DNA of 64,000 nt from Halosegnis longus (GTDB taxonomy: Archaea; Halobacteriota; Halobacteria; Halobacteriales; Haloarculaceae), in the NCBI RefSeq assembly GCF_009663395.1, contig NZ_QKNW01000001.1, positions 1 to 64,000 of the forward strand, in the 5' to 3' direction. Both the position numbers and the translations under genes were made by a program. Positions 1 through 64,000 of this stretch are shown piece after piece. The notes under the pieces are model-generated. The model was not told the origin of the DNA. It did no database searches and saw only the letters and a list, made by a program, of their open reading frames with translations. Position 1 is the first letter of the stretch; every line of letters begins with the position of its first letter.

Positions 1-56
1 ATCAAGATGTTCCCATTCCGGTGGCGGAGTCGCTATCGGAATGGGAACATCTTGAT
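1..56. repeat. Perfect 20-bp inverted repeat at the window edge
   Basis: Bases 1-20 are the exact reverse complement of 37-56, with a 16-base loop at 21-36. The right arm encodes the conserved RNGNIL part of the DUF1508 domain; the left arm encodes nothing family-like. This suggests a fold-back (template switch or assembly edge effect) rather than a mobile-element end. Confidence 0.8.
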
Positions 57-150
57 GGACGGCGGTGAAGGGTACGCGAGTCGGAGTGGCGCTCGCGACG
101 GTATCGAGAGTGTCAAGCGAAACGCACCCAACGCCAAGCGAACGGAGTAG
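1..150 (+). CDS. DUF1508 (HVO_2922-type) protein, C-terminal fragment
   Basis: The reading frame is open from base 1 and stops at TAG 148-150, so the 5' part lies outside the window. It reads FRWRSRYRNGN, then GEGYASRSGARDGIESVKR. This is the typical end of a DUF1508 domain (W-R-W-R-L...NG-I-A-D-S-GEGY followed by a helix ending in K). Such domains are short stand-alone haloarchaeal proteins of unknown role; another copy ends the gene at 38765-39460. The six residues before the conserved block are encoded by the exact reverse complement of downstream coding bases, so the extreme 5' end may not be native. Confidence 0.7.
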   Translation: MKMFPFRWRSRYRNGNILMDGGEGYASRSGARDGIESVKRNAPNAKRTE

Positions 151-263
151 GCGGGTAGAAGGCCAGTACACGCGGGATTGATACTGGCAAGCTGTATTCT
201 GCCTTCTTTCAACCGATCAATCCAGCAGTGTCTCGGGAGAGACAGTCGGCTTCTTCGGTGGTT

Positions 264-272
264 TGATTAAAT
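264..272 (+). promoter_or_regulatory. Likely TATA box of the pilin gene
   Basis: An A/T-rich TTGATTAAAT-like element lies about 27-35 bases before the GTG at 299. This is the spacing expected for a leaderless haloarchaeal transcript and supports that start. Confidence 0.4.
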
Positions 273-298
273 CCGTTGGCTAAGAGAACAGTACGACA

Positions 299-886
299 GT
301 GGGGGGAGACGGTGAACTACGGGATGACTCGCGAGGAGTCTCATCTGTTGTCGGTGTCGTGCTGGTCGTCGCGCTGGCGGTAGCTCTGGCAGGCATTATC
401 TCGACCTTTGCACTCGGATTCACCGACGGGCTTCGAGAGCCCGCACCGAACATCGCACAGTCAAGTGGGGCATTCGTGCCACAGGACGGCACCGACGGTG
501 GAATCGTGTTACTCACGCACGAAGCCGGAGATACCGTCCAGATCGCAGATGTGGAAATCGCAGTACGGGCCAACTGCCGTGAGGGGACCAAGCAGGGGCG
601 AATCGTGAATCTTCCTGCTGGAAACGAGAATGCGATTCGGGTCCCTGATGGGCAAATCGAAGGGCAGAATATCTTTGACGAGCGGTCGCTGAACGCGATC
701 GATAATCCGGTGAGTCAGGTCAATGACGGAGGAGCCTTGTTGCAATCAGCGTACTAGGCCGGCGAGACGATCCTCTTTCGGCTCCCGAAGAACAAGTGCG
801 AACTGACGTCAGGTAATACGGTGACTCTCCGAGTGGTGCACACACCGTCAGAATCGGTGATTATCAGAAAGCAGCTGACAGCGTGA
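299..886 (+). pseudogene. Archaeal type IV pilin interrupted by an in-frame TAG
   Basis: A secreted pilin subunit starting at GTG 299. The N-terminus has a class III signal peptide: basic DDSRG, then VSSVVGVVLVVALAVALAG, the hydrophobic helix cut by the prepilin peptidase and packed in the pilus core. The frame meets TAG at 755-757, but the same frame stays open to TGA 884-886. It continues with AGETILFRLPKNKCEL and then TVTLRVVHTPSESVIIRK, the usual C-terminal strand (HTPS...I) of this pilin family. One substitution therefore splits an otherwise intact gene of about 195 codons. A truncated 152-residue product, readthrough or a base-call error remain possible; a nonsense pseudogene is simplest. 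Confidence 0.75.
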
Positions 887-1208
887 GTTAGCGCGTGAAA
901 GCAGGTTTATCAGCCGCACCAGCACTGATGTGCGGATTCTCTCGTGTGGACCGATCGTGACTCACTGCTCTGCACGGATTGCAACGAGGGCACGGATGAA
1001 GCAAACGGTGAACGATCGACTGCAGACACACACCTCGTTTCCGGTGAGATACGTTCACGAAATAACATTAATCGTACACTTTCTACAGTTGATGGGCAGC
1101 GTATATCTACCCGGATAAAAGCAGAAATTGTGGTTTTGTCAGCGAGGGGGTCGTGGTACCTTGACTCTCGGAAGGGTTATACCTTACACCGGCCTTGATT
1201 TGTTTGCA
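887..1208. other. Intergenic stretch before cspA
   Basis: I see no convincing gene here; short frames lack family features. The last 40 bases hold the cspA promoter. No clear repeat was found. Confidence 0.5.
1177..1181 (+). promoter_or_regulatory. TATA-like element of cspA
   Basis: GGTTATACC places TTATA 28-32 bases before the ATG at 1209, consistent with a leaderless transcript. Confidence 0.45.
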
Positions 1209-1415
1209 ATGGCAAACGGAAAGGTTGATTTCTTCAACGACACTGGCGGCTACGGTTTCATCTCGACTGACGACGGCGACCTCGACGACGACGAAGACGT
1301 GTTCTTCCACATGGAAGACGTCGGCGGCCCGGATCTCGAAGAAGGGACTGAGGTTGAGTTCGATATTGAGTCGTCCCCCAAGGGACCTCGCGCATCGAAC
1401 GTCGTTCGGCAATAA
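1209..1415 (+). CDS. cspA: Cold-shock domain protein (CspA family)
   Basis: A 68-residue single cold-shock domain, an OB-fold that binds single-stranded RNA or DNA as an RNA chaperone in the cytoplasm. RNP-1 reads GYGFIST (about residues 14-20) and RNP-2 reads DVFFHMEDV (about 31-39). The acidic insert GDLDDDED and the ending GPRASNVVRQ fit haloarchaeal CspA, as does the length. The ATG at 1209 was chosen because it gives the canonical MANGKVDFF start and has a TATA-like box at leaderless distance; an upstream GTG in the same frame would add 27 unconserved residues. A hairpin with a T-run follows the stop. Confidence 0.93.
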   Translation: MANGKVDFFNDTGGYGFISTDDGDLDDDEDVFFHMEDVGGPDLEEGTEVEFDIESSPKGPRASNVVRQ

Positions 1416-1426
1416 CGAGGACTACA

Positions 1427-1467
1427 CTGTTGCCTCTGGCAACAGACGTGTTCTTCAATTTTTATTT
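1427..1467 (+). terminator. Hairpin and T-run after cspA
   Basis: CTGTTGCC (1427-1434), a TCT loop and GGCAACAG (1438-1445) form a perfect 8-bp stem. A T-rich run (TTTTTATTT, about 1459-1467) follows. It sits between cspA and the convergent phosphoesterase gene and overlaps the end of the latter. Confidence 0.65.
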
Positions 1468-2021
1468 GTGTCTAGTGCTCGCTCAGCAGCGGCACGGTCA
1501 CTGAACTGTTCACCACAAGCGAGATACTCGACGAGACGATCAACTGCCAGCGGCCGGTACCCCAGCAACTCAACCGAGAAATTCACGCGCCGGGAACCAT
1601 GGTCGATGAACGGGAATTCCTCCGGCCAGTTGTTGTGGTGGTGTCCGTGGAGGAGCCAGCCCGTCGGATTCGACGGGCCGGCTGCTGGGTCGTGAACGAC
1701 GTGGAACGGAACACCGCGGTGAGTAAACCGCGTTTCCTCAACGAACTGCACGTGATCCAACTGGTCCAAGACGATGTTGTCGTGGTTCCCGAGGACGAAG
1801 ACCATCTCGCCGTTGAGCTGTTCCAGCCAATCGAGCAGTGCAGCCGCTTGTGAACGGATCGTCAAATCGCCACCGTATACGACGGTATCGTCTGGGGCAA
1901 TCTGACCGTTCCACCGCTCGACCAGCGTCTCGTTCATCTCTTCGATTGAACTGAACGGCCGGTCGCAGTACTCGATGATATTGGTGTGGTCGAGATGGAG
2001 ATCAGAGATGAGGTAATCCAT
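1455..2021 (-). CDS. Calcineurin-like metallophosphoesterase
   Basis: A 188-residue two-metal phosphoesterase. Metal-binding motifs appear in family order: SDLHLDH (residues 6-12), GGDL (50-53), GNHD (78-81), a later HVVHDP and HGHHHNN near residue 125. The N-terminal SDLHLDHxNII and the C-terminal VNFSVELLGYRPL resemble small phage- and prokaryote-type phosphoesterases of the MPP superfamily. The substrate is not known; a phosphoester or cyclic nucleotide is possible. It is convergent with cspA, and the shared terminator overlaps its 3' end. No operon partner is evident: the amidase upstream is on the same strand but 100 bases away. Confidence 0.88.
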   Translation of the reverse strand: MDYLISDLHLDHTNIIEYCDRPFSSIEEMNETLVERWNGQIAPDDTVVYGGDLTIRSQAAALLDWLEQLNGEMVFVLGNHDNIVLDQLDHVQFVEETRFTHRGVPFHVVHDPAAGPSNPTGWLLHGHHHNNWPEEFPFIDHGSRRVNFSVELLGYRPLAVDRLVEYLACGEQFSDRAAAERALDTNKN

Positions 2022-2121
2022 TATCTGTCAGTGTGGATTCGACTACTCATACGTTCCCCTAGGGCGCGTGATAATATCTCACTCGCTGGTGGGATATTGG
2101 TGTCTTCTCCGGTGCTCACAC

Positions 2122-3564
2122 TCAGGCCGGATAGCGATCCTGCCACGGCCGCACCCGTTCGTACGCCGCACTTGCAGCGAGGACCGTCTCCTCCGCAAGT
2201 CGTGGCCCGACGAGTTGGAAGCCGACCGGCAATCCATCGTCGGTTAGACCCGCAGGCAGGGTTCCAACCGGCTGCCCGGTCATGTTGAACGGTTGAGTGA
2301 GTAGCCAACCACGGCGTGGCTCGATCGACTCACCGGCAATCTCGGTCGGTAGCTCACCAATCTCGAACGGTGGCACGCCAAGCGTCGGGCACACGAGTAG
2401 ATCATACTCGTCGAACAGGTCGGTCATGCCTGCCAGCACCTGCGTCCGAACGCGTTGGGCGGCGGTGAGCGCCTGTGTCGACACCGACTCGGCGTCCAGA
2501 ATCGTCTCCATCGTCGAGTCAGTCAGTTTGTCGCGGTCGGCACCGCGTGGGTCAAGCCCCTCTTCCGTAAGCCCGTCGAGCAGCCCTTCCCACAACACCG
2601 TCGCAAAGGTGTAGTACGCATCGAGGATGTCCTCGTTGGAGAGCCCGAAGTCGGGGTCAGCACGCTCGACGGTCGCACCAGCGGTGGCAAATGCATCGAC
2701 TGCGTCGCCAACAAGCGTGCGAACGGACTCGGCGACTGGATACACACCCAAATCGGGACTGTAGGCGATTGAGAGGTCAGCAATCGGCTCATCTATCGCA
2801 TCAGTGTACGAGTGAGTCGGTGTCGGTAGCGAGAACGGATCGGCTGGATGGTCGCCAGCCATCACGTCAAGCATGAGCGCGGCATCCTCGACTGTCCGTG
2901 CGAGCGGGCCGATATGGCTGAACGGCGTGTGATGGCTGTACGCGTTCCGCGTGTCTGCAATCGGCACGCGACCAAACGTTGGCTTGAATCCGAATACGCC
3001 ACAACAGGACGCTGGTGTTCGAATCGACCCACCAGTGTCCGACCCCTGCGCGAGAGGGACAAGGCCGTCTGCCAGCGCTGCTGCGGCACCGCCCGATGAC
3101 CCACCGGCGACGTAGTCTGGATTGAACGGGGTCCCAGTGTCGCCAGCAACTCGGTTGTGCGTTGTACACCCCAGCCCGAACTCCGGCGTATTCGTCTTGC
3201 CGACGACGATTGCGCCGGCGTCGATGAGCCGTTGAGCAAACGGATCCGTTCGCTCTGCGACATTGTCCTCGAACAGGAGTGACCCAGACGTTGTGCGGAC
3301 GCCTTCCACATCATCCAGGTCCTTGATCGCAATTGGGACGCCGTGGAGCGGGCCATGTGGCTCTCCAGCAGCGAGTGCTTGTTCAGCCTCCACTGCGGTC
3401 TCGCGAGCGCGGTCAGCCGTGACGGTGACGAACGCGTTGGTCCGGTCGTTTCGGGCCCGAATCCGTGCGAGCGTTTCGTCGACAACGGTCGTGATCGAGC
3501 GGTCGCCCGCACGTATCTCGCGTGCAAGCTCTGCTGCCGACTGGCGGTGGAGTGGTGGACTCAT
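2122..3564 (-). CDS. Amidase, amidase-signature family
   Basis: A 480-residue enzyme hydrolysing an amide to the acid and ammonia, in the cytoplasm. The Ser-cisSer-Lys triad is visible: Lys81 in AIKDLDDV, cis-Ser156 in AGGSSGGA and nucleophile Ser180 in GSDTGGS, with the normal 24-residue spacing between the serines. Full length for the family. The family includes GatA, but no gatB or gatC is nearby and the C-terminus ([16 protein letters not shown]) is that of a stand-alone amidase. The substrate cannot be predicted. The start at 3564 ([14 protein letters not shown]) gives the usual N-terminal helix. Confidence 0.9.
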
Positions 3565-3959
3565 GCTACTCTGGCCGTCACCGGGGTAGTTTGAAAAGCT
3601 ATCTGCTACTGTGGCGGTGCATCTGTTCGCTAAGCCGATCTTATCATCACTGCTGTTAGTTTATCTGGTTGGTCTGATTAGCTAACCAACAGATTTCCAG
3701 CACGACACACCGCAGCGTTCAGTCCACAGCGTATTAAGAGAACGACCCTGACGCTACGTGGCTGTCCCTACCGCGGAACTCCTGATACGGGAACACGGCT
3801 GGTCGTCGTTTCAGTGGTGAGAGACTGTGTATCGGGCGCTGCGAACTAATCTTAATTATTGTTATCGTTTACCACGGGGATATTTATCACCATGGCGATA
3901 ACGGCCCGACATGCTGTCATCGAACAAGGAGGAAACTGGGAGGAGAGACCGCTAAGCAG
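3565..3959. other. Intergenic region before the giant beta-helix gene
   Basis: A/T-richer than its flanks. It holds a TATA-like TATTTAT (3881-3887), a 14-codon mini-frame at 3911-3955 and two purine-rich GGAGG-like stretches (near 3930 and 3941). Apart from these I see no gene or strong repeat. Confidence 0.5.
3911..3955 (+). other. Possible leader mini-ORF (14 codons)
   Basis: ATG 3911 to TAA 3953-3955 encodes MLSSNKEETGRRDR. The TATA-like TATTTAT at 3881-3887 would place a leaderless start near this ATG rather than the main gene's ATG. The stop lies four bases before the ATG at 3960, a spacing suited to translational coupling. The GGAGG inside it could serve the main gene. It may be chance. 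Confidence 0.3.
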
Positions 3960-6900
3960 ATGGCTTGCCGCTTTGCTGTCAATATCGATGGCGAGTACAG
4001 TGGAGCCGAATATCTCGACCTGGACCACGAGGACTCGGGGCTAATTACGACCGACCGACGCGATGGGGACCGGTACCACGAGTGTCCGCGGGAAACAATC
4101 GGTGACGACGAGTTCTGTCTGTTTCACCAGCTCCCGCACGAAGATCCACGGGAGCCAGACGATGTGTATCCGTGGCTGGACGCAGCACCAAGACGCCGCG
4201 ACGACAAATTCACCGACGGCGTTGTGAGTCGCGTCTTCCGGCGGGCGGTCGAGGGGACGCTCGGGCCTGATGATCCACCCTGTGACGTTGTCGACGGATT
4301 TTCCTCGGAGCAACGCACGCACCTTCGCCGTGTCTTCATCGGTAGTCAATTCGATTACTTGGATCTCAAAGACCGGGAACTCGACACTCCCGGACGCCAT
4401 TCGATCGATCTCCGGCTTAGCCACATTCGAATCTGCAATCTGAACTACGTTCGGATTCGGACGACACTGCAGATGGATGGGGCAGAAATCGGGATTTTCA
4501 CGGCCAGAAACGGGCATATTGACGAGAGTCTCATCCTCGATGGAATCACCTGTGGCGAGATGGGGCTCAGCGGTGAGGGGGTCCGGACATCGCCCCGGTC
4601 TAACTTCGGTGAGCGCGAGCACACGAAATGCTCTATCCACGGGTCCGAGATTGGCTTCATCTTCAGCATGAAAGACGCCCACGTCAACTCGGATGTCACA
4701 TTCTCCTACGCACATACACACGCCCATCTGGACCTTGCAAACAGTGATATCTCGGGAAAACTGTGGGGCAGCGGGTTCCACGCGGACAACTACGTCTCGC
4801 TGGACGGTATCGACATTAGCGGCGACTGCAACATAAAAAATCTCGCGAGCGACCGGTATCTGTCCATCCGGGAAGCCCGCGTTGATGGCGACTGTGAGAG
4901 CCAGCGTGTCGATACTGGTCGCTATATCTCGTTGCAAGCGAGTGAGATCGGCGGTGACTGTAATCTGCGCGAGGCATCGACGGGGAGCTACGTGCGGGTC
5001 AACGCTGTGATCGGTGGCGGACTCTCGCTTTCGCGAGCGACGATTGAAGACGATATCAAGCTTGGCGAGTGTCACGTGGGGGGCGTGTGTACGCTCCAGA
5101 AGACGATTCTCACGCAGGATTTAAATTTCGAAGGGCTAGCCGGAGGCTTCGACATTCGAGCGGCACAGGTTGGCGGAAACATCAATTTCGAGGAGGGGTC
5201 CGTCGCGCCCCAGGCCGCAGTCTCTGGACTCCCCGAGTGGATGGATATGCCGACGCCCGCCGATCGAGAGTACGAGCTACGGGTGCGAAAGACACAGGTC
5301 GACGGTGGGATCTTCGCTCCGGAAGCTGTCATTCGTGGGTCGGTTAGCATAGACGAGTCAGACATCGACTATCAGTTATCGCTGACCAGTGCGCTCATCA
5401 CCAACTCGCTGGAAGTGATTCACAGCACGACACAGGTCGTCATCGGGGATGCAGTGCAAGCGGGGTCGATAACACTAGATTACACGACCGTCGATCTGTC
5501 CGTCCGGATTCGACGCGCAACCGTCTTTGGGGGCATCTCTCTCGACCATCTCATCGTCGGCGACGACGTTCCCGCAGGCGGGCTTGACTACGGGCTGACA
5601 CGCACGAACGAACGCGCCTCGCTCGGTGGTGTGAATCTCACCGGGAGCTTTGTCGGTGGACTCTCGCTCGAGCGGAGCGAACTCGACGGCGGCGTTGAGA
5701 TGTCGTATCTCACGAACACCGGTAACGTTAATCTCGTGAACGCGACGCTCGGGGAGGCATTTGTCGCGAAGTACACGACGACGTTTGGAGATCTCAATGC
5801 CGAGTTCGCAACTATCGGTGATCAGGCCAACATCACAGACTCGCTCGTCTGTGGCACCGTGAATCTAAATCACGCTACAGTCGCCAATTCACTGGTGCTG
5901 GGGAGTGCGAGCACGTTCGGGAGCGTGCTAATGCGAGCGGCCGAAATTGGCACGGGCGCTGCCCAGTCGAGCGCTGCTGTTCAGCTGTCAAACGCTGCCA
6001 TTGGTGGCCATCTGAACGCCCGTGAGTCGACGTTCGGTGCAGATTTCAATTTAGCCGGTGCGACAGTCGGTGGCGGCGTCTATCTTGAACAGACGACCTT
6101 CGAATCTACCCTCAGGCTTCTTGAGGCCGACTCTGTCCGGCAAGGACGCATTTCGACAACGATCGAAGATAGTATCCGGTTGAACAATGCCGTCATCGAG
6201 GGGAACTTCGAACTCTCGGTTACAGATCAAACGCGCACGCAGATTCGAGGCATTATCGACCTTGACGGCGTGACCGTTCACAGTGAAACCGAGGTCGAAC
6301 TCCCGGCGGCACGATACAGCCCGCGAGTGGTGTCGCTCCGCGGTGCGGAGCTACAGCATGGGACGTTTAGTTATGCCGAGTCTGCAGACACCCTTCCGGG
6401 ACGATACATCCCCGAGTCTGCGTCACAAGAGACGACGGACGATCCAGACGCCTCCGAGACTGACGCTGCGGGGGACACACCCCAAACGGATGATGATGAG
6501 TCGCTTCCGATGCTTCCGGACCTATCCATTTCGAGAGACGAGTATACAGATGTTCCGAGGACCGTCCTCAATCTTGAGCGGGCTACGGTTGGCGACCTCT
6601 CGCTGTTTCCGGAGACGCCACAGCCGACCGACCATGTCCACATCCTCGAGACGACATTCAACGGCTTTCGATTCAGTGCCGTCAGGGAAGATTTCAGAAA
6701 CAGCGATTGGTCGGTCCATGAGGTGCGTGGCGGACAAGAGGGCTACCGGGACTTAGCGGTCGCGAACGCACTGCATGAAATTATCGGTGAGGACGACGAA
6801 TCACCTGTTGACCGCGAGCACATTGCAGATCGCGCGCTGGAGTTGTTCACCGCCGGACTCGATGACCCAGACTCACTCCGCGAGATGATCTCGCTACCGG

Positions 6901-8534
6901 CGGACGCGCGCAATCAAAACTCCGCAGAGATTGAGGTCGCAGTCGAGAGCATGGCCGCGCTGGCGGCTGAATCCGACCGGCCCGTCGTCTCGCCACTAAT
7001 CGCCTCAATCAAGCAAGGTGAGTTTTCGACGACGCGACAGCCACTCACTGCATGTATCCCGTTCACGCGGCTGGCGCGGCAGCTCAACCGCCTGCTGGCT
7101 CGCCAGATCATCTTGGATATCCCGGAAGACACAGCGATTGACGCGCCGAACGACACCCGACGCGGCATCGGGCTGATCGCCCAGCAATTCATGATTGCAC
7201 TTCGGACGTCACAGACCGCTCGAGAGCTGATCTACACGGGAGACCAGAACAACGACCGGCCGACGGTGGGCGACGTGCTTCTGGAAGCGGGCATCGAACC
7301 ACAACAAGCTGTCAAACCGATACTACAAGCCTCAGTTCCCGACTTATCCGTCGCGCTTGCGTACGCGTTAGATTCCGATTATGAGGGTCTGGACCTCCCA
7401 CGGGCCGGGATGGACACAGTCGTATACCTCGCAGCAAGTCCCCACCGACCTGGTGGTGCGCTGTTATTACCCAAGGGCGAAGAGATGACGTATCACAATC
7501 CCGACCTGGCTCCCGGGGGCATCGGCTATGATGCAGTCACCATCGAAGGGCTTGTCAATCAGGCCCGGTGGCGTGTGTCGGTGCTGGCTGCCATTGAGGA
7601 AGCCGACCCGGGTGTGGTCAGACCTACACCTGACCGGATCGAGGCGACATACCTCGCGTTGAAAAACGCCGCGAGCGATGTCGGTGATAATCGAGCAGCG
7701 GGTGAATTCTTCACACAGGAAAAGACCTGGGCACGTGCTCGACACCGGCTGTTGAGTAGTCGTCGCCTCCGAGCCAGAGTTGCGCAGTATCGACGACGGC
7801 TACGGACGGTGTTACCGCAGGCCGTCCAACCAACCCCGACCGGGCAGGGTGGTGACTCGTCTGATGGGTCAGCAAGTCACGGCGATGGAACCAATGCTGA
7901 CGCGGGCGATGAAGCGGCCGACACTGAGGCGAACGGAAACGGCGAGCCGGTTGAAGCGACGACTGAGTCAGCCAATCCCGATATCGAAGCGCAGGATGAC
8001 TCCTCTACCGAAGCTCAAACCACCGCCGAGACGAGCTCTGCAGACACGGCAGAAAACGCGCAAGAGGACGCTCCTCCCGAAGAAGCAGACCCGGCAGAAA
8101 CGGACGCAACGGCCGTCACGTCGAGCCGGAATCGGTCGCTCGCAGCCGACTCAGAGCAGAAAGCGCTCAACGAGCCACTGGTTCCCGTCCTGTACGCCTA
8201 CGTGGCGAACAAATTCTTTGACCTGATCGCTGAGTACGGGGAGAAGCCACAGCGTGTCATCGGCTATTCGATACTCGTGGTTATCGCGTTCGCCGGTGCC
8301 TTCGGTGGGATCTGGGGGCCAGCCGGCTTCGATACCGGGGGAACGGCTCCGTACGAGCAGCCAATCCTCGGGTACGTGATTGTGAGCCTTGCCTCATTCA
8401 CGGCATTCGTCATGGGCGGGTCAACCATCATCGCAGCGCCGCTGCTTCGGTTCGTGGCGTTGGTGGAAGCGTTCCTCGGGGCGTTCCTCGTGGGACTGTT
8501 CATCTTCGCCCTCACCCGATCAGTGCACCGCTGA
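3960..8534 (+). CDS. Giant beta-helix membrane protein with pore-like C-terminus
   Basis: A 1524-residue protein. (1) Residues 1-60 carry Cys and His in the pattern MACRF...HECPR...EFCLFH, a likely zinc site of the kind seen at the start of haloarchaeal pentapeptide-repeat proteins. (2) About 130-880 is a long run of imperfect ~20-residue repeats such as EIGGDCNLREA, VGGNINFEE and VGGGVYLEQTTF, typical of a right-handed beta-helix. (3) About 880-1290 is mostly helical. (4) An Asp/Glu/Thr/Ala-rich linker spans about 1290-1400. (5) The C-terminal 110 residues hold about three hydrophobic segments ending EAFLGAFLVGLFIFAL. In related proteins, from memory, that end belongs to a two-helix ion channel. 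The K+ filter TxGYGD is absent, with FVMGGST in its place. Function unknown; a gated membrane pore is an inference. Confidence 0.7.
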   Translation: MACRFAVNIDGEYSGAEYLDLDHEDSGLITTDRRDGDRYHECPRETIGDDEFCLFHQLPHEDPREPDDVYPWLDAAPRRRDDKFTDGVVSRVFRRAVEGTLGPDDPPCDVVDGFSSEQRTHLRRVFIGSQFDYLDLKDRELDTPGRHSIDLRLSHIRICNLNYVRIRTTLQMDGAEIGIFTARNGHIDESLILDGITCGEMGLSGEGVRTSPRSNFGEREHTKCSIHGSEIGFIFSMKDAHVNSDVTFSYAHTHAHLDLANSDISGKLWGSGFHADNYVSLDGIDISGDCNIKNLASDRYLSIREARVDGDCESQRVDTGRYISLQASEIGGDCNLREASTGSYVRVNAVIGGGLSLSRATIEDDIKLGECHVGGVCTLQKTILTQDLNFEGLAGGFDIRAAQVGGNINFEEGSVAPQAAVSGLPEWMDMPTPADREYELRVRKTQVDGGIFAPEAVIRGSVSIDESDIDYQLSLTSALITNSLEVIHSTTQVVIGDAVQAGSITLDYTTVDLSVRIRRATVFGGISLDHLIVGDDVPAGGLDYGLTRTNERASLGGVNLTGSFVGGLSLERSELDGGVEMSYLTNTGNVNLVNATLGEAFVAKYTTTFGDLNAEFATIGDQANITDSLVCGTVNLNHATVANSLVLGSASTFGSVLMRAAEIGTGAAQSSAAVQLSNAAIGGHLNARESTFGADFNLAGATVGGGVYLEQTTFESTLRLLEADSVRQGRISTTIEDSIRLNNAVIEGNFELSVTDQTRTQIRGIIDLDGVTVHSETEVELPAARYSPRVVSLRGAELQHGTFSYAESADTLPGRYIPESASQETTDDPDASETDAAGDTPQTDDDESLPMLPDLSISRDEYTDVPRTVLNLERATVGDLSLFPETPQPTDHVHILETTFNGFRFSAVREDFRNSDWSVHEVRGGQEGYRDLAVANALHEIIGEDDESPVDREHIADRALELFTAGLDDPDSLREMISLPADARNQNSAEIEVAVESMAALAAESDRPVVSPLIASIKQGEFSTTRQPLTACIPFTRLARQLNRLLARQIILDIPEDTAIDAPNDTRRGIGLIAQQFMIALRTSQTARELIYTGDQNNDRPTVGDVLLEAGIEPQQAVKPILQASVPDLSVALAYALDSDYEGLDLPRAGMDTVVYLAASPHRPGGALLLPKGEEMTYHNPDLAPGGIGYDAVTIEGLVNQARWRVSVLAAIEEADPGVVRPTPDRIEATYLALKNAASDVGDNRAAGEFFTQEKTWARARHRLLSSRRLRARVAQYRRRLRTVLPQAVQPTPTGQGGDSSDGSASHGDGTNADAGDEAADTEANGNGEPVEATTESANPDIEAQDDSSTEAQTTAETSSADTAENAQEDAPPEEADPAETDATAVTSSRNRSLAADSEQKALNEPLVPVLYAYVANKFFDLIAEYGEKPQRVIGYSILVVIAFAGAFGGIWGPAGFDTGGTAPYEQPILGYVIVSLASFTAFVMGGSTIIAAPLLRFVALVEAFLGAFLVGLFIFALTRSVHR

Positions 8535-8568
8535 CGACGCGGCTTTCCTCGAACCGTGGCAGATGCCG

Positions 8569-8748
8569 CTATTCGACGTCGTCTTCGATGACTGCCAGCA
8601 ATTCGTCCTCCTCCATGTAGAAGGGGTCTTCATATCCGCACTCATTCGCAATCTTGTAGAGTAGCTGTCCGAGTCGCAGGTCTGGATGCTCCTGCCAGTA
8701 CTCTTCAACAGCCTCCAGGGTCACCGGAATGCGGTCTGGGTCGCGCAT
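8569..8748 (-). CDS. Small DUF1040/YihD-like protein
   Basis: A 59-residue protein starting MRDPDRIPVTLEAVEEYW and containing PDLRLGQLLYKIANECG, ending EDELLAVIEDDVE at TAG (complement of 8569-8571). The opening MRDPxRI and the W...PDLRLGQLL core match a short family widespread in bacteria and archaea that is annotated as DUF1040-like; its function is unknown. It is convergent with the giant gene, 34 bases past that gene's stop. Codon use and the family match both support a real gene. Confidence 0.75.
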   Translation of the reverse strand: MRDPDRIPVTLEAVEEYWQEHPDLRLGQLLYKIANECGYEDPFYMEEDELLAVIEDDVE

Positions 8749-8912
8749 TGGGCGTGTGGACCGTCTGAGCGAACTTGATTTATCGGGCTGGCTTTCTCAC
8801 GGGGCGCGAACAGTGAGACCAACCCATGCGAGATCACCTGGATGAAGCGACCAGACCCTTGAGTTGCTGTGCTGGCTCACAGCGTTCACGGCTTGTTCAG
8901 TTCACAAGCGAT

Positions 8913-9851
8913 TCAATCGCCATCATCAACTGGCGGCTCGGCTCCATCGGCTTGCATCGATCTGAATCCAGAGACGAGCCAATCCGGCAGCGAGCCACCG
9001 TGGCGACGGCGTTGTTGATTTTCGAACGCGATGACGTCCTCGACTTTGTGTCGGAACGCCCGAAGGACGTTTTCTCCGGCCTCCGTGAGCTGGAGCTGGC
9101 TTGACCGGCCGACTGATTCCACCTCGATGTATCCCCGCTCGGCAAGCGGGTTCACGATGTCCGTGTTGATGTACCGATAGGCGCTGTTCCGGTGGTCGCC
9201 GACGGCGTCGAACCCGTCGCGGACAAGTGCGTCCTTGGCGGTGCCATCTTCAGTAACCAGCGTCTCGACGACCGATGCTAACCCAGTAAACTTCGTCTCG
9301 TACTCGGAACTTGCTGTGAGCTTGAGTCCGTGGTCGATGAGATGCCGCTTTTTCATCCGCGCAGGGCCGCGGTTGACACCTGCGATAATCGCCATTCCGG
9401 CGACGAGCTGCCAGCCCGGTGACTGAATGACGTGATCGGGGAGCATACTTCCGGAGACGAACTCACGGGCCTCTGCACCGTGTTCGACGTCGATATCGAA
9501 GGCCCGGGCGTCGGTCGCAGCATCCATGCACGCGAGTGACGCGCCGACCGCGGCGACGCGACCCCCGGCTGCGATATTCACGAACACAGCATCCTGGTCG
9601 TTGTCATACTCACTCGCCAGTGTCGTCACTAGCCCCATGACAACGTAGAGGTCGTCGTGTGGACACGGGTGCGTCTCGACGTCGATACCTGCAGCACCGA
9701 GTTCATCGGTAAGCGTGGCGACCGTCTCACCGTTCGCGAGCGAGGCGTCGGAGAGAAGATGAACGACGTCGGCCCCCTGCTCGACTGCCGGTTCGACGAC
9801 AAATTCGACTTCCCGCTGGACGGGCACGATGTGAACGCTCTCCCCGAACAT
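8913..9851 (-). CDS. HFX_2341-family regulator (CARF-like sensor + winged helix)
   Basis: A 312-residue haloarchaeal regulator. The N-terminal ~150 residues look like a CARF-type Rossmann sensor: ESVHIVPVQREVEFVV (strand 1), GADVVHLLSD, then DLYVVMGLVTTLA and VFVNIAAGGRVAAVGA, the ligand-loop N-I-x-x-G. CARF domains often bind cyclic oligonucleotides; whether this one does is unknown. The C-terminal ~120 residues form a winged helix (AYRYINTDIVNPLAERGYIEVE, a recognition helix and wing). The ATG at 9851 is preferred because a TATTTTATGC box lies 24-33 bases upstream. Divergent from the HEAT-like gene; their shared gap holds an operator-like site. Confidence 0.75.
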   Translation of the reverse strand: MFGESVHIVPVQREVEFVVEPAVEQGADVVHLLSDASLANGETVATLTDELGAAGIDVETHPCPHDDLYVVMGLVTTLASEYDNDQDAVFVNIAAGGRVAAVGASLACMDAATDARAFDIDVEHGAEAREFVSGSMLPDHVIQSPGWQLVAGMAIIAGVNRGPARMKKRHLIDHGLKLTASSEYETKFTGLASVVETLVTEDGTAKDALVRDGFDAVGDHRNSAYRYINTDIVNPLAERGYIEVESVGRSSQLQLTEAGENVLRAFRHKVEDVIAFENQQRRRHGGSLPDWLVSGFRSMQADGAEPPVDDGD

Positions 9852-9890
9852 ACACGTGGTATGCTCGGACACGGCATAAAATACTGTTTG

Positions 9891-9909
9891 CGACTATCCT
9901 GACAATCAG
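9891..9909. promoter_or_regulatory. Operator-like site A
   Basis: Read on the minus strand from 9907, this gives GATTGTCAGGATAGTCG. Its first 11 bases are identical to bases 11322-11332 on the plus strand. It lies in the divergent promoter gap between the CARF/winged-helix regulator and the HEAT-like gene, where a shared operator would be expected. Confidence 0.5.
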
Positions 9910-9990
9910 CATGCCTGATGGGTTTGGTCAGTGCTCCTCGCTTGGCGTAGCCGGGGGAAGGCTAAGTACTCGGCTGCAGAGACACCGAGC

Positions 9991-11310
9991 GTGGGTGACC
10001 CCGACCCAGCAGATGACGCCGACGAGGCGGAGACGTTGGTGGATGAGCTCGCCCAAGCGCGGTCTGAAGACATTCCCCATCACGTCCTCGCGATGGATGC
10101 AGACGCACTTCGGCACCGCATTGCAACGGCCGAGGACGTGATGGTGGTCCACGAGAGTCTGCGAGCGCTGACGGTCCAAGTTGACGTCGGGCCGACGCCT
10201 CACGATGAACGTACAACTGAGGCACTCATGACGGCGCTCACTCGCCACGACAACGAGCGACTTGCCGTCGCAGCCGTCTCGTACTGCCACCAAGTCAGCC
10301 AGGTCGTTCCGGAGCGCGTCGACGAGTACACACGACCGCTCGCAGTTGTGTTAGCTCACGACCAGCCACCGGTGCTGAGTGACCTCTCCACCGACGCGCA
10401 TCATGGCAGCCTTCGAACGATAATACGCACGCTCAACACGGCGGCTGAGGTGGATGCCAGCGCGGTCGTCCCGTGTATCTCAGGACTTGCGCATTATCTC
10501 GACGCCTGGCCGTCACAGCGGAGTCTCCTCGGGTGGATTGTCCAACTGTTCGAACAGGTCGCGATTCCCGATACGGAGACCATCCAATCACGGCCAGCCC
10601 ATCGACCCTTTTACCGCTGGGGGGTTGTCACGGGCCACGCGACGGCGTTTGCTCCGCACGTGCAGACGCTCGCAAGTGTGACCGATATCTGGGATGAGGT
10701 GTGTCGTGGTGCGCTCACAGTCTTGTACGCCGTCACCCGTGCATCGCCGGCGGCTATCGAACCGGCACTTCCAACTGTGATTGACACCTGGCATGCTGCT
10801 CACTCCGACCGGCGGTCGTGGATTTGGCTGTACGGCATCCTCTCGGTGGCTCTTGACGAGACACCGGCACTGTTCGACGGCCACGTAGACCGGATTGTCG
10901 ATGGGATCGCCCGTGACGTGGCCCGGCTGTACGCGCCTCCGCTCGTCTCCCGAGAGCGGTTGACCCGGGCACGGGCCGCACTCCCTGGACAGATGGCGGT
11001 GCTCGTTGCCCTCTCGGCTGTGTTTCCAGCGTCGACGGCACGAGCGATGCGCGAGACACGGCTGGCTGAAGTACTGCGCGGTGTTGATGGTGCGATTGAT
11101 GATCTCACTCCGATGTTAGTGCAGCCCCTCTCGAACAGCGAGCACAGAGCGTGTCACGTGCAATTTTTGGAGCTATTGCATTCCATCGCAACTCGCTATC
11201 CAGCGGCAATCGAATCGCACACTGACGTCTTGCAACCGCTTGCAACAGATGGCTCACCAGATGTCTCCCAAGCCGCTAGAAGACTCCTCGCTGCTGCTGG
11301 CCTGAACTGA
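9991..11310 (+). CDS. HEAT-like helical repeat protein
   Basis: About 439 residues from GTG 9991; an in-frame GTG at 9931 would add 20 residues. The later start is chosen because a CTAAGTA element lies 23-29 bases before it. The protein is acidic at its start (GDPDPADDADEAETLVDEL) and then almost entirely alpha-helical. The last unit, SPDVSQAARRLLAAAG, has the A-helix/B-helix form of a HEAT repeat. No signal peptide, membrane segment or catalytic motif is visible. HEAT-like proteins usually act as protein-binding scaffolds, so it may serve the ATPase gene that follows 86 bases downstream on the same strand. Its specific role is not recognised. Confidence 0.6.
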   Translation: MGDPDPADDADEAETLVDELAQARSEDIPHHVLAMDADALRHRIATAEDVMVVHESLRALTVQVDVGPTPHDERTTEALMTALTRHDNERLAVAAVSYCHQVSQVVPERVDEYTRPLAVVLAHDQPPVLSDLSTDAHHGSLRTIIRTLNTAAEVDASAVVPCISGLAHYLDAWPSQRSLLGWIVQLFEQVAIPDTETIQSRPAHRPFYRWGVVTGHATAFAPHVQTLASVTDIWDEVCRGALTVLYAVTRASPAAIEPALPTVIDTWHAAHSDRRSWIWLYGILSVALDETPALFDGHVDRIVDGIARDVARLYAPPLVSRERLTRARAALPGQMAVLVALSAVFPASTARAMRETRLAEVLRGVDGAIDDLTPMLVQPLSNSEHRACHVQFLELLHSIATRYPAAIESHTDVLQPLATDGSPDVSQAARRLLAAAGLN

Positions 11311-11321
11311 TCAGACACGGC

Positions 11322-11357
11322 GATTGTCAGGACTGTCATGACAGTCTGGACTGTCAG
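11322..11357. promoter_or_regulatory. Operator-like site B with 16-bp palindrome
   Basis: GATTGTCAG (11322-11330) is followed by the perfect palindrome GACTGTCATGACAGTC (11331-11346) and a third half-site GGACTGTCAG (11348-11357). It lies 40-75 bases before the ATPase start, just upstream of where its promoter should be. Its first 11 bases recur as site A next to the CARF/winged-helix gene. Confidence 0.6.
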
Positions 11358-11396
11358 TAACAAGCACCCTTACCGGCTCTCTCCCTCCGACTGTGT

Positions 11397-13019
11397 ATGG
11401 GAGAGCGCTACGGCAAGACCGATGGCGACCGACTGGACGTGTCGAACATTCGCGATGGGGACCACGTCGCTGTCGTGTCCGAAATTGTCACGGAAACCCA
11501 CCAGTCGACACGAACGGCACACCTCAAAGTGAGCGCTACGGGACCGGAAGCCACCGCAGCACCGATCGACGTGGCGGTGCCGTGTGACGCCCTCGACGTT
11601 TCGAGGTCGCTGCAGCAGGGGTCACGGCTCCGACTTTCGGTTCGCGACGGTAAGCTCACGGACGCGACATTTGCGCTTGACAAAACGATTCGCGCAGCTG
11701 CTGCCCAGTTGCCCACTGATCGCTATGCCGTTCCCGTGACCTGGAGCGGGACGTCAGCTGGGCAGACCCAGCTGACAAACCACGTCCAGCCACTGGCCCG
11801 GAACCACTCACTGCTGGTGACAGGTGAACCGGGCGCTGGCAAGACCGAGTTCATCAAACTGCTCCTCCCACAAATCGAGGCCCGACCGGATGAGCCGGTG
11901 GTCGTGTTCAATTTCAAAGACGACTACTCCGAGTGGGCACTCCACGAGACGAATCGCGAGGTCGTTCGCCTCTCGCTTGACGGCTCGACGGACTACTGGA
12001 ATATCTTCCGCGAGGTCGAAGACGAAGATACGTTCGCTCAACTCGGCCATACGCTGTTTGATGAGGCCGAACGCACTGCGAAGAACCCGTTCTTTCCCCG
12101 CACAGCCCGACAGCTCACCGTCGCGGTCATGACGTATCTCCACCGTGAGGCGAAGCGAAGCAAACACAGCGCCGACAATCGGGAACTCGTCTCGTTCCTG
12201 AATCGGTTCGGGAACAAGGACGTCCACCAGCTCCTCGACAGCGACGAACACGCGGATCTACGCGGGGCAATCAGCGCAATCAACCCGGATGCATCGAAGC
12301 AATCGGTCGGGGTGTACTCGACGCTCCAATCAATCGTTCAGGAGGTGCTTACGGGCGATTTCGCAGCAGCAGATGGCGAGTTTTCAATTCGGGAGTACAT
12401 CGAGAACCCCGATAACCGACTACTGCTGCTCGATTATCCGATTCGAGAGGGCGACCGAATGGGGCCCATCTACAAGTTCTTCATCGACCGAGCGATCCAG
12501 CTCATGATTGATGACCCCAACCGAGGTGGGTACTTCGTCCTCGATGAGTTTGCTCGTGTCCCGCAGTTGGAGATGCTCGACACACTCGTGGCCACCGGAC
12601 GGGCCCAACAGACCCAAGCCATCCTGGGCGTCCAGAGCCTCTCCCAGCTCGCGCAGCAGTACGGCGACGCGACAGTGGATTCGATCCTGAGCGGGCTCAC
12701 ACAGGAGGTGCATCTCCGGTCGGGTGACCAGCGGACCGTCGAGTACGTCCGCGACCGGCTCGGGACGAGCGACCAGGTGACGTACTCGTTTGCCGATGAA
12801 GCGAGCGTGAACGGCAAGCCGGTCACGAAGACGGTGTCAAGCACACCGATGACCGGCCAGCTACAGCGACTCGGTGACGGCGAAGCGATTATCTACGCGA
12901 CACGTGGGTGGGTCCACGCGAAGCTTCCCATGTGGAATGAACTCTCCGAGGCGACCCAGCGTGAACTCAGGAAAACGCCTCACCACTCGCTCGGTCGGAC
13001 GGGTCGGGACGATGACTAA
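11397..13019 (+). CDS. VirD4/TraG-like (HerA-FtsK superfamily) ATPase
   Basis: A 540-residue ATPase. Residues 1-120 form a beta-rich domain I do not recognise. The motor domain follows: Walker A GEPGAGKTE (about 143-151), Walker B YFVLDEFARVP (from about 379), then the sensor stretch ATGRAQQTQAILGVQSLSQL and EVHLRSGDQRTVEYVRDRLG. This last order is that of the TraG/TraD/VirD4 coupling-protein C-terminus (LDEF...GR...QS...QL...G). Those proteins pump DNA through conjugation pores as membrane hexamers. This one has no membrane segment, and no relaxase or VirB4 is nearby, so a soluble DNA or protein translocase, perhaps for defence, is an alternative. A palindromic operator precedes it. Confidence 0.8.
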   Translation: MGERYGKTDGDRLDVSNIRDGDHVAVVSEIVTETHQSTRTAHLKVSATGPEATAAPIDVAVPCDALDVSRSLQQGSRLRLSVRDGKLTDATFALDKTIRAAAAQLPTDRYAVPVTWSGTSAGQTQLTNHVQPLARNHSLLVTGEPGAGKTEFIKLLLPQIEARPDEPVVVFNFKDDYSEWALHETNREVVRLSLDGSTDYWNIFREVEDEDTFAQLGHTLFDEAERTAKNPFFPRTARQLTVAVMTYLHREAKRSKHSADNRELVSFLNRFGNKDVHQLLDSDEHADLRGAISAINPDASKQSVGVYSTLQSIVQEVLTGDFAAADGEFSIREYIENPDNRLLLLDYPIREGDRMGPIYKFFIDRAIQLMIDDPNRGGYFVLDEFARVPQLEMLDTLVATGRAQQTQAILGVQSLSQLAQQYGDATVDSILSGLTQEVHLRSGDQRTVEYVRDRLGTSDQVTYSFADEASVNGKPVTKTVSSTPMTGQLQRLGDGEAIIYATRGWVHAKLPMWNELSEATQRELRKTPHHSLGRTGRDDD

Positions 13020-13048
13020 CTGAATACAGGTCACTAGCGATCAGCACA

Positions 13049-13342
13049 ATGACAGAGACGTTAGACGCCCGGTACAACTACGCCGACGACGTCGACCCGA
13101 CAGCCGCCGAGTTTCTCGGTAGCGCCCACGATATCGCCTACGGCGAATCGGGGCGCACGGCAACCGGTGTGAAGGAGATTTACTCCGCAGAGGGCGAACG
13201 GCTCGGCGACATTGTCGTCTGGGCGCGCGACCTCCCGGCCGGCCTGAATGATATCTATCGAGTCGAAACGGATGCCGACGGCGAATTTGTCTCCGTTGAG
13301 ACGGGCGACGATATTGCCGACGCCTTTTATACCGTCCGTTAG
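13049..13342 (+). CDS. Small acidic hypothetical protein
   Basis: A 97-residue protein 29 bases after the ATPase gene and co-directional, probably co-transcribed. It is rich in Asp and Glu with a likely beta-rich core (GERLGDIVVWARDLPAGL, then IYRVETDADGEFVSVET). No cysteines, signal peptide or membrane segment. I do not recognise the family; its position suggests an accessory to the ATPase. Confidence 0.6.
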   Translation: MTETLDARYNYADDVDPTAAEFLGSAHDIAYGESGRTATGVKEIYSAEGERLGDIVVWARDLPAGLNDIYRVETDADGEFVSVETGDDIADAFYTVR

Positions 13343-13464
13343 CTCAGCCTCTGGTCACGTAGAGGGATAGTCTGCGCTCAGCCCTTGGCGGTTGAATAAA
13401 TCGACGAGCGTTCCCACGACAGTATACGAGCCACTTACACTGGCGGTCTTCTTACTGACGGGTG

Positions 13465-14391
13465 ATGCTCACGGATCGCCTCCGTCGCTGGGTCCTCTTT
13501 GATGGGTCACGGCTCACCGTGACCGCTGTCGGGCTCATCGTCGCATATCTGCTCCTCGGGCCAATCGGGCACATTCTGCTCTCGCAGGTGATCACGCCCG
13601 ACCACAGTATTCAGGGCTCTATTCCGCTGGTAACGACGTTCCTGAGTGGCGATCTCCTGCTCGTCTCTATCGTCGTCTCGGTTAACTCACTGTACACGAG
13701 TCAGGAACAGACGCCACTCGACCAGCAGGCTGAGCGGATCGAGGCTGTCGGTGAGTTCCGAAACGAGTTCGAGGAGCTCGTCGATGAACCGATTAGCCCG
13801 TCTGAGCCGGTTCGGTTTCTCCAACTGCTCACCGGCGCGATTCTCTCGGAGGCGCAGACACTCAGGAACGGTGGCGCTGATAACGTGGATGTCGATGCTG
13901 ACGTGAAGGAGTTCGTCGCCGAAATCAGCGAGCAAACCGAGCGCGTCAACAGCCAACTGGAAGATGCAACCACGTCCCTCGATCTGGTGTTAGCGACGCT
14001 GAGCTACGAGTACAGCCGACTTGCAAACGGCCTACGGCGCTTCCGGAGCCAGTACGGTGATGACCTGACCGACGCGGAGCGCGAGCGAATCGAACGGATG
14101 CTCGCGTTGCTCCGACACTTCGCCACCGCACGCGAGTATTTCAAGACCCTGTATCTCAGCCGCGAGTTCGCACGCCTCTCGAAACAGCTCCTGTATCTCT
14201 CACTTCCGGTGATTCTGATGGCGTCGTTCGTGCTCCTACACAGCAGTATCATCCCCGAGACGCACGACATTACGACGGTGCTCATCATCTTCGCGCTGTC
14301 GCCGTTCTTCCTGTTGGCGGCATTCACCGTCCGCGTGGCGACGGTGACAATCAGGACACGGGCAGCCGGGCAGTTCGTCGTCGAGGAGTAA
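13465..14391 (+). CDS. Four-helix membrane protein of unknown function
   Basis: About 308 residues from ATG 13465; a GTG immediately before it is an alternative. Two hydrophobic helices lie near the N-terminus (about 18-40 and 55-75). A long charged helical central domain of about 150 residues follows (AERIEAVGEFRNEFEELVDEP, later YEYSRLANGLRRFRSQYG). Two C-terminal helices are LLYLSLPVILMASFVLLHSS and VLIIFALSPFFLLAAF, with a conserved-looking motif FKTLYLSREFARLSKQL before them. The architecture matches a haloarchaeal membrane family that I know only as uncharacterised. It lies 122 bases after the small acidic gene on the same strand. Confidence 0.65.
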   Translation: MLTDRLRRWVLFDGSRLTVTAVGLIVAYLLLGPIGHILLSQVITPDHSIQGSIPLVTTFLSGDLLLVSIVVSVNSLYTSQEQTPLDQQAERIEAVGEFRNEFEELVDEPISPSEPVRFLQLLTGAILSEAQTLRNGGADNVDVDADVKEFVAEISEQTERVNSQLEDATTSLDLVLATLSYEYSRLANGLRRFRSQYGDDLTDAERERIERMLALLRHFATAREYFKTLYLSREFARLSKQLLYLSLPVILMASFVLLHSSIIPETHDITTVLIIFALSPFFLLAAFTVRVATVTIRTRAAGQFVVEE

Positions 14392-14508
14392 TCCTCCGAA
14401 CCACGCCCGCCGTGCAATCGCGGCGTCTGCGTTCCTCGCATTGCAGTCCGTTTCGGTCCGCCAAGCAGGGGACCCAGCGGTTATACACACGCCAATCGTG
14501 TGCTGCAT

Positions 14509-15498
14509 ATGGATATCCAGGACGTGCTTCCGCAAGATTCGATTCCGAGTATCGACGAGCCGTCGTTTGGCGCGTCGTACTTCGGTGACGACGACGATGA
14601 CGTCATCGTCGTTGGAAGCGATCCGCCACGCGCGTATCCGGTTCGCATCCTCAGCTATCACGAAATCGTCAACGACGTACTCGATGGAAGCTTCCACTCC
14701 GGTACGTTCACATCTTCAGACGCCTCCGACGAGCAGCTTCCAATCGCGGTTACGTGGTGTCCCATCTGTGCCAGCGGCATTGTCTACGTCCGCGCGGCGG
14801 GTGGGCAGGTACTGACGTTCGGTACCTCCGGAAAGCTCGCTGACGACGCGCTCGTGATGTACGACCAGGAGACCGAATCGGAGTGGAAACAACCGCTCGG
14901 AGAAGCCATCACTGGGCCGCTCGACGGGGAGTCACTGCCGGTCGTCCCTGCGTCCATGATGCCATGGCACCAGTTCCGCGAGGCGTATCCGGATGGCATC
15001 GTGCTACAGCCTGTGTACGGCGGCGAGCGCGACCCGCGGGAGGGCTCGCCCAAAACGGCGTACGACATGACGCCATACGAGCGATACGAGTCGAAGGAGG
15101 CATTCGGCCTGCGAGCGATGCGTGGCGAAGGACCGGAACGGACGTGGGACAGAGACGACATCAGCGCGAAAACGACGGTACTGGGCATTGTCCACGATGG
15201 CGACGCGGTGGGGTACCCGCTGCCCATGATTCAATCGGAAGGCGGTGTCGTCTCTGATTCCGTCGGTGGACGCAGCGTGCTCATCGTCAGTAGTGGCGAT
15301 AATATTCACGCCTTCGCGCATCCAGGCGGCCAGTTCGAATTTCGCGACGAGACGCTGTACGGCGACGGTGTGTCGTGGAACCTCGCGACCGGAGAAAGCA
15401 GCGACGGCCGGCAGTTGACACGGCTTCCAGCCCGCCGTCTTTACGCGTTCGCGTGGCAAGATGACCACGGCCGAGAGAGCTTTTACGGACTCAACTGA
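14509..15498 (+). CDS. DUF3179 domain protein
   Basis: About 329 residues from ATG 14509. Family landmarks are DPPRAYPVRILSYHEIVND, then ITWCPICASGIVY-like (here VTWCPICASGIVYVRAAG), GKLADDALVMYDQETESEW, and late GDGVSWNLATGES. DUF3179 proteins are widespread and uncharacterised. The CPxC pair suggests metal or redox chemistry, but this is inference. No signal peptide is seen. It stands alone, after the membrane protein and before a decayed region. Confidence 0.85.
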   Translation: MDIQDVLPQDSIPSIDEPSFGASYFGDDDDDVIVVGSDPPRAYPVRILSYHEIVNDVLDGSFHSGTFTSSDASDEQLPIAVTWCPICASGIVYVRAAGGQVLTFGTSGKLADDALVMYDQETESEWKQPLGEAITGPLDGESLPVVPASMMPWHQFREAYPDGIVLQPVYGGERDPREGSPKTAYDMTPYERYESKEAFGLRAMRGEGPERTWDRDDISAKTTVLGIVHDGDAVGYPLPMIQSEGGVVSDSVGGRSVLIVSSGDNIHAFAHPGGQFEFRDETLYGDGVSWNLATGESSDGRQLTRLPARRLYAFAWQDDHGRESFYGLN

Positions 15499-15651
15499 CT
15501 CCTCTGGAGTGCATCTCAGGTTGTGGTAGTGTCTTCTGTCCGCTCACAATCTGCACAGAATCGCGTATGCCGCCGGAAATGCCCTGAGCGGATATTTGTG
15601 GTAATTTCCACCGCGTTGCACGATAGATAGTTTCGTTCAAATCCAGGGGCA
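15499..15651. other. Non-coding stretch beside decayed genes
   Basis: No supportable gene or repeat. It separates the DUF3179 gene from the ParA remnant. Confidence 0.4.
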
Positions 15652-16039
15652 TTAGCTGATGTCCTGGCCCCATTCGCGAAACTGCTCAGTGATTGCCTCA
15701 GGGTCCGCAGTGGCCACAGTTGCTTCGGAAGATTTCGCCCATTGGCTCTGCTTGATCGGCCTCGCGCTGGAGACACTCGTTAAGATCGGCCAGCATGTTG
15801 TGTTCCGAAACGATGTCTATGTCGTGTTCTGCAGTCCTGATGAGGTCGTGGAACTCCCCCTTCGGTCGACGACTCATGTGTCGAACGAGGGTATCAACTG
15901 GTTCACTGCGGTCCAGATCCGCCCCAAGGAGACGGCTCAAGCCGCCGTCCTGTGGGTCCAATGGGACCACGAGCACGTCCAGGCCGGCGCGGGCGTGTGC
16001 GACGGCGAGATTCGCGGTAGTGGTTGACTGGTTCAGCAA
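15652..16039 (-). pseudogene. ParA/MinD-type ATPase remnant lacking the P-loop
   Basis: The frame reads LLNQSTTTANLAVAHARAG then VLVVPLDPQDGGLSRLLGA, which aligns with the ParA start NQKGGVGKSTTTANLAVALA...DLDPQGGL. The six residues KGGVGK of the deviant Walker A are missing, as if 18 bases had been excised. Near 15720 the frame must shift by one to continue as SSEATVATADPEAITEQFREWG to a stop at 15652-15654. The middle and much of the C-terminal half of a ParA (usually 250-300 residues) are absent. A dead partition gene, suggesting that a plasmid or integrated element once lay here. Confidence 0.7.
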
Positions 16040-16347
16040 GCGTGCTGAGGAGGCGCTCCGGACCCGCGTGTCACGATTCGACTCACGGCTCGGACTCGAT
16101 GACGTGCCCGTATGGGTCGGAGAAATTGATGACCGGTGGGTGAGTACGACGATGAAACGGTTCGTCTCAGTTGGCGGTTGATTTTGGTACCTTTCGAATC
16201 CAAGATTATGCCATCGTTCACGAATTAGCCCACTCAGTGCATGGAGAACACGTCGACGCGTTCCGGAATACGGTCGGTGCTCTTCTCCCCGACTACGAAG
16301 ATCGTCGTGAATGGCTCAGAGTGAACGGGAACGCTCTGGCTATGTGA
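16038..16347 (+). pseudogene. YgjP/DUF45-type M48 metallopeptidase remnant, frameshifted
   Basis: From about 16038 one frame encodes KRAEEALRTRVSRFDSRLG and a degraded RWGS-like segment, then stops at TGA 16179-16181. The next frame, open from about 16171 to TGA 16345-16347, encodes YAIVHELAHSVHGEHVDAF and LLPDYEDRREWLRVNG. This is the HExxH zinc site and C-terminal signature of YgjP-type metal-dependent hydrolases. The N-terminal ~100 residues are gone, replaced by the antisense ParA remnant. Two truncated genes therefore abut tail-to-tail-like at about 16038. Confidence 0.75.
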
Positions 16348-16583
16348 TAGCCTCCGCCCTGTCCTGTGCGTATTTGCGTGCATGAGCGCACAATCAGTCC
16401 TCGTTTGAGGAACTCAACAACGAAGTTATGCTCACCATCGCTCTCTGTTTACATCCGGTTGGGTTCTGAGGCCTAGGACGGCTGATTTCGGCACCATCAA
16501 ATCTAAAACGCCGCTATTTTTCACAGGACTCCGTAACGGATCTCATCGAGCTGAACAAAGTCGAACAGCGCGAGAGCCGGTAG

Positions 16584-17555
16584 CTACCGGATTCCGAGCA
16601 CCCACCGTACGATTTCTGAGGCGGTGAACAGCCCACCCTCCAGCCGCGACAACACCCGACCGGTCCAGAGCGCAGCGACCATGAGCAGGGAGACGACAGC
16701 CAGCCACGCGAACGTCTCCAGTGCCACGCCACTCACCGCGAGTGGACGCACGACGGCCGCAACGCCGAGTATTCCGGTGACGTTGTAGATGTTGCTCCCG
16801 ACGACGTTGCCGACCGAGACGCCGAGACTCCCCCGCTGGATGGCGACGAGCGAGACGGCAAACTCCGGGGTCGAGGTGCCGGCCGCGACGATAGTGCCGC
16901 CGATGACCCACTCGGAGATGCCGGCGCCGCGCGCGAGTTCGGAGGCAGCGACCACCATGAAGTCGCCGCTCACCAACACCACCGCCAGCCCGCCGACGAG
17001 GAGCGCGACGTCGCGGCCGCGGAAGCTGACCTGCTCGGTGACCGCACGGGTCAGGCTCGGGGTGTCGGCCGAGTCGTCGGCCGCCGACGGCTCCGGGCGA
17101 TTAGTGCGGAGCAGATAGGCGGTGTAGCCGGCGAACAGCCCCACCAGCACGACGCCCTCCAGTCGCGTGACCTGGAGGTCGGCGAGGGCGATACCGCCGA
17201 CGGCCGTGGCTGCGAGTAACGCGAGTCCGTCGCGGTGGAGCAGCGACTTCTGAATCGGTATCACGCGCAACAGCGAGACCACCCCGAGGATGAAGGCCAG
17301 ATTGTAGATGTTCGAGCCGAGCACGTTCGCGACCGCGATATCGCCGATTCCCTTGAGCGCGGCATCGACCGAGACCGACAGCTCCGGCGTGGAGGTGCCC
17401 ATCGCGACGATGGTGAGCCCGATAGTCAAATCCGAGAGCCCGAACCGGCGCGCCAGTCGGACGACGGCGTCGACCAGCAGCCGCGCTCCGACCCACAGCC
17501 CGAGTATCGAGAGGACGATGACGCCGAGTTGGACGACTGGCCCACCTTGTACCAT
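16584..17555 (-). CDS. Calcium/sodium antiporter (CaCA family, YrbG-like)
   Basis: A 323-residue inner-membrane exchanger swapping Ca2+ for Na+. About ten hydrophobic helices in two inverted halves are joined by a charged loop near residue 160. Both alpha repeats are intact: GTSTPELSVSVDAALKG with NVLGSNIYN in the first half, and GTSTPEFAVSLVAIQRG with NVVGSNIYN in the second. The paired Glu in GTSTPE are the ion ligands. The ATG at 17555 gives MVQGGPVVQLGVIVL, placing the first helix right after the start. A 14-bp palindrome (16577-16590) spans its stop codon. Downstream of the PAS gene on the same strand but 71 bases apart. Confidence 0.93.
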   Translation of the reverse strand: MVQGGPVVQLGVIVLSILGLWVGARLLVDAVVRLARRFGLSDLTIGLTIVAMGTSTPELSVSVDAALKGIGDIAVANVLGSNIYNLAFILGVVSLLRVIPIQKSLLHRDGLALLAATAVGGIALADLQVTRLEGVVLVGLFAGYTAYLLRTNRPEPSAADDSADTPSLTRAVTEQVSFRGRDVALLVGGLAVVLVSGDFMVVAASELARGAGISEWVIGGTIVAAGTSTPEFAVSLVAIQRGSLGVSVGNVVGSNIYNVTGILGVAAVVRPLAVSGVALETFAWLAVVSLLMVAALWTGRVLSRLEGGLFTASEIVRWVLGIR

Positions 17556-17626
17556 CGCACGTAGAGACCAGGCAGCGACCAATCAATGTTTGGTACTCGT
17601 CCACACGTGTACCCGACGCTATCGTC

Positions 17627-18142
17627 TCACCCGTCAAGCCGCTCTTGAATCCCGAACCAATGGGTGACGGTACCGGCGTCGTCGGGAACCGGCACGAGCG
17701 AGACGCGATTCCGGAACCGCTCGCCGTCCTGTCGGTAGTTCCACAGCTCGACGGTCGCCGGCTCCCACGTCCGGAGAGCCTCGTGGAGTCGTTCGAGGGG
17801 GTCGGGTTCGGTGTCTGGCCCCTGGAGAAATCGGGGGTTTTCCCCGACGAGAGCATCGAGGTCATAACCCGATAGCTCCCGGAAGTAGCGGTTCGCGTAG
17901 AGAATCGGATTATCCTCGTAGGCGGCACCGGACAGTACCACGCCGAAGGGGGCGTCGTCGAGCACCCACGCCTTCCAGAGCAGCCGTCGCTCGCGGTCGA
18001 GGAGTTCGTCGGTGGGAACGGGGACGGCGTCGGGGTCGAACGACTCGTACGGCTCGACCGAGGCGACGTACTCGGTCGCGGCGGCGGCGAAGGTCGCCGG
18101 CTCGCTGGTGAGTAGCTCACGGAGCGCCGCTCGGTCGATCAT
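17627..18142 (-). CDS. LOV-like PAS protein without the photoactive cysteine
   Basis: A 171-residue cytoplasmic protein with a short helical N-terminus and one PAS domain from about residue 60. It has LOV features: ANRYFRELSGYDLDALVG, the FMN-loop-like GENPRFLQGPDTE, then NYRQDGERFRNRVSLVPV. In photoactive LOV domains this loop reads GRNCRFLQG and the Cys forms the flavin adduct. Here that position (about residue 103) is Pro, so blue-light adduct chemistry is not expected, though flavin binding or redox sensing could remain. No output domain is attached. Start at ATG 18142; a GTG directly before it is possible. Confidence 0.82.
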   Translation of the reverse strand: MIDRAALRELLTSEPATFAAAATEYVASVEPYESFDPDAVPVPTDELLDRERRLLWKAWVLDDAPFGVVLSGAAYEDNPILYANRYFRELSGYDLDALVGENPRFLQGPDTEPDPLERLHEALRTWEPATVELWNYRQDGERFRNRVSLVPVPDDAGTVTHWFGIQERLDG

Positions 18143-18193
18143 CACACGCGTGTCGGTGGGCGACGAGAAAGGGGCTGTCGGTTGTCGATATCG

Positions 18194-19093
18194 TCAGCTC
18201 TCGCCGGGCGGTGAGAGCGTCCGGCCGAACTCGTCGAACTCCTCCAGCGAGTCGGGGTACTCACTCGGGAGGGCGCGCTGCTCGCGGTTGTCGGTGAGCG
18301 GGCCGATTTCCTCGGCGACGGGTTCCCAGCCGGGTTTGACCTTCACGCTCTTTGCCGGCGTGCCGGTGGCGATGTGGTGGGCGGGCACGTCACCGAGCGT
18401 CGTGGAGCCGGAGCCGACCATCGCGTTCTCGCCGATGCGACAGCCGGCCGTTATCATGGCCCCGTAGCCGAGTCGCACGTCGTCGGCCAGTATCGTCTCG
18501 TAGTTCGTCACGTCCGTCTGGTCGACGGTGTCGTGGTTGTGGGTGTGTATGTGCGCCTCGTCGGCGACGGAGACGCGGTCGCCGATGGTGAGCTTCCCCC
18601 GGTCGTCGAGCAACACGTTGTTGTGGACGACCGCGTTGTCGCCCATCTCGATGTTGTGACCGCACTGAATCTTGATACCGCCGAAGAGCCGGAGCCCGTC
18701 GCCGGCCTCGGCAAAGAGGTGGTCGGCGAGCACCTGCCGGAACGGAAGCGCGAAGGCGAGGTTGTTCGCCAGCGGCGACTGGTCGAAGCCGTTCCAGAGA
18801 TAGCGGAGACACTTCGCCTCCTGAAGCGCCGACAGCTCCTGTTCTGCCCAGCGCTCCGTCTCGATGAGCGCGTGTTCGGGGTTGTAGCTCTCGACGCGCA
18901 TCCGCGTCATCGGCGGGAGCGACTCCCCGGAGAGATACCGCTCGTACGTCTCCGTGTCGTCGTACAAGTCGGCGAGAATCTCTCCGACCGCCGCGGCGGT
19001 GTCTCCCGCAGAGAGCCGTCGGTCGACGTACTCGACGGTCTCGTCGATTGTCGCCTGTACCGCGGGCGGCACCTCGACGTGCCGCTTCGTCAT
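18194..19093 (-). CDS. Hexapeptide-repeat acyltransferase
   Basis: A 299-residue protein. The N-terminal ~140 residues are a helical region rich in charge (ALIETERWAEQELSALQEAK). The C-terminal half is a left-handed beta-helix with isoleucine-patch hexapeptides: IEMGDNAVVHNNVLLDD, LTIGDRVSVADEAHIHTH and VRLGYGAMITAGCRIGENAM. It ends in the usual cap TGTPAKSVKVKPGW. Such enzymes transfer acetyl or acyl groups from CoA or ACP; the catalytic His is probably in the HIHTHNHD stretch. Substrate unknown; a maltose/galactoside- or CapG-like acetyltransferase is possible. Single gene. Confidence 0.85.
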   Translation of the reverse strand: MTKRHVEVPPAVQATIDETVEYVDRRLSAGDTAAAVGEILADLYDDTETYERYLSGESLPPMTRMRVESYNPEHALIETERWAEQELSALQEAKCLRYLWNGFDQSPLANNLAFALPFRQVLADHLFAEAGDGLRLFGGIKIQCGHNIEMGDNAVVHNNVLLDDRGKLTIGDRVSVADEAHIHTHNHDTVDQTDVTNYETILADDVRLGYGAMITAGCRIGENAMVGSGSTTLGDVPAHHIATGTPAKSVKVKPGWEPVAEEIGPLTDNREQRALPSEYPDSLEEFDEFGRTLSPPGES

Positions 19094-19531
19094 TCGTGGG
19101 TCGCCCCCGCGCTCGCGACGACAGCAGTTTGTGACTCGGTCCAGCCCACTATCCGGACATCCGCTCTCATATCTCCTTCTATGACTAATATCCGATAAGT
19201 GCTTTGGCGGTACGCATATGTTTCGTATCAGTTTCTGCCGTATATCTGTGTGAACATACAGTTATTTGAACTCATCCAGGAGTAGCCAGCGACTCGATAG
19301 GGCGCGCTGGGGGATAATCACGGCTGGCTCGTACAGTCGAGTGTCGGAGGGGTTTTACGGCGTCGGGGACCAACAGTAAACTGACGGCACGGTTGGACAG
19401 CCACCTTTCAGCCTACGTGGTTTCCACGTGGGTGTGCCGCTGTCTTCCCTACCCCGTCTTTCCCAACACCGACGAGCGGCGCGGCCGTGTCTGGATGTTA
19501 CGTGCGTATGCGACGGGTCTATATTCCACGC
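19094..19531. other. Intergenic gap before the winged-helix gene
   Basis: No gene supported. It contains a small perfect hairpin (ACGTGG 19415-19420, TTT, CCACGT 19424-19429) and a TATA-like CTATAT at 19519-19524. Confidence 0.5.
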
Positions 19532-19804
19532 ATGGTAGTAGGTAGCGTGGCACGTGAGGAGCTGTCCTCGACCGGACGCCGACTGTTGGGGGCCATCGCC
19601 CAACTGCAGCGGCGCGGACGGCTCGAAGACATCAGAGAGCGGGCGCCACACACGCAGCGACTCCAGTATCACCTCGCGATGCTCGTTCGGGACGGCTACC
19701 TGACCGTGACCAACCGTCACCCCCAGGAGTACATCCTCACCGACGCCGGAACGAGGGCGCTGACGGAGAGAGACACAGCGACGCATCCGAGCGTCGGCGT
19801 CTGA
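19532..19804 (+). CDS. Winged-helix DNA-binding protein
   Basis: About 90 residues forming a single winged helix: LSSTGRRLLGAIAQLQRRGR, the recognition region ERAPHTQRLQYHLAMLVRDG, then the wing YLTVTNRHPQEYILTDAG. This is typical of small haloarchaeal transcription regulators (PadR/MarR-like fold). ATG 19532 gives MVVGSVAREEL. However, the likely TATA box at 19519-19524 is only 8-13 bases before it, so a leaderless start at GTG 19547 (MAREELSST) fits promoter spacing better. Target unknown. Confidence 0.7.
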   Translation: MVVGSVAREELSSTGRRLLGAIAQLQRRGRLEDIRERAPHTQRLQYHLAMLVRDGYLTVTNRHPQEYILTDAGTRALTERDTATHPSVGV

Positions 19805-19818
19805 GCGCAGCATCCTCG

Positions 19819-20226
19819 TTATCGTGAGTCGATACACTCGCCGGCAGTCTCGACCGCCGTCTCGGTGACTCGCACCTGCCCGTCGTACAGCAGACAGTCG
19901 TCGGCGTTCCACGCGAGCGACCCCGACCAGTCGTCGCCCGTGACCGTGAGTTCGTGGCGACCGCTCTCGCCGACGACGACCTCGAACGCCCGAGCGACGC
20001 CGGCGTCGATTCGGTCCGTCTCCTCCTCGTAGGTTTCGCCGTCCGGCCCGGTGACGGTCACCCGTGCGTCGACCGGGTCGGCAGTGTCGTTGCTGACCGT
20101 GAGGTCGAGTCGTCCGGGGTCTCGGGTCGAGGAACAGCCCGCGAGCGCGGACGCGAGCGCCGCGCCCCCGAGCAGAAGGGTTCGTCTGGTCGACCCTGAT
20201 GGGGTGTGTGGTGGCACGAAAATCAC
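19819..20226 (-). CDS. Tat-type lipoprotein of unknown function
   Basis: A 135-residue protein. The N-terminus has twin arginines and a lipobox: STRRTLLLGGAALASALAGC, so it is probably Tat-exported and lipid-anchored at Cys. The mature part is a beta-sandwich-like domain (LDLTVSNDTADPVDARVTVTG, later GSLAWNADDCLLYDGQVRV) with two further cysteines that could pair (in DDCLLY and GECIDSR). Its GTG start abuts the carbonic anhydrase stop on the same strand, so the two are probably one transcript. Ligand unknown. Confidence 0.75.
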   Translation of the reverse strand: MIFVPPHTPSGSTRRTLLLGGAALASALAGCSSTRDPGRLDLTVSNDTADPVDARVTVTGPDGETYEEETDRIDAGVARAFEVVVGESGRHELTVTGDDWSGSLAWNADDCLLYDGQVRVTETAVETAGECIDSR

Positions 20227-20904
20227 TCAGTAGTCCCAGTAGCGGTTCACGCGGGAAGCAATTTCGGGGTGCGTCTCGCGGATGGTCTCGGAGTTGCGCT
20301 CGCCGTCGACGTTGATGACGTGGACCTCCCCGCGGTCGCCCCCGTAGCGGTCCTGGAAGTCGTACACACAGCCGGCGAGGGTTACGTCCTCGGAGACGTG
20401 TGGGCTGTCGGAGAGTGCCGAAATCTGTGCGTCGACGTTGTACTCGACCAGCCGGTCGATGGCGGCAGCGCGGTCGAGGTCGTGCGGGAGACGTTCAACG
20501 CCCGCCTCCAGTCGGGGGGCGAGCAGGTCGATGCAGTGTTCGATGCCCGGCGGCTCGGATACGTCACCGGCGAGAGCGTCGTACGTCGCGGTGACGGCTC
20601 CACAGCCGGTGTGCCCGAGGACGACGGCCGTCTTCGTGTCGGTGTGAACGAGCGGATACAACACGTCACCCGAGACGACGGTCGCGCCGTCGTGGACTTG
20701 GACGACGCGATTCCCGATGTTGCCGACGGTGAACACCTCCCCCGGCTGGTCGGTGCCGAAGGCGTCGGCCTGGAGCACGCGCGAGTCGGAACAGCAGACG
20801 GTGACGGCGTCCGGCTGTTGGCCCTCCTGCAAGTGGCCGAAGGAGCCGGCCACGCGTTTCGTGTGCTCCCGGTTGCCGGCGAGCAGCGAGGCGAGGGTAC
20901 TCAT
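20227..20904 (-). CDS. Beta-class carbonic anhydrase
   Basis: A 225-residue cytoplasmic zinc enzyme interconverting CO2 and bicarbonate. Zinc ligands are Cys38 (CCSDSR), His98 and Cys101 (GHTGCGA). The Asp40-Arg42 dyad of the active site is present, and TVGNIGNRV is the conserved strand between them. Length fits the class. It lies immediately upstream of the lipoprotein gene with no gap and may be co-expressed with it. The ATG at 20904 (MSTLASLLAGNREH) is the natural start. It may supply bicarbonate for anaplerotic carboxylation. Confidence 0.94.
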   Translation of the reverse strand: MSTLASLLAGNREHTKRVAGSFGHLQEGQQPDAVTVCCSDSRVLQADAFGTDQPGEVFTVGNIGNRVVQVHDGATVVSGDVLYPLVHTDTKTAVVLGHTGCGAVTATYDALAGDVSEPPGIEHCIDLLAPRLEAGVERLPHDLDRAAAIDRLVEYNVDAQISALSDSPHVSEDVTLAGCVYDFQDRYGGDRGEVHVINVDGERNSETIRETHPEIASRVNRYWDY

Positions 20905-20952
20905 GCCGGCGCTACGCCAGGGGTGTAGTTGGCTCTCCGAGAACCGGCAATC

Positions 20953-21735
20953 TTAGCCGTCGAACTCGGCGGCCAGCGCGTCGAGACCGGGGTGAAACTC
21001 GGTGGTGTGGGGAGCGGTGAGCGGGGAAACCGACACTTTTCCGTCGACGACGGTGCGGCGGTCGGTCCCTTCGGCGTCGGGGATGTCGCCGTCGGCCATG
21101 CGCTTCCAGATGCGGTCTTTGATGTGGATGGTGTCGCCGTCGCGTTCGGCGTCCATGTCGTAGGTGTGGCTCGGCCGCGTGACGACCATCTCGGTCGGGG
21201 CCTGCTCCGCGACCGGACAGTTGACGTTGAGGTAGTCGGCGTGTTCGAAGACGCCGGAATCGAGCGTGTTAGCGACGAGATACTCGGTCGTGTCGGCGGC
21301 GAGGGCGTAGGCGCTCGCGGGCGTCTCCGTCTCTGCGAAGACGAAGTCCTCCGACAGGGGGACGTACAGCGAGACGGCGATTGCGGGCACGTCGAAGAAC
21401 GCGGCCTCGACGGCAGCGGAGACCGTGCCGGAGCGACCGAGCACGTACTCGCCGAGGTTCGCGCCCCGGTTGCAGCCGGAGACGACGATGTCCGGGTCGA
21501 TATCGAGTGCGCCAAGCGCCGCAACGACGCAGTCGGTCGGCGTCCCTTCGACGGCGTAGCCGTACTCGTGGGTGCGGATATCGACCTCGTGGTTGAGCGC
21601 GCGGCCGACGGCGGACTGGTCGTCGACGGGAGCGACGGCCGTGACGGTCACGTCGTCCATCGCGTCGAGCGTGCGGTAGAGAACGCCGAGTCCGGCGGCG
21701 TCGATGCCGTCGTCGTTCGTGAGGAGTACGTCCAT
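20953..21735 (-). CDS. surE: SurE 5'/3'-nucleotidase
   Basis: A 260-residue nucleoside monophosphate phosphatase of the SurE family, which removes phosphate from nucleotides in a divalent-metal site. It begins MDVLLTNDDGIDAAG, the metal-binding NDD, and continues VTAVAPVDDQSAVGR, then VVSGCNRGANLGEYVLGRSGTVSAA (the conserved SG-N-G-N...YSGTVgAA block) and PVAEQAPTEMVVTRPS. Full length. It follows the methyltransferase on the same strand with a 37-base gap, so an operon pepQ-tyrA-methyltransferase-surE is possible. Confidence 0.95.
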   Translation of the reverse strand: MDVLLTNDDGIDAAGLGVLYRTLDAMDDVTVTAVAPVDDQSAVGRALNHEVDIRTHEYGYAVEGTPTDCVVAALGALDIDPDIVVSGCNRGANLGEYVLGRSGTVSAAVEAAFFDVPAIAVSLYVPLSEDFVFAETETPASAYALAADTTEYLVANTLDSGVFEHADYLNVNCPVAEQAPTEMVVTRPSHTYDMDAERDGDTIHIKDRIWKRMADGDIPDAEGTDRRTVVDGKVSVSPLTAPHTTEFHPGLDALAAEFDG

Positions 21736-21772
21736 GCTGGCCGTTCGGGGCCGAACGGAAAAGGGTACCCGA

Positions 21773-23164
21773 CTATCCGGCGCGGTCGACGACCGTCTCG
21801 TCGTCGACGACCAGATTGTACGACTCCTCGTCGTCGTTCCACAACAGGAGCGCGTTCTCGAACACCAGCGGGTCGCCGTAGTCGGCCCGCGAGAGGTCGG
21901 CGTTCAACATCGACTCCCGGGTGAGGACGGCGTAGTGGTCGGTCGACTCGGAGCCGTCGCTCACCTTGTACAGTGGGTTGCCGCCGTCGCTCAGGTCGTG
22001 AGAGAGCTTGAGCGCGACGCAGTCGACGCGGTTGGAGACGTGCGACTCGCTCTCCGCGAAGCGGGCGAACCGGCCCGTATCGAGGGCGATATCCACCATC
22101 TGTGCGTCGTCGTGGCGAACCACCGAGAAGGCGTACTGTACGTCGACGTTGACGAACTCACCCTCGCGGCCGGCCGCGGCGTCGAGCGCCTGCTGGAACG
22201 CCGGCACGTCGAGGTCCGGACGCACGTCGAAGCTCCAGCCGCGGTCGGTCGGGCGGGCGTTCTCCCAGAGTCGAACCTGCGGCCCCCAGACGCCGTAGCC
22301 GTCGCGTTCGAGCGCGCGCTCGGTCTCGCGCAGCCCGATAGCTGCCTCGCGGTCGGCCGGCGCAATCCCCACGAGCGAGCCGTCGGGCGCGACCGACTCC
22401 ATGTAGCGACCGGCGACGGCAGCCGGGTCGGCCAGCTCCGAGAGCACGTTCGCGAACAACACCACGTCGAACTCACCCTCGGGCGTGAACGCCTCGGCCG
22501 TCTCGCGGTGGAGCGTCACGTCGAAGCCGGTGCGCGTCTCCTCGGCGACGCGCTCGAACACGTCGGCCGCGGCGGACGGCTCGACGGCGTGATACTCCAC
22601 GAGCGTCTCCTCGGGGAGGAGATCGTGGATACCAAGCATCGGGCCGCCGACGCCAGCACCAACGTCCAGAACTCGAAGCCGGGTCGAGAGCAGGTCGGCG
22701 TCGGCGAGCCGCGAGAGCACGTACTGGACGACGGCGTAGTTGTCGGGGAGGTGATACAGCGCGTACGCGAGTGCGGTCTGGCGGTCGTACTCGACCGGGC
22801 TTCCCGCGAAGTACTCCGTTTTCATGTCGCGAATCGTCTCCCGTAGCGAGTCGCCGCTCTCGCCGTCGGGCCAGCCGCGACCGTACGCATCGACGAGCAA
22901 CTCCTCGAGCACGGTGCCGTACTCGAACGGGAACGAGTCGACGCCGGTGAACGTGACCGACAGCGGCTCCTCCTCGACGGGGACGAACGTGCCGTCGTCG
23001 CGCTCGCGGACCCCGAGTTCGACGGTCGATTCGCGCAGAATCTGGCGGACGACAGCCGGATGCGGTTGGCCGTCGACGTACTCCCAGATCTCCTCGGGGT
23101 CGATGGGGCGCACCTCACGAAGATATCGGGCGTTGTCCCGCACGGACTGGCGTTTGTCCGTCAT
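21773..23164 (-). CDS. Rsm22-like SAM-dependent methyltransferase
   Basis: A 463-residue class I methyltransferase. An N-terminal helical part carries YGRGWPDGESGDSLRETIRDM and YALYHLPDNYAVVQYVL. The SAM site follows: motif I VLDVGAGVGGPMLGIHDL, acidic end of strand 2 EYHAVEPS, and motif IV-like FDVVLFANVLSELADP. The C-terminal ~90 residues (VALKLSHDLSDGGNPLYKV) look like an added OB-like RNA-binding part. The arrangement resembles proteins annotated as Rsm22 (small-ribosomal-subunit associated) in haloarchaea; that label is from memory. Its ATG overlaps the tyrA stop by four bases, indicating translational coupling. Confidence 0.75.
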   Translation of the reverse strand: MTDKRQSVRDNARYLREVRPIDPEEIWEYVDGQPHPAVVRQILRESTVELGVRERDDGTFVPVEEEPLSVTFTGVDSFPFEYGTVLEELLVDAYGRGWPDGESGDSLRETIRDMKTEYFAGSPVEYDRQTALAYALYHLPDNYAVVQYVLSRLADADLLSTRLRVLDVGAGVGGPMLGIHDLLPEETLVEYHAVEPSAAADVFERVAEETRTGFDVTLHRETAEAFTPEGEFDVVLFANVLSELADPAAVAGRYMESVAPDGSLVGIAPADREAAIGLRETERALERDGYGVWGPQVRLWENARPTDRGWSFDVRPDLDVPAFQQALDAAAGREGEFVNVDVQYAFSVVRHDDAQMVDIALDTGRFARFAESESHVSNRVDCVALKLSHDLSDGGNPLYKVSDGSESTDHYAVLTRESMLNADLSRADYGDPLVFENALLLWNDDEESYNLVVDDETVVDRAG

Positions 23165-23877
23165 TCCGCCACCTCCGAGAACAGGTCGGCAAGCGAGTCG
23201 GGGTCGGACGCGACGCGCTCGGCCGCCGCGGCCACCTCCTCGGCTCCGTCAAAGCGGCGCTGAATCTCGGCGTAGACGGTCGGGTCGCCCGACGTAACGG
23301 CGTCCGAGAGCTCCGACAGCGGTCCGGAGATGGGCGTGTGGAACGGTTCCGGCACCTCGTCGGCCGCGAGCGCGAAGGCGAGGACGGCGGCGTGGGTCTT
23401 CGCCTGTACCGTCTCCATCGCCTCGTCGTGTTCGCTCGCGGTCGTCTCGTAGAGTTCGTTGCCTGCAGCCGTGAGCGCGTCGAGCGCTGCGGTCGTCCGG
23501 TCGTCGGGGGCGTCCTCGACGACGGCGATAGTTCCGGGTTCGTTATCGGGTGCGAACAGCGGATGCGTCGAGACGCGCGCTGCGTCGGGGAACGAGTCGC
23601 GCAGTGCGGCGAGCGTGTCGCGCATCTCGCCGGTCACGTCGATGACGGCGTCGGCGCGGCCGGCATACTCGCGGGCCGCCGGCTCGATTGCCGACATCGG
23701 GACGGCGAAGGCGAGGAGGTCGTACGAGCCGCCGGTGTCGGTGCCGACTCCGAGGTCGGCGGCGACGGCGTCGGCGCGGTCGGTGTCGGTGTCGGTGACG
23801 GCGACGGTGTGTGTCGCGGCGAGTCGCTCCGCGAGCCACCGACCCATCGCCCCGGCTCCGACGACGAGAACGTTCAT
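23161..23877 (-). CDS. tyrA: Prephenate dehydrogenase
   Basis: A 238-residue enzyme of tyrosine synthesis that oxidises and decarboxylates prephenate with NAD(P). The N-terminus MNVLVVGAGAMGRWLAERL is the dinucleotide-binding Rossmann loop. LLAFAVPMSAIEPAAREY and the conserved STHPLFAPDN (the catalytic-His region) follow, then a helical dimerisation half. The ATG at 23877 starts exactly at strand 1; longer frames upstream run into pepQ and are rejected. It is shorter than bacterial TyrA but normal for archaea and has no ACT domain. It sits beside aroA and aroC, forming an aromatic amino-acid cluster split by pepQ. Confidence 0.88.
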   Translation of the reverse strand: MNVLVVGAGAMGRWLAERLAATHTVAVTDTDTDRADAVAADLGVGTDTGGSYDLLAFAVPMSAIEPAAREYAGRADAVIDVTGEMRDTLAALRDSFPDAARVSTHPLFAPDNEPGTIAVVEDAPDDRTTAALDALTAAGNELYETTASEHDEAMETVQAKTHAAVLAFALAADEVPEPFHTPISGPLSELSDAVTSGDPTVYAEIQRRFDGAEEVAAAAERVASDPDSLADLFSEVAE

Positions 23878-23917
23878 ACACGCGGTTGCGCCGAGCGGCG
23901 CAAAAGCCGTTCGTTCG

Positions 23918-25090
23918 CTACAGGACGAGTTGTTCGGGATACTCGGTGTAGTTCTCGTAGCCGTCCTCGCGGACGATGACGATGTCCTCGATGCGGACGC
24001 CGCCGAATTCGGGGTCGTAAACGCCCGGTTCGATGGTGACCACCATCCCGGCTTCGAGTTCGTTCTCCGTCGTGGAGACGCGCGGGAACTCGTGGATGTC
24101 GAGCCCGACGCCGTGGCCGGTCGTGTGGATGAACCCGGTGCTCGTCTCGGGGTCGTCACGGAGCGTCGGAATACCGTTGTCCTGATACACGTCACAGACC
24201 GCGTCGTGTACGTCACTGCCGGAGACACCCGCTTCGAGCGTGTCAAGGGCCGCCTCCTTCGCCTCCTGCGTGATGTCGTACCACTCCCGGATGGTGTCGG
24301 AGGGTTCACCCTTCACGAAGGTCCGGGTCATGTCGGCGTAGTAGCCGGTGGCCTTCGAGCGCGGGAAGATGTCGATGACGATTGACTCGTTCGCGCGTAG
24401 CGGTCCGGAGCCGCGGTCGTGTGGGTCGGCGGCGTCGGCACCGCAGGCGACGATGGTCGTATCCAGCGCGTGGCCCTCACGGATGAGCGACACTTCGATT
24501 TCCTCGGTGACGCGCTCGCTGGTGAGCGTCTCGCCCTCGTAGATGAGCGTGCCGTCGTCGGCAACCTCCGCGTCGGCGATGAGCGACTCGGCGGTCGCCA
24601 TCGCGCGCTCGTTGGCGCGCTGGGCCGTTCGCATGTGCTCGAGTTCTTCCTCGTGTTTGACCGCGCGAATCTCCTGTATCACGTCGTCCTCGTCGGGCGC
24701 GACCGAGATGCCCTGCTCGCGGAGGCCGTCGGCCAGCCCGACCGGGAAATCAGATGGCGTGGCGACGGACTCCACGTCATAGGTGTCACAGAACTCCGTG
24801 CGGATGCGGTGGCCGGCCTCCGAGGCACCATGCTCCTGTACCTTCGCCCGATAATCGTAGTCTGCGGTGCGTTCGACGGTCGCGGCGCGGGCCTCGCGCT
24901 CTGCGCGGCCGTACTCGAGCGAGCTCACGAGGAGATGTACCTCGCCGTCGTACAGCGTCGTGAACGGATCCGGCGCGGTGAACCCGGAGAGGTACCGCTG
25001 GTTCGCGTCGCTTTCGTCTGCCACGACGAGATAGCCGTCGAGGTCGTGTTCGTCGAGATACTCGTCGAGGTCGGTGAAGTCGGGGTCCAT
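23918..25090 (-). CDS. M24 family Xaa-Pro aminopeptidase/dipeptidase
   Basis: A 390-residue two-metal peptidase. The N-terminal ~150 residues form a creatinase-like domain (DLDGYLVVADESDANQRYLSG). The C-terminal pita-bread domain holds the metal ligands: D in IVIDIFPRSKATGYYADMTRTF (two Asp), H in HTTGHGVGLDIHE, E in MVVTIEPGVYDPEFGG and E in VRIEDIV. Together they indicate cleavage before or after proline. The ATG at 25090 (MDPDFTDLDEYLDEH) is preferred over one nine codons upstream. It is divergent from aroA, with 89 bases between. Confidence 0.9.
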   Translation of the reverse strand: MDPDFTDLDEYLDEHDLDGYLVVADESDANQRYLSGFTAPDPFTTLYDGEVHLLVSSLEYGRAEREARAATVERTADYDYRAKVQEHGASEAGHRIRTEFCDTYDVESVATPSDFPVGLADGLREQGISVAPDEDDVIQEIRAVKHEEELEHMRTAQRANERAMATAESLIADAEVADDGTLIYEGETLTSERVTEEIEVSLIREGHALDTTIVACGADAADPHDRGSGPLRANESIVIDIFPRSKATGYYADMTRTFVKGEPSDTIREWYDITQEAKEAALDTLEAGVSGSDVHDAVCDVYQDNGIPTLRDDPETSTGFIHTTGHGVGLDIHEFPRVSTTENELEAGMVVTIEPGVYDPEFGGVRIEDIVIVREDGYENYTEYPEQLVL

Positions 25091-25179
25091 GTTCCGGAAT
25101 CGGACGCCCCGAGGCAAATGCCTACCGCCCGCGTGGTCGGGGTCGGCAGGCTGATTAGTCCCCCCGAGCGAGACGGAGT

Positions 25180-26463
25180 ATGCAACGCACGATTCACCCG
25201 TCCACGGTCGACGGGGTCGTCCGCGCGCCGCCGTCGAAGAGCTACACGCACCGGGCGATACTGGCTGCCGGCTATGCGGGCGAGACGACCGTCACGAACC
25301 CGCTCGACTCGGCAGACACACGGGCAACGGCACGGGCTGTCGAAGCCTACGGCGGGACGGTTACCCGCGGCGAATCGCAGGTCGTGGTCGAGGGGTTCGA
25401 CGGCAGGCCGGAGGTCCCCGACGACGTTATCGACTGTGCGAACTCCGGGACGACGATGCGGCTGACGACGGCAACCGCATCGCTTGCCGACGGATTGACC
25501 GTCCTCACGGGGGACGGGTCGCTCCGGTCGCGCCCGCAGGGGCCACTCCTTGACGCGCTCGGTGACCTCGGTGGACGGGCGGAGTCGACGCGCGGGAACG
25601 GACAGGCACCGCTCGTCGTTGGTGGAAACATCGACGGCGGCGAGGTCGCGATTCCCGGCGACGTGTCCTCACAGTACATCACTGCGCTGTTGATGGCTGG
25701 CGCGGTGACCGAGGAGGGTATCGACATCGAGCTGACGACGGAACTGAAGTCAGCGCCGTACGTCGAGATAACGCTGGAGTTGCTCGACGCGTTCGACATC
25801 GAGACGCACCGGACGGACGACGGCTTTCGCGTGCCCGGCGGCCAGCAGTACGCGACCGAGGCAGGGACGTACGCCGTGCCGGGCGACTTCTCGTCGATGT
25901 CGTATCTGCTCGCTGCTGGGGCGCTCGCTGCCGACGAGGACGGCCTGCTCGTCGAGGGAGCCGAGCCGAGCGCGCAGGGAGATTCGGCCATCGTCTCGAT
26001 TCTCGACGAGATGGGCGCGACGCTCGATTGGGACCGCGACGCGGGCGAGATTCGCGTCGAGCAGTCGGCGCTGTCGGGTGTCGAGGTCGACGTGGGCGAT
26101 ACGCCGGACCTGCTGCCGACGATTGCGGCGCTCGGCGCGGTCGCTGACGAGACGACGCGCATCGTGAACTGCGAGCACGTCCGCTACAAGGAGACGGACC
26201 GCGTGAGCGCGATGGCCGACGAGCTAACGACGCTCGGTGCGTCGGTCGAGGAACAGCAGGACGTGCTCACGATTCACGGCGGCGAATCGTCGCTGACCGG
26301 CGGGACGGTCGCCGGACACGACGACCACCGCATCATCATGGCGCTCTCGCTCGTCGGACTCGTCGCCGGGCCGGTGACGGTCGAGGGAAGCGACCACGTC
26401 GACGTCTCGTTTCCGGGCTACTTCGAGACGCTGCGGTCGCTGGGCGTCGACGTTCGCGAGTAG
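25180..26463 (+). CDS. aroA: 3-phosphoshikimate 1-carboxyvinyltransferase (EPSP synthase)
   Basis: A 427-residue enzyme joining phosphoenolpyruvate to shikimate-3-phosphate in the sixth shikimate step. Motifs: [15 protein letters not shown] (substrate loop with Lys/Ser), [10 protein letters not shown] (PEP site), [33 protein letters not shown]-like [12 protein letters not shown], and [15 protein letters not shown]. All are in family order and the length is complete. Divergent from pepQ and followed at 162 bases by aroC on the same strand. The N-G-T-x-x-R motif with Gly-Thr-Met suggests the usual class with no special drug-tolerance features visible. Confidence 0.96.
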
Positions 26464-26625
26464 GGGCACACAGGTGACGGCCGCGGGTCCCGGCCGAGTC
26501 GTCACGCACCCGCCTCGGTCGACCGGGGCAGTTCACCAGCGCATGACGCCGGTGGTCCCGGCCTGCTATTTGAACGCTCGCCTCTATTGCAAGGTTCAAA
26601 TGGGCGCACGCCCGACTTCGTGGTA

Positions 26626-27849
26626 ATGAACGGCAATCGCTTCGGGCGGCTCTTCCAGTTCACGACGTACGGCGAGAGCCACGGGGACGCGATGGGTGTG
26701 ACCGTCTCCGGCTGTCCCGCCGGCGTCGAACTCGACGAGGAGCAGATTCAGGAAGACCTCGACCGCCGGAAACCCGGCCAGTCGATGATTACCACCTCCC
26801 GTGGCGAACCGGACGAGGTCACCATCAACTCCGGGACGCTAGAGGGGTACACGACGGGCACGCCAATCGGGATGGTCATCCAGAACAAGGACGCCCGCTC
26901 CGGCAAGTACGAGCCGTTCGTGACGGCTCCCCGCCCGAGCCACGGCGACTACACCTACTCCTCGAAGTTCGGCACGCGAAACTGGGGCGGCGGCGGTCGG
27001 TCGTCTGCGCGAGAGACGGTGAACTGGGTCGCGGCCGGCGCGGTCGCGAAGGCCGTGCTGGACCAGTCGGAGCACGATGTCGAAATCAAGGCCCACGTCA
27101 ACCGCATCGGCGATATCGAAGCCCCGGAAGTGAGCTTCGAGCAGATTCTCGAACACAGCGAGACGAACGAGGTTCGGTGTGCAGACCCCGACACGGCCGA
27201 GGAGATGCGCGAGGCCATCGACCGCTACCAGCAGGAGGGCGACTCCATCGGCGGCTCCATCTACTTCGAGGCGCGCGGCGTGCCACGCGGGCTGGGTGCG
27301 CCCCGGTTCGATTCGTTCCCGGCGCGGCTCGGCCAGGCGATGTTCTCGATTCCAGCAACGACCGCCGTCGAGTACGGCCAGGGGAAAGAGACCGCGAGCG
27401 TGCGCGGGAGCGACCGCAACGAGGACTGGGAGTTCGACGACGGAAGCCGCGACGACGTGGTGAGCGAGAAGGGCGACCCGGTTCCGGTCGGCAACGACCA
27501 CGGCGGGCTACAGGGCGGTATCACGACCGGCGAGCCGATTTACGGCGAGGCGACGTGGCACGCGCCGACCTCGATTCCGAAGGAACAGCGCACCGTCGAC
27601 TGGGAGAGCGGAGAGGAGAAGGACGTACAGGTCGTCGGCCGCCACGACCCGTCGCTGCCGCCGCGTGCGGTCCCGGTCGTGGAAGCGATGCTCTACTGTA
27701 CGGTGCTCGACTTCATGCTGCTGGGCGGTCGCATCAACCCCGATCGGCTCGACGGCCAGCCGGGCGAGTACGAGACGGCGTATCACCCGTCGTCGCCACA
27801 GGAAGACCCCGACGACGCCGCGACGAGCGCGGAGTCCGTCGACGAGTAA
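26626..27849 (+). CDS. aroC: Chorismate synthase
   Basis: A 407-residue FMN-dependent enzyme forming chorismate by trans-elimination of phosphate, the last common shikimate step. Signatures: FTTYGESHGDAMGVTVSG (first His), GTRNWGGGGRSSARETVNW with SSARETV conserved, and late RHDPSLPPRAVPVVEAM. Start at ATG 26626 (MNGNRFGRLFQF) gives the classic N-terminus; upstream in-frame residues are not conserved. The C-terminal tail (DDAATSAESVDE) is a haloarchaeal acidic extension. Reduced flavin supply must come from elsewhere. Confidence 0.96.
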   Translation: MNGNRFGRLFQFTTYGESHGDAMGVTVSGCPAGVELDEEQIQEDLDRRKPGQSMITTSRGEPDEVTINSGTLEGYTTGTPIGMVIQNKDARSGKYEPFVTAPRPSHGDYTYSSKFGTRNWGGGGRSSARETVNWVAAGAVAKAVLDQSEHDVEIKAHVNRIGDIEAPEVSFEQILEHSETNEVRCADPDTAEEMREAIDRYQQEGDSIGGSIYFEARGVPRGLGAPRFDSFPARLGQAMFSIPATTAVEYGQGKETASVRGSDRNEDWEFDDGSRDDVVSEKGDPVPVGNDHGGLQGGITTGEPIYGEATWHAPTSIPKEQRTVDWESGEEKDVQVVGRHDPSLPPRAVPVVEAMLYCTVLDFMLLGGRINPDRLDGQPGEYETAYHPSSPQEDPDDAATSAESVDE

Positions 27850-28059
27850 CTACCAGTAGCCCGGATTGCGGAGCCACTCGCGACCTCTCATGCCGAGGAC
27901 GGAACCGACGAGCAGCGACAGGATGAGCAGTCCGACGACCGCACCGGCCTGTGTCGGAAACATCCCGAGGGTGTTGCGAGCGAGGACGGTGAGCGAGCCG
28001 ACGACGAGCACGACGATACCGGCTCCGAGTAGCGCAATGAGCGGGCGTTCTCCGTTCAT
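27850..28059 (-). CDS. Small two-helix membrane protein
   Basis: A 69-residue protein with two hydrophobic helices, PLIALLGAGIVVLVVGSLTV (about 6-25) and AGAVVGLLILSLLVGSVLG (about 38-56), and a basic end MRGREWLRNPGYW. Its stop directly follows the aroC stop on the other strand, with no gap. Start at ATG 28059; a longer frame upstream overlaps the promoter of the next gene. Function unknown; the form is typical of haloarchaeal DUF membrane microproteins. Confidence 0.7.
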   Translation of the reverse strand: MNGERPLIALLGAGIVVLVVGSLTVLARNTLGMFPTQAGAVVGLLILSLLVGSVLGMRGREWLRNPGYW

Positions 28060-28118
28060 ACCTCTTCTCGTCGCCCCCGAGATAAAAAGCTCAAGGTGAC
28101 GCCGCGTCTCCTGCCGGT

Positions 28119-28859
28119 ATGACAACTATCGCGGTTCTCGTCGACCCGCCTCGACCGGGACTCGTCGTACCCGACATCGCCGAGGCGACGCCGCTGTCGC
28201 CAGAGCAGTGTGGAGACCTCTACGCCGCGATGACACGCGACGTGGTTCGGACGATTACGACGAGCGGTGGGGACCTGCTCGTGAACTTCCGGCCCGACGA
28301 ATCGCTTCCAGAGTCCCACCGTCGCGGCGATGGAACGGCCGAAACCGAGATTCGCGAGGTCGTCTCATCGGTCGTGGACGACGCCCGCTTCGAGCGACAG
28401 GTCGGCGAGACGTTCGCCGGCCGCGCGGGCAACACCGCGAGCCACCTGCTCGACGCCGAGGAGGTGCAGTCGGTCGGCATCCTCACGCCCGAAGCCGTCT
28501 TCACCGCGCGCCAGCAGGTGGACGCCGCAGCGATGAAGATTCGCACGACCGAGACGGTTCTCGGTCCGACGACCGACGGCCGGGTGTACTACGCCGCCTT
28601 CCGTGAGGAAATCGACTTCCAGGGCGCGTACGACGCGCCGGCGGTCGAGTCGCTCACCGACCGCACGCTCGATATGGGCAACGACGTGGATTTCCTCGCG
28701 TATCTCCCGGTCGTGGAGACGGCCGCTGACCTCGCGAACGCGGTCACGACGATTCGGACGCGCCAGCGCGCGGGCAGTCGCGTCCCCGAGTCGACCGCCG
28801 CGTGGCTCGACGAGGTCGGGCTGTTCGTCGACGCCGACGGCGGCCTCCGGCTGGACTAA
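28119..28859 (+). CDS. Hypothetical protein, possible nucleotidyl/glycosyltransferase-like fold
   Basis: A 246-residue cytoplasmic protein starting MTTIAVLVDPPRPGLVVPD. The N-terminal strand followed by a P-R-x-G loop, DLYAAMTRDVVRTI and GGDLLVNFRPDESLP resemble DUF2064- or CofC-like GT-A folds, which begin with a similar nucleotide loop and helix. The usual D-x-D is not obvious. I recognise it only as a conserved haloarchaeal hypothetical. It precedes tRNA-Ser by 40 bases on the same strand. Confidence 0.6.
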   Translation: MTTIAVLVDPPRPGLVVPDIAEATPLSPEQCGDLYAAMTRDVVRTITTSGGDLLVNFRPDESLPESHRRGDGTAETEIREVVSSVVDDARFERQVGETFAGRAGNTASHLLDAEEVQSVGILTPEAVFTARQQVDAAAMKIRTTETVLGPTTDGRVYYAAFREEIDFQGAYDAPAVESLTDRTLDMGNDVDFLAYLPVVETAADLANAVTTIRTRQRAGSRVPESTAAWLDEVGLFVDADGGLRLD

Positions 28860-28899
28860 CCGAAAGGTCGAAACCCCCTCGTCTGATACCGACGGGTGT

Positions 28900-28983
28900 G
28901 GTGGGATGGCAGAGCGGCCTATTGCGCCGGTCTTGAAAACCGGTATCCTCACGGATTCCTGGGTTCAAATCCCAGTCCCACCG
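28900..28983 (+). tRNA. tRNA-Ser (anticodon UGA)
   Basis: An 84-base class II tRNA. The acceptor stem GGTGGGA (28900-28906) pairs perfectly with TCCCACC (28976-28982), and G28983 is the discriminator typical of serine. Anticodon arm: CCGGT, loop CTTGAAA, ACCGG, with anticodon TGA at 28934-28936. A long variable arm lies before the T-arm CTGGGTTCAAATCCCAG. No CCA is encoded and no intron is seen. It reads UCA codons and, by wobble, other UCN codons. Confidence 0.95.
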
Positions 28984-28987
28984 TCTT

Positions 28988-29728
28988 CTACTCCGGTTCC
29001 GGAACCGTCTCGACGCGCTCGCGGAGCCACGCGACCGTCCGCTCGATTTCAGCTTCGTCCTCGCCGACGACCTTCAGCCGGTTCGGGGTGTCCGGGTCCG
29101 CCGGATAGCTCCCGACCTCGGTGTCGAACTTCTCCCGCACCTCGGTGAGCACGTCACCCATCGCGCCCTCTGGAGTCGGCGTGTACAGCGTCCGGGAGTC
29201 GGTGTCACCGTCGAACTCGTCGGCCACGAGTTCGAACATCGCCTTCATCTCGTCCGGGATGCCCGGGAGGACGTAGACGCCGTCGACGGCACAGCCGGGG
29301 GCCCAGCCCGCGTCGGTGACGAGCGGGCGCGCACCGGCCGGGAGCGAGGCGCTGTCCTCGAAGTCCATGTCGAACTCGTACTCGCTGGCCAGGTCCGGAT
29401 TCGCATCGCGGAACGCCTCGCTCTTGGCGAGCAGTCCGTCGCGCACGTCCTCGAACAGCTCGCGCTCGCGCCCGAGCCCGTCGGCGACGGCGACCATCGT
29501 CACGTCGTCGGGGGTACCGCCGAGACCGCCGGTGACGACGACGGCGTCGTACTCCTCGCGGAACTGGCGGGTCCAGCGCGCGATGGTGTCGTGGTCGTCG
29601 GGGACGGTGAGGATTCGCCTGACGGTCGCGCCGCGTGTCGTAATCTCGTTGGCGAGCCACGCGGCGTTCGTGTTCGTCGTGTCGCCGGCGAGAATCTCGT
29701 CGCCGACGGTGAGTAGGGCTACGTCCAT
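28988..29728 (-). CDS. Molybdopterin-binding/CinA-type domain protein
   Basis: A 246-residue protein. The N-terminal ~170 residues form a MoaB/MogA/CinA fold: MDVALLTVGDEILAGDTTNTNAAWLANEI, then DAVVVTGGLGGTPDDVTMVAVA, the G-G-x-G-P/T-x-D-D phosphate loop. The C-terminal ~75 residues (TLYTPTPEGAMGDVLTEV) are a small alpha/beta extension seen in archaeal CinA-like proteins. These may hydrolyse ADP-ribose or act on pyridine nucleotides, or bind molybdopterin; the sequence does not decide. ATG 29728 is the natural start. It ends five bases after the convergent tRNA-Ser. Confidence 0.85.
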   Translation of the reverse strand: MDVALLTVGDEILAGDTTNTNAAWLANEITTRGATVRRILTVPDDHDTIARWTRQFREEYDAVVVTGGLGGTPDDVTMVAVADGLGRERELFEDVRDGLLAKSEAFRDANPDLASEYEFDMDFEDSASLPAGARPLVTDAGWAPGCAVDGVYVLPGIPDEMKAMFELVADEFDGDTDSRTLYTPTPEGAMGDVLTEVREKFDTEVGSYPADPDTPNRLKVVGEDEAEIERTVAWLRERVETVPEPE

Positions 29729-29819
29729 ACCCACATTCGCAGAGGGAGCGACAAAAGGGGTCTCTCCCCGCGCCGGGGTGGACGAAAACGCTTTTGCGAC
29801 CGCTGGCCCCACCTTCGGT

Positions 29820-30134
29820 ATGGACTGGCCGCACGACCCCGACGGGGAGGAAGGAAGCGAAGGGATGCGAAAGTTCGGACACGCCGTCATCGTCAAGAAG
29901 ATCGACGAAGACGAGTCGTTCCCGCTCCAGAAGTCCGAGTTCGTCGAGGAGTACGGCGACGACCCGGTCCGGATGGACCACGAGACCGTCGTCTCGCTTG
30001 CCGACGTGTTCGAGTACGTCGAGGAGGACACCTTCGACGACCTCCTTCACTTCCACAAGTGCATCGGGCAGGGGCTGCGCGACTCGCCACACTGGAAGTA
30101 CAACCCGTTCGTCGGCGAAGACCAGACCGCCTAG
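29820..30134 (+). CDS. DUF5785 family haloarchaeal protein
   Basis: A 104-residue acidic protein, MDWPHDPDGEEGSEGMRKFG at its start, then a core HAVIVKKIDEDESFPLQKSEF and SLADVFEYVEEDTFDDLLHF, ending SPHWKYNPF. I recall this as DUF5785, restricted to haloarchaea and of unknown function. Its 3' end overlaps the convergent udk stop by four bases. Confidence 0.8.
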   Translation: MDWPHDPDGEEGSEGMRKFGHAVIVKKIDEDESFPLQKSEFVEEYGDDPVRMDHETVVSLADVFEYVEEDTFDDLLHFHKCIGQGLRDSPHWKYNPFVGEDQTA

Positions 30135-30760
30135 AAGGGTCGTTCCTCGCCACCGACGACGCCGTGGACCTGCTCGCGAAGTAATCCGACTGCCGTGTCG
30201 TTTGCCCCCTCGGGGATGATGAGGTCGGCTTCCTTCTTCGTCGGCTCGACGAACTGCTCGTGCATCGGCTTCACCGTCGAGAGATACTGCGAGATGACGC
30301 CGTCGAGTTCCCGCCCGCGCTCGATGACGTCGCGGCGAATCCGCCGGATGATGCGCACGTCCGCGTCGGTCTCGACGTAGAGATTGATATCCAACAGCTC
30401 GCGGACCGTCTCGTCGTGCAGCGTGAGGATTCCCTCGACCATCACCACGTCGCCGGGGTCGACCGTCGTCGTCTCGTCCGTGCGGTTGTGAATCGAGAAG
30501 TCGTATTCGGGCATCTCGATTGTTCGGCCCTCACACAGCGCGAGCAGGTGCTCGCGGAGGAGTTCCCAGTCGAAGGCGTCGGGGTGGTCGTAGTTGATCT
30601 GTTCGCGTTCGGCCATCGGCGTGCCCGACCGGTCGGCGTAGTAGTTGTCGAGCGGGACGAGCGTGACGGAGTCGACGCCCGACGTGATTTCGTGGGCGAT
30701 GGTCGTCTTCCCCGCGCCGGTCCCCCCGGCGATTCCGATAACGAGTGACGGCACTGGCAT
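30131..30760 (-). CDS. udk: Uridine kinase
   Basis: A 209-residue kinase phosphorylating uridine (and probably cytidine) with ATP in pyrimidine salvage. Walker A is GIAGGTGAGKTTIAHEI (about residues 9-25). The nucleoside-binding region is LDNYYADRSGTPMAEREQIN followed by YDHPDAFDW, and the lid contains RIRRDVIERGRELDGVISQY. Complete. It starts next to the repeat-rich intergenic region and overlaps the DUF5785 gene by four bases at its 3' end. Confidence 0.94.
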   Translation of the reverse strand: MPVPSLVIGIAGGTGAGKTTIAHEITSGVDSVTLVPLDNYYADRSGTPMAEREQINYDHPDAFDWELLREHLLALCEGRTIEMPEYDFSIHNRTDETTTVDPGDVVMVEGILTLHDETVRELLDINLYVETDADVRIIRRIRRDVIERGRELDGVISQYLSTVKPMHEQFVEPTKKEADLIIPEGANDTAVGLLREQVHGVVGGEERPF

Positions 30761-30800
30761 TGTCCCTTATTCTGTGTTGGTCGTGATGAGCGTGTGGATT

Positions 30801-30920
30801 TCGCGCTGTTTGGTATGAATTCGACAGCACCGCGACCACGCTCGTTGCTTGGCTTCGGGACCGCACTGTTTGCTCCGATTTCGACGGTACCGCGACCACC
30901 CTCATTGCTTGGCACCGGGG
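30801..30920. repeat. Two-copy ~60-bp tandem repeat
   Basis: Bases 30801-30860 and 30861-30920 align with period 60. Shared blocks include GCACTGTTTG-like and TTCGAC(A/G)G(C/T)ACCGCGACCAC, each followed by CTC(G/A)TTGCTTGGC. Divergence is a few bases per block. Confidence 0.7.
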
Positions 30921-31125
30921 AAACAGCACCGCAACCGCACGCTCGCGTGTCGCTACGCTCCCGCTCGCTAGCCCGCGGCCTCCGGCCGCTCTCCCAACCT
31001 TTCCCCACACCGCACACGCGCCACGGGCGCGGTGCGGTAGGCCACCGCCACGGTTGCCTGTGCGGTTGGCGTGAGCCGGCGCGCCTCGTGCGCGCCTGTC
31101 GTCGCGAGGGCACCGAGCGACGGCT

Positions 31126-31145
31126 TGTCAGAGCGTGCTCTGACA
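31126..31145. repeat. 20-base near-perfect palindrome
   Basis: TGTCAGAGC, a GT centre and GCTCTGACA. Every arm base pairs. It lies in the udk-elp3 gap and could be a protein-binding site or hairpin. Confidence 0.6.
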
Positions 31146-31328
31146 GTGGACGAGCGAATGCAGTGAGCGAATCGGTTGGGGAGGTGTGTGGGCTGTTGCT
31201 GTGAGTGGGGCAGAAAGGGGCGGGCGTGTCGCGCGTGTTCGGTCGGGTCCGTGACCTCTATCAGGAGCGAGCACCGCGAGCGACCGATATGTCACGGGGA
31301 CAGAGGGAGAGCGACGCTCTCCCAGGCA

Positions 31329-31349
31329 GCCGGCGGTGCAACCGCCGGC
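31329..31349. terminator. 9-bp GC hairpin downstream of elp3
   Basis: GCCGGCGGT, loop GCA, ACCGCCGGC: a perfect stem about 120 bases past the elp3 stop. No T-run follows, so terminator function is uncertain. Confidence 0.35.
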
Positions 31350-31468
31350 AAGACCGCGACACGCCCGGGGCTTTCAAGATGTGCTCACCGACGTAGCAAC
31401 ATCCAGCAAGCGACGCGCTCGAAGAACTCGGACAGTTCACCACACAGCAGTCAAAGCAATCAGAACGT

Positions 31469-33106
31469 TCAGAGTCGGGTACTGACGTACGGGCCGTCCT
31501 GATAGTAACCCAGCTTCTCGCGGTAGTACTGGCGAACGCCAATCCCCGAAATCACGGAGAGCTTCTCGTAGCCGGCATCGCGAGCCAGCTTCTCGGCGCG
31601 GGCGAGCAACTGCTTCCCGTAGCCGCTGTGCTGGTGGGTGTCGTCGCTCTCAGATTTACCGACCCCGACCTCGCTGCCGTAGACGTGAAGCTCCCGAACG
31701 ATTGCGCCGTCCTGTAGCTCGCGGCGAACGGGGTCGTTCGGGAACCGGAGCCGACAGAACCCGACCAGCAGGTCCTTCTCGAAGTCCTCGACGGAGATGA
31801 AGTGTTCCGTGCCGCCGCCGGCCTCGTACGTCTGGACGCGAAGCTCGATGTTCTCGGGCGTCTCGTCGTTCATGCCGGCCTCGCGACACCGGATACACTC
31901 ACACTCCCAGCCGTGTTTCTCCATCTCCTTCCACGCGAGCTGGCGGAGATTCGACTTCCAGACGCCGGCGTCGATGTGGTCGGCCGGGATGTCGCGCTGG
32001 ACGCGCTGGAGCCGGGTGTACCGGGGCACCATCGACTTGATTTCCGCGACCAACTCGGCGGCCTCGTCGTTCGTCAGCGGTTCGTACTCGCCGCGTCGCC
32101 ACATGTCGTAGGTGAGCGTGTCGCGGACGACGAGCGTCGGGTAAATCTTCAGGTAATCCGGCTTCCAGTCGGCGTGTTCGAAGATGCGGCGGAAGTCCTC
32201 CAGACACATCTCCTTCGACATGCCGGGCTGGCCGGGCATCATGTGGAAGCCGACTTTGAATCCGGCGTCGCGGAGCCGACGGTTGGCGTCGATGCTCGCC
32301 TGCACGCCGTGGCCGCGGTGCATCTCGCGGTTGACGCGCTCGTAGGTCGTCTGCACCCCGACCTCCACCTTCGTCCCGCCCAAATCGAGCATCCGGTCGA
32401 TCTGCTCGGGGTCACACCAGTCGGGCTTGGTCTCGAACGTCGTGCCGATGTTGCGGACGGCCGCCGTCTCGTTTTCCGCAATCACGTCCTCCAGATACCG
32501 GAACGGGTAGTCGTCTTGCGCGAACGACTCCGTCTCGGAGGGGTTCGGCTCCGCCGTCGGGTCGAACTCGTTCATCGCCTCCAGACACCGCTTCACGAAC
32601 CACTCCTGGTAGTCGTGGCTCCGGGCGGTCATCGTCCCGCCCATCACGATGAGTTCCACCTTGTCGACGGGGTGGCCGATTTGGCGAAGCTGGTTCAGGC
32701 GGAGCGTCACCATCCCGTAGGGGTCGTAATCGTTCTGAACACCGCGGGCCGCCGCCGGCTCGTGGCCGGTGTAGCTCTGGCTCGAATCGAACTCCGAGGC
32801 CGGTCCCCCCGGACAGTAGAGACACTTCCCGTGCGGGCAGGTGTGCGGGGAGGTCATCACGGCCACTGGCGAGACGCCCGACGCGGTGCGCACCGGCTTG
32901 CGCTGGAGCACGGCTTCGAGGTCCTCGCGCTTCCCGTCCGGTGCGGCATCGAGGATGTCCGCGTGTTTCGGCACGGAGTCCGCGCCGAACTTCGAGCAGG
33001 CGTCGAGCTTCGCGCTCTCGATGTCGTCTTTCTCCAGTTCACCCGCGAGCACGCGCTCGGCGAGGTGGCGACACACCTGCTCGAACGGTTCCGCCTCGGT
33101 ACTCAT
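31469..33106 (-). CDS. elp3: Elp3 tRNA U34 carboxymethyltransferase (radical SAM + GNAT)
   Basis: A 545-residue enzyme adding the carboxymethyl group at tRNA wobble uridine 34 from acetyl-CoA by radical chemistry. The radical-SAM cluster motif is CPHGKCLYCPGG (about residues 88-99), followed by YDPYGMVTLRLNQLRQIGHP and the conserved GGTMTARSHDYQEWFVKRCL. The C-terminal ~160 residues form the GNAT domain: GKQLLARAEKLARDAGYEKL with the acetyl-CoA loop, ending GIGVRQYYREKLGYYQDGPY. Archaeal Elp3 acts without the other Elongator subunits. ATG 33106 (MSTEAEPFEQVCR) is chosen; an upstream GTG nine codons earlier is possible. Confidence 0.95.
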   Translation of the reverse strand: MSTEAEPFEQVCRHLAERVLAGELEKDDIESAKLDACSKFGADSVPKHADILDAAPDGKREDLEAVLQRKPVRTASGVSPVAVMTSPHTCPHGKCLYCPGGPASEFDSSQSYTGHEPAAARGVQNDYDPYGMVTLRLNQLRQIGHPVDKVELIVMGGTMTARSHDYQEWFVKRCLEAMNEFDPTAEPNPSETESFAQDDYPFRYLEDVIAENETAAVRNIGTTFETKPDWCDPEQIDRMLDLGGTKVEVGVQTTYERVNREMHRGHGVQASIDANRRLRDAGFKVGFHMMPGQPGMSKEMCLEDFRRIFEHADWKPDYLKIYPTLVVRDTLTYDMWRRGEYEPLTNDEAAELVAEIKSMVPRYTRLQRVQRDIPADHIDAGVWKSNLRQLAWKEMEKHGWECECIRCREAGMNDETPENIELRVQTYEAGGGTEHFISVEDFEKDLLVGFCRLRFPNDPVRRELQDGAIVRELHVYGSEVGVGKSESDDTHQHSGYGKQLLARAEKLARDAGYEKLSVISGIGVRQYYREKLGYYQDGPYVSTRL

Positions 33107-33195
33107 TACCCCCGCTTGGCTATCCACCGGCAAGTGTCACACGGTTCTGCGAGCAGAGCGGGGCGCGAAAAGCGAAAGTCAGACCGCGACGACGA

Positions 33196-35406
33196 CTACA
33201 GCTGGTCGACGACCGCGTCGAGCACCGCGTCGACGCTGTCCTCGCGGCGACCCGAGAGGAACGAGAGCTTGCCGACGCGCAGCGCCGTCACGTCGATGCC
33301 GGCGTCGCCGACGGTCTCGGCGGCCTCCTCGGCGACCTCGGTCAGGTCAATGTCCTCGGTGGTGCGGACGTACAGTTCGTCTTTCCCGTAGCCGACGACA
33401 ACCGGCGTGTCGTCGCGGTGGCGGCGGTGGAGCGTATCGAGCAGGAGGAACTTCGGCGGGAAGTCGTACCGGTGGGTGTACGCCTCCATGTCGAGGACGG
33501 ACACCTCGGTGTCGCCGACGGTTCGCGTCTCGATGTTCTCCTCTGCGGTCGTCAACTCGGCGTCGAGCTTCTCCGTGAACTGCTCGGAGACGTTCGCCGC
33601 GAGTCCGACCTCCTGGTCGAACAGCAGGTCGATGATGAGTTCGCGCTTGTCCTCGTAGCTCTGGTAGAACGCCTCCAGCGCGATTGCCTCGCGGAGCTGG
33701 CGGGCGGCCTCGGCGTCGATGCCGGCCTCGGCAGCGAGGTCGGCGTACGCCTCCGGCGTCTCCTCCCAGAACGTCACGGCGGGCAGGTGACCCAGGTCAG
33801 CGCGCACGTCGTCGTTGACGGCGGCGGCGACGTTCGCCGCGACGGTGCCGGCGGTCCGGTCGGTGACCGTCGCGGTCGCAGTCGCGAGTTCGTCCGCCCG
33901 GTCGGCGGTCGCGAGCGAGTCGACGACGACCGACTCGACGCCGTAGATGTCGAGCATCTCCAGCCCGTCGAGTGAGTCCTCGGTGGAGCCGGCGGCGGCG
34001 AAGACGAACAGCGGGAGCTTCTCGTCGTGGCGCTCCTTGTTGTCCAGCATGCGGCTGGTGTCTTTCGTCGCGTCGGCCATCCCGTAGCTGCCCTCTTCGA
34101 GCGGGCGGCGGTCGAAGTAGTGGTAGGCGGCGTCGGAGCTGGCGTGCTCCTCGCGCACGAGCGGCAGGACGGCGCGCTCGATTGCCGCTCCGGCCACGTA
34201 GCCGTCCGTCGTGGCCGCGTGGCGCACGACGACCGGGCGCGACGCGAAGACGGCGCGGCGAATCGCGGTCGCGACCGACTCGATGTCGTCCGTCGCGGCG
34301 ACGACGGTCTCGTCGTCTGCGAGCGGTTCGAACGCGTCGGGAGAGGCCTCGGCGTCGAGCGCCTCCTGCATGCGCGATTCGACCGTCGCCTTCTCCTCGC
34401 CCTCGAGTTCGACGAGTCCTTCGGTCTCGACCTGGAGTTCGTCGCGGCGGACGCGCACCTCGCCGTCGAGTCGGACGATGTCGCCCGTCTCGATATCCGG
34501 GTAGGCGCGGACGCCGGCCTCGACGAAGGCCGCACAGTCAACGACGCCCGACTCGTCACCGAGTTCGAACACCGTCGGGCCGGAGGTCTGGCGCACGGAG
34601 ACGACCTCGCCTTCGAGTCGCACGTCGGCGCCGACGTGTTCACGCAGCGCGTCGACGGCGACGCGGGCGTACTCGTCGTCGGATTCCTGGTCGGCTTCGG
34701 TCGTTGCTTCGACCTGCACGGCACCGCCGTCGTTCGGCTCCGCCGGCTCTGCCGGCTCCGTCGCCTCGTCGGTCTCCGCGTCGGCGGTGACGGGCTCCGA
34801 ATCGGATTCGGCGTCGGCGGGTTCGGCTACCGGCTCCGATTCTGGTTCTGTTTCCGGTTCTGGCTCCGGTTCGGCTTCGTCCGCTGCGTCTGGCGTCTCG
34901 CTCACGTCATCGGGGTCAGCGGCAACCTCCGCGTCCGCGTCGGTGGCGACGCGCGACTCCTGGTGCGTCTCCGCCGGCTCGGTTGCCTCACTCGCGTTTC
35001 CCGAATCAGCCTCCTCCTCGTCGTCCTCGTTCTTAAGGCGGTCGCCCTCCGGCTCGTCGACGAGCGTGCCGCGGAACTCGCGGTCGGTCTGGCGGATGGA
35101 CCAGCCGAGGTCGACGTCGCCGTTGTCGCGCACGTTCGTCACCTGCACGCAGACGGCGTCGCCCGGCTCCCAGTCGAGAGATTCGAGCCGCTTGTCGAGC
35201 TTCGAGCGGTGGAGTAGCCCGGTCACGCGGGGCGAGAGGTCGACGAAGACGCCGAAGTCGGCGTAGCCGTCGACGACACCGCGGTAGAAACGGCCCTCGG
35301 TGAGTTGGTTCGCGCTATCGCCGCGGAAATCGAACAGTACGTCCTCTTGGTGGGTGTCACAGATCGGCCCGTCAGTCGACGTGCCGCAGACAATACAGGT
35401 TCCCAT
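33196..35406 (-). CDS. RecJ-like protein with Zn finger, S1 and OB domains (COG1107 type)
   Basis: A 736-residue protein. Residues 1-25 hold a zinc-binding MGTCIVCGTSTDGPICDTHQ. An S1 RNA-binding domain follows (RFYRGVVDGYADFGVFVDLSPRVTGLLH, about 40-100). An acidic linker of ~110 residues is rich in E, P, A and D (about 130-240). Next come an OB-fold (VRLEGEVVSVRQTSGPTVFELGD, about 265-340) and a RecJ/DHH-like domain (RHAATTDGYVAGAAIERAVLPL, then YHYFDRRPLEEGSYGM and PLFVFAAAGSTEDS). The family is described as archaeal RecJ-like exonuclease. The classical DHH motif is not obvious here (VVVDSL in its place), so nuclease activity is uncertain. Start at ATG 35406. Confidence 0.8.
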   Translation of the reverse strand: MGTCIVCGTSTDGPICDTHQEDVLFDFRGDSANQLTEGRFYRGVVDGYADFGVFVDLSPRVTGLLHRSKLDKRLESLDWEPGDAVCVQVTNVRDNGDVDLGWSIRQTDREFRGTLVDEPEGDRLKNEDDEEEADSGNASEATEPAETHQESRVATDADAEVAADPDDVSETPDAADEAEPEPEPETEPESEPVAEPADAESDSEPVTADAETDEATEPAEPAEPNDGGAVQVEATTEADQESDDEYARVAVDALREHVGADVRLEGEVVSVRQTSGPTVFELGDESGVVDCAAFVEAGVRAYPDIETGDIVRLDGEVRVRRDELQVETEGLVELEGEEKATVESRMQEALDAEASPDAFEPLADDETVVAATDDIESVATAIRRAVFASRPVVVRHAATTDGYVAGAAIERAVLPLVREEHASSDAAYHYFDRRPLEEGSYGMADATKDTSRMLDNKERHDEKLPLFVFAAAGSTEDSLDGLEMLDIYGVESVVVDSLATADRADELATATATVTDRTAGTVAANVAAAVNDDVRADLGHLPAVTFWEETPEAYADLAAEAGIDAEAARQLREAIALEAFYQSYEDKRELIIDLLFDQEVGLAANVSEQFTEKLDAELTTAEENIETRTVGDTEVSVLDMEAYTHRYDFPPKFLLLDTLHRRHRDDTPVVVGYGKDELYVRTTEDIDLTEVAEEAAETVGDAGIDVTALRVGKLSFLSGRREDSVDAVLDAVVDQL

Positions 35407-35527
35407 TATCGGGTAGTGTGGTCGGGGGGTAAAACTGTTGTCGGAATCCGCGCGTTTCTCGGCTCCTGGCCCGCAGGTCCACCGCATCCGGGGCTCTCAT
35501 ATGCCCCCGTCGCGAACCTCCGGGTAG

Positions 35528-36349
35528 ATGCGCGTCGAGCAACTGGGTGAGGGAACGCCAGAAATCGCAGTCGTCGGCTCGATTCACGGCGACGAACCGT
35601 GTGGTGCACGTGCCGTCGAGCGGCTGCTCGCCGAGTCGCCAACGCTCGACAGACCCGTCAAGTTCGTCATCGCGAACGAGCGCGCGCTCGCCGAGAACGT
35701 CCGCTACGTCGACGAGGACCTGAATCGCGCGTTCCCGGGCGACCCCGACGCCGACACACACGAGGGACGGCTCGCGCACGAACTCACACAGGAGCTGCGC
35801 GACTCCACTATCTTCTCGATGCACTCCACGCAGTCGTACGCCGCGCCCTTCGCGCTCGTCGACGAACTCGACCCGCTTGCCGCCTCGGTCGTCCCGTATC
35901 TCACCGTCGAGGCGCTCATCGAGACGGTGAACTTCTCCGAGGGCCGACTCATCGAGTCACAGGACGTTATCGAGGTGGAGTGTGGATTACAGGGAAGCGA
36001 ACGCGCCGCCGAGAACGCCTACGACCTCACTCGGCAGTTCCTGGGTGCGGTCGGGGCAATCGAACCGCCACAGGAGCCGCGCGACGACGTTCCCGTCTTC
36101 CGGATGGAGCGCATGCTCCCGAAGCCGCCCGCGAGGGAGTACGAGACGTTCGTGACCAACTTCGAGCGCGTCGCGGAAGGCGAGACGTACGCCCGGGCCG
36201 ACGACGAGCTGTTCGTCGCCGACCGACCCTTCTATCCCATCCTGCTCTCGCCGTACGGCTACGAGACGGAGTTCGGCTACACCGGCGACCTCGTCGGCCG
36301 ACTCGACGAACAGGCGATTCCCGGCCCGGAGCCGACGCCCGAACGCTAG
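35528..36349 (+). CDS. M14-type succinylglutamate desuccinylase/aspartoacylase-like hydrolase
   Basis: A 273-residue zinc hydrolase. Zinc motif HGDE (His20, Glu23) sits in VVGSIHGDEPCGARAVERLL. The third ligand is likely in STIFSMHSTQSY. Also visible are FVIANERALAENVRYVDEDLNR (the substrate-binding NxxR-like stretch) and IEVECGLQGSERAAENA with the catalytic Glu. The family removes acyl groups from amino acids or trims peptides; the exact substrate is unknown. It is convergent with the SDR gene, overlapping it by four bases. Confidence 0.85.
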   Translation: MRVEQLGEGTPEIAVVGSIHGDEPCGARAVERLLAESPTLDRPVKFVIANERALAENVRYVDEDLNRAFPGDPDADTHEGRLAHELTQELRDSTIFSMHSTQSYAAPFALVDELDPLAASVVPYLTVEALIETVNFSEGRLIESQDVIEVECGLQGSERAAENAYDLTRQFLGAVGAIEPPQEPRDDVPVFRMERMLPKPPAREYETFVTNFERVAEGETYARADDELFVADRPFYPILLSPYGYETEFGYTGDLVGRLDEQAIPGPEPTPER

Positions 36350-37113
36350 TACCAGGTCGCGCCGCCGTCGACGCCGATTTCCTGGCCCGTGATGCGTCGC
36401 GCGTTCGGCCCGGCGAGGAAGGCGACCTGTGCTGCCACCTCCGCTTTGCTTGCGGTGTAGTCGGGAAGCGCGAAGTCGTCGGGACCGATACGGAACGGCT
36501 CCGCGTCCGCTACGTCCGCGAGCCGCTCCTGTTTCGCGATGACGTCCTCGATGCGGTCCCCCTCGACTGGCCCGGGCAACACCGTGTTGACGGTCACGTC
36601 GTCGCGGCCGAGTTCGCGCGACAGGGTGCGCGTCACGCCGACCAGCCCCATCTTCGATATCGCGTAGGGAAGCCGGTTCGGATACGGCTGTTTCCCGCCG
36701 ATGGAACCGATGTTGATGACGCTGGCCTGTCCGCTCGCGCGGAGGTGGTCGCTCGCGTGTTTCGCACACATCGCCGCGCCGGTCGTGTTGACCGCCACGG
36801 TCTCCTGGATGTCCTCGGGCGAGAGCCGGTCGAACGGCTGTGTCGGACCGGCGACGCCCGCGTTGTTGACGAGACAGTCGAGTCCGCCGAACGTCTCGAC
36901 CGTCTCGGCGACCGCCGCCTCGATGCTCTCCTCGTCGGTTACGTCCGTCTCGACGGCGAGTCCCTGCTCGCCGAGGGCGTCGGCCGTCTCGTAGATGCCG
37001 TCACTCCTGGCCGCACACGCGACGGACGCGCCGTGGTCCGCGAAGGTGTGTGCGATCTCTCTCCCGATGCCGCCGCTCGCGCCGGTGACGAAGGCCGTGA
37101 TATTCTCTAGCAC
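36346..37113 (-). CDS. SDR-family oxidoreductase
   Basis: A 255-residue classical short-chain dehydrogenase. The cofactor loop is TGASGGIG (about residues 10-17); NNAGVAG and the catalytic Ser-Tyr-Lys set (IGSIGG; YAISK) are present. Strand-2 residues (CAARSDG) leave NAD versus NADP open. It ends GQEIGVDGGATWY, the typical C-terminal dimer strand. It resembles 3-oxoacyl-ACP reductase-like SDRs, but the substrate is undetermined. The start is taken at GTG 37113 (MLENITAFVTGAS); longer frames upstream lack conservation. Confidence 0.88.
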   Translation of the reverse strand: MLENITAFVTGASGGIGREIAHTFADHGASVACAARSDGIYETADALGEQGLAVETDVTDEESIEAAVAETVETFGGLDCLVNNAGVAGPTQPFDRLSPEDIQETVAVNTTGAAMCAKHASDHLRASGQASVINIGSIGGKQPYPNRLPYAISKMGLVGVTRTLSRELGRDDVTVNTVLPGPVEGDRIEDVIAKQERLADVADAEPFRIGPDDFALPDYTASKAEVAAQVAFLAGPNARRITGQEIGVDGGATWY

Positions 37114-37293
37114 GAGCGGTGACCCACCGGCTGTGAACAAAAACGTATCTCCGTGGCTGTTCAGCGAGCGGCGAACGGTCGCTCGTCCGACGGCTCAGAC
37201 CGTGATGATTTCGTCGTCGTCCTCGCGAGCGAACTGCTCGCCTGACCGAGCAGACGGTACCGCTATACCGCGAGAGGACAACCGTCGTCCCTA

Positions 37294-38613
37294 GTGGCGT
37301 CATCTCAGGCCGCGGCGAGTGGGCAAGCGGAGCCAGTCCCATCTCCGTCGGCCCGGCGACGGGTGGCGGTGGTCGTCGCAATCGTCTTCATCGACCTGCT
37401 CGGGTTCGGCATCATCATCCCCGTGCTCCCGTTTTACGTCCGCTCGTTCGGCGTCAGCGACGTGTTCATCGGCCTGCTCGCGGCGTCGTACTCCTTCGCC
37501 CAGTTCGTCGCTGCGCCGGTCTTGGGGCGCATCTCAGACGAGCGGGGCCGCCGACCGGTTCTCATGCTCTCGGTCGGAGTGGCGGGCGTCGCCTGGATTC
37601 TCTTCGGATTCGCATCGGAAATCGGGACGACGGTCGGGACGACAGTCGGACTGGGCGTGCTCTTCGGCGCGCGACTGATAGCCGGGGCCGCAGGGGGGAA
37701 CATCGCAACGGCGCAGGCGTATATCGCCGATGTCACGCGGCCCGAAGAGCGCACTGGTGCACTCGGACTCGTCGGTGCGGCATTCGGACTCGGATTCGTG
37801 TTCGGGCCGGCCGTCGGTGGCCTGCTCGCGAGCGACGCCGTCGTCACAACCGCGCGGAGCGTGCTCCCAGGGTTCGTCCCGGTGACGCAGTTCTCGCTGC
37901 CGAGTTTCGCCGCGGCCGGCTTCTCGTTTCTCGCGCTCGCCGCGACGGCCGTCGTGCTAGAGGAACCGGAGCGCGTGCGGACCGGCGGCCGGCACACGAC
38001 GTTCGTCACGCAGTTCCGGACGGCGCTTGCCGACCAGACGCTCCGCCCGCTCGTCGTCGCGTTCTTTCTCACCTCCCTCGCGTTCGCCGGCATGACCGTG
38101 ATGTTCGTTCCGCTGCTCGCGGATTTCTTCGGCTACGACGCCACGACGGCCGCCCTCTTTCTCGCGTATCTGGGCGTCCTCGGCATCATCAATCAGGGTG
38201 TGCTCATCGGATGGCTCTCGCGACGCCTCGGGGTTCGACGAGTAGTGCGGGTCGGCGTCGCGGCGTTGTTCTGTGCGCTCGTCCTGCTCGGCGTCTCACC
38301 GCTTGCAGGCACCGCGCCACTCGTCGCCGGCGCGCCCGACTGGCTCACGGGCGGGCTCGCAGTGTTGCTCGTGTTCGGGGCCCTCGCCTCGTTCGGCAAC
38401 GGTGCCATCACGGTCGGACTCGCAGCCCTCGTTTCGGAGGGGGCATCCGAGGGGACACAGGGTGCAGCGTTCGGTGTCACACAGGGTGCCGGGAGTCTCG
38501 GTCGAACGATCGGTCCCCCGCTCGCGTCGGTAGCGTACGTGCTCGTCTACTGGTCCCCGTTCATCGCCGGGGCACTGGTGTTGATTCCGGTCGCGGTCTT
38601 GCTGCGGCGGTGA
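37294..38613 (+). CDS. Major facilitator superfamily transporter (DHA1-like)
   Basis: A 439-residue membrane transporter with about twelve helices. Motif A between helices 2 and 3 is GRISDERGRRPVLML. Helix 1 is VVVAIVFIDLLGFGIIIPVLPFY, a signature of tetracycline/multidrug H+ antiporters. GALGLVGAAFGLGFVFGPAVGGLL is the helix-5 antiporter motif C (G-x8-G-x3-G-P-x2-G-G). A proton-driven exporter of small molecules is likely; the substrate cannot be read. The start codon is GTG at 37294 with an 18-residue Ala/Pro/Ser-rich tail before helix 1. Single gene. Confidence 0.92.
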   Translation: MASSQAAASGQAEPVPSPSARRRVAVVVAIVFIDLLGFGIIIPVLPFYVRSFGVSDVFIGLLAASYSFAQFVAAPVLGRISDERGRRPVLMLSVGVAGVAWILFGFASEIGTTVGTTVGLGVLFGARLIAGAAGGNIATAQAYIADVTRPEERTGALGLVGAAFGLGFVFGPAVGGLLASDAVVTTARSVLPGFVPVTQFSLPSFAAAGFSFLALAATAVVLEEPERVRTGGRHTTFVTQFRTALADQTLRPLVVAFFLTSLAFAGMTVMFVPLLADFFGYDATTAALFLAYLGVLGIINQGVLIGWLSRRLGVRRVVRVGVAALFCALVLLGVSPLAGTAPLVAGAPDWLTGGLAVLLVFGALASFGNGAITVGLAALVSEGASEGTQGAAFGVTQGAGSLGRTIGPPLASVAYVLVYWSPFIAGALVLIPVAVLLRR

Positions 38614-38764
38614 GTGCCGGTGGCAAGAGGGAGGAGAAAGAGGGAGCGAGTGTTACGCAGCGAGCGAGCCTTCGTGTGACTCACGGCCGACGCTATCGAG
38701 AAAGACAGATTGCTCCAGGTTCGTCGTGGCGAAGGCTTATCGCGACGCCTGCTCGGGTGTTCGT

Positions 38765-39460
38765 ATGACACAGTCGACCGAGTACGAACACGAACTGACG
38801 GGGAGTCGCGACGAGATTGCCGCCCTTCTCACCGGGGTCGCGGACGGACTCCGGACGGGAGCGATTCGACTAGGTGACACGGCCGACGCCGTGGCCGTCA
38901 CCACCCCGGAGGAACTCACGCTCGAAATCGAACTGGAAGTCGAGGACGACGCGGTCGAACTAGAGCTGGAACTCGAGTGGCCGGCCGAGGCGGGCTCCGT
39001 GTCCGCCGTCGAGGCGGCGGCTTCTGAACCGTCACCGCGGACCGAGGCCGACGGGACCGACCCGACGAACGAAGAGGCGGACAGCGGGAGAGCAGGCGAA
39101 TCCGAGTCCGAATCCGAGCAAGCCGCAGAGGACCCGGACGACGCGGAAGCGACGATAGGCGAGCAGACACCGGGTACAGAGACAGACAGTGCAGCGTCGA
39201 CGAGTGAGGAGTCCGGCGACATGGACTCGCTCATCGGGGCCGCGGACGAGTCACGCTCGCTCGCGCAGTTCGAAGTGTACCGGGCGCGCGACAGCACGTG
39301 GCGCTGGCGACTTCGCCATCGCAACGGCAACATCATCGCGACCGGCGGTCAGGGGTACACCCGCAAGCACAACGCCGTGAAGGGTCTCCGCAGTGTCATG
39401 GTGAACTCGCCGGACGCGCCAATCGGTGAGGAGGCAGCCGACGCGTGGCCGCTGGAGTGA
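38765..39460 (+). CDS. amphi-Trp + DUF1508 two-domain protein
   Basis: A 231-residue acidic protein. The N-terminal ~75 residues form an amphi-Trp domain (EYEHELTGSRDEIAALLTGVADGL, then ELTLEIELEVEDDAVELELELEW). A disordered Glu/Ser/Asp-rich linker covers about 80-160. The C-terminal ~65 residues are a DUF1508 domain (FEVYRARDSTWRWRLRHRNG, IIATGGQGYTRKHNAVKGL). It shares the second domain with the fragment at the window start. Both domains are common in haloarchaea, with unknown roles. ATG 38765 (MTQSTEYEHEL) gives the standard amphi-Trp start. Confidence 0.85.
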   Translation: MTQSTEYEHELTGSRDEIAALLTGVADGLRTGAIRLGDTADAVAVTTPEELTLEIELEVEDDAVELELELEWPAEAGSVSAVEAAASEPSPRTEADGTDPTNEEADSGRAGESESESEQAAEDPDDAEATIGEQTPGTETDSAASTSEESGDMDSLIGAADESRSLAQFEVYRARDSTWRWRLRHRNGNIIATGGQGYTRKHNAVKGLRSVMVNSPDAPIGEEAADAWPLE

Positions 39461-39525
39461 CCACCGACGGCGTCTCCACCACGGGAAGGGCTAAGCCACG
39501 CCCGCTGTAGGGTACTGTAACAGCC

Positions 39526-40887
39526 ATGCCGATTCTGGATGAGCTCTCCGGCTTCGAGTTCGAGGACGTGATGGAGGACGTGTTCCGGAACCTCGGCTAC
39601 ACGAACGTCCGACAGGCAGCGAAAACCGCCGACGAGGGGCGGGATATCCTGATGGACGAACAGGTGAACGGCACGACCCGGGGGGTGGTCGTCGAGTGCA
39701 AACACACCGGGACTGTCGGCCGGCCGGTGGTCCAGAAGCTCCACTCGGCGATTGCGACCTACGACTTCGACGGCCCCAAGCGGGGTATCGTCGTCACGAC
39801 CGGGACGTTTACCGGTCCGGCGACGGAGTACACACAGCGGCTCCGGGACAACGACGACCCGTATCCGATCGAGCTCATTGACGGGAAGCGGCTCCGGTCT
39901 ATCGCCGAGGAGGTCGGACTCGACCTGTACAACGGTCGAATCGAAATCCTGTGTGACGAGACGCTCCGGCCGACCGACCCGACCGGCGGCATCGGTGCGC
40001 CCGTGCGAGAGGCGTTTCGCGACATCGAGAACCTCGACGGGGCGACGCTCCCGGCGCCGACGACACACGCCACCTTCGAGCCGGTCGTCCTGATTACGGC
40101 GACCGTTGATGCCGTCTTCGAGACCTCCGTCGGCGTCATCCACCGCATCAACGAACGGACACAGTTCGTCGTCCGGGCCGGTCGCACGCGACCGCAGATA
40201 CTCGACAGCGCAGTCGCGACGCTCGTCTCGGAGAACCGCAGACAGACCGTCGCGCTGGACGAACTCGACCTCGCGGACGAGTTCGACGACCACGAGGTGC
40301 ACCGCTTCGGTCAGACGGAAACCGAGTACAAGGAGTGGGCCGTCGACCGCCTCCGGCAACACCACACGACGACGGTCTCGTATACCGGTGACAACAACGT
40401 CGATTACGAGAGGGAGTGCGTGCCGAACCAGTCGGATATTTCGGTCCGGTCGATCGAGCCGGTGTATCTCCCCGACGTTCGCCAGACGACGGAGATTCAC
40501 GCCCACTCGTACCCGTACGGATACTACGCCGCCGGCCCCTCTCGCGTCACCCACGAGGATGGCATCCACGAGTGCGTCCAGTGTGGCGACACGGACGCGG
40601 CGACGTTCACGTTCTGTGCGAACTGCGGGAGCATCAACTGCGAGTCGCACATCAAGACGGAGCGGCTGGAACAGGACCCCGTCTGTACTGGCTGTGCCGT
40701 GACCGACCGGTTTGCCTTCCGAACGAAGTACTTCTACAGCGAGGCGAACCGGGACGCGTTTGCAGCCGAGTACGACGCGATGGCCGTCCACGAGAAGGCA
40801 CAGGAGAACGTGCCCGCGGCGATTGGAGCGGTCGTCGGACTCGTCGGCGTGCTCGCGCTACTGCTGGTGCAGGCGGGCGTGGTGTGA
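39526..40887 (+). CDS. Membrane-tethered Mrr-type restriction endonuclease-like protein
   Basis: A 453-residue protein. The N-terminal ~130 residues are an Mrr_cat nuclease fold: FEDVMEDVFRNLGYTNVRQ, then DEGRDILMDE (catalytic Asp40) and GVVVECKHTG (Glu57 and Lys59 of E-x-K). A ~200-residue middle domain has no recognised function. Zinc ribbons follow (CVQCGDTDAATFTFCANCG, then CESH and CTGC). A C-terminal single helix (AIGAVVGLVGVLALLLVQ) should anchor it in the membrane with the nuclease inside. Mrr domains cleave modified or foreign DNA. No methylase gene is nearby. A complete protein with its own promoter gap. Confidence 0.82.
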   Translation: MPILDELSGFEFEDVMEDVFRNLGYTNVRQAAKTADEGRDILMDEQVNGTTRGVVVECKHTGTVGRPVVQKLHSAIATYDFDGPKRGIVVTTGTFTGPATEYTQRLRDNDDPYPIELIDGKRLRSIAEEVGLDLYNGRIEILCDETLRPTDPTGGIGAPVREAFRDIENLDGATLPAPTTHATFEPVVLITATVDAVFETSVGVIHRINERTQFVVRAGRTRPQILDSAVATLVSENRRQTVALDELDLADEFDDHEVHRFGQTETEYKEWAVDRLRQHHTTTVSYTGDNNVDYERECVPNQSDISVRSIEPVYLPDVRQTTEIHAHSYPYGYYAAGPSRVTHEDGIHECVQCGDTDAATFTFCANCGSINCESHIKTERLEQDPVCTGCAVTDRFAFRTKYFYSEANRDAFAAEYDAMAVHEKAQENVPAAIGAVVGLVGVLALLLVQAGVV

Positions 40888-40896
40888 GGTGGACGT

Positions 40897-41844
40897 TTAC
40901 CGATTCCGGCTCACCGGGAACTTCACGCGCTCGGGATGGTCGTTGAATCGCGCTAAGATCGTCTCGTAGAGGGCATTCTTCGCACGGGTCCCGCGACGCG
41001 GGTGGACGATGTAGCGCAGTCGAAGCTCGACCCACGACTCCTGTTGGACGATATTGACGGTCGGCTTGTCGTTCACGTCGAGTTCGACCGGGGTTTCGTG
41101 TAACCGCTCGCGGTACTCCGCTACCTGTTGGGCCATCTCCTCGCCGAGCTGCTCCGTCGCCGTCTCGACCATCAACTCCGAGGCGAACGCCACGTCCGTC
41201 TCGTAGGCCACCTGCACCGAGAGCTCGTTCCAGACCGACTGGACCCCCTCGCCGTAGAAGTTCACGACGCGGGCGGACAGGACGGTACTGTTCGGGACAG
41301 TGACGATGCGTCCGGAGGGTTGATTCGTCGAGACGAGGTCGCCGCCGATCTCCCACACCTCCGTGACGAAGAAATCGATAGAAACGACATCGCCGCGCAT
41401 CTCCTCGATCGCGATGCGGTCGCCGACCCGGTACGGTCGCTTCACGATGATGTACAGCCAGCCGATGAGCGAAAACAGCGGCTGCTGGAGCGCGAAGGTG
41501 ATTGCGAAGCCGAGGACGCCCAGCGAAAACAGGACGCTCACCCACTCGCGGGTGATGATACCGAAGCCCGTGATGAGGGCGAGCCCGCCGAACACCAGTC
41601 GGAGCAGGTTCCGAACGTCGTGGCGACGGCGCTTGCTCTCCGTCCGTGCAAGCAGGTAGCTTCCGAAGATGTCGTAGCCGGCAAGCAACGCGAACAGCAC
41701 GGCCGCCATCGAGAGCCCCGTGAGTAGTACCGGCTCCAAGCCAGTATCGAGAACGCGTGTCCCGATGCCGACGCGGTCCACCAACCGCCGGCCGGCGTAC
41801 AGCGCTCCAGCCCCCACCAGTGCGAGATAGCCAGTTCGACCCAT
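40897..41844 (-). CDS. MscS-family mechanosensitive channel
   Basis: A 315-residue membrane channel releasing solutes on hypo-osmotic shock. Three or four hydrophobic segments come first (GYLALVGAGALYAGRRL near the start, VLLTGLSMAAVLFALLAGYD, LLRLVFGGLALITGFGIIT, WVSVLFSLGVLGFAITFALQ). The pore-lining TM3 with FALQQPLFSLIGWLYIIVKRPYRVGDRI is followed by the beta domain with VPNSTVLSARVVNFYG. The C-terminal alpha/beta part ends PVSRNR. ATG 41844 (MGRTGYLALVG) is the start that begins the membrane domain; a long frame upstream is not conserved. Convergent with the Mrr gene, ten bases apart. Confidence 0.92.
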   Translation of the reverse strand: MGRTGYLALVGAGALYAGRRLVDRVGIGTRVLDTGLEPVLLTGLSMAAVLFALLAGYDIFGSYLLARTESKRRRHDVRNLLRLVFGGLALITGFGIITREWVSVLFSLGVLGFAITFALQQPLFSLIGWLYIIVKRPYRVGDRIAIEEMRGDVVSIDFFVTEVWEIGGDLVSTNQPSGRIVTVPNSTVLSARVVNFYGEGVQSVWNELSVQVAYETDVAFASELMVETATEQLGEEMAQQVAEYRERLHETPVELDVNDKPTVNIVQQESWVELRLRYIVHPRRGTRAKNALYETILARFNDHPERVKFPVSRNR

Positions 41845-42225
41845 ACTGTCGGACCTCGCCCCACGGCCAGAAAGGTGTCCATCCGCGGGTCGCGATTGAG
41901 GCCAGTCGAGTGCTTCCCCACAGCGTTCGCCATCGCGACGAATCGTCGCACGTCCGGGAGACGCTGTGACTACGCTCGCGACCACCGGGTCGGTAGAGTA
42001 GCAGATGTCCAGAGTACGAGAAACGACCGATTCAGCGCGACGGCACCAGTGAGTGGACCCACGCCGCCGCCGACAGTCAGGACGGGGGTCCAACGGCGCG
42101 GCGACCACGCAGCGATTCACGCCTGGGTGGCCGATAGACGGCTTGCGAAGGCCGTCCTCCAGTCGTGACGAGGCCGTCGGATTCATCCCACACAATTATT
42201 CATTTGGAATCAGTACGGTTCAGCC
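41845..42225. other. Intergenic gap before the zinc microprotein
   Basis: GC-rich with no supportable gene. The last 40 bases become A/T-rich (ACAATTATTCATTTGG, near 42192-42207) and probably hold the microprotein's promoter. Confidence 0.5.
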
Positions 42226-42336
42226 ATGCAGTGTCAGGTGTGTGGGTGGACTCCCGACGAGGCAGTTCCGAAGCCGGAACAGACGGCGGTGATGGTCGAC
42301 CACTTCGAAGCGGCGCACCCAGAGAAGCTGGAGTGA
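42226..42336 (+). CDS. Zinc-finger microprotein (36 residues)
   Basis: ATG 42226 to TGA 42334-42336 encodes MQCQVCGWTPDEAVPKPEQT followed by a helix ending DHFEAAHPEKLE. Cys3 and Cys6 plus His27 and His32 could bind one zinc ion, as in other haloarchaeal CxxC microproteins. An A/T-rich element 19-34 bases upstream could be its promoter. Function unknown; such proteins are often regulators or RNA binders. Confidence 0.6.
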   Translation: MQCQVCGWTPDEAVPKPEQTAVMVDHFEAAHPEKLE

Positions 42337-42463
42337 CGCCGACGGAGGTGAACCTCCGGACGTGGTTCTGCGCCGCCAGACAGGCAACTGGCAAAAGCAG
42401 CAGGTCACGAGGCTGTTGTTCCGTGTCCATTCCCGGGAGAAAGCCGACGGGGAAACCGGCTAC

Positions 42464-43282
42464 TCAGAGAACGGCCTGCGCGGTCGCGACCAACTCGTTC
42501 AACGGCGCATCTTGGAGGTCTTGATCGGTCAACAGTAGCCGTTGACGCGGGCGACCGACGGTCTCGCGTTCGATCTTCTCGGTCGTGAGTAGTCCGGCGT
42601 TCTCGAGTTCCTTCTTCCGAGTCGAAAACCGCGCGGGGCTTCCGATCTGGATCCGCTCTGCCCACTTCGTCAGCTCTCGGTACTGCGCTCGGTTGCGCGC
42701 CGCGAGGAGGAGGAACGCGTGGACTTCGTCGAGCCCGTCGGACATCGCACGGCTCCCCATCGCGGTGCTCAACATCGTCTGGACGTCCGTCTCGAAGCTC
42801 TCGTCGAAGTTCTCGCCGACGGTTTTCATCACCCGCGAGTACGGCGGGGTACTGATATCGGCCGTCTGGGCCGACTTCCACAGCGACGCGACGGTCTCGC
42901 GGACGTTCTCCAACACCGGCACCGCCGACGTTCGCAGCGTCGGGACGGATTCCATCCCCGACAACAGAACCGTCGTCACCTGTGACTCGGTGAGCACGAG
43001 CGGCTGGAGCGTCCCATCTTGGTCCTCGATAGTCCGGATGGTTACGTCGTTGCGGGACGAAATTTCGGCGATACGCGTCGCCGTCGTGAATTCATGCCGC
43101 AACCGCTTCAGTGGCTGTGGCGTCGTGAGAATCCGCACGTGGTCTCCCCAATCCGGATCGTTGAGCCGACCGAGCGCCTGGAGCGTTTCGAAGTTCGGCG
43201 CGACGACCGTGACTTCGGCGTTCGTCGTCTCGATTGCCTGCTGGAGGCTTTCCTCGCGAGTAATTACTTCGGCGTTTGTCAT
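42464..43282 (-). CDS. DUF5821 family regulator-like protein
   Basis: A 272-residue haloarchaeal protein. The N-terminal ~150 residues are an alpha/beta sensor-like domain (NAEVTVVAPNFETLQALGRL, later PLVLTESQVTTVLLSGMES). The C-terminal ~100 residues look like a winged helix (DEVHAFLLLAARNRAQYREL, then IQIGSPARFSTRKKELENAG with a wing LLTTEKIERETVGRPRQRLLL). It resembles the TrmB-like DUF5821 family, putative transcription regulators. A TATA-like CATAATAG lies about 25-32 bases upstream of ATG 43282. Its neighbours are the divergent-facing CHAT locus. Confidence 0.75.
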   Translation of the reverse strand: MTNAEVITREESLQQAIETTNAEVTVVAPNFETLQALGRLNDPDWGDHVRILTTPQPLKRLRHEFTTATRIAEISSRNDVTIRTIEDQDGTLQPLVLTESQVTTVLLSGMESVPTLRTSAVPVLENVRETVASLWKSAQTADISTPPYSRVMKTVGENFDESFETDVQTMLSTAMGSRAMSDGLDEVHAFLLLAARNRAQYRELTKWAERIQIGSPARFSTRKKELENAGLLTTEKIERETVGRPRQRLLLTDQDLQDAPLNELVATAQAVL

Positions 43283-43430
43283 GGCTCAAACTATCGCTCA
43301 ATACTATTATGCGTTGTCCAGAAATTGAACATCCAGCCTACCGGTAGACATCGAATACTGTCCAGAGCTACCTGAGATAAACCCCAGATAATCAAATAGC
43401 CAAACAGATTAGCAACACAAAGTTCCAGAA

Positions 43431-43565
43431 TCAGGGACCTGAAACGGTTATACCGCCCATTGCGGCAACGGAACCAGTTATCTGCGACAACACCAGTAGC
43501 GTCGTCAGGAGTACCGCTGTTAGTCGTGGGCTATTCTTGAGGTGGGTGCGAATGGTGTCTTTCAT
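43431..43565 (-). CDS. Small hydrophobic peptide (DUF7503-like), next to CHAT gene
   Basis: A 44-residue peptide: a basic start MKDTIRTHLKNSPRLTAVL, a hydrophobic helix LLTTLLVLSQITGSVAA and a short tail GGITVSGP. From memory this matches a family of tiny haloarchaeal peptides (N-P-R-x..., LLLLSQ, ...GP) that I think is DUF7503. A TATA-like GTATAATACG on the minus strand lies about 28-34 bases before the ATG, which supports real leaderless expression. It is divergent from the CHAT gene, 197 bases apart. It should sit in, or pass across, the membrane. Function unknown. Confidence 0.65.
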   Translation of the reverse strand: MKDTIRTHLKNSPRLTAVLLTTLLVLSQITGSVAAMGGITVSGP

Positions 43566-43762
43566 CAACAGCAGCACGTCAAGTCGCCTGCGTATTATAC
43601 GTCGTGTCTACAATTCAAATAAATATATGTATTTCTCACTGAAATTAAGTCCGGACGCAGTATTACTATCGTCAAGATATAACACGTTCCTAATGGAAAT
43701 ATGCGTATTATGAATCAGATAAATTTCTCATCAACGTCCCGTCCTGTGATTAACGCGATTAT
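43566..43762. promoter_or_regulatory. A/T-rich divergent promoter region of the CHAT locus
   Basis: A strongly A/T-rich gap between the small peptide gene and the CHAT gene. It contains the minus-strand TATA-like GTATAATACG (complement of about 43592-43600) and many plus-strand A/T elements such as ATAAATATATG. Composition is clearly unlike the GC-rich surroundings, suggesting acquisition. Confidence 0.5.
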
Positions 43763-45847
43763 ATGACGGGCGAGGCTGGAATCTCTATTCGGGCAAACTC
43801 ACAAAGACTCCAGATAGCCGACCCCGTCACTGGCGAGCAATACACAATTCAGACGGATCAAATCCTACGTCCGTCGCAAACTGATGGCTCACTCGGTGTA
43901 CCAATCTCAGAGACAGTCCGTATTTACGCAAGTTCGATGGTGATTGATACCCCTGCAATGACTTATATCCGGAATTCAAACGGCGAAATTACTGACGAAC
44001 TTACATACGATGATACTGTCTCATACCAAGCAGGATCGTGGCTAGTCGACCTCCACACTCCTGTTAAGACATACATCCGTGTAGAAGGTCCATTCTCAGT
44101 GACTGTCACCACTGATACTGTCGAAATTGAGACCAAGCACCTTTCAGATGTCACAATCGGTGTCCGAACCTATCGCCGTCATCCTACAACAACAATCACC
44201 ACGACTGAGAATCCATCTGACATTGCATCTACAATCTCGCACCTCTCAGCGGGGTTGGAGACGCGATCACCAGAGCGATCGTTTCCGACCCTCCGGAACC
44301 ATCCTCCGGCGGTTGAGGTTGGCGAACAGCTCTCGATCCCGTCGGCCATCGAGGGTTCAACTTCACCAGTCACTATCTCCCACCCATACACATACTCAAA
44401 CCTCTATGCTGTCGCCCCACTTGCGTACTATCTCGATGCAACACTAACTGAGGGCGACCCCGCAATCCATGTTGACGGTCACGGCACTTGGGAACTTCCC
44501 CCCGACACATTCTCTGACCGATGCGCACAGTTGCTGAAGCAGTGTGTCTTGCTTGATTGTTTGACACGGACAGAAGGCCTCTATCCGACAATCCTTGAAG
44601 AACGGGTGCAGGTAGACTCTACTCTCGATATCGACTGGAAGACCATCTATTCTACCTCATTTGCGAACCGTACGGCGACGTACCTTGATATCGAGTATAC
44701 AGAAATCGAGGACGTAGTACCGACGTGGCATGCGCGCGGATATGTACCACCTCAAGGCCAGTCTGTAGAGTACCTGCCGCATTTTTTGGATCAACTTACA
44801 CCGATTGAAGCAATCGAACCAGAGCAGGTGCGTGGTGACGATGCCCGAAGACTTGCCTTACAACGGTTTCGCGAGAGTAACGATGTCCTGATGCGATCGG
44901 GGTCTGGGCAGTCGACATTTGACCAACAAATTCCTTTCGTCGATATTCCGACGCCGCCAGAGCGTGAGGCCCTGTGGGTTGGTGAGAGTATTCCGTTCGG
45001 TGCAAATCATCTACTCGCTGCCGGCATCCAGCGGTATCACGAGGCTGACCAGCCTGATGATTCTGAGATCACTGTTACCCTCGTGTGTAACGACAGCGAG
45101 ATGACCGAGGAGATTGAAAGCGCCGAAGATATCTACGGCGCTCGCGAGAACGTTCGTCTCCGGGTCGATGCGTATCGAAATTTGACGACCGAACAGCTTG
45201 CAAAGCGGCTCACAGAGCCTTCTGATTTATTCCACTTCGTTGGCCACGCGTCGACTTCGGGTCTGCACTGTCCAGACGGTGTGCTCTCGCCTGCAACAGT
45301 GGATTCTGTTGGAACGCGCGCATTCTTTCTTAATGCGTGTTCGTCGTATCTGCCAGGGCGGGAACTCATTGAAGCCGGTGCAATCGGGGGTGTCGTTACA
45401 TTGAGCGACGTAAACGAGCAGTCTGCACAACAGGTCGGTGTGATGACGGCGAATCTCCTCAGTATCGGATTCTCCCTACGAAATGCGCTGTGGATCGCTC
45501 GCGAGCAGAGTGTCGTCGGTAGCCAGTATATTTGCGTGGGGATGGATAGTCTCTGGCTAACACATCCGGACGGAGGCGGACTATACGCTGTTGACCTCAC
45601 AGAGAGTTCGGTTGGCTGGCGCATTCGAGGGGCAAGCTATCCATCACTTCACGTTGGTATCGGTTCGATGATTGGCTACCCACTCGACGCAGAGGATCGA
45701 ATGTCCCTCGTCGGTGGCAGTTTCCTTCGTCAAGAAATATCCGATGACGTTCTCAAATCCTTTCTTGAAGCCGATGAGAGCCCTGTACGGTACGACGGTG
45801 AGTGGACGTGGAGCGACCAGTTGCTCGAGACGTTGTGGGAGACCTGA
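43763..45847 (+). CDS. CHAT-domain (caspase-like) protease, left copy
   Basis: A 694-residue cytoplasmic protein. Residues 1-380 are beta-rich with no family I recognise (RIYASSMVIDTPAMTYIR and similar strands). Residues ~390-694 are a CHAT cysteine-protease domain: LFHFVGHAS with catalytic His495, and AFFLNACSS with catalytic Cys526, followed by GAIGGVVTLSDVNEQSA and an allele-like tail ending YDGEWTWSDQLLETLW. CHAT proteases act in stress and immune signalling (for example separase-like or Craspase types). Codons and base composition are A/T-richer than the neighbours. A close relative lies in reverse orientation at the right window edge. The FtsZ-like gene follows 42 bases later. Confidence 0.85.
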   Translation: MTGEAGISIRANSQRLQIADPVTGEQYTIQTDQILRPSQTDGSLGVPISETVRIYASSMVIDTPAMTYIRNSNGEITDELTYDDTVSYQAGSWLVDLHTPVKTYIRVEGPFSVTVTTDTVEIETKHLSDVTIGVRTYRRHPTTTITTTENPSDIASTISHLSAGLETRSPERSFPTLRNHPPAVEVGEQLSIPSAIEGSTSPVTISHPYTYSNLYAVAPLAYYLDATLTEGDPAIHVDGHGTWELPPDTFSDRCAQLLKQCVLLDCLTRTEGLYPTILEERVQVDSTLDIDWKTIYSTSFANRTATYLDIEYTEIEDVVPTWHARGYVPPQGQSVEYLPHFLDQLTPIEAIEPEQVRGDDARRLALQRFRESNDVLMRSGSGQSTFDQQIPFVDIPTPPEREALWVGESIPFGANHLLAAGIQRYHEADQPDDSEITVTLVCNDSEMTEEIESAEDIYGARENVRLRVDAYRNLTTEQLAKRLTEPSDLFHFVGHASTSGLHCPDGVLSPATVDSVGTRAFFLNACSSYLPGRELIEAGAIGGVVTLSDVNEQSAQQVGVMTANLLSIGFSLRNALWIAREQSVVGSQYICVGMDSLWLTHPDGGGLYAVDLTESSVGWRIRGASYPSLHVGIGSMIGYPLDAEDRMSLVGGSFLRQEISDDVLKSFLEADESPVRYDGEWTWSDQLLETLWET

Positions 45848-45889
45848 GCATGGACGAAAGTTGAAGTCGGCGTACTCACAGCGACTCGT

Positions 45890-46855
45890 ATGAAAGACAT
45901 CGTCGCGACGGCCCTCGACAGTGCACGACAGCACCCCGATGCGTCTTCCTCTGCCGACGCCGGCGAGTTCGGTTTGCCTCGCTTCTGTTACATCGGCTGT
46001 GGCTCGTGGGGGTGTCAACGCGTTGCGGGCGGACTAGCCGACCGGAGCTACGACAGCCCCCCGCAGCTACCGCTCCAAGAACTTACCAGAAATATCTGCG
46101 TTGGAGACCGAGAAGCGATGCCTCCAGTCCGCGCCGACGAGTGGGTTGGTCACGACGCTGTCCGTAACGGGGAGTGCGATGGCTGTCACGACCAGCTTGC
46201 TGTAGACGCCACCGACGCCGACATCTGTCTGCTCGCGCTATCGCTCACGGACGCAACTGCAGTGGCGACAGCCGTTACCCTCGCGAGGAACGCGGAGGAG
46301 ACGCCGGTCCTCGTCTTTGCGGCAACCGACGGGGAGCACGAGGACGGGACACTACAGCGTCTCGCGGCCGCCGCAAACGCGACGCTCCTGTTTGACGAGA
46401 CTGTCGTTCGTGGTGGTCCCCTCGGCACCGCGGCGACACCCGCTAGCGAACTTGTTGCGCGGCTCGTTCGCGAGTTCGTGACGGACGCCGTCGAGCTGCC
46501 GACCATCTCTAGCGCGATCGGGACCCGGTATCCGCGCGTCGCCTCGCGCTGGGACACCGGCGGGCTGGCGATTCCCTCACTCGCACGACTGAGCTCCGAG
46601 ACCACGACCGCGTCGACGCTCCGCGAGTCGCTGCTACCGCTCGCCCGCACGTCCGTGGAGACGGAGGCCTGGGTCGGGTACGTCGTCGGTGGAGAACAGT
46701 TCACGCTAGACGAATTCAATCGGCTTCGAACTGCCCTCCGGGCGACTGTTGGGGAGCGTGCGGCCGAAGAGGGGGTGCTTGCCGGACGCATCCATCCCGA
46801 CTTGGACGACGCGCGCTACCTCACGCTTCTACGGATGGTCGGCGACCGCAGCTAG
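45890..46855 (+). CDS. Tubulin/FtsZ-like protein lacking the GTP-binding loop
   Basis: A 321-residue protein 42 bases after the CHAT gene and co-directional. The start of a Rossmann-like domain reads FCYIGCGSWGCQRVAGGL, as in FtsZ/CetZ strand 1 and the following glycine loop. DADICLLALSLTDATAVATAV sits where the GGGTGTG signature should be, but no such glycines are present. NATLLFDETVVRGGPLG and ASELVARLVREFVTDAVELPT then resemble the CetZ helices after strand S6. A four-cysteine patch (GECDGCHD) could bind metal. I infer a tubulin-fold protein that does not bind GTP in the usual way; confidence is low. Ending RYLTLLRMVGDRS. Confidence 0.45.
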   Translation: MKDIVATALDSARQHPDASSSADAGEFGLPRFCYIGCGSWGCQRVAGGLADRSYDSPPQLPLQELTRNICVGDREAMPPVRADEWVGHDAVRNGECDGCHDQLAVDATDADICLLALSLTDATAVATAVTLARNAEETPVLVFAATDGEHEDGTLQRLAAAANATLLFDETVVRGGPLGTAATPASELVARLVREFVTDAVELPTISSAIGTRYPRVASRWDTGGLAIPSLARLSSETTTASTLRESLLPLARTSVETEAWVGYVVGGEQFTLDEFNRLRTALRATVGERAAEEGVLAGRIHPDLDDARYLTLLRMVGDRS

Positions 46856-46963
46856 TTCGCCGGGGCAAGCGACACCTGTGGCTGCTCGCGCGTGGAGCCT
46901 ACACACGGTCCGACCGAGACTGTTCCGGGTCACGAGGATAACTACAGCAGGTGTGTCGTTGCC

Positions 46964-47260
46964 CTACCACCGCACCGACCGGACGAACGTCGCCGCCCGC
47001 GACGGTGAGGGACACTCGATCTGTCCGGCGGTGTCCGCGACGACCCAGTTGTGTTGTTCCCGGCGGAGCGTCATCGAGCCGGTGGGACCGATTGCCACGA
47101 AGCGCCGCTCGGCGTCGCGGTCCCGATACACGGTCCACGACTCGGCCGCATCGACCTGCTGTAACGCCGTGACCAACACCGCCGGCGTGTCGCCGACGCG
47201 TGTTTCCGCGAGCGGCTCCATCGAACTGCGGCGTGCACAGCGCTCGTGATACCGTTGCAT
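46964..47260 (-). CDS. Small conserved-looking hypothetical protein
   Basis: About 98 residues from ATG 47260 (MQRYHERCARRSSMEPLAE); a start at 47221 is possible. The core, PAVLVTALQQVDAAESWTVY and RFVAIGPTGSMTLRREQHNWVV, suggests a small alpha/beta domain. No motif I recognise. Directly downstream of thi4 on the same strand, but 124 bases away. Confidence 0.5.
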   Translation of the reverse strand: MQRYHERCARRSSMEPLAETRVGDTPAVLVTALQQVDAAESWTVYRDRDAERRFVAIGPTGSMTLRREQHNWVVADTAGQIECPSPSRAATFVRSVRW

Positions 47261-47384
47261 CCGGAAGCTCCGACCAGTGTCGTCCCCACCACGAGGTGCC
47301 ACATGTTCACAACGGATTCCGAGTACAAAAGCGGTACTCGGGAACCGACGCTCGGGTGGGCGTTCGCTCGGCCGTCCGGGCCGT

Positions 47385-48311
47385 TCAGTCGTCAGCAGGT
47401 GTCGGACTCGACAGTTCGACCGCGCCGGCGTCGACACCCAACTCGTCCATGGCGGCCTGGGCGACGCGCTTGCCGGACACCAACATCGCGCCGAAGGTCG
47501 GTCCCATCCGTGGGAGTCCGTGGACCGTTGCGGCTGCCATTCCGGATGCCAACAGGCCGTCGTGGACCTTCCCGGTGTGCTCGACGACGGCGTCTTCGCT
47601 CTCGGCGACCCACATCGAATCGTGGCCGGGGGAGTCGTGGCCGGGTGCGCCGTAGCTCTCGTCGTCGGTCTGGTCCATCCCGGTCGAGTGCTCGGTGGCG
47701 TGTGCGATTCCGTCGGCCGTAATCACGTCTCGCTCGTGGAGCTTCGAGACGACGACCGCGTCGTGGCCGGTCGCGTCGATGACCAGGTCCGACTCGACGG
47801 CGATGGGGTCGACGCACGTGATCTCGCGCGGGAGCGCGTGGACCGGCGTCCAGTTCATCACGATGCCGCCGACACGGTGGTCGTCTCGAATCACCACGTC
47901 GGTGAACTCGGTCATGTTCTGGACGCGCGCACCGGCATCACACGCGGCCTTGATGAGCCCCGAACACGCTTCCGGCCCGCTCGCGACGTACAGCCCGTCG
48001 GCCTCGTCGGTCGCCTCGTACTCGACGCCGAGGTCGCCGAGAATCGTCTGTGCCGGCGACCGGACCGTCACCTTGTTCATCAGGAAGCCGCCGAGCCAGA
48101 ACCCGCCGCCGAGGTAGTTGTTCTTCTCGACGACGGTCACGTCGACGTCGCGGTCGGCAAGCTCTTTCGCGGCCATCAGCCCCGATGGACCGCCACCGAC
48201 GATGATGACCTCGGCTTCGGTGCTGTCCATGAACTCGTCGTGCCAGTCGTCTGCGATTGCACGGGTCACTTCCGCTTCGTCGACAGGCGCGAACCCATCA
48301 AAGTCGAACAT
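47385..48311 (-). CDS. thi4: Thi4 thiazole synthase
   Basis: A 308-residue FAD-like-fold enzyme making the thiazole precursor of thiamine from NAD and glycine. [14 protein letters not shown] is the nucleotide-binding loop, and [15 protein letters not shown] and [27 protein letters not shown] are family signatures. Cys166 in REITCVDP matches the position (Cys165) reported as essential in Haloferax volcanii Thi4, where the cysteine may act as the sulfur donor. A TTTATTATTA box ends 23 bases before the ATG, so the transcript is probably leaderless. No riboswitch is visible. Confidence 0.93.
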
Positions 48312-48333
48312 ACAACTAGGTAGTATTGCTAAG

Positions 48334-48343
48334 TAATAATAAA
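48334..48343 (-). promoter_or_regulatory. TATA-like element of thi4
   Basis: TTTATTATTA on the minus strand, ending 23 bases before the thi4 ATG at 48311, a leaderless spacing. Confidence 0.5.
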
Positions 48344-48467
48344 GCCCAGGGAGTGGTCGCGTCCCAGTTAAGAACAGCTGCACCGTTGAGGAAGCGAGAC
48401 CTCAGGCAGATACGTCCCCACAACAGCCAAGATAGCCCCCGTGGTGTAGGTTTATAATGTGTGTGAG

Positions 48468-49106
48468 ATGGTGAGCGACACCCCAGAACATCGGTTCTTT
48501 GCGGCGATATACGACCCTGCAACGGCGGTGGCTGAACGGACCGTCCTGCGTCCCCACCGAGAGTATCTCGTCGAAGAGCTCGGCGAGTCTGTGCTCGATC
48601 TCGGTGCCGGAACCGGCGGGATGTTTCCCTATCTCCCGACCGGAGGAGAGCGGAGGCTCCACGCTGTCGAACCGGATCCGCATATGTGCCGGCAGGCCCT
48701 CGCGAAAGCAGCAGAGCTGAACCTCGATATCGACATCAGTGACGCGAGTGCCGAGTCGCTTCCGTACGCTGACGACCGGTTCGACACCGTGATCGCCTCG
48801 ATGGTCTTCTGTACGATTCCGGACATTGAGACTGCACTAACGGAAGTGTCGCGCGTACTGAAGCCCGGCGGGGAGTTCAGGTTCTTCGAGCACGTCCACG
48901 CCGACGGCTGGCGGGGCCGGGTGCAGACTCTCGCCACGCCAATATGGCGACGCCTCGCCGGCGGGTGTCATCTGAACCGGCGAACTGTTTCGCACCTGAC
49001 CGCATCACGGTCGTTCGATGTCGTCGAAATCGACCGGCTGGACTTCGGAGTGACACCTGTTTGGCCGTTCGTTCGCGGGCGGCTCAGAAAGCGTCGCGGA
49101 CCGTAG
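48468..49106 (+). CDS. Class I SAM-dependent methyltransferase
   Basis: About 212 residues. SAM motif I is SVLDLGAGTGGMFPYLP, then HAVEPDPHM (motif II acid) and the IV-V region DRFDTVIASMVFCTIPD followed by LKPGGEFRFFEHVHADGW. This resembles UbiE/Coq5-type small-molecule methyltransferases. The substrate is not readable. ATG 48468 is one candidate start; GTG 48471 is directly in frame. A TATA-like TTTATAATG is unusually close (ending 11 bases before the ATG), so the start may be shifted downstream. Divergent from thi4. Confidence 0.85.
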   Translation: MVSDTPEHRFFAAIYDPATAVAERTVLRPHREYLVEELGESVLDLGAGTGGMFPYLPTGGERRLHAVEPDPHMCRQALAKAAELNLDIDISDASAESLPYADDRFDTVIASMVFCTIPDIETALTEVSRVLKPGGEFRFFEHVHADGWRGRVQTLATPIWRRLAGGCHLNRRTVSHLTASRSFDVVEIDRLDFGVTPVWPFVRGRLRKRRGP

Positions 49107-49188
49107 TCGAGTCTCAATCGTGTGTTGTGCTGTTGGACGGAAGCCACGGCGAGAACGCAGTCGACAGAATAAGGAGAACGCGTGTCCG

Positions 49189-50448
49189 TTAGCTTCGCCA
49201 CCACTGCTGAACGCGGCGTGGAATCGCTTTCGCGAGCACGCCGCCGTATCGCATCCGTAGCGTCCCGAGCACGCCGTTGGGGACGTACAACACGAAGAGG
49301 ACGAACAGGACACCGACGAACAAGGCGGCGTGCCCGTTCAGGAACGTGTCGATTGCCTCGGAGACGGTCACACCGTTGAACAGTTCGGTCGATAGTGTTC
49401 CTTCGCCAAGATTGGCACGGAGGTAGGGGAGGAGGCCGCCGCCACCGCCTTCCTTCGAGAGGAACTCACGCGCGCCTTGGTCGAACAGCCGTCCGTAGAG
49501 TGGCCCCGCAAGCGTGCCGAAGCCGCCGAGAATTGACGCGAGGAGCGCATCACCTGCGACGAGGAAGTAGAATCCGTTCTCGGGCGTGACGGACCGACGG
49601 AAGCCCGCGAAGAGTGCACCAGCAACGCCGGCGAAGAAGCCAGACATCACGAACGCGGACAGCTTGTACACGTAGGTGTTGTAGCCGATTGCGCGTGCCC
49701 GTTCCTCGTTTTCCCGAATCGCAATCAGTACACGACCGAACGGCGAGTGAACCAGTCGCTGGAGCAGCAGATAACAGACGAGAACGACCGCGCCGATAGC
49801 ATAAAACGACACCTCAGTTGCCGACAGCGAGATGAAGCCAAACAAGCCCTCGATGGAGTCGCCCGTGAGCTGACCGATTGCCACGCTGAGCGATTCGACG
49901 CCGGGGATACCGATTCTGAACCCCTCGGTCGTCCCGGTCACAGCGACACCGTTCCGTGGCGCTGAGCCGACGAAGTCCCAGTCGCGGATGAACACGTACA
50001 GCACCTGTGAGAAGCCGAGCGTAATCATCGCGAAGTAGACGCCCGAAAGGCGGAACGATACGCTCCCGATGAGGAGTGCAACAACGGCTGCTGCAACGCC
50101 GGCAATCACTAACAGGAGCATGAACGGTGTCTCCGGGCCGAGAAGCGGAAGCTTCCCGTTCGCCGCGAGCACGACGAGATAGGCACCTGTTCCGTAAAAT
50201 GCCGCGTGGCCGAAGGAGAGATACCCCGTGTATCCGCTGATGAAGTCGAACGACATCGCAAAGAGCGCGAAAAACAACACGACCACGAGCGTCTCGATTC
50301 GCGGGAGGAGTGCGGTGAACTCTGCGGACAGCGGTGAATTGACCGCCAGCGTGTAGATACCCGGATAGACGGCGAATACGAACACGACTGCCAGGTGGAC
50401 CAGGTGGTCGCGCGCGTAGCGTAGCGGCCACGCGATGTCCGATTCCAC
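49189..50448 (-). CDS. livM: Branched-chain-type ABC importer, permease LivM
   Basis: A 419-residue inner-membrane permease with about ten helices, e.g. VVFVFAVYPGIYTLAV and ETLVVVLFFALFAMSFDFISGYTGYLSFGHAAFYG, the conserved LivM block. The coupling helix RENEERARAIGYNTYVYKLSAFVMSG and GGFGTLAGPLYG are also typical. The start is taken at GTG 50448, so a ~20-residue acidic lead-in frame upstream is uncertain. It ends the operon sbp-livG-livF-livH-livM. Confidence 0.9.
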   Translation of the reverse strand: MESDIAWPLRYARDHLVHLAVVFVFAVYPGIYTLAVNSPLSAEFTALLPRIETLVVVLFFALFAMSFDFISGYTGYLSFGHAAFYGTGAYLVVLAANGKLPLLGPETPFMLLLVIAGVAAAVVALLIGSVSFRLSGVYFAMITLGFSQVLYVFIRDWDFVGSAPRNGVAVTGTTEGFRIGIPGVESLSVAIGQLTGDSIEGLFGFISLSATEVSFYAIGAVVLVCYLLLQRLVHSPFGRVLIAIRENEERARAIGYNTYVYKLSAFVMSGFFAGVAGALFAGFRRSVTPENGFYFLVAGDALLASILGGFGTLAGPLYGRLFDQGAREFLSKEGGGGGLLPYLRANLGEGTLSTELFNGVTVSEAIDTFLNGHAALFVGVLFVLFVLYVPNGVLGTLRMRYGGVLAKAIPRRVQQWWRS

Positions 50449-50509
50449 CCGGTCGCCGTGTGGTTCGGACTGTCCGTCGGCAGCATCCGACGAGACAGCG
50501 TCGGAGGAG

Positions 50510-51508
50510 CTAATGGCCCCCCACCTCCGAGACGCCGTAGAGACCCTGCGGTTTCACGATGAGCATGACCACGAGCACGAGGAACACCATCATCTCGGGG
50601 AGTCCTGTGAAGTTGATGTGGTTCTGGAACCACCACGTCATGGTAGAGTCGACGAAACCGACCAACAGCGCAGCCACGACGGTCCCACGGAACGTCCCCA
50701 GCCCGCCCACGATAACGACAACGAAGGCGGGGAGGAGCGTCTCTGCGGCGAGGGGGACCGACGCGCCCCACGCGGGATCCCAGGCGAGTAACACACCGGC
50801 CGCGCCGGCGATACCGGTTCCCAGTGCAAACACGACGGTGAAGACCCGCCGAACGTCCACACCAAGTGCCGAGAGCATCTCGCTGTCCTCACTCCCGGCC
50901 CGGATGAACAGGCCGTACCGTGTCTGAGTCAAGAAGAGGTGCACGCCGGCGACAGTCAAGACGCCGAACAGAATCTGGAACAGTTCGAGACCGCCGATTG
51001 ACGCACCGAAGATATCGACCGACTCGCGCAACACCGTCGGTTTCGTCCCGAGGACCGCCTGCCAGACGGTCGACGGCTGCAGCCCGTAAAACAGGATGAC
51101 GATACGGGCGAGTTCGTCTAAGACGAGCGCGACGCCGAACGTCAGGAGAATCTGATACAGCGGTGGCCGGTCGTAGATGCGCCGGACCAGCTGTGTCTCG
51201 ATTCCGGCCCCGAGCGCGGCGAGCACGCCGAACGCGACGACAATCGCGACGGCAAAGCCCAACAGCCCGGTCACGGTGGTACCGCCAGCAGCCAACGTCA
51301 CCAAGACGAGTCCACCGAGGTACGCACCAATCATCGTAATCGAGCCGTGAGCGAAGTTCAACACCCCCATGAGACCGAAGACGAGCGTCAGCCCGGAGGC
51401 AATCATCACGTACAGTCCAGCCTCGGCGAGGCCACGCACGAGCACGTCGACTACGTTCCCCGGCGAGAGGAACTCGACGAGCGCATCGATAAACAGCAGT
51501 GACATCAT
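50510..51508 (-). CDS. livH: Branched-chain-type ABC importer, permease LivH
   Basis: A 332-residue permease with about eight helices. The block YVMIASGLTLVFGLMGVLNFAHGSITMIGAYLG is the LivH signature; YGLFIRAGSEDSEMLSALG is the coupling loop, and GLGTFRGTVVAALLVGFVDSTMTWWF is typical. Its ATG overlaps the livF stop by four bases, so translation is probably coupled. Confidence 0.92.
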   Translation of the reverse strand: MMSLLFIDALVEFLSPGNVVDVLVRGLAEAGLYVMIASGLTLVFGLMGVLNFAHGSITMIGAYLGGLVLVTLAAGGTTVTGLLGFAVAIVVAFGVLAALGAGIETQLVRRIYDRPPLYQILLTFGVALVLDELARIVILFYGLQPSTVWQAVLGTKPTVLRESVDIFGASIGGLELFQILFGVLTVAGVHLFLTQTRYGLFIRAGSEDSEMLSALGVDVRRVFTVVFALGTGIAGAAGVLLAWDPAWGASVPLAAETLLPAFVVVIVGGLGTFRGTVVAALLVGFVDSTMTWWFQNHINFTGLPEMMVFLVLVVMLIVKPQGLYGVSEVGGH

Positions 51509-52218
51509 GCCGAGAGATACCTCCGGAGCCGATCCGAGTCAGTGTCTACGTCTGCCGTTGCGCCGCTGTCGACGACCGTCCCGTGGTCGAGAATATAGAA
51601 CCGGTCAGCGACATCGAGGGCCAACGGAAGGTTCTGCTCGACGAGAAGTATCGTCGTTTCCGCCGCCGTTTCTGCAAGGGTATTCGCGACGGTTTCGACA
51701 ATCTTCGGAGCAAGCCCCTCGCTGGGCTCGTCAATCAACAGGAGGTCGTTCTCACCGACGAGGCCGCGAGCGATTGCGACCATCTGCTGTTGGCCGCCCG
51801 ACAACGCCCCGGCGCGCGCGTTCTGTCGCTCGTCGAGGGCGGGGAACGTCTCGAACACGAGGTCGAGTTTTTCTTCAACCGCGGCCGCGTCCGGCACTGC
51901 AGCCCGAATGTTCTCGGTGACGGTAAGCTGTGAGAACATCCGTCGGTCCTCCGGAATCCACCCGATACCGCGCTCGGCTACCTCGTTGGTGTCGAGCCCG
52001 ACGAGGTCCTCGCCGCGGTAGCGAACAGCTCCGTCGCGCGGCTGCGTGAGTTGGAGCACAGACCGAATCGTCGTCGTTTTGCCGACGCCGTTGCGCCCCA
52101 TCAGAGCCACGACCTCACCTTCGTGTACCTCGAGGTCGACACCCTCGAGAATGTGGCTGTCGCCGTAGTAGCTGTGGACGTTCTCCAGCTCTAACAGCGG
52201 TGGCTCCCCTTCACTCAT
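51505..52218 (-). CDS. livF: Branched-chain-type ABC importer, ATPase LivF
   Basis: A 237-residue ATPase powering import. Walker A GRNGVGKTTT, ABC signature LSGGQQQMVAIARGL and Walker B LLLIDEPSEGLAPKI are intact. Start and stop overlap both neighbours by four bases, marking an operon with livG and livH. Confidence 0.94.
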   Translation of the reverse strand: MSEGEPPLLELENVHSYYGDSHILEGVDLEVHEGEVVALMGRNGVGKTTTIRSVLQLTQPRDGAVRYRGEDLVGLDTNEVAERGIGWIPEDRRMFSQLTVTENIRAAVPDAAAVEEKLDLVFETFPALDERQNARAGALSGGQQQMVAIARGLVGENDLLLIDEPSEGLAPKIVETVANTLAETAAETTILLVEQNLPLALDVADRFYILDHGTVVDSGATADVDTDSDRLRRYLSA

Positions 52219-53006
52219 GCTGGCTCACCATCGGTCGCCAAGTCGCTCTCCGTCGGGTCGTAGCCGCCGAGATACGCCTCCTGAACGGCCGGGTCGCCGC
52301 GGACGGCTTCGGGCTCGTCGTCGGCAATCACCGCACCTTGGTTCAACACGACTACGCGGTCGGACACCTCCATCACGATGTCCATGTTGTGTTCGACCAG
52401 CAGCACGGCGTGGTCGGTTGCGACGTCCTCGATGAGGTCGATAATCCGTCCGACACTTTCTGAGGAGACGCCTGCATTCGGCTCATCCAAGAGGAGTACG
52501 TCCGGGTCGCCCGCGAGCGCGATACCGACTTCCAGTTGGCGCTTTGCGCCGTGAGAGAGCGCACTCGCCGGGGTCTCAGCTGCGTCGGCGAGCCCGACGC
52601 GGTCGAGGACTGCGTACGCCTCGTCGAGATACCGGTCGAGCGCGCCCGCGTTACGCCAGATGTTGAGCCGGTCCGGGCCGGCCGCTTGAGCCGCGACGCG
52701 AACGTTCTCCAGGACGGTTGCCCCGGGAAACACGTTCGTCACCTGGTACGACCGGTGGATACCCATCGCCGCAATCTCGTGCGGCTCAGCGCCGACGAGT
52801 GACCGCTGAGCACCGTCGTGGGGCGTGAATTCGATTTCGCCGTCGGTCGGGGAGAGGGCTCCCGTGAGGAGATTGAAGAAGGTCGTCTTCCCGGCTCCGT
52901 TGGGGCCGATTAGCGAGCAGAGCTCATTCTCCGCAAGCTCGAAGTCGACGCTATCGACGGCGGTGAGACCCCCGAACCGCTTCGTGAGTCCGTTGGTCCG
53001 GAGCAT
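52215..53006 (-). CDS. livG: Branched-chain-type ABC importer, ATPase LivG
   Basis: A 263-residue ATPase with Walker A GPNGAGKTTF, the signature ASALSHGAKRQLEVGIAL (LSHG in place of LSGG, common in LivG), Walker B VLLLDEPNAGVSSESV and a C-terminal GGYDPTE-like extension. Directly follows the binding-protein gene with no gap. Confidence 0.94.
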   Translation of the reverse strand: MLRTNGLTKRFGGLTAVDSVDFELAENELCSLIGPNGAGKTTFFNLLTGALSPTDGEIEFTPHDGAQRSLVGAEPHEIAAMGIHRSYQVTNVFPGATVLENVRVAAQAAGPDRLNIWRNAGALDRYLDEAYAVLDRVGLADAAETPASALSHGAKRQLEVGIALAGDPDVLLLDEPNAGVSSESVGRIIDLIEDVATDHAVLLVEHNMDIVMEVSDRVVVLNQGAVIADDEPEAVRGDPAVQEAYLGGYDPTESDLATDGEPA

Positions 53007-54416
53007 CTACAGCGAGCAGTTCATCTCGTCACTGTCGGCCGGGATAGTCGTCTCGTCCGCGGAGACGCGCGCGACCGGCTCGCTCGGCTGAACAGCCGCA
53101 CCCCACGCGTCACTCCACTCGTCTGCCGTCGGCACGACGTCTGCGACGGTCATCTCGGAGCGCGCCTGGTTGTTGTACCCCTGGAAGGTGTACCCGCCTT
53201 CGCCTTTCGGGGTGTCTGTGACGGTCATCTCCCGCATCGCACTCGCGATGTCTGCCCCGTCGGTCGAACCGCTCTCCTCGACCCCCTGCACGATTGCCGA
53301 GGCGGCGGTGAACGTTCCAGAGGTAAACAGGTCTGGCACCCGGCCGTAGGCGTTGACGTACCTGTCGACGAACGTGTTGTTGATTTCGTTGTCGTACTGG
53401 TTCCAGTGGTAGCGGGTGGTGAACGGTCCGACACCGAGTCCGTCCAGCTTCTCCTGTGTCAGCGGCGTTCCCAACTGATTCTGGAGCAAGCCGCCGACGA
53501 CGTTGTTGGTGATTTCGGTCGCGAAGCCACCGAACACCGTGAAGTCGTAATCACCCTGCAGATACGACGTGAACAGCGCCGGCAGCGTCGCGACGGTGAA
53601 CCCGCCGACGATGCCCTCTGCACCCGCCTCGACGGCGTTGTCGAGCAGTCCCTCCCACTCGCCGTACCCCTGTGGAACGAACCGCTTCCCGACGATTTCG
53701 ACCCCCTCGTTCCGGAGAACCGACTCGTAGTTGTTGACGACTGCGCGACCGAACGAGTAATCAGCGCCGAACAGAAAAACTCGCGAGACGTCGGATTCGC
53801 GTGCCACGTACTTGCCGCCGGAGCGCGCATCCATCGCCGTGTTCTCCGAGGCGCGGAAGATTTGTTCCCCACAGGTTTCTGCAGTTGCCGTCGCGGATGC
53901 GGACGCAGCAGGTCCCATCATGTACGGGACGCCCGCCTGCTTGGCGACGGTTTCGGCAACGCGGCTGGCCGCGCCTGAGGACGCACATCCAAACAGCATA
54001 TCCACGTCTTCGCCGGTGACGAGGTTCGTCGCCAGCGACTGCGCGTTGTCGGCCGAGAACTGCGTATCTCGGATGTACAGCTCGTAATCGACGTCACCGA
54101 CTGTGACCGTCTGTGAGCCGGATTCCGCGGTGACGCTCGGCTCCTCACCCGCCTTGTACGCGAGACCAGACGAGAACCCCCACACGCCCTGCTGGCCGTA
54201 GTACTGGAGGTCTCCCGAGATTGGTTGTAGTACGCCGATTTTGACCGTTCCTGCTGCGTTTGTCCCTTCCATTGTCGTTCCTGTTGGCGTCGTGTCTGTG
54301 TCTGTTCCGTTGCCACCGCCGTCGCCGTCGGTGCTGCTGGAACAGCCAGCGAGGCCAGCGAGGCCCGCCGCCCCAACTGTCGCCAGTGCACGTCGTCGTG
54401 TGATACCTGGGCTCAT
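53007..54416 (-). CDS. Liv-type ABC substrate-binding lipoprotein
   Basis: A 469-residue extracellular binding protein. The N-terminus is a Tat-type lipoprotein signal (RRRALATVGAAGLAGLAGCSSS, lipobox LAGC). A Thr/Gly/Asp linker follows, then the periplasmic-type type I fold: VKIGVLQPISGDLQYYGQQ and later FLFGADYSFGRAVVNNYESV, EAGAEGIVGGF. Amide, branched-chain amino-acid or urea-like ligands are common in the family; the ligand here is not known. First gene of the importer operon. An A/T element lies about 22 bases before the ATG. Confidence 0.92.
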   Translation of the reverse strand: MSPGITRRRALATVGAAGLAGLAGCSSSTDGDGGGNGTDTDTTPTGTTMEGTNAAGTVKIGVLQPISGDLQYYGQQGVWGFSSGLAYKAGEEPSVTAESGSQTVTVGDVDYELYIRDTQFSADNAQSLATNLVTGEDVDMLFGCASSGAASRVAETVAKQAGVPYMMGPAASASATATAETCGEQIFRASENTAMDARSGGKYVARESDVSRVFLFGADYSFGRAVVNNYESVLRNEGVEIVGKRFVPQGYGEWEGLLDNAVEAGAEGIVGGFTVATLPALFTSYLQGDYDFTVFGGFATEITNNVVGGLLQNQLGTPLTQEKLDGLGVGPFTTRYHWNQYDNEINNTFVDRYVNAYGRVPDLFTSGTFTAASAIVQGVEESGSTDGADIASAMREMTVTDTPKGEGGYTFQGYNNQARSEMTVADVVPTADEWSDAWGAAVQPSEPVARVSADETTIPADSDEMNCSL

Positions 54417-54573
54417 ACAAAACTACCCTCATTGTATACCCCCATCAACTGCATCGTTAATATGTGAACATTGCCCACAGCAGCCGGTAGACGCGCTGCT
54501 ATCGGCAAACGAGTGCGAACCTAGTCACAGCGGTGGTCCACCACTGAAAGTGGGGTCGAAGCGCGCAGTTACG

Positions 54574-55278
54574 TCACTTGTCGAGTTCGGTCATCACGTC
54601 GACCACCCGGGAGAGCATCTTCCGTTGCCCGCGCCGGAGATTCTTCGAGACCGCTGGCTTCGAGACATCGAACTCATCAGCGAGGGTGCTGAGTGTCGCG
54701 GACCGGGGACTCTCGAAATACCCCTCGTTGGCGGCCGTCTCAAGCGTCTGTCGCTCGACATCCGAGAGGTCCTGACACCCTTCGATGAGCTTCATCGCCG
54801 CGCCGGCGTTCTGGACGAACCCCTGTAAGTCGGGCATCTCCGGCGTCGTCCGTTCTAAGACGGTGTACTCGTTGTCTCTGTCGAGTCGAGAGAGCGTTCC
54901 GTCCGCCTCACCAGCGTCGTCGAAGCCGACGTGCCACACCTCGGAGCCGTCTGCGATATAAAACGGACCGGTGATGTATCCGCCCCCTTCGCGAATCGTT
55001 CCCATCGCAGCCGTCTCGTCAATCGCGGTTCGGATGTGAGCAACACCGTCCGTCTTCGAGATGAGATCGTACTCGTGGAGTGCATCGTGGTCGTGGAGCG
55101 TGTCGAGACCCTCATCGAGTGCGAAGGGGTCACTCGCCTCGACAGCCATTCGGGTTTGTAGCTGTTGTCGCGCCGTATCGAACTCCCAGTGAACCGCGGA
55201 GAAGGCTAGCTCGTGTTCCTCTGTCGCGTGGATGAACGGACAGTCGTACTGCTCCATATCCAGCGTGACATCAATCAT
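54574..55278 (-). CDS. HTH-10 (Bat-type) transcription regulator
   Basis: A 234-residue regulator. The N-terminal ~170 residues form a sensor-like domain (MIDVTLDMEQYDCPFIHATE; EVWHVGFDDAGEADGTLSRL). The C-terminal ~60 residues hold the HTH-10 domain: LSDVERQTLETAANEGYFES then the helix-turn-helix LSTLADEFDVSKPAVSKNLR. HTH-10 proteins control metabolic genes in haloarchaea. It lies between the importer operon and the ligase gene on the same strand and is the best candidate regulator of both. ATG 55278 is the natural start. Confidence 0.88.
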   Translation of the reverse strand: MIDVTLDMEQYDCPFIHATEEHELAFSAVHWEFDTARQQLQTRMAVEASDPFALDEGLDTLHDHDALHEYDLISKTDGVAHIRTAIDETAAMGTIREGGGYITGPFYIADGSEVWHVGFDDAGEADGTLSRLDRDNEYTVLERTTPEMPDLQGFVQNAGAAMKLIEGCQDLSDVERQTLETAANEGYFESPRSATLSTLADEFDVSKPAVSKNLRRGQRKMLSRVVDVMTELDK

Positions 55279-55347
55279 AGCGCTCCCCGTTTCCGGTAAC
55301 ATTTGCACCGCAGAACATAAATCTATCCCAAACAATCATGTTGATGT

Positions 55348-56901
55348 CTACGATGAGTCGCCAAACCGGTCGCTAACGGCGTCTCTATCGATTTTCGACG
55401 GCCCGGCGTGAGGGAACTCGTCGACGAACGCGAGCGTCTTCGGATGTTTGAACCGCGCCAGCCGGTCGTCGAGAAACGTTTCGAGCCGCTCGATTGTGAG
55501 CGACTCGTCGCCTTTGATGACCGCTCGTCCGACCGTGCCCCAGGTCTCGTCTGGGACGCCGATAACGATTGCCTCCTCGATGTCTGGGTGGTCGGTGAGC
55601 GCATCCTCGACCTCGGCAGGGTAGACGTTCTCCCCGCCGCTCACGAACATGTTCTTCTTCCGTCCCTCGATGTAGTAGTAGCCGTCACCGTCGGCCCGGG
55701 CCAGGTCGCCGGTGGACACCCAGCCGCCGCCGAAGGTCGCTTCTGATTCGCTCGGGGATGCGAGGTATCCGTCGGCCGCAGCGGGGCTGGACAGTTCGAG
55801 CTCGCCCACATCGCCCGTCGGAACGGTGTTCCCGTCGTCGTCGACGACGCGGACACTGACGTGCGGACCGGGGACCCCAACTGAGGCTGCCTTCTCACGC
55901 GGCCAGTCGTCGGGCATCGCGAAGTTGTTCGGCCCACACTCCGTCAGCCCGTACCCTTGCGAGAGGTCGACGCCGCGGTCCCACCACGTCTCCAAGACAT
56001 CACGCCGGCAGGGGCCACCGCCGGATTTGGCAAATCGGAGCGAGGAGAGGTCGGTCGCGTCCCACTGCTCGTGAGTCGCCATCATGCGTAACACGGCAGG
56101 AACAGCGACTAACACGGTGGCGTTTCGCTGAGCGAGCACTCGCAACACCTCCCCGGGGTCGAACTCCCGAGCGATAACGACGGTTCCGCCGACGTGGAAG
56201 AGTGGCACCGTCAACACGTTCCACCCCCCGGTGTGGAACATCGGGAACGGCATCGGCGTCGTGTCGGTCTGACCGAGGCCCCAGGCGGCGATTGTCGTCA
56301 TCGAGTTCCAGTACACCGCTCTGTGGGGGATGACCGTCTCTTTGGGTGTTCCGGTCGACCCACCGGTGTGCAAGAGCAAGTGTGGGTCTTCGAGGCTGGC
56401 CGGTGACTCCGTTGGCGTCGCTGGCGCCCTCGTTCGAGCAGTATCCAGCGATGTTCCACAGGGCGTGTCGGTTTTCGCGTCCGGATTCTGTTCACCGACG
56501 AGGAACGTTTCGGGGTCATTGGCCCCCGACAGCAGCGGGTCGAACAGCTCTGTAAGCGACGCCTCAACCACGAGAGCAACGGGGTCGACTCGCGCTGCTA
56601 ACTCTTCGAGTTCGGGAGGGGCCAATCGGTGGGAGACGGGGGCGAGCACCGCCCCGAGTTTTCCCGTCGCAAAAAAGAGGTCGACCAGTGCGGGCCGGTT
56701 TCGCGAGACAGCAAGCACGTGGTCGCCGGCTTCTACGCCCGCCTCAGTGAGGGCTGTAGCCGTTTTCTCGGCGCGCTCATCGAGCGCTGCGTACGTGTAC
56801 TCCGTTCCGGTCGTCGCGTCGACGAGTCCGACCCGGTCCGGGGAGAGTGACGCGCGCCGGCGGCTCCAGTCACCGACCCAGTCGGGGGCGAACTCAGCCA
56901 T
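55348..56901 (-). CDS. Acyl-CoA synthetase/AMP-dependent ligase
   Basis: A 517-residue ANL enzyme activating a carboxylic acid with ATP and CoA. P-loop-like LLLHTGGSTGTPKETVIPH, VSQGYGLTECGPNNFAMP (A5-type Y-G-x-T-E), VSTGDLARADGDGYYYIEGRKK (catalytic hinge D) and C-terminal GPSKIDRDAVSDRF with the catalytic Lys region. No ACP or aminotransferase domain. Substrate unknown: short or aromatic acid is plausible. The first residues overlap the hydrolase stop by eight bases. Confidence 0.92.
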   Translation of the reverse strand: MAEFAPDWVGDWSRRRASLSPDRVGLVDATTGTEYTYAALDERAEKTATALTEAGVEAGDHVLAVSRNRPALVDLFFATGKLGAVLAPVSHRLAPPELEELAARVDPVALVVEASLTELFDPLLSGANDPETFLVGEQNPDAKTDTPCGTSLDTARTRAPATPTESPASLEDPHLLLHTGGSTGTPKETVIPHRAVYWNSMTTIAAWGLGQTDTTPMPFPMFHTGGWNVLTVPLFHVGGTVVIAREFDPGEVLRVLAQRNATVLVAVPAVLRMMATHEQWDATDLSSLRFAKSGGGPCRRDVLETWWDRGVDLSQGYGLTECGPNNFAMPDDWPREKAASVGVPGPHVSVRVVDDDGNTVPTGDVGELELSSPAAADGYLASPSESEATFGGGWVSTGDLARADGDGYYYIEGRKKNMFVSGGENVYPAEVEDALTDHPDIEEAIVIGVPDETWGTVGRAVIKGDESLTIERLETFLDDRLARFKHPKTLAFVDEFPHAGPSKIDRDAVSDRFGDSS

Positions 56902-57697
56902 CGGTGAGAAATGCGCTCAGTCGCTCGTTCACTCGGTCGGCCTCCTCGATGAAAAAGAGGTGTGAGCCGCCCTCGACGATCATGGCGTCGGCGTCGTCGA
57001 TTCCATCGAGTAGGAGTTCACTGTTCTCGACGGGGAGCACGCGGTCGGCCGTACCATGCATCACAAGCGTCGGCACAGCAACGTCGTCCAGCCGGTCTGC
57101 CACGTCGAACGCAGCGACAGCGCCCGCCTGCGCCTCACGCGCGACTGGAGGCGCATCCGAGTCGACCCTCGCGTCGATAATCGACTCGATGAGGTCCGGA
57201 TTCGCGTCCATGAAGCCGTCTGTCACCGCCGGAGCCATCTTGTGTCGGATGGCCTCGCGTTCGGTCGCGCCTTCCGGTACGTCGAACATCCGTGCCATCG
57301 TCTCGTCTGGTGTCGGGACGGCGTCGTCCCCGCCCGGTGACGTACACGCGAGCGTGAGCGACGCAGCCCGGTCGTACGCGAGTGCGTACTGAAGCGCGAC
57401 CATACCACCCATCGACGCTCCGACGACGTGTGCCGCGGTCGTGTCGGTTGCATCGAGGACCGCTTCCAGGTCCCCGGCCATCGCTTCGATACTGTACGGC
57501 GGGTCGGGGACCGTCGATTCGCCGGTGCCGCGATTATCCCACAAAACAACGCGATACTCGTCGGCGAGCGCGTCTGCCTGCCACTGCCACATCCAGCGCC
57601 CGTAGCCGAGTCCTTCACAGAAGACCACCGTCGGGGCAGACGCCTGCCCACGAACCTCGTAGGCGATCTCGACCCCGTCGTGTTCTGCCAGAGGCAT
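56894..57697 (-). CDS. Alpha/beta hydrolase
   Basis: A 267-residue hydrolase. The nucleophile elbow is VVGASMGGMVALQ (G-x-S-x-G, Ser), the oxyanion region FCEGLGYGRWMW, the acid near PTLVMHGTADRVLPV and the catalytic His in IVEGGSHLFFIEEADRVN. Resembles 3-oxoadipate enol-lactonase/BioH-like enzymes that cleave esters or lactones. First gene of a two-gene unit with the acyl-CoA synthetase (overlap of eight bases). The ATG at 57697 (MPLAEHDGVEIAYEV) is preferred to an upstream GTG. Confidence 0.9.
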   Translation of the reverse strand: MPLAEHDGVEIAYEVRGQASAPTVVFCEGLGYGRWMWQWQADALADEYRVVLWDNRGTGESTVPDPPYSIEAMAGDLEAVLDATDTTAAHVVGASMGGMVALQYALAYDRAASLTLACTSPGGDDAVPTPDETMARMFDVPEGATEREAIRHKMAPAVTDGFMDANPDLIESIIDARVDSDAPPVAREAQAGAVAAFDVADRLDDVAVPTLVMHGTADRVLPVENSELLLDGIDDADAMIVEGGSHLFFIEEADRVNERLSAFLTDG

Positions 57698-57921
57698 ATC
57701 TACTCCCACAACACCCCCCACTATCAACAGGTCCATTCACATGTTAACCCAGTCGCGAGCGGGAGCACACCGCTCACCAGTAGCTCGGTTACTGAAGTGA
57801 CGACCCGCGTCCGGCAGAAATGATGTATTCTCAATGTATCAGAGTCACCGGTAGCATTTTATTAGTGAACTGCTTGGCTGCGTACGCACCGACTACCAAG
57901 CAGTTCGCTCGACTCACCCCA
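57698..57921. other. Divergent gap before the kinase gene
   Basis: No gene supported. It separates the hydrolase promoter (minus strand) from the kinase promoter (plus strand), with an A/T-rich stretch near 57815-57865. Confidence 0.4.
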
Positions 57922-60054
57922 GTGTCCACACCCAGCCCAATCCGCGTCCTGCACGTCGATGACGAGCCAGGCTTCGGCGACATGGTCGCAGAGTTCCTCG
58001 AACGAGAAGATGCGCACCTCGACGTGACGACAGCGACGAGTGCCGCTGACGGTATCGAGCGGCTGGAGGAGACCCAGTTTGACTGTATCGTCTCCGACTA
58101 CGACATGCCCGACCAGAACGGGCTCCAGTTTTTCGAGTCGGTCCGAGACGCCCACCCGAATCTCCCGTTCATTCTATTCACGGGTAAGGGGAGCGAGGAA
58201 ATTGCGAGCGATGCAATCTCGGCCGGCGTCGACGACTACTTACAAAAGCAGGGTGGCACTGGCCAGTACACGCTGCTCGCCCACCGAATCACGAACGCGG
58301 TCGCACAGTATCGGTCCGAACAGGAGATAGAGGCCAGCCAGGAACGGCTCTCGCTGTTCTTCGAACAGTCACCGCTCGGCGCGCTCGAGTGGACCGCGGA
58401 GTTCGATATCGCGCGGGCTAACGAACAGGCCGAGGAGATTCTCGGATTCGCCGAGGAAGAACTGGTCGGCAGCTCGTGGCGGCGGCTCATCCCGGAGGCC
58501 GAACAGGACGGCGTCGCCGAGATGTTCTCCGAGATGCTCGCCGAGTCGAAGGCGTACGACGTCGAACAGGAGACCATCACCAGCGACGGCGAGCGAATCA
58601 TCTGTGAGTGGCACCACCGCGTCGTCAGGGACGAGCTCGGTGACATCGTCACGGTGTTCTCGAAGTTCCAGAACATCAGCCAGCGAGTCCGACGTGAGGA
58701 GAAGCTCGCCAAGGAGCGTGCGTTTACCGAACAGGCACTCGACACGCTCGACGACGTGTTCTACGTCGTCGAGGCCGACGGGACGCTCACGCGGTGGAAC
58801 GAGCGCTTGAGCGATATCACCGGCCGCTCCGACGTCGAACTGGATGGGAAAGACGTTCAGACGCTGTTTTCACCAGCCGACCGCGACAGCGTCAGCGACG
58901 CAATCGAGACGGCTGTCGAGGCGGGGACAGCGACCGTCGAGGCGAGCTTGCTCACCGCGGCGGGTGAACCGACCCCGTACGAGCTCACCGGCAGGCGGTT
59001 GACCGACCCGCACGGCGAGTTCGTCGGCATCGTCGGCATCGGGAGGGACCTCTCGGAACGCAAAGAGCGCAAGGCGGAGCTTCAGTTCGTTCACGACCTG
59101 CTGGACCAGACCGAACAGATTGCCGATGTCGGCGGGTGGGAACTCGAGATGGAGACGGGAGAGATGTTCTGGACGGCGCATCTGTTCGAGATGCTGGGCG
59201 TCGACTACGAGGACGCGCCGCCGCTCGACGAGGCGCTCGACGTGTACGTCGAAGAAGACCGGGAACGCGTCGCAAACGCAATCGAGACGGTGGTCGCGAC
59301 GGGCGAACCAGCCAAGGTCGAAGCCCGGTACGAGCGTCCGGACGGGGAAATTCGGTGGTTCGGCGTGCAGGGCGAGCCCGGTATCGAGGACGGCGAGGTG
59401 ACGCGGATTCGCGGGGCCGTACAGGACATCACCGAGCACAAGCAGCGCGAGGCGCAACTGGAGCAGTTCGCATCCATCGTGAGCCACGACCTCCGAAACC
59501 CGCTGAACGTGGCAGAAGGGCGGCTCGAACTCGCACGACAAGAGTGCGACAGCGAGCACTTGCCCCGCGTCGCACAGGCCCACGAGCGGATGAGCGACCT
59601 CATCGCGGACCTCCTCGACCTGGCGCGGGGAGACGGGCGGGTGGGCGTGATAGAGCGTATCGACCTCGGAGCGCTTGCGGGAGAGTGCTGGGACGCAGTC
59701 GAGACGGGGGACGCGACGCTGGTGAACGACGCCGAGAGCCATTTCCACGCCGACCAGAGCCAGCTCAAGCAGTTGCTCGAGAATCTGATTCGAAACGCAA
59801 TCGAACACGGCGGCGACGACGTGACGATTACGATAGGCGACCAGCCCGGCGGCTTCTACGTCGCCGACGACGGCCCGGGAATTCCACCCGAAGACCGCGA
59901 GCAGGTGTTCGAGCCGGGGTACTCGACATCGACGGACGGGACCGGATTCGGACTGAGCATCATCAAACAGATTACCGAAGCCCACGGCTGGACCGTCAAC
60001 ATCAACACCAGCGCCGACGGCGGGGTACGGTTCGAAGTTACGGGCGTCGAGTGA
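57922..60054 (+). CDS. Hybrid histidine kinase: REC-PAS-PAS-PAS-HisKA-HATPase
   Basis: About 710 residues from GTG 57922; an upstream in-frame ATG at 57820 adds a poorly conserved 34-residue lead. N-terminal receiver domain: IRVLHVDDEPGFGDM, phospho-acceptor Asp59 in FDCIVSDYDMPDQNG, and LPFILFTGKGSEEIASDA. Three PAS domains follow (LSLFFEQSPLGALEWTAE; EQALDTLDDVFYVVEADGTL; LLDQTEQIADVGGWELEMET). HisKA has FASIVSHDLRNPLNVAEGRL (phosphorylated His). The HATPase shows NLIRNAIEHGGD, YVADDGPGIP and TDGTGFGLSIIKQI. A soluble sensor kinase lacking membrane helices. Convergent with the KaiC-like gene. Confidence 0.92.
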   Translation: MSTPSPIRVLHVDDEPGFGDMVAEFLEREDAHLDVTTATSAADGIERLEETQFDCIVSDYDMPDQNGLQFFESVRDAHPNLPFILFTGKGSEEIASDAISAGVDDYLQKQGGTGQYTLLAHRITNAVAQYRSEQEIEASQERLSLFFEQSPLGALEWTAEFDIARANEQAEEILGFAEEELVGSSWRRLIPEAEQDGVAEMFSEMLAESKAYDVEQETITSDGERIICEWHHRVVRDELGDIVTVFSKFQNISQRVRREEKLAKERAFTEQALDTLDDVFYVVEADGTLTRWNERLSDITGRSDVELDGKDVQTLFSPADRDSVSDAIETAVEAGTATVEASLLTAAGEPTPYELTGRRLTDPHGEFVGIVGIGRDLSERKERKAELQFVHDLLDQTEQIADVGGWELEMETGEMFWTAHLFEMLGVDYEDAPPLDEALDVYVEEDRERVANAIETVVATGEPAKVEARYERPDGEIRWFGVQGEPGIEDGEVTRIRGAVQDITEHKQREAQLEQFASIVSHDLRNPLNVAEGRLELARQECDSEHLPRVAQAHERMSDLIADLLDLARGDGRVGVIERIDLGALAGECWDAVETGDATLVNDAESHFHADQSQLKQLLENLIRNAIEHGGDDVTITIGDQPGGFYVADDGPGIPPEDREQVFEPGYSTSTDGTGFGLSIIKQITEAHGWTVNINTSADGGVRFEVTGVE

Positions 60055-60063
60055 CCCTGTCGG

Positions 60064-61590
60064 TCAGTGGTCGTCGTCGACGTACGGGTTCGCTTCGGCG
60101 TACGGGTTCTCGCGCGTCTGCGGTGGGTGTTGGACGCGGACGTACGGCGGTTCGTCGATGTACTCCACGAGCGAGGTCGTTCCGACGAAGCCACACGGTG
60201 ATTTCCGGAGCGCGAGATACTGTCGCCCGGCGTCATCCACCCACGTGTCGAGAACCTGCTCGACGGAGTCGCGGTAAAACGCCGCGACCTCGTCGGGCAC
60301 CGTGTTCGGATTCAGCACTTCGAGCAGGGCGCTGTCGGGGTCGAGGAGTTGCGCCTCCTCGAAGTACCGGACCCGGCGGGCGGCCTCGTGACCCAGCGTG
60401 TGGACGATGGCGTTCCCGTTCACCAGCGAGTACGTCGTCCCGTCGGTTTCGTCGTGGAGGCGCTTGAGTAGCTCCGTCACCGTCTCGGGGTCGTGTTCGG
60501 GGGTGAAGACACACGACCGGCTCTCGTCCCACGTGCCCACGAGGTCGACGACCGCGAGCTGCCCGGAGTCGAGAAACGCCTCGACGTCGTAGCCGTGGCC
60601 CGACAGGAGCTGTTGGGTGCGACTTTCCCGTAGCTCGATCGTCGGCACGAGAATTACTTTCTCGTCCGTTTCGAGCCCGTGACGCAGGAGCGCGCTGAAG
60701 AAGACGTTGAGATTCGCCCGGCCGTCGTGTTCGAGTAAGACGCCCGCACCACGCACCAGTCCGCCGCCGGCGAGTGCGTCGAGTCCATCGATACCGACTG
60801 GCGTGTGTGCGTGGTCTTTCAGCGCCGGGGGTTGTGAACGCCGTTCCGGAGCCAGCCGAAGCCCGTCGGTCCCGAACTCGACTTCCATCTCGCGGCGGTC
60901 GTAGTCGACGCCCCGCATCTTCGTGATTCGGAGGAAGTTGTGCGGGTCGTCCTCGATGGGCCGCTGCGCGAGTTCGATAACGCCGTGGGTCGTGAACTCG
61001 AGCGTCTCCGTCGTCCTGTCGTTCCCCTGCTCGGCCGTGAACAGACTCGTCGCGCCGAACTCGTCGGAGAAGAACCGAATCAGGTCCAGGACGGACCGGC
61101 GGAACCGCTGTGGGTCGTTCGCGATGACCGAAAGCCCGGAGACGCTGTCAAGGACGACGCGGTCGACCGGGCCGAACCGTCCGAGATACTCGCGGACGTA
61201 CTCGGGGGTAAAGGGGAGACTGAACCCCTCGGCGAGCATCTCGTCACCCTCGTCGTCGGCCGCCAGCGTCTGGAGGGTGAGTTCCTCCTCGCCGCTTTCG
61301 ATCGTCTTGCCCACGCTGGCGTGGATCGAGGTGACGGAGAGGTTCTCGTGTTCGAGTTCGAACGCGAAGTCGGCAAACGACTGTCGGAGTTCGTCGATGG
61401 TCTGTTCGGTGCTGATGTAGAGACACTCCTCGCCTGCATTGAGTCCCGCCTGGAGGAACTGCATCGACAGCGTCGACTTGCCGCTTCCGGGACCACCGAT
61501 GAGTAGCGTCGATCGGTTTGCCGGGTAGCCGCCGTCGAGCATTCCATCAAGCACGCGCGACCCGCTGGAGACAGAAGTATGACCCGTCAT
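60064..61590 (-). CDS. KaiC-like (RecA-superfamily) ATPase
   Basis: A 508-residue protein with two RecA-like domains. Domain 1 has Walker A GGPGSGKST (residues 32-40) and a KaiC-like ECLYISTEQTIDELRQSFADF, then VDRVVLDSVSGLSVIA (Walker B). Domain 2 (from about 255) begins VGIDGLDALAGGGLVRGAGVLLEHDGRANLN, where the P-loop G-x4-GK-T/S is lost, so it probably does not bind ATP. Haloarchaeal relatives are linked to signal transduction and motility sensing. It faces the hybrid kinase with nine bases between the stops. ATG 61590 is the start with the conserved MTGHTSVSSG. Confidence 0.88.
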   Translation of the reverse strand: MTGHTSVSSGSRVLDGMLDGGYPANRSTLLIGGPGSGKSTLSMQFLQAGLNAGEECLYISTEQTIDELRQSFADFAFELEHENLSVTSIHASVGKTIESGEEELTLQTLAADDEGDEMLAEGFSLPFTPEYVREYLGRFGPVDRVVLDSVSGLSVIANDPQRFRRSVLDLIRFFSDEFGATSLFTAEQGNDRTTETLEFTTHGVIELAQRPIEDDPHNFLRITKMRGVDYDRREMEVEFGTDGLRLAPERRSQPPALKDHAHTPVGIDGLDALAGGGLVRGAGVLLEHDGRANLNVFFSALLRHGLETDEKVILVPTIELRESRTQQLLSGHGYDVEAFLDSGQLAVVDLVGTWDESRSCVFTPEHDPETVTELLKRLHDETDGTTYSLVNGNAIVHTLGHEAARRVRYFEEAQLLDPDSALLEVLNPNTVPDEVAAFYRDSVEQVLDTWVDDAGRQYLALRKSPCGFVGTTSLVEYIDEPPYVRVQHPPQTRENPYAEANPYVDDDH

Positions 61591-61677
61591 CTGTCCCCGT
61601 ATACGGTCAACGCACATAATAAAACCACCTCTCAGTATCTGGGCTGCAACCGCCCCAGCGTCTCCCGTGGGAACTGC

Positions 61678-62943
61678 TCAGTCGCTGTGGCTCACTGTCT
61701 CGACGCTCGCAGTGAAGCCGACATCGCGAAGCCGGGCCGCGAGCGGCAGGCCGATACCCGACGCCGGCGTCAGGACGCCGCCGCTCAGTGGCGAATCCAC
61801 CTCGCCGCGAACCAGACACACGCCCGCCTCACCGAGCATGCGTGCGGTCGCGCCGTAGCCCGGGTCCCGGTCGGCACCGAACTCGGCCTCCACGGTGAAC
61901 GGTCCGGCCGTCGCCGTGCCGCGTCCGACGATGCGGACCGTAAAGTGTCCGTTTTCGATCTGCTCGTCGCTCGGCCCCTCGCCCGGGTCAGGGAACACGT
62001 ACCGCTGAATCCCGTTTCGAATCGGGTCGACAGACATGGCTGCCGTGAACGCGCCGAGTCCGCCGGCGATGAGTGTTGCACGAGCGGCCCCGCCAACGCC
62101 GGAGCCGGTCGGGATGCGCTCCGTGCAGCGGAACTCGCGGCCCCACGGGTAGCCGAGCACGGCGTTGCTCCGTCGGACGATACGCTCGTTCACCGGAGCC
62201 ATCGGCGACGGGCTGGTCCAGCTCGACCGAAGCCGGTCGTTTCGCGGCAACGGGTGTGTTCCCGGGTCGACGCCGCTCCGTTCGCCAGGCGGCGCCAGCG
62301 AGTACGGATTCCGTAGCGTCTGTCTGGCGAGCGGGTCGTTCGACACGGCGGCGAACAGTTCGCCGAAGCTGGCGAGCGTGCCACCGCTGACCCCACCACT
62401 ACTTCGTTCTAGGTAGATGCGAACCGTCTCGCAGGCCCCGCCGAACTCCGCTCGCGCGTGCGACTGAACGAGCAGCGTCCCGATGTCGGCCGGCACCGAA
62501 TCGAACCCGCAGCTGTGGATGATGCGCGTCTCCGACTCGACCGCGTCGTCGTGATACCGGTCGATGATTTCTCGGACCCAGTTCACCTCGCCGGTGAGGT
62601 CACAGTAGTCGGTTCCGGCGGTGACACAGGCGTCGACCAACGGCGTTCCGTACCGCGTGTACGGTCCGACGGTCGTACAGACGACGCGCGTCTGTTCGGC
62701 CATCGCGCGAAGCGTCTCAGGCTCCGTCGCGTCGGCAATCACGGTGGGGAGTTCGTCCCACTCGGCAGCTTGCTCGACCAGTTCGGTCTCGACGGCGGCG
62801 AGTCGGTCGCGGTTCCGACCGCCCAGAGCGAGCGACAGCTCGTCGGGAGTGTACTGCCTGGTAAGATACTCGGCCACGAGATTGCCGGCGACGCCGGTCG
62901 CACCCCAGACCACGAGGTCGTACGGTCGCTGTGAGTCGGTCAT
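61678..62943 (-). CDS. Saccharopine dehydrogenase-like/trans-acting enoyl reductase family protein
   Basis: A 421-residue Rossmann-fold reductase. The NAD(P) loop is LVVWGATGVAGNLVAEYL (G-A-T-G-x-x-G), with strand-2 GGRNRDRL. The second part has RIIHSCGFDSVPADIG and PYSLAPPGERSG. The family includes saccharopine dehydrogenases and lipid-linked enoyl reductases (Rv2449c/ScpA type); the second is closer in form. Probably works on a lipid or isoprenoid, but this is inferred. C-terminal part may include a short hydrophobic helix (ATLIAGGLGAFTAAMS). Confidence 0.85.
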   Translation of the reverse strand: MTDSQRPYDLVVWGATGVAGNLVAEYLTRQYTPDELSLALGGRNRDRLAAVETELVEQAAEWDELPTVIADATEPETLRAMAEQTRVVCTTVGPYTRYGTPLVDACVTAGTDYCDLTGEVNWVREIIDRYHDDAVESETRIIHSCGFDSVPADIGTLLVQSHARAEFGGACETVRIYLERSSGGVSGGTLASFGELFAAVSNDPLARQTLRNPYSLAPPGERSGVDPGTHPLPRNDRLRSSWTSPSPMAPVNERIVRRSNAVLGYPWGREFRCTERIPTGSGVGGAARATLIAGGLGAFTAAMSVDPIRNGIQRYVFPDPGEGPSDEQIENGHFTVRIVGRGTATAGPFTVEAEFGADRDPGYGATARMLGEAGVCLVRGEVDSPLSGGVLTPASGIGLPLAARLRDVGFTASVETVSHSD

Positions 62944-63030
62944 CTACCCGGTGTTGGACCTATACCGTCGTAAATCACCGCGGTGGTCGGTGGGGAGTCA
63001 GTAGTGGTGGCCGACTCGCGTTTGCATGTG

Positions 63031-64000
63031 TTAGGCTTGTTCGTCGGTTTCCCACAGCCTCTCGATGAGCTCATCGCCCCACGTCCATTCTCCGTCGTAC
63101 CAAACTGGAGATGGTTCAACAGAGAGGTAATCGCGGAGGATTGCGTCCGACACGTCATCTCGAATAATTGATTTACCGACAATTGAGGTCGTACCGTCTT
63201 GTGTGAACTTGTGCGTGATTAACGAACCAACGCCGAAATGTAGTGAGGGATACGTTTCTGCTTCCACCCGCCATCCCGTCTCGTTTTTATTTAATTGTAT
63301 GCTGCTGTCCATACTCGATTCCTTCGGGGTGAGCCAGAGGCTATCCATGCCAACACACATATACTGTCCACCGGTGACGCTCTGCGTGCGGGCAATCAAC
63401 AGTGCATTTCGGAGCGAGAATCCAATACTCAGCAAGTTTGCTGTCATCACTCCAACCTGTGTAGCTGCTTCTTCGGTCACGTCACTGAGCGTCACGACGC
63501 CACCAATTGCTCCCTGCTCAACGAGTTCACGACCGGGAATGTACGACGAGCACGCGTTCAGTACGAACGCTCGGGTCCCAACCGAATCCAATGTTTGAGG
63601 CGAGAGAATACCGTCCGGGCAGTGTAATCCCTCTATTGAGGCGTGACCAACAAAATGGAACAGGTCTGAGGATTTCTTGAGCCGTTCAGCAAGCTGGTCC
63701 GTTGTCAGGTTCTGATACACATCGACGCTCAACTGGAGGTTCTCACGCGATCCGTAGATGGCCTCAGCCTGTTCGACTTCACTTTGCATCTCACCCTCGT
63801 TACAGACCAGGGTCACGCTGATTTCTGATCCGCTTGGCTGCTCTGCCGCGTGATAACGCCGAACTCCTGTTTCCAGCAGATGGTTCGCTCCGAAAGGAAT
63901 CTCTGCCCCTGTCCACAGTGCTTCTCGTTCTGGTGGTTCCGGTATCTCAGTAAATGGGAGTTCTTGACTGAATGTTGACTGGCCCACTGCTGCGCGATCA
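63031..64000 (-). CDS. CHAT-domain protease, right copy (5' end outside window)
   Basis: The frame is open to base 64000 and continues past it, so the N-terminal part is missing. The visible 320 residues cover the CHAT domain and its tail: LFHFVGHAS (catalytic His), AFVLNACSS (catalytic Cys), then GAIGGVVTLSDVTEEAA and CVGMDSLWL. Nearly every motif matches the left copy at 43763-45847, roughly two thirds identity by eye, but the region near KESSMDSSIQLNKNETG differs. The orientation is opposite to the left copy, so the two face each other. Confidence 0.85.
   Translation of the reverse strand, partial: DRAAVGQSTFSQELPFTEIPEPPEREALWTGAEIPFGANHLLETGVRRYHAAEQPSGSEISVTLVCNEGEMQSEVEQAEAIYGSRENLQLSVDVYQNLTTDQLAERLKKSSDLFHFVGHASIEGLHCPDGILSPQTLDSVGTRAFVLNACSSYIPGRELVEQGAIGGVVTLSDVTEEAATQVGVMTANLLSIGFSLRNALLIARTQSVTGGQYMCVGMDSLWLTPKESSMDSSIQLNKNETGWRVEAETYPSLHFGVGSLITHKFTQDGTTSIVGKSIIRDDVSDAILRDYLSVEPSPVWYDGEWTWGDELIERLWETDEQA

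Follow-up and report, generated by a model that had tools for sequence, protein, structure and literature searches.

Bacterial CHAT proteases act in immunity, and in Craspase, the type III-E CRISPR system, the CHAT protease Csx29 is coupled to a dedicated protein substrate, Csx30 (PMC10028731, PMC9729208). Small precursors encoded next to a peptidase are also known from the FxSxx-COOH systems, in which the precursor of a C-terminal peptide lies beside a zincin-like metallopeptidase and radical SAM and NTPase partners are frequently present (PMC7159879). Among haloarchaea, high Asp-specific caspase-like activity has been reported for Haloferax volcanii with no gene assigned to it, and caspase-like activity has been reported as well in archaea outside the order described here (PMC3615174).

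Here we describe a locus of the haloarchaeon Halosegnis longus, contained in a stretch of 64,000 nucleotides (hereafter, the window), in which a CHAT protease gene adjoins a gene for a micropeptide of the family DUF7503. Together these constitute a real, order-wide two-gene module of haloarchaea. In the literature searched, which mostly excluded subscription journals, no paper names DUF7503, none pairs the term 'CHAT domain' with haloarchaea or Haloferax, and neither the order-wide CHAT–micropeptide pairing nor its amplified arrays were found.

Results

Gene content of the locus

The initial annotation of the window described a 44-codon gene for a basic, hydrophobic peptide, a divergently oriented CHAT gene and a tubulin-like gene close behind it. 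Translation of the small gene yields the expected peptide, whose match to Pfam DUF7503 (PF24335; 4.9e-11, 42.5 bits) exceeds the curated cut-off of 27 and places it in that family. The promoter element ascribed to this gene was also recovered, at a distance from the start codon close to that at which the promoter regions of DUF7503 genes are strongly A/T-rich (about −40 to −31). Likewise borne out is the A/T richness of the region, since the stretch of peptide, CHAT, and FtsZ-like genes has a GC content of 49–55%, against about 63–67% in its surroundings. The C-terminal tail, which is the putative functional unit of the window peptide, is preceded by an AxA-like motif, SVAA (Table 1).

Table 1 Features of the CHAT–DUF7503 locus in the window
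Feature	Position	Strand	Remark
DUF7503 peptide gene	43431..43565	-	44 aa, MKDTIRTHLKNSPRLTAVLLTTLLVLSQITGSVAAMGGITVSGP
C-terminal 9-residue tail MGGITVSGP	43434..43460	-	tail statistics over 143 peptides and the Haloplanus arrays
TATA-like box TATAATA	43593..43599	-	-34 to -28 relative to the peptide start codon ATG; relatives AT-rich at the same position
CHAT (clan CD, caspase-like) protease gene	43763..45847	+	694 aa
Catalytic His495 codon CAC	45245..45247	+	invariant
Catalytic Cys526 codon TGT	45338..45340	+	invariant
Divergent FtsZ2 paralogue without GTPase signature	45890..46855	+	neighbour, not a conserved module member
Second CHAT gene, 3' part	63031..64000	-	57% identical; whole gene extends to about G000:C1:65118; no adjacent peptide

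The CHAT gene had been described as encoding an intact catalytic pair, and comparison with relatives agrees: the His–Cys dyad (GH and NAC contexts; H495/C526) is present in 175/175 aligned CHAT proteins, one further frameshifted fragment being unscorable and outside this set. Foldseek searches with a structure model of the protein (pLDDT 89, pTM 0.91) returned SAVED-CHAT (2.9e-7), separase (4.0e-7), and gingipain (7.7e-7), as well as the TPR-CHAT of the Craspase gRAMP-TPR-CHAT complex (8d9g), so that the modelled enzyme is assigned to the caspase–haemoglobinase fold. While the window CHAT has this fold and the His–Cys dyad in common with separase, gingipain, and SAVED-CHAT, all of clan CD, a sequence search of solved structures found no close relatives of it, and its N-terminal half (about residues 1–380) was not placed in any known family. 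The Pfam profile PF12770 does not match the window CHAT, matches 5/34 of its relatives (best 3.6e-4), and is too weak to detect this CHAT type in control genomes.

A CHAT tree places the window CHAT in a clade of seven, and none of the remaining six adjoins a peptide gene; the tree was built with FastTree and has some long branches, which makes its details tentative. The window copy would thus be exceptional in its clade both by its layout and by its adjoining peptide, and, in a Halosegnis branch where CHATs otherwise stand without a neighbouring peptide, it represents a rearranged version with divergent layout. The second CHAT gene in the window is a possible partner of the window peptide in trans.

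The FtsZ-like gene starts 42 bases past the CHAT stop codon and can be aligned to haloarchaeal FtsZ2 over its length, at only about 23% identity. In this alignment the GTP-binding signature GGGTGTG is lost, and a Pfam profile search gave no match for the gene. Its position and its FtsZ relationship had therefore been read correctly, but what had been called tubulin-like is only a divergent FtsZ2 paralogue without GGGTGTG. Its close relatives occur in 2/109 family genomes searched, namely that of the window and that of Halosegnis rubeus. The H. rubeus locus is syntenic, with a TbsP-type regulator, the peptide, and the FtsZ-like gene; all of its CHAT gene except about the last 64 codons is deleted, and the peptide and FtsZ-like genes remain. 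A paralogous CHAT is kept about 38 kb away, and its counterpart is the gene at the right edge of the window. Restricted to two of the family genomes searched and outlasting CHAT in one of them, the FtsZ-like gene was rejected as a conserved part of the module, and with it both the trio as a unit and a tubulin scaffold as one of its conserved components. In one other genus (g8; genomes G059, G060, and G062) FtsZ2 also lies upstream of CHAT, probably by chance.

Linkage and distribution of CHAT and DUF7503

CHAT is present in 275/293 good genomes of the order (94%) and DUF7503 in 256/293. All of the latter have CHAT, DUF7503 being found in 256 of the 275 genomes with CHAT and in 0 of the 18 without it (Fisher p 8e-19, with kinship ignored); it is absent from the phylum genomes sampled outside the order. 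Within the family, 148 DUF7503 matches are spread over 107/146 genomes, and their layout was compared with that of CHAT matches, unpaired ones being checked in their neighbourhoods. All but ten (138/148) are 3'-convergent to a CHAT gene within 1 kb. The others are the 5'-divergent window gene, one gene in H. rubeus that is 5'-divergent to the CHAT remnant, two genes at contig ends, and six that are not adjacent to CHAT. Gaps between DUF7503 and CHAT are short (median 48 nt). The divergent layout is thus correctly described for the window, but as an exception to a convergent rule, and among the DUF7503 genes of the family only those of the window and, beside the CHAT remnant, of H. rubeus have it.

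The same arrangement holds beyond the family. Named genomes from many genera carry DUF7503 at 68/80 CHAT loci, always in convergent orientation, and each of 40 further loci of the order (40/40) has a convergent partner, which is DUF7503 in 36 and a soluble peptide ending in GP in four. Distances between CHAT proteins correlate with those between their peptides (Mantel r 0.56, the highest value among 2000 permutations being 0.13), as expected of a co-travelling pair. The functional link between peptide and CHAT supposed in the initial annotation is therefore supported by co-occurrence and near-fixed convergent orientation. The recurrent neighbours of CHAT are DUF7503 and DUF7504 (PF24336, sometimes with HalOD1), and the latter lies directly upstream on the same strand at 54/240 CHAT loci (a redundant set). 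As every genome searched has several copies of DUF7504 but the window has none, it was rejected as a third module partner and is treated as optional.

The A/T-rich stretch had been taken as the mark of a mobile defence gene set. This is not supported for a gene found in almost every genome of the order: PADLOC gave no match for CHAT, the peptide, or the FtsZ-like gene, the viral contigs searched contain no CHAT relative, which led us to reject a mobile viral origin, and in other genomes CHAT is hardly A/T-richer than its flanks. By its sequence and distribution, the CHAT pair does not appear to have the patchy occurrence, the defence or mobile context, or the known model of an anti-phage defence system.

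Variation among DUF7503 peptides

Across 143 unique DUF7503 peptides, length is mostly 43–47 aa and most members have a single hydrophobic helix. A Gly-Pro C-terminus is found in 128/143, compared with 264/21809 background ORFs (1.2%), and about 10% of the peptides end otherwise, e.g. in TID or SGI. Immediately ahead of the last nine residues, 139/143 have an AxA-like motif. The median dN/dS between close peptide pairs is 0.18, and hence this is a true coding gene rather than a chance ORF. Between relatives, the tail is the fastest-changing part (pN 0.22 vs 0.08–0.11). The leader contains highly conserved residues (P 100%, F 99%, Q 94%, G 93–95%), which exceed the needs of a signal peptide and make a specific membrane or protein contact possible. 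TIGR04207, a model of haloarchaeal surface glycoprotein signal peptides, matches DUF7503 weakly and below its cut-off. The topology predicted for the canonical peptide, by eye from the positive-inside rule, is N-in/C-out.

Soluble partners and tandem arrays

In Halococcus and Haloplanus, the partner occupying this slot next to CHAT is soluble, has no hydrophobic segment, and ends in SGP. In the CHAT tree the two lineages are separate, and each is nested within CHATs paired with DUF7503. Each of 12 Haloplanus species has one CHAT, with a canonical peptide (e.g. MSESDSGTVATYLKNNPRMMGVLFTMLLLLSQAGTVAAGNSGAISGP) in three and a leaderless array in nine, one of which (L256) is partly masked. In the array form, the N-terminus is followed directly by 2–14 tandem 13-residue units, as in MSESDSGTVAASREESGTVADGNGGGISGP followed by three copies of YNADGNGGGISGP. 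Units are uniform within one species and differ between species; the 13 units of Haloplanus ruber, compared over 12 positions, contain 18 extra synonymous codon variants and 0 nonsynonymous ones. Judged by this codon variation, the array units are kept by purifying selection.

Asp occupies position −10 in 64/66 array units, which are mutually related so that the counts are not independent, and in 0/141 canonical peptides, where the residue is mostly Ala. Two Haloplanus species that are sisters in the CHAT tree (L259 and L260) have one the canonical and the other the array form, so conversion to arrays either occurred repeatedly or has been undone. As a natural experiment, the arrays mark out which unit is conserved and suggest where it might be cleaved, and the C-terminal Gly-Pro tail of about nine residues appears to be the functional part of the peptide.

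Discussion

We hold with moderate confidence that CHAT is a caspase-fold peptidase and that the product of the DUF7503 gene is its dedicated substrate or ligand precursor. Leader loss, tail amplification, and the Ala-to-Asp switch point to such a precursor rather than to a membrane toxin, and they are observed together with linkage, conserved orientation, residue conservation, and purifying selection. Of the roles first suggested for the peptide, that of CHAT substrate has become the best reading, from linkage and from tail amplification with Asp junctions. From the sequences we infer that CHAT binds and cleaves the unit, as well as the cut site, the export, and the physiological role. CHAT would be a cytosolic caspase-fold cysteine peptidase, and the business end of the precursor would be a C-terminal unit of about nine residues, G-N-x-x-x-I-S/A-G-P, with a free Gly-Pro end. 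In most species the unit would follow a hydrophobic, signal-like leader that has an AxA motif, and in Haloplanus the leader would have been lost and the unit repeated 2–14 times, each copy coming after x-T/N-A-Asp, which is what one would expect if a caspase-like enzyme cut a polyprotein after Asp. CHAT may recognise the tail and cut arrays after Asp (x-T/N-A-D↓G-N), perhaps also after Pro; in canonical peptides, signal peptidase may cut at AxA, or the leader may anchor the tail. The array-type YTADGNSGGISGPYTADGNSGGISGP and the 44-aa canonical peptide are candidate CHAT substrates, and the module might serve in stress or cell–cell signalling.

The main weakness of this explanation lies in the topology: canonical tails are predicted to be outside the cell and CHAT would be cytosolic, a conflict that leaves room for two rivals. 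Furthermore, canonical tails have no junction Asp, so one cleavage rule fails to cover both canonical and array forms. Soluble haloarchaeal proteins generally favour acidic residues, which could be a plainer reason for the junction Asp, without caspase specificity. Also counting against it are the peptides that do not end in Gly-Pro and the CHATs, including most of the window's clade, that have no adjacent peptide.

One rival is a peptide signal, in which a Sec leader is cut at AxA by signal peptidase and the exported 9-mer is sensed, possibly after re-import, by CHAT as a receptor-protease. The near-constant position of the AxA-like motif, the weak TIGR04207 match, and the rapid change of the tail agree with this, as do the multi-copy precursors, which are typical of peptide signals. 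We nevertheless consider it unlikely, given a leader conserved far beyond what export needs and partners in the Haloplanus arrays and in Halococcus that have no signal sequence.

Comparably improbable in our judgement is a docking or clustering role, in which the tail acts as a recruiting ligand for CHAT, anchoring or multivalency activates the enzyme by induced proximity, and the peptide stays uncut. Membrane anchoring in DUF7503 and tandem multivalency in Haloplanus substitute for each other at the same locus, both raising the local concentration of the tail; the array repeat unit is strictly conserved; and activation by proximity is known among caspase relatives. Yet the canonical tail is predicted to lie outside the cell, and the Asp at repeat junctions is left unexplained.

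The single hydrophobic helix of most peptides and the immunity role of bacterial CHAT proteases (PMC10028731, PMC9729208) suit the original proposal that the peptide is a membrane-active toxin which CHAT, as part of an immune module, releases or controls. That peptide effector is contradicted by the soluble partners in two lineages, in one of which (Haloplanus) intermediates occur. Speaking against the proposal are also the near-universal presence in the order, the lack of PADLOC matches and of relatives in the viral contigs searched, and an H. rubeus peptide gene that outlives its adjacent CHAT, though the paralogous CHAT persists; we consider it very improbable. Although the orientation is nearly invariant, gaps are small, and transcripts probably overlap, there is hardly any likelihood that the importance of the small gene is confined to its DNA or an antisense RNA (a convergent 3' overlap), or that it is a hitch-hiker, in view of the low dN/dS, the conserved protein residues, and array variation that is synonymous only.

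The order-wide pairing gives a function-level lead for DUF7503, a family of unknown function, and for a nearly universal haloarchaeal CHAT protease. As a hypothesis, the orphan caspase activity of haloarchaea has a candidate gene in CHAT. Haloferax species have one CHAT–DUF7503 pair each; H. volcanii is among the species with DUF7503, and there the gene behind archaeal caspase activity becomes directly testable. The pair cannot be the whole answer, because the activity is also reported outside the order, where the pair was not found. A broader proposal, that CHAT cuts after Asp to free or sense a Gly-Pro peptide of about nine residues from single- or multi-copy precursors, that this peptide acts as an intra- or intercellular signal, and that CHAT is the source of the orphan activity, is in our view speculative.

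Compared with known systems, the module resembles the FxSxx-COOH type in having a small, fast-diverging precursor with a conserved C-terminal peptide beside a peptidase. It does not belong to that type of processing, as the tail ends in xGP and the partner is a CHAT cysteine peptidase, with a convergent precursor and a Gly-Pro tail that can be amplified. Craspase, whose protease also matches structurally, likewise couples a caspase-fold CHAT peptidase genetically to a dedicated protein partner. It has, however, CRISPR gRAMP and TPR components, neither of which was recognised for the window CHAT, and with no PADLOC or Pfam match the window CHAT falls outside Craspase. The haloarchaeal partner differs as well, being a 44-aa micropeptide or a repeat array, in a pair that is near-universal in one archaeal order.

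Loss and duplication of genes at the CHAT-DUF7503 locus

At the locus of Halosegnis rubeus syntenic with the window, the CHAT protease gene is almost wholly gone, and the genes for the DUF7503 peptide and the FtsZ-like protein are retained. A second copy of the CHAT-DUF7503 pair was found in one genome (G012), with its CHAT reading frame fragmented into pieces and its peptide undamaged, with an identical DUF7503 score. DUF7503 genes are also duplicated in tandem at two loci; in L067 the duplicates and the CHAT gene lie roughly 1.9 kb apart.

Upstream of DUF7503 genes, an A/T-rich promoter is conserved, in which a TTCAAA-like motif precedes the TATA region at about -45 to -30 (e.g. loci L183, L014, and L005). 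A minority of peptide tails end in TID or SGI in place of Gly-Pro (L208, L218, L231, L010, and L027), and the CHATs paired with them form separate subclades.

Genes neighbouring CHAT

Near the window's CHAT-peptide locus, a single defence-like gene was recognised; it encodes an Mrr_cat restriction endonuclease domain protein. In another genus (g8; G059, G060, and G062), CHAT is immediately preceded by an FtsZ2 gene in the same orientation. A DUF7504 (PF24336) gene occupies the directly upstream, same-strand position at 54 of 240 CHAT loci (redundant set), accompanied in some by a HalOD1 domain; DUF7503 and DUF7504 were assigned consecutive Pfam accessions.

Coordinates of features at CHAT and DUF7503 loci
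Feature	Location	Remark
Locus with CHAT almost wholly lost, H. rubeus	L063:10843-11331	
Second CHAT-DUF7503 copy	L064:1-1966	
Tandem DUF7503 genes	L067:8848-9163	
Tandem DUF7503 genes	G182:C1:486534-486796	
Mrr_cat protein	window 39526-40887	match 3.4e-25
FtsZ2, example in g8	G060:C2:165832-166713	CHAT at 167274
DUF7504, examples	L141:3201-3905; L152:2780-3889; L104:3061-3837	upstream of CHAT, same strand
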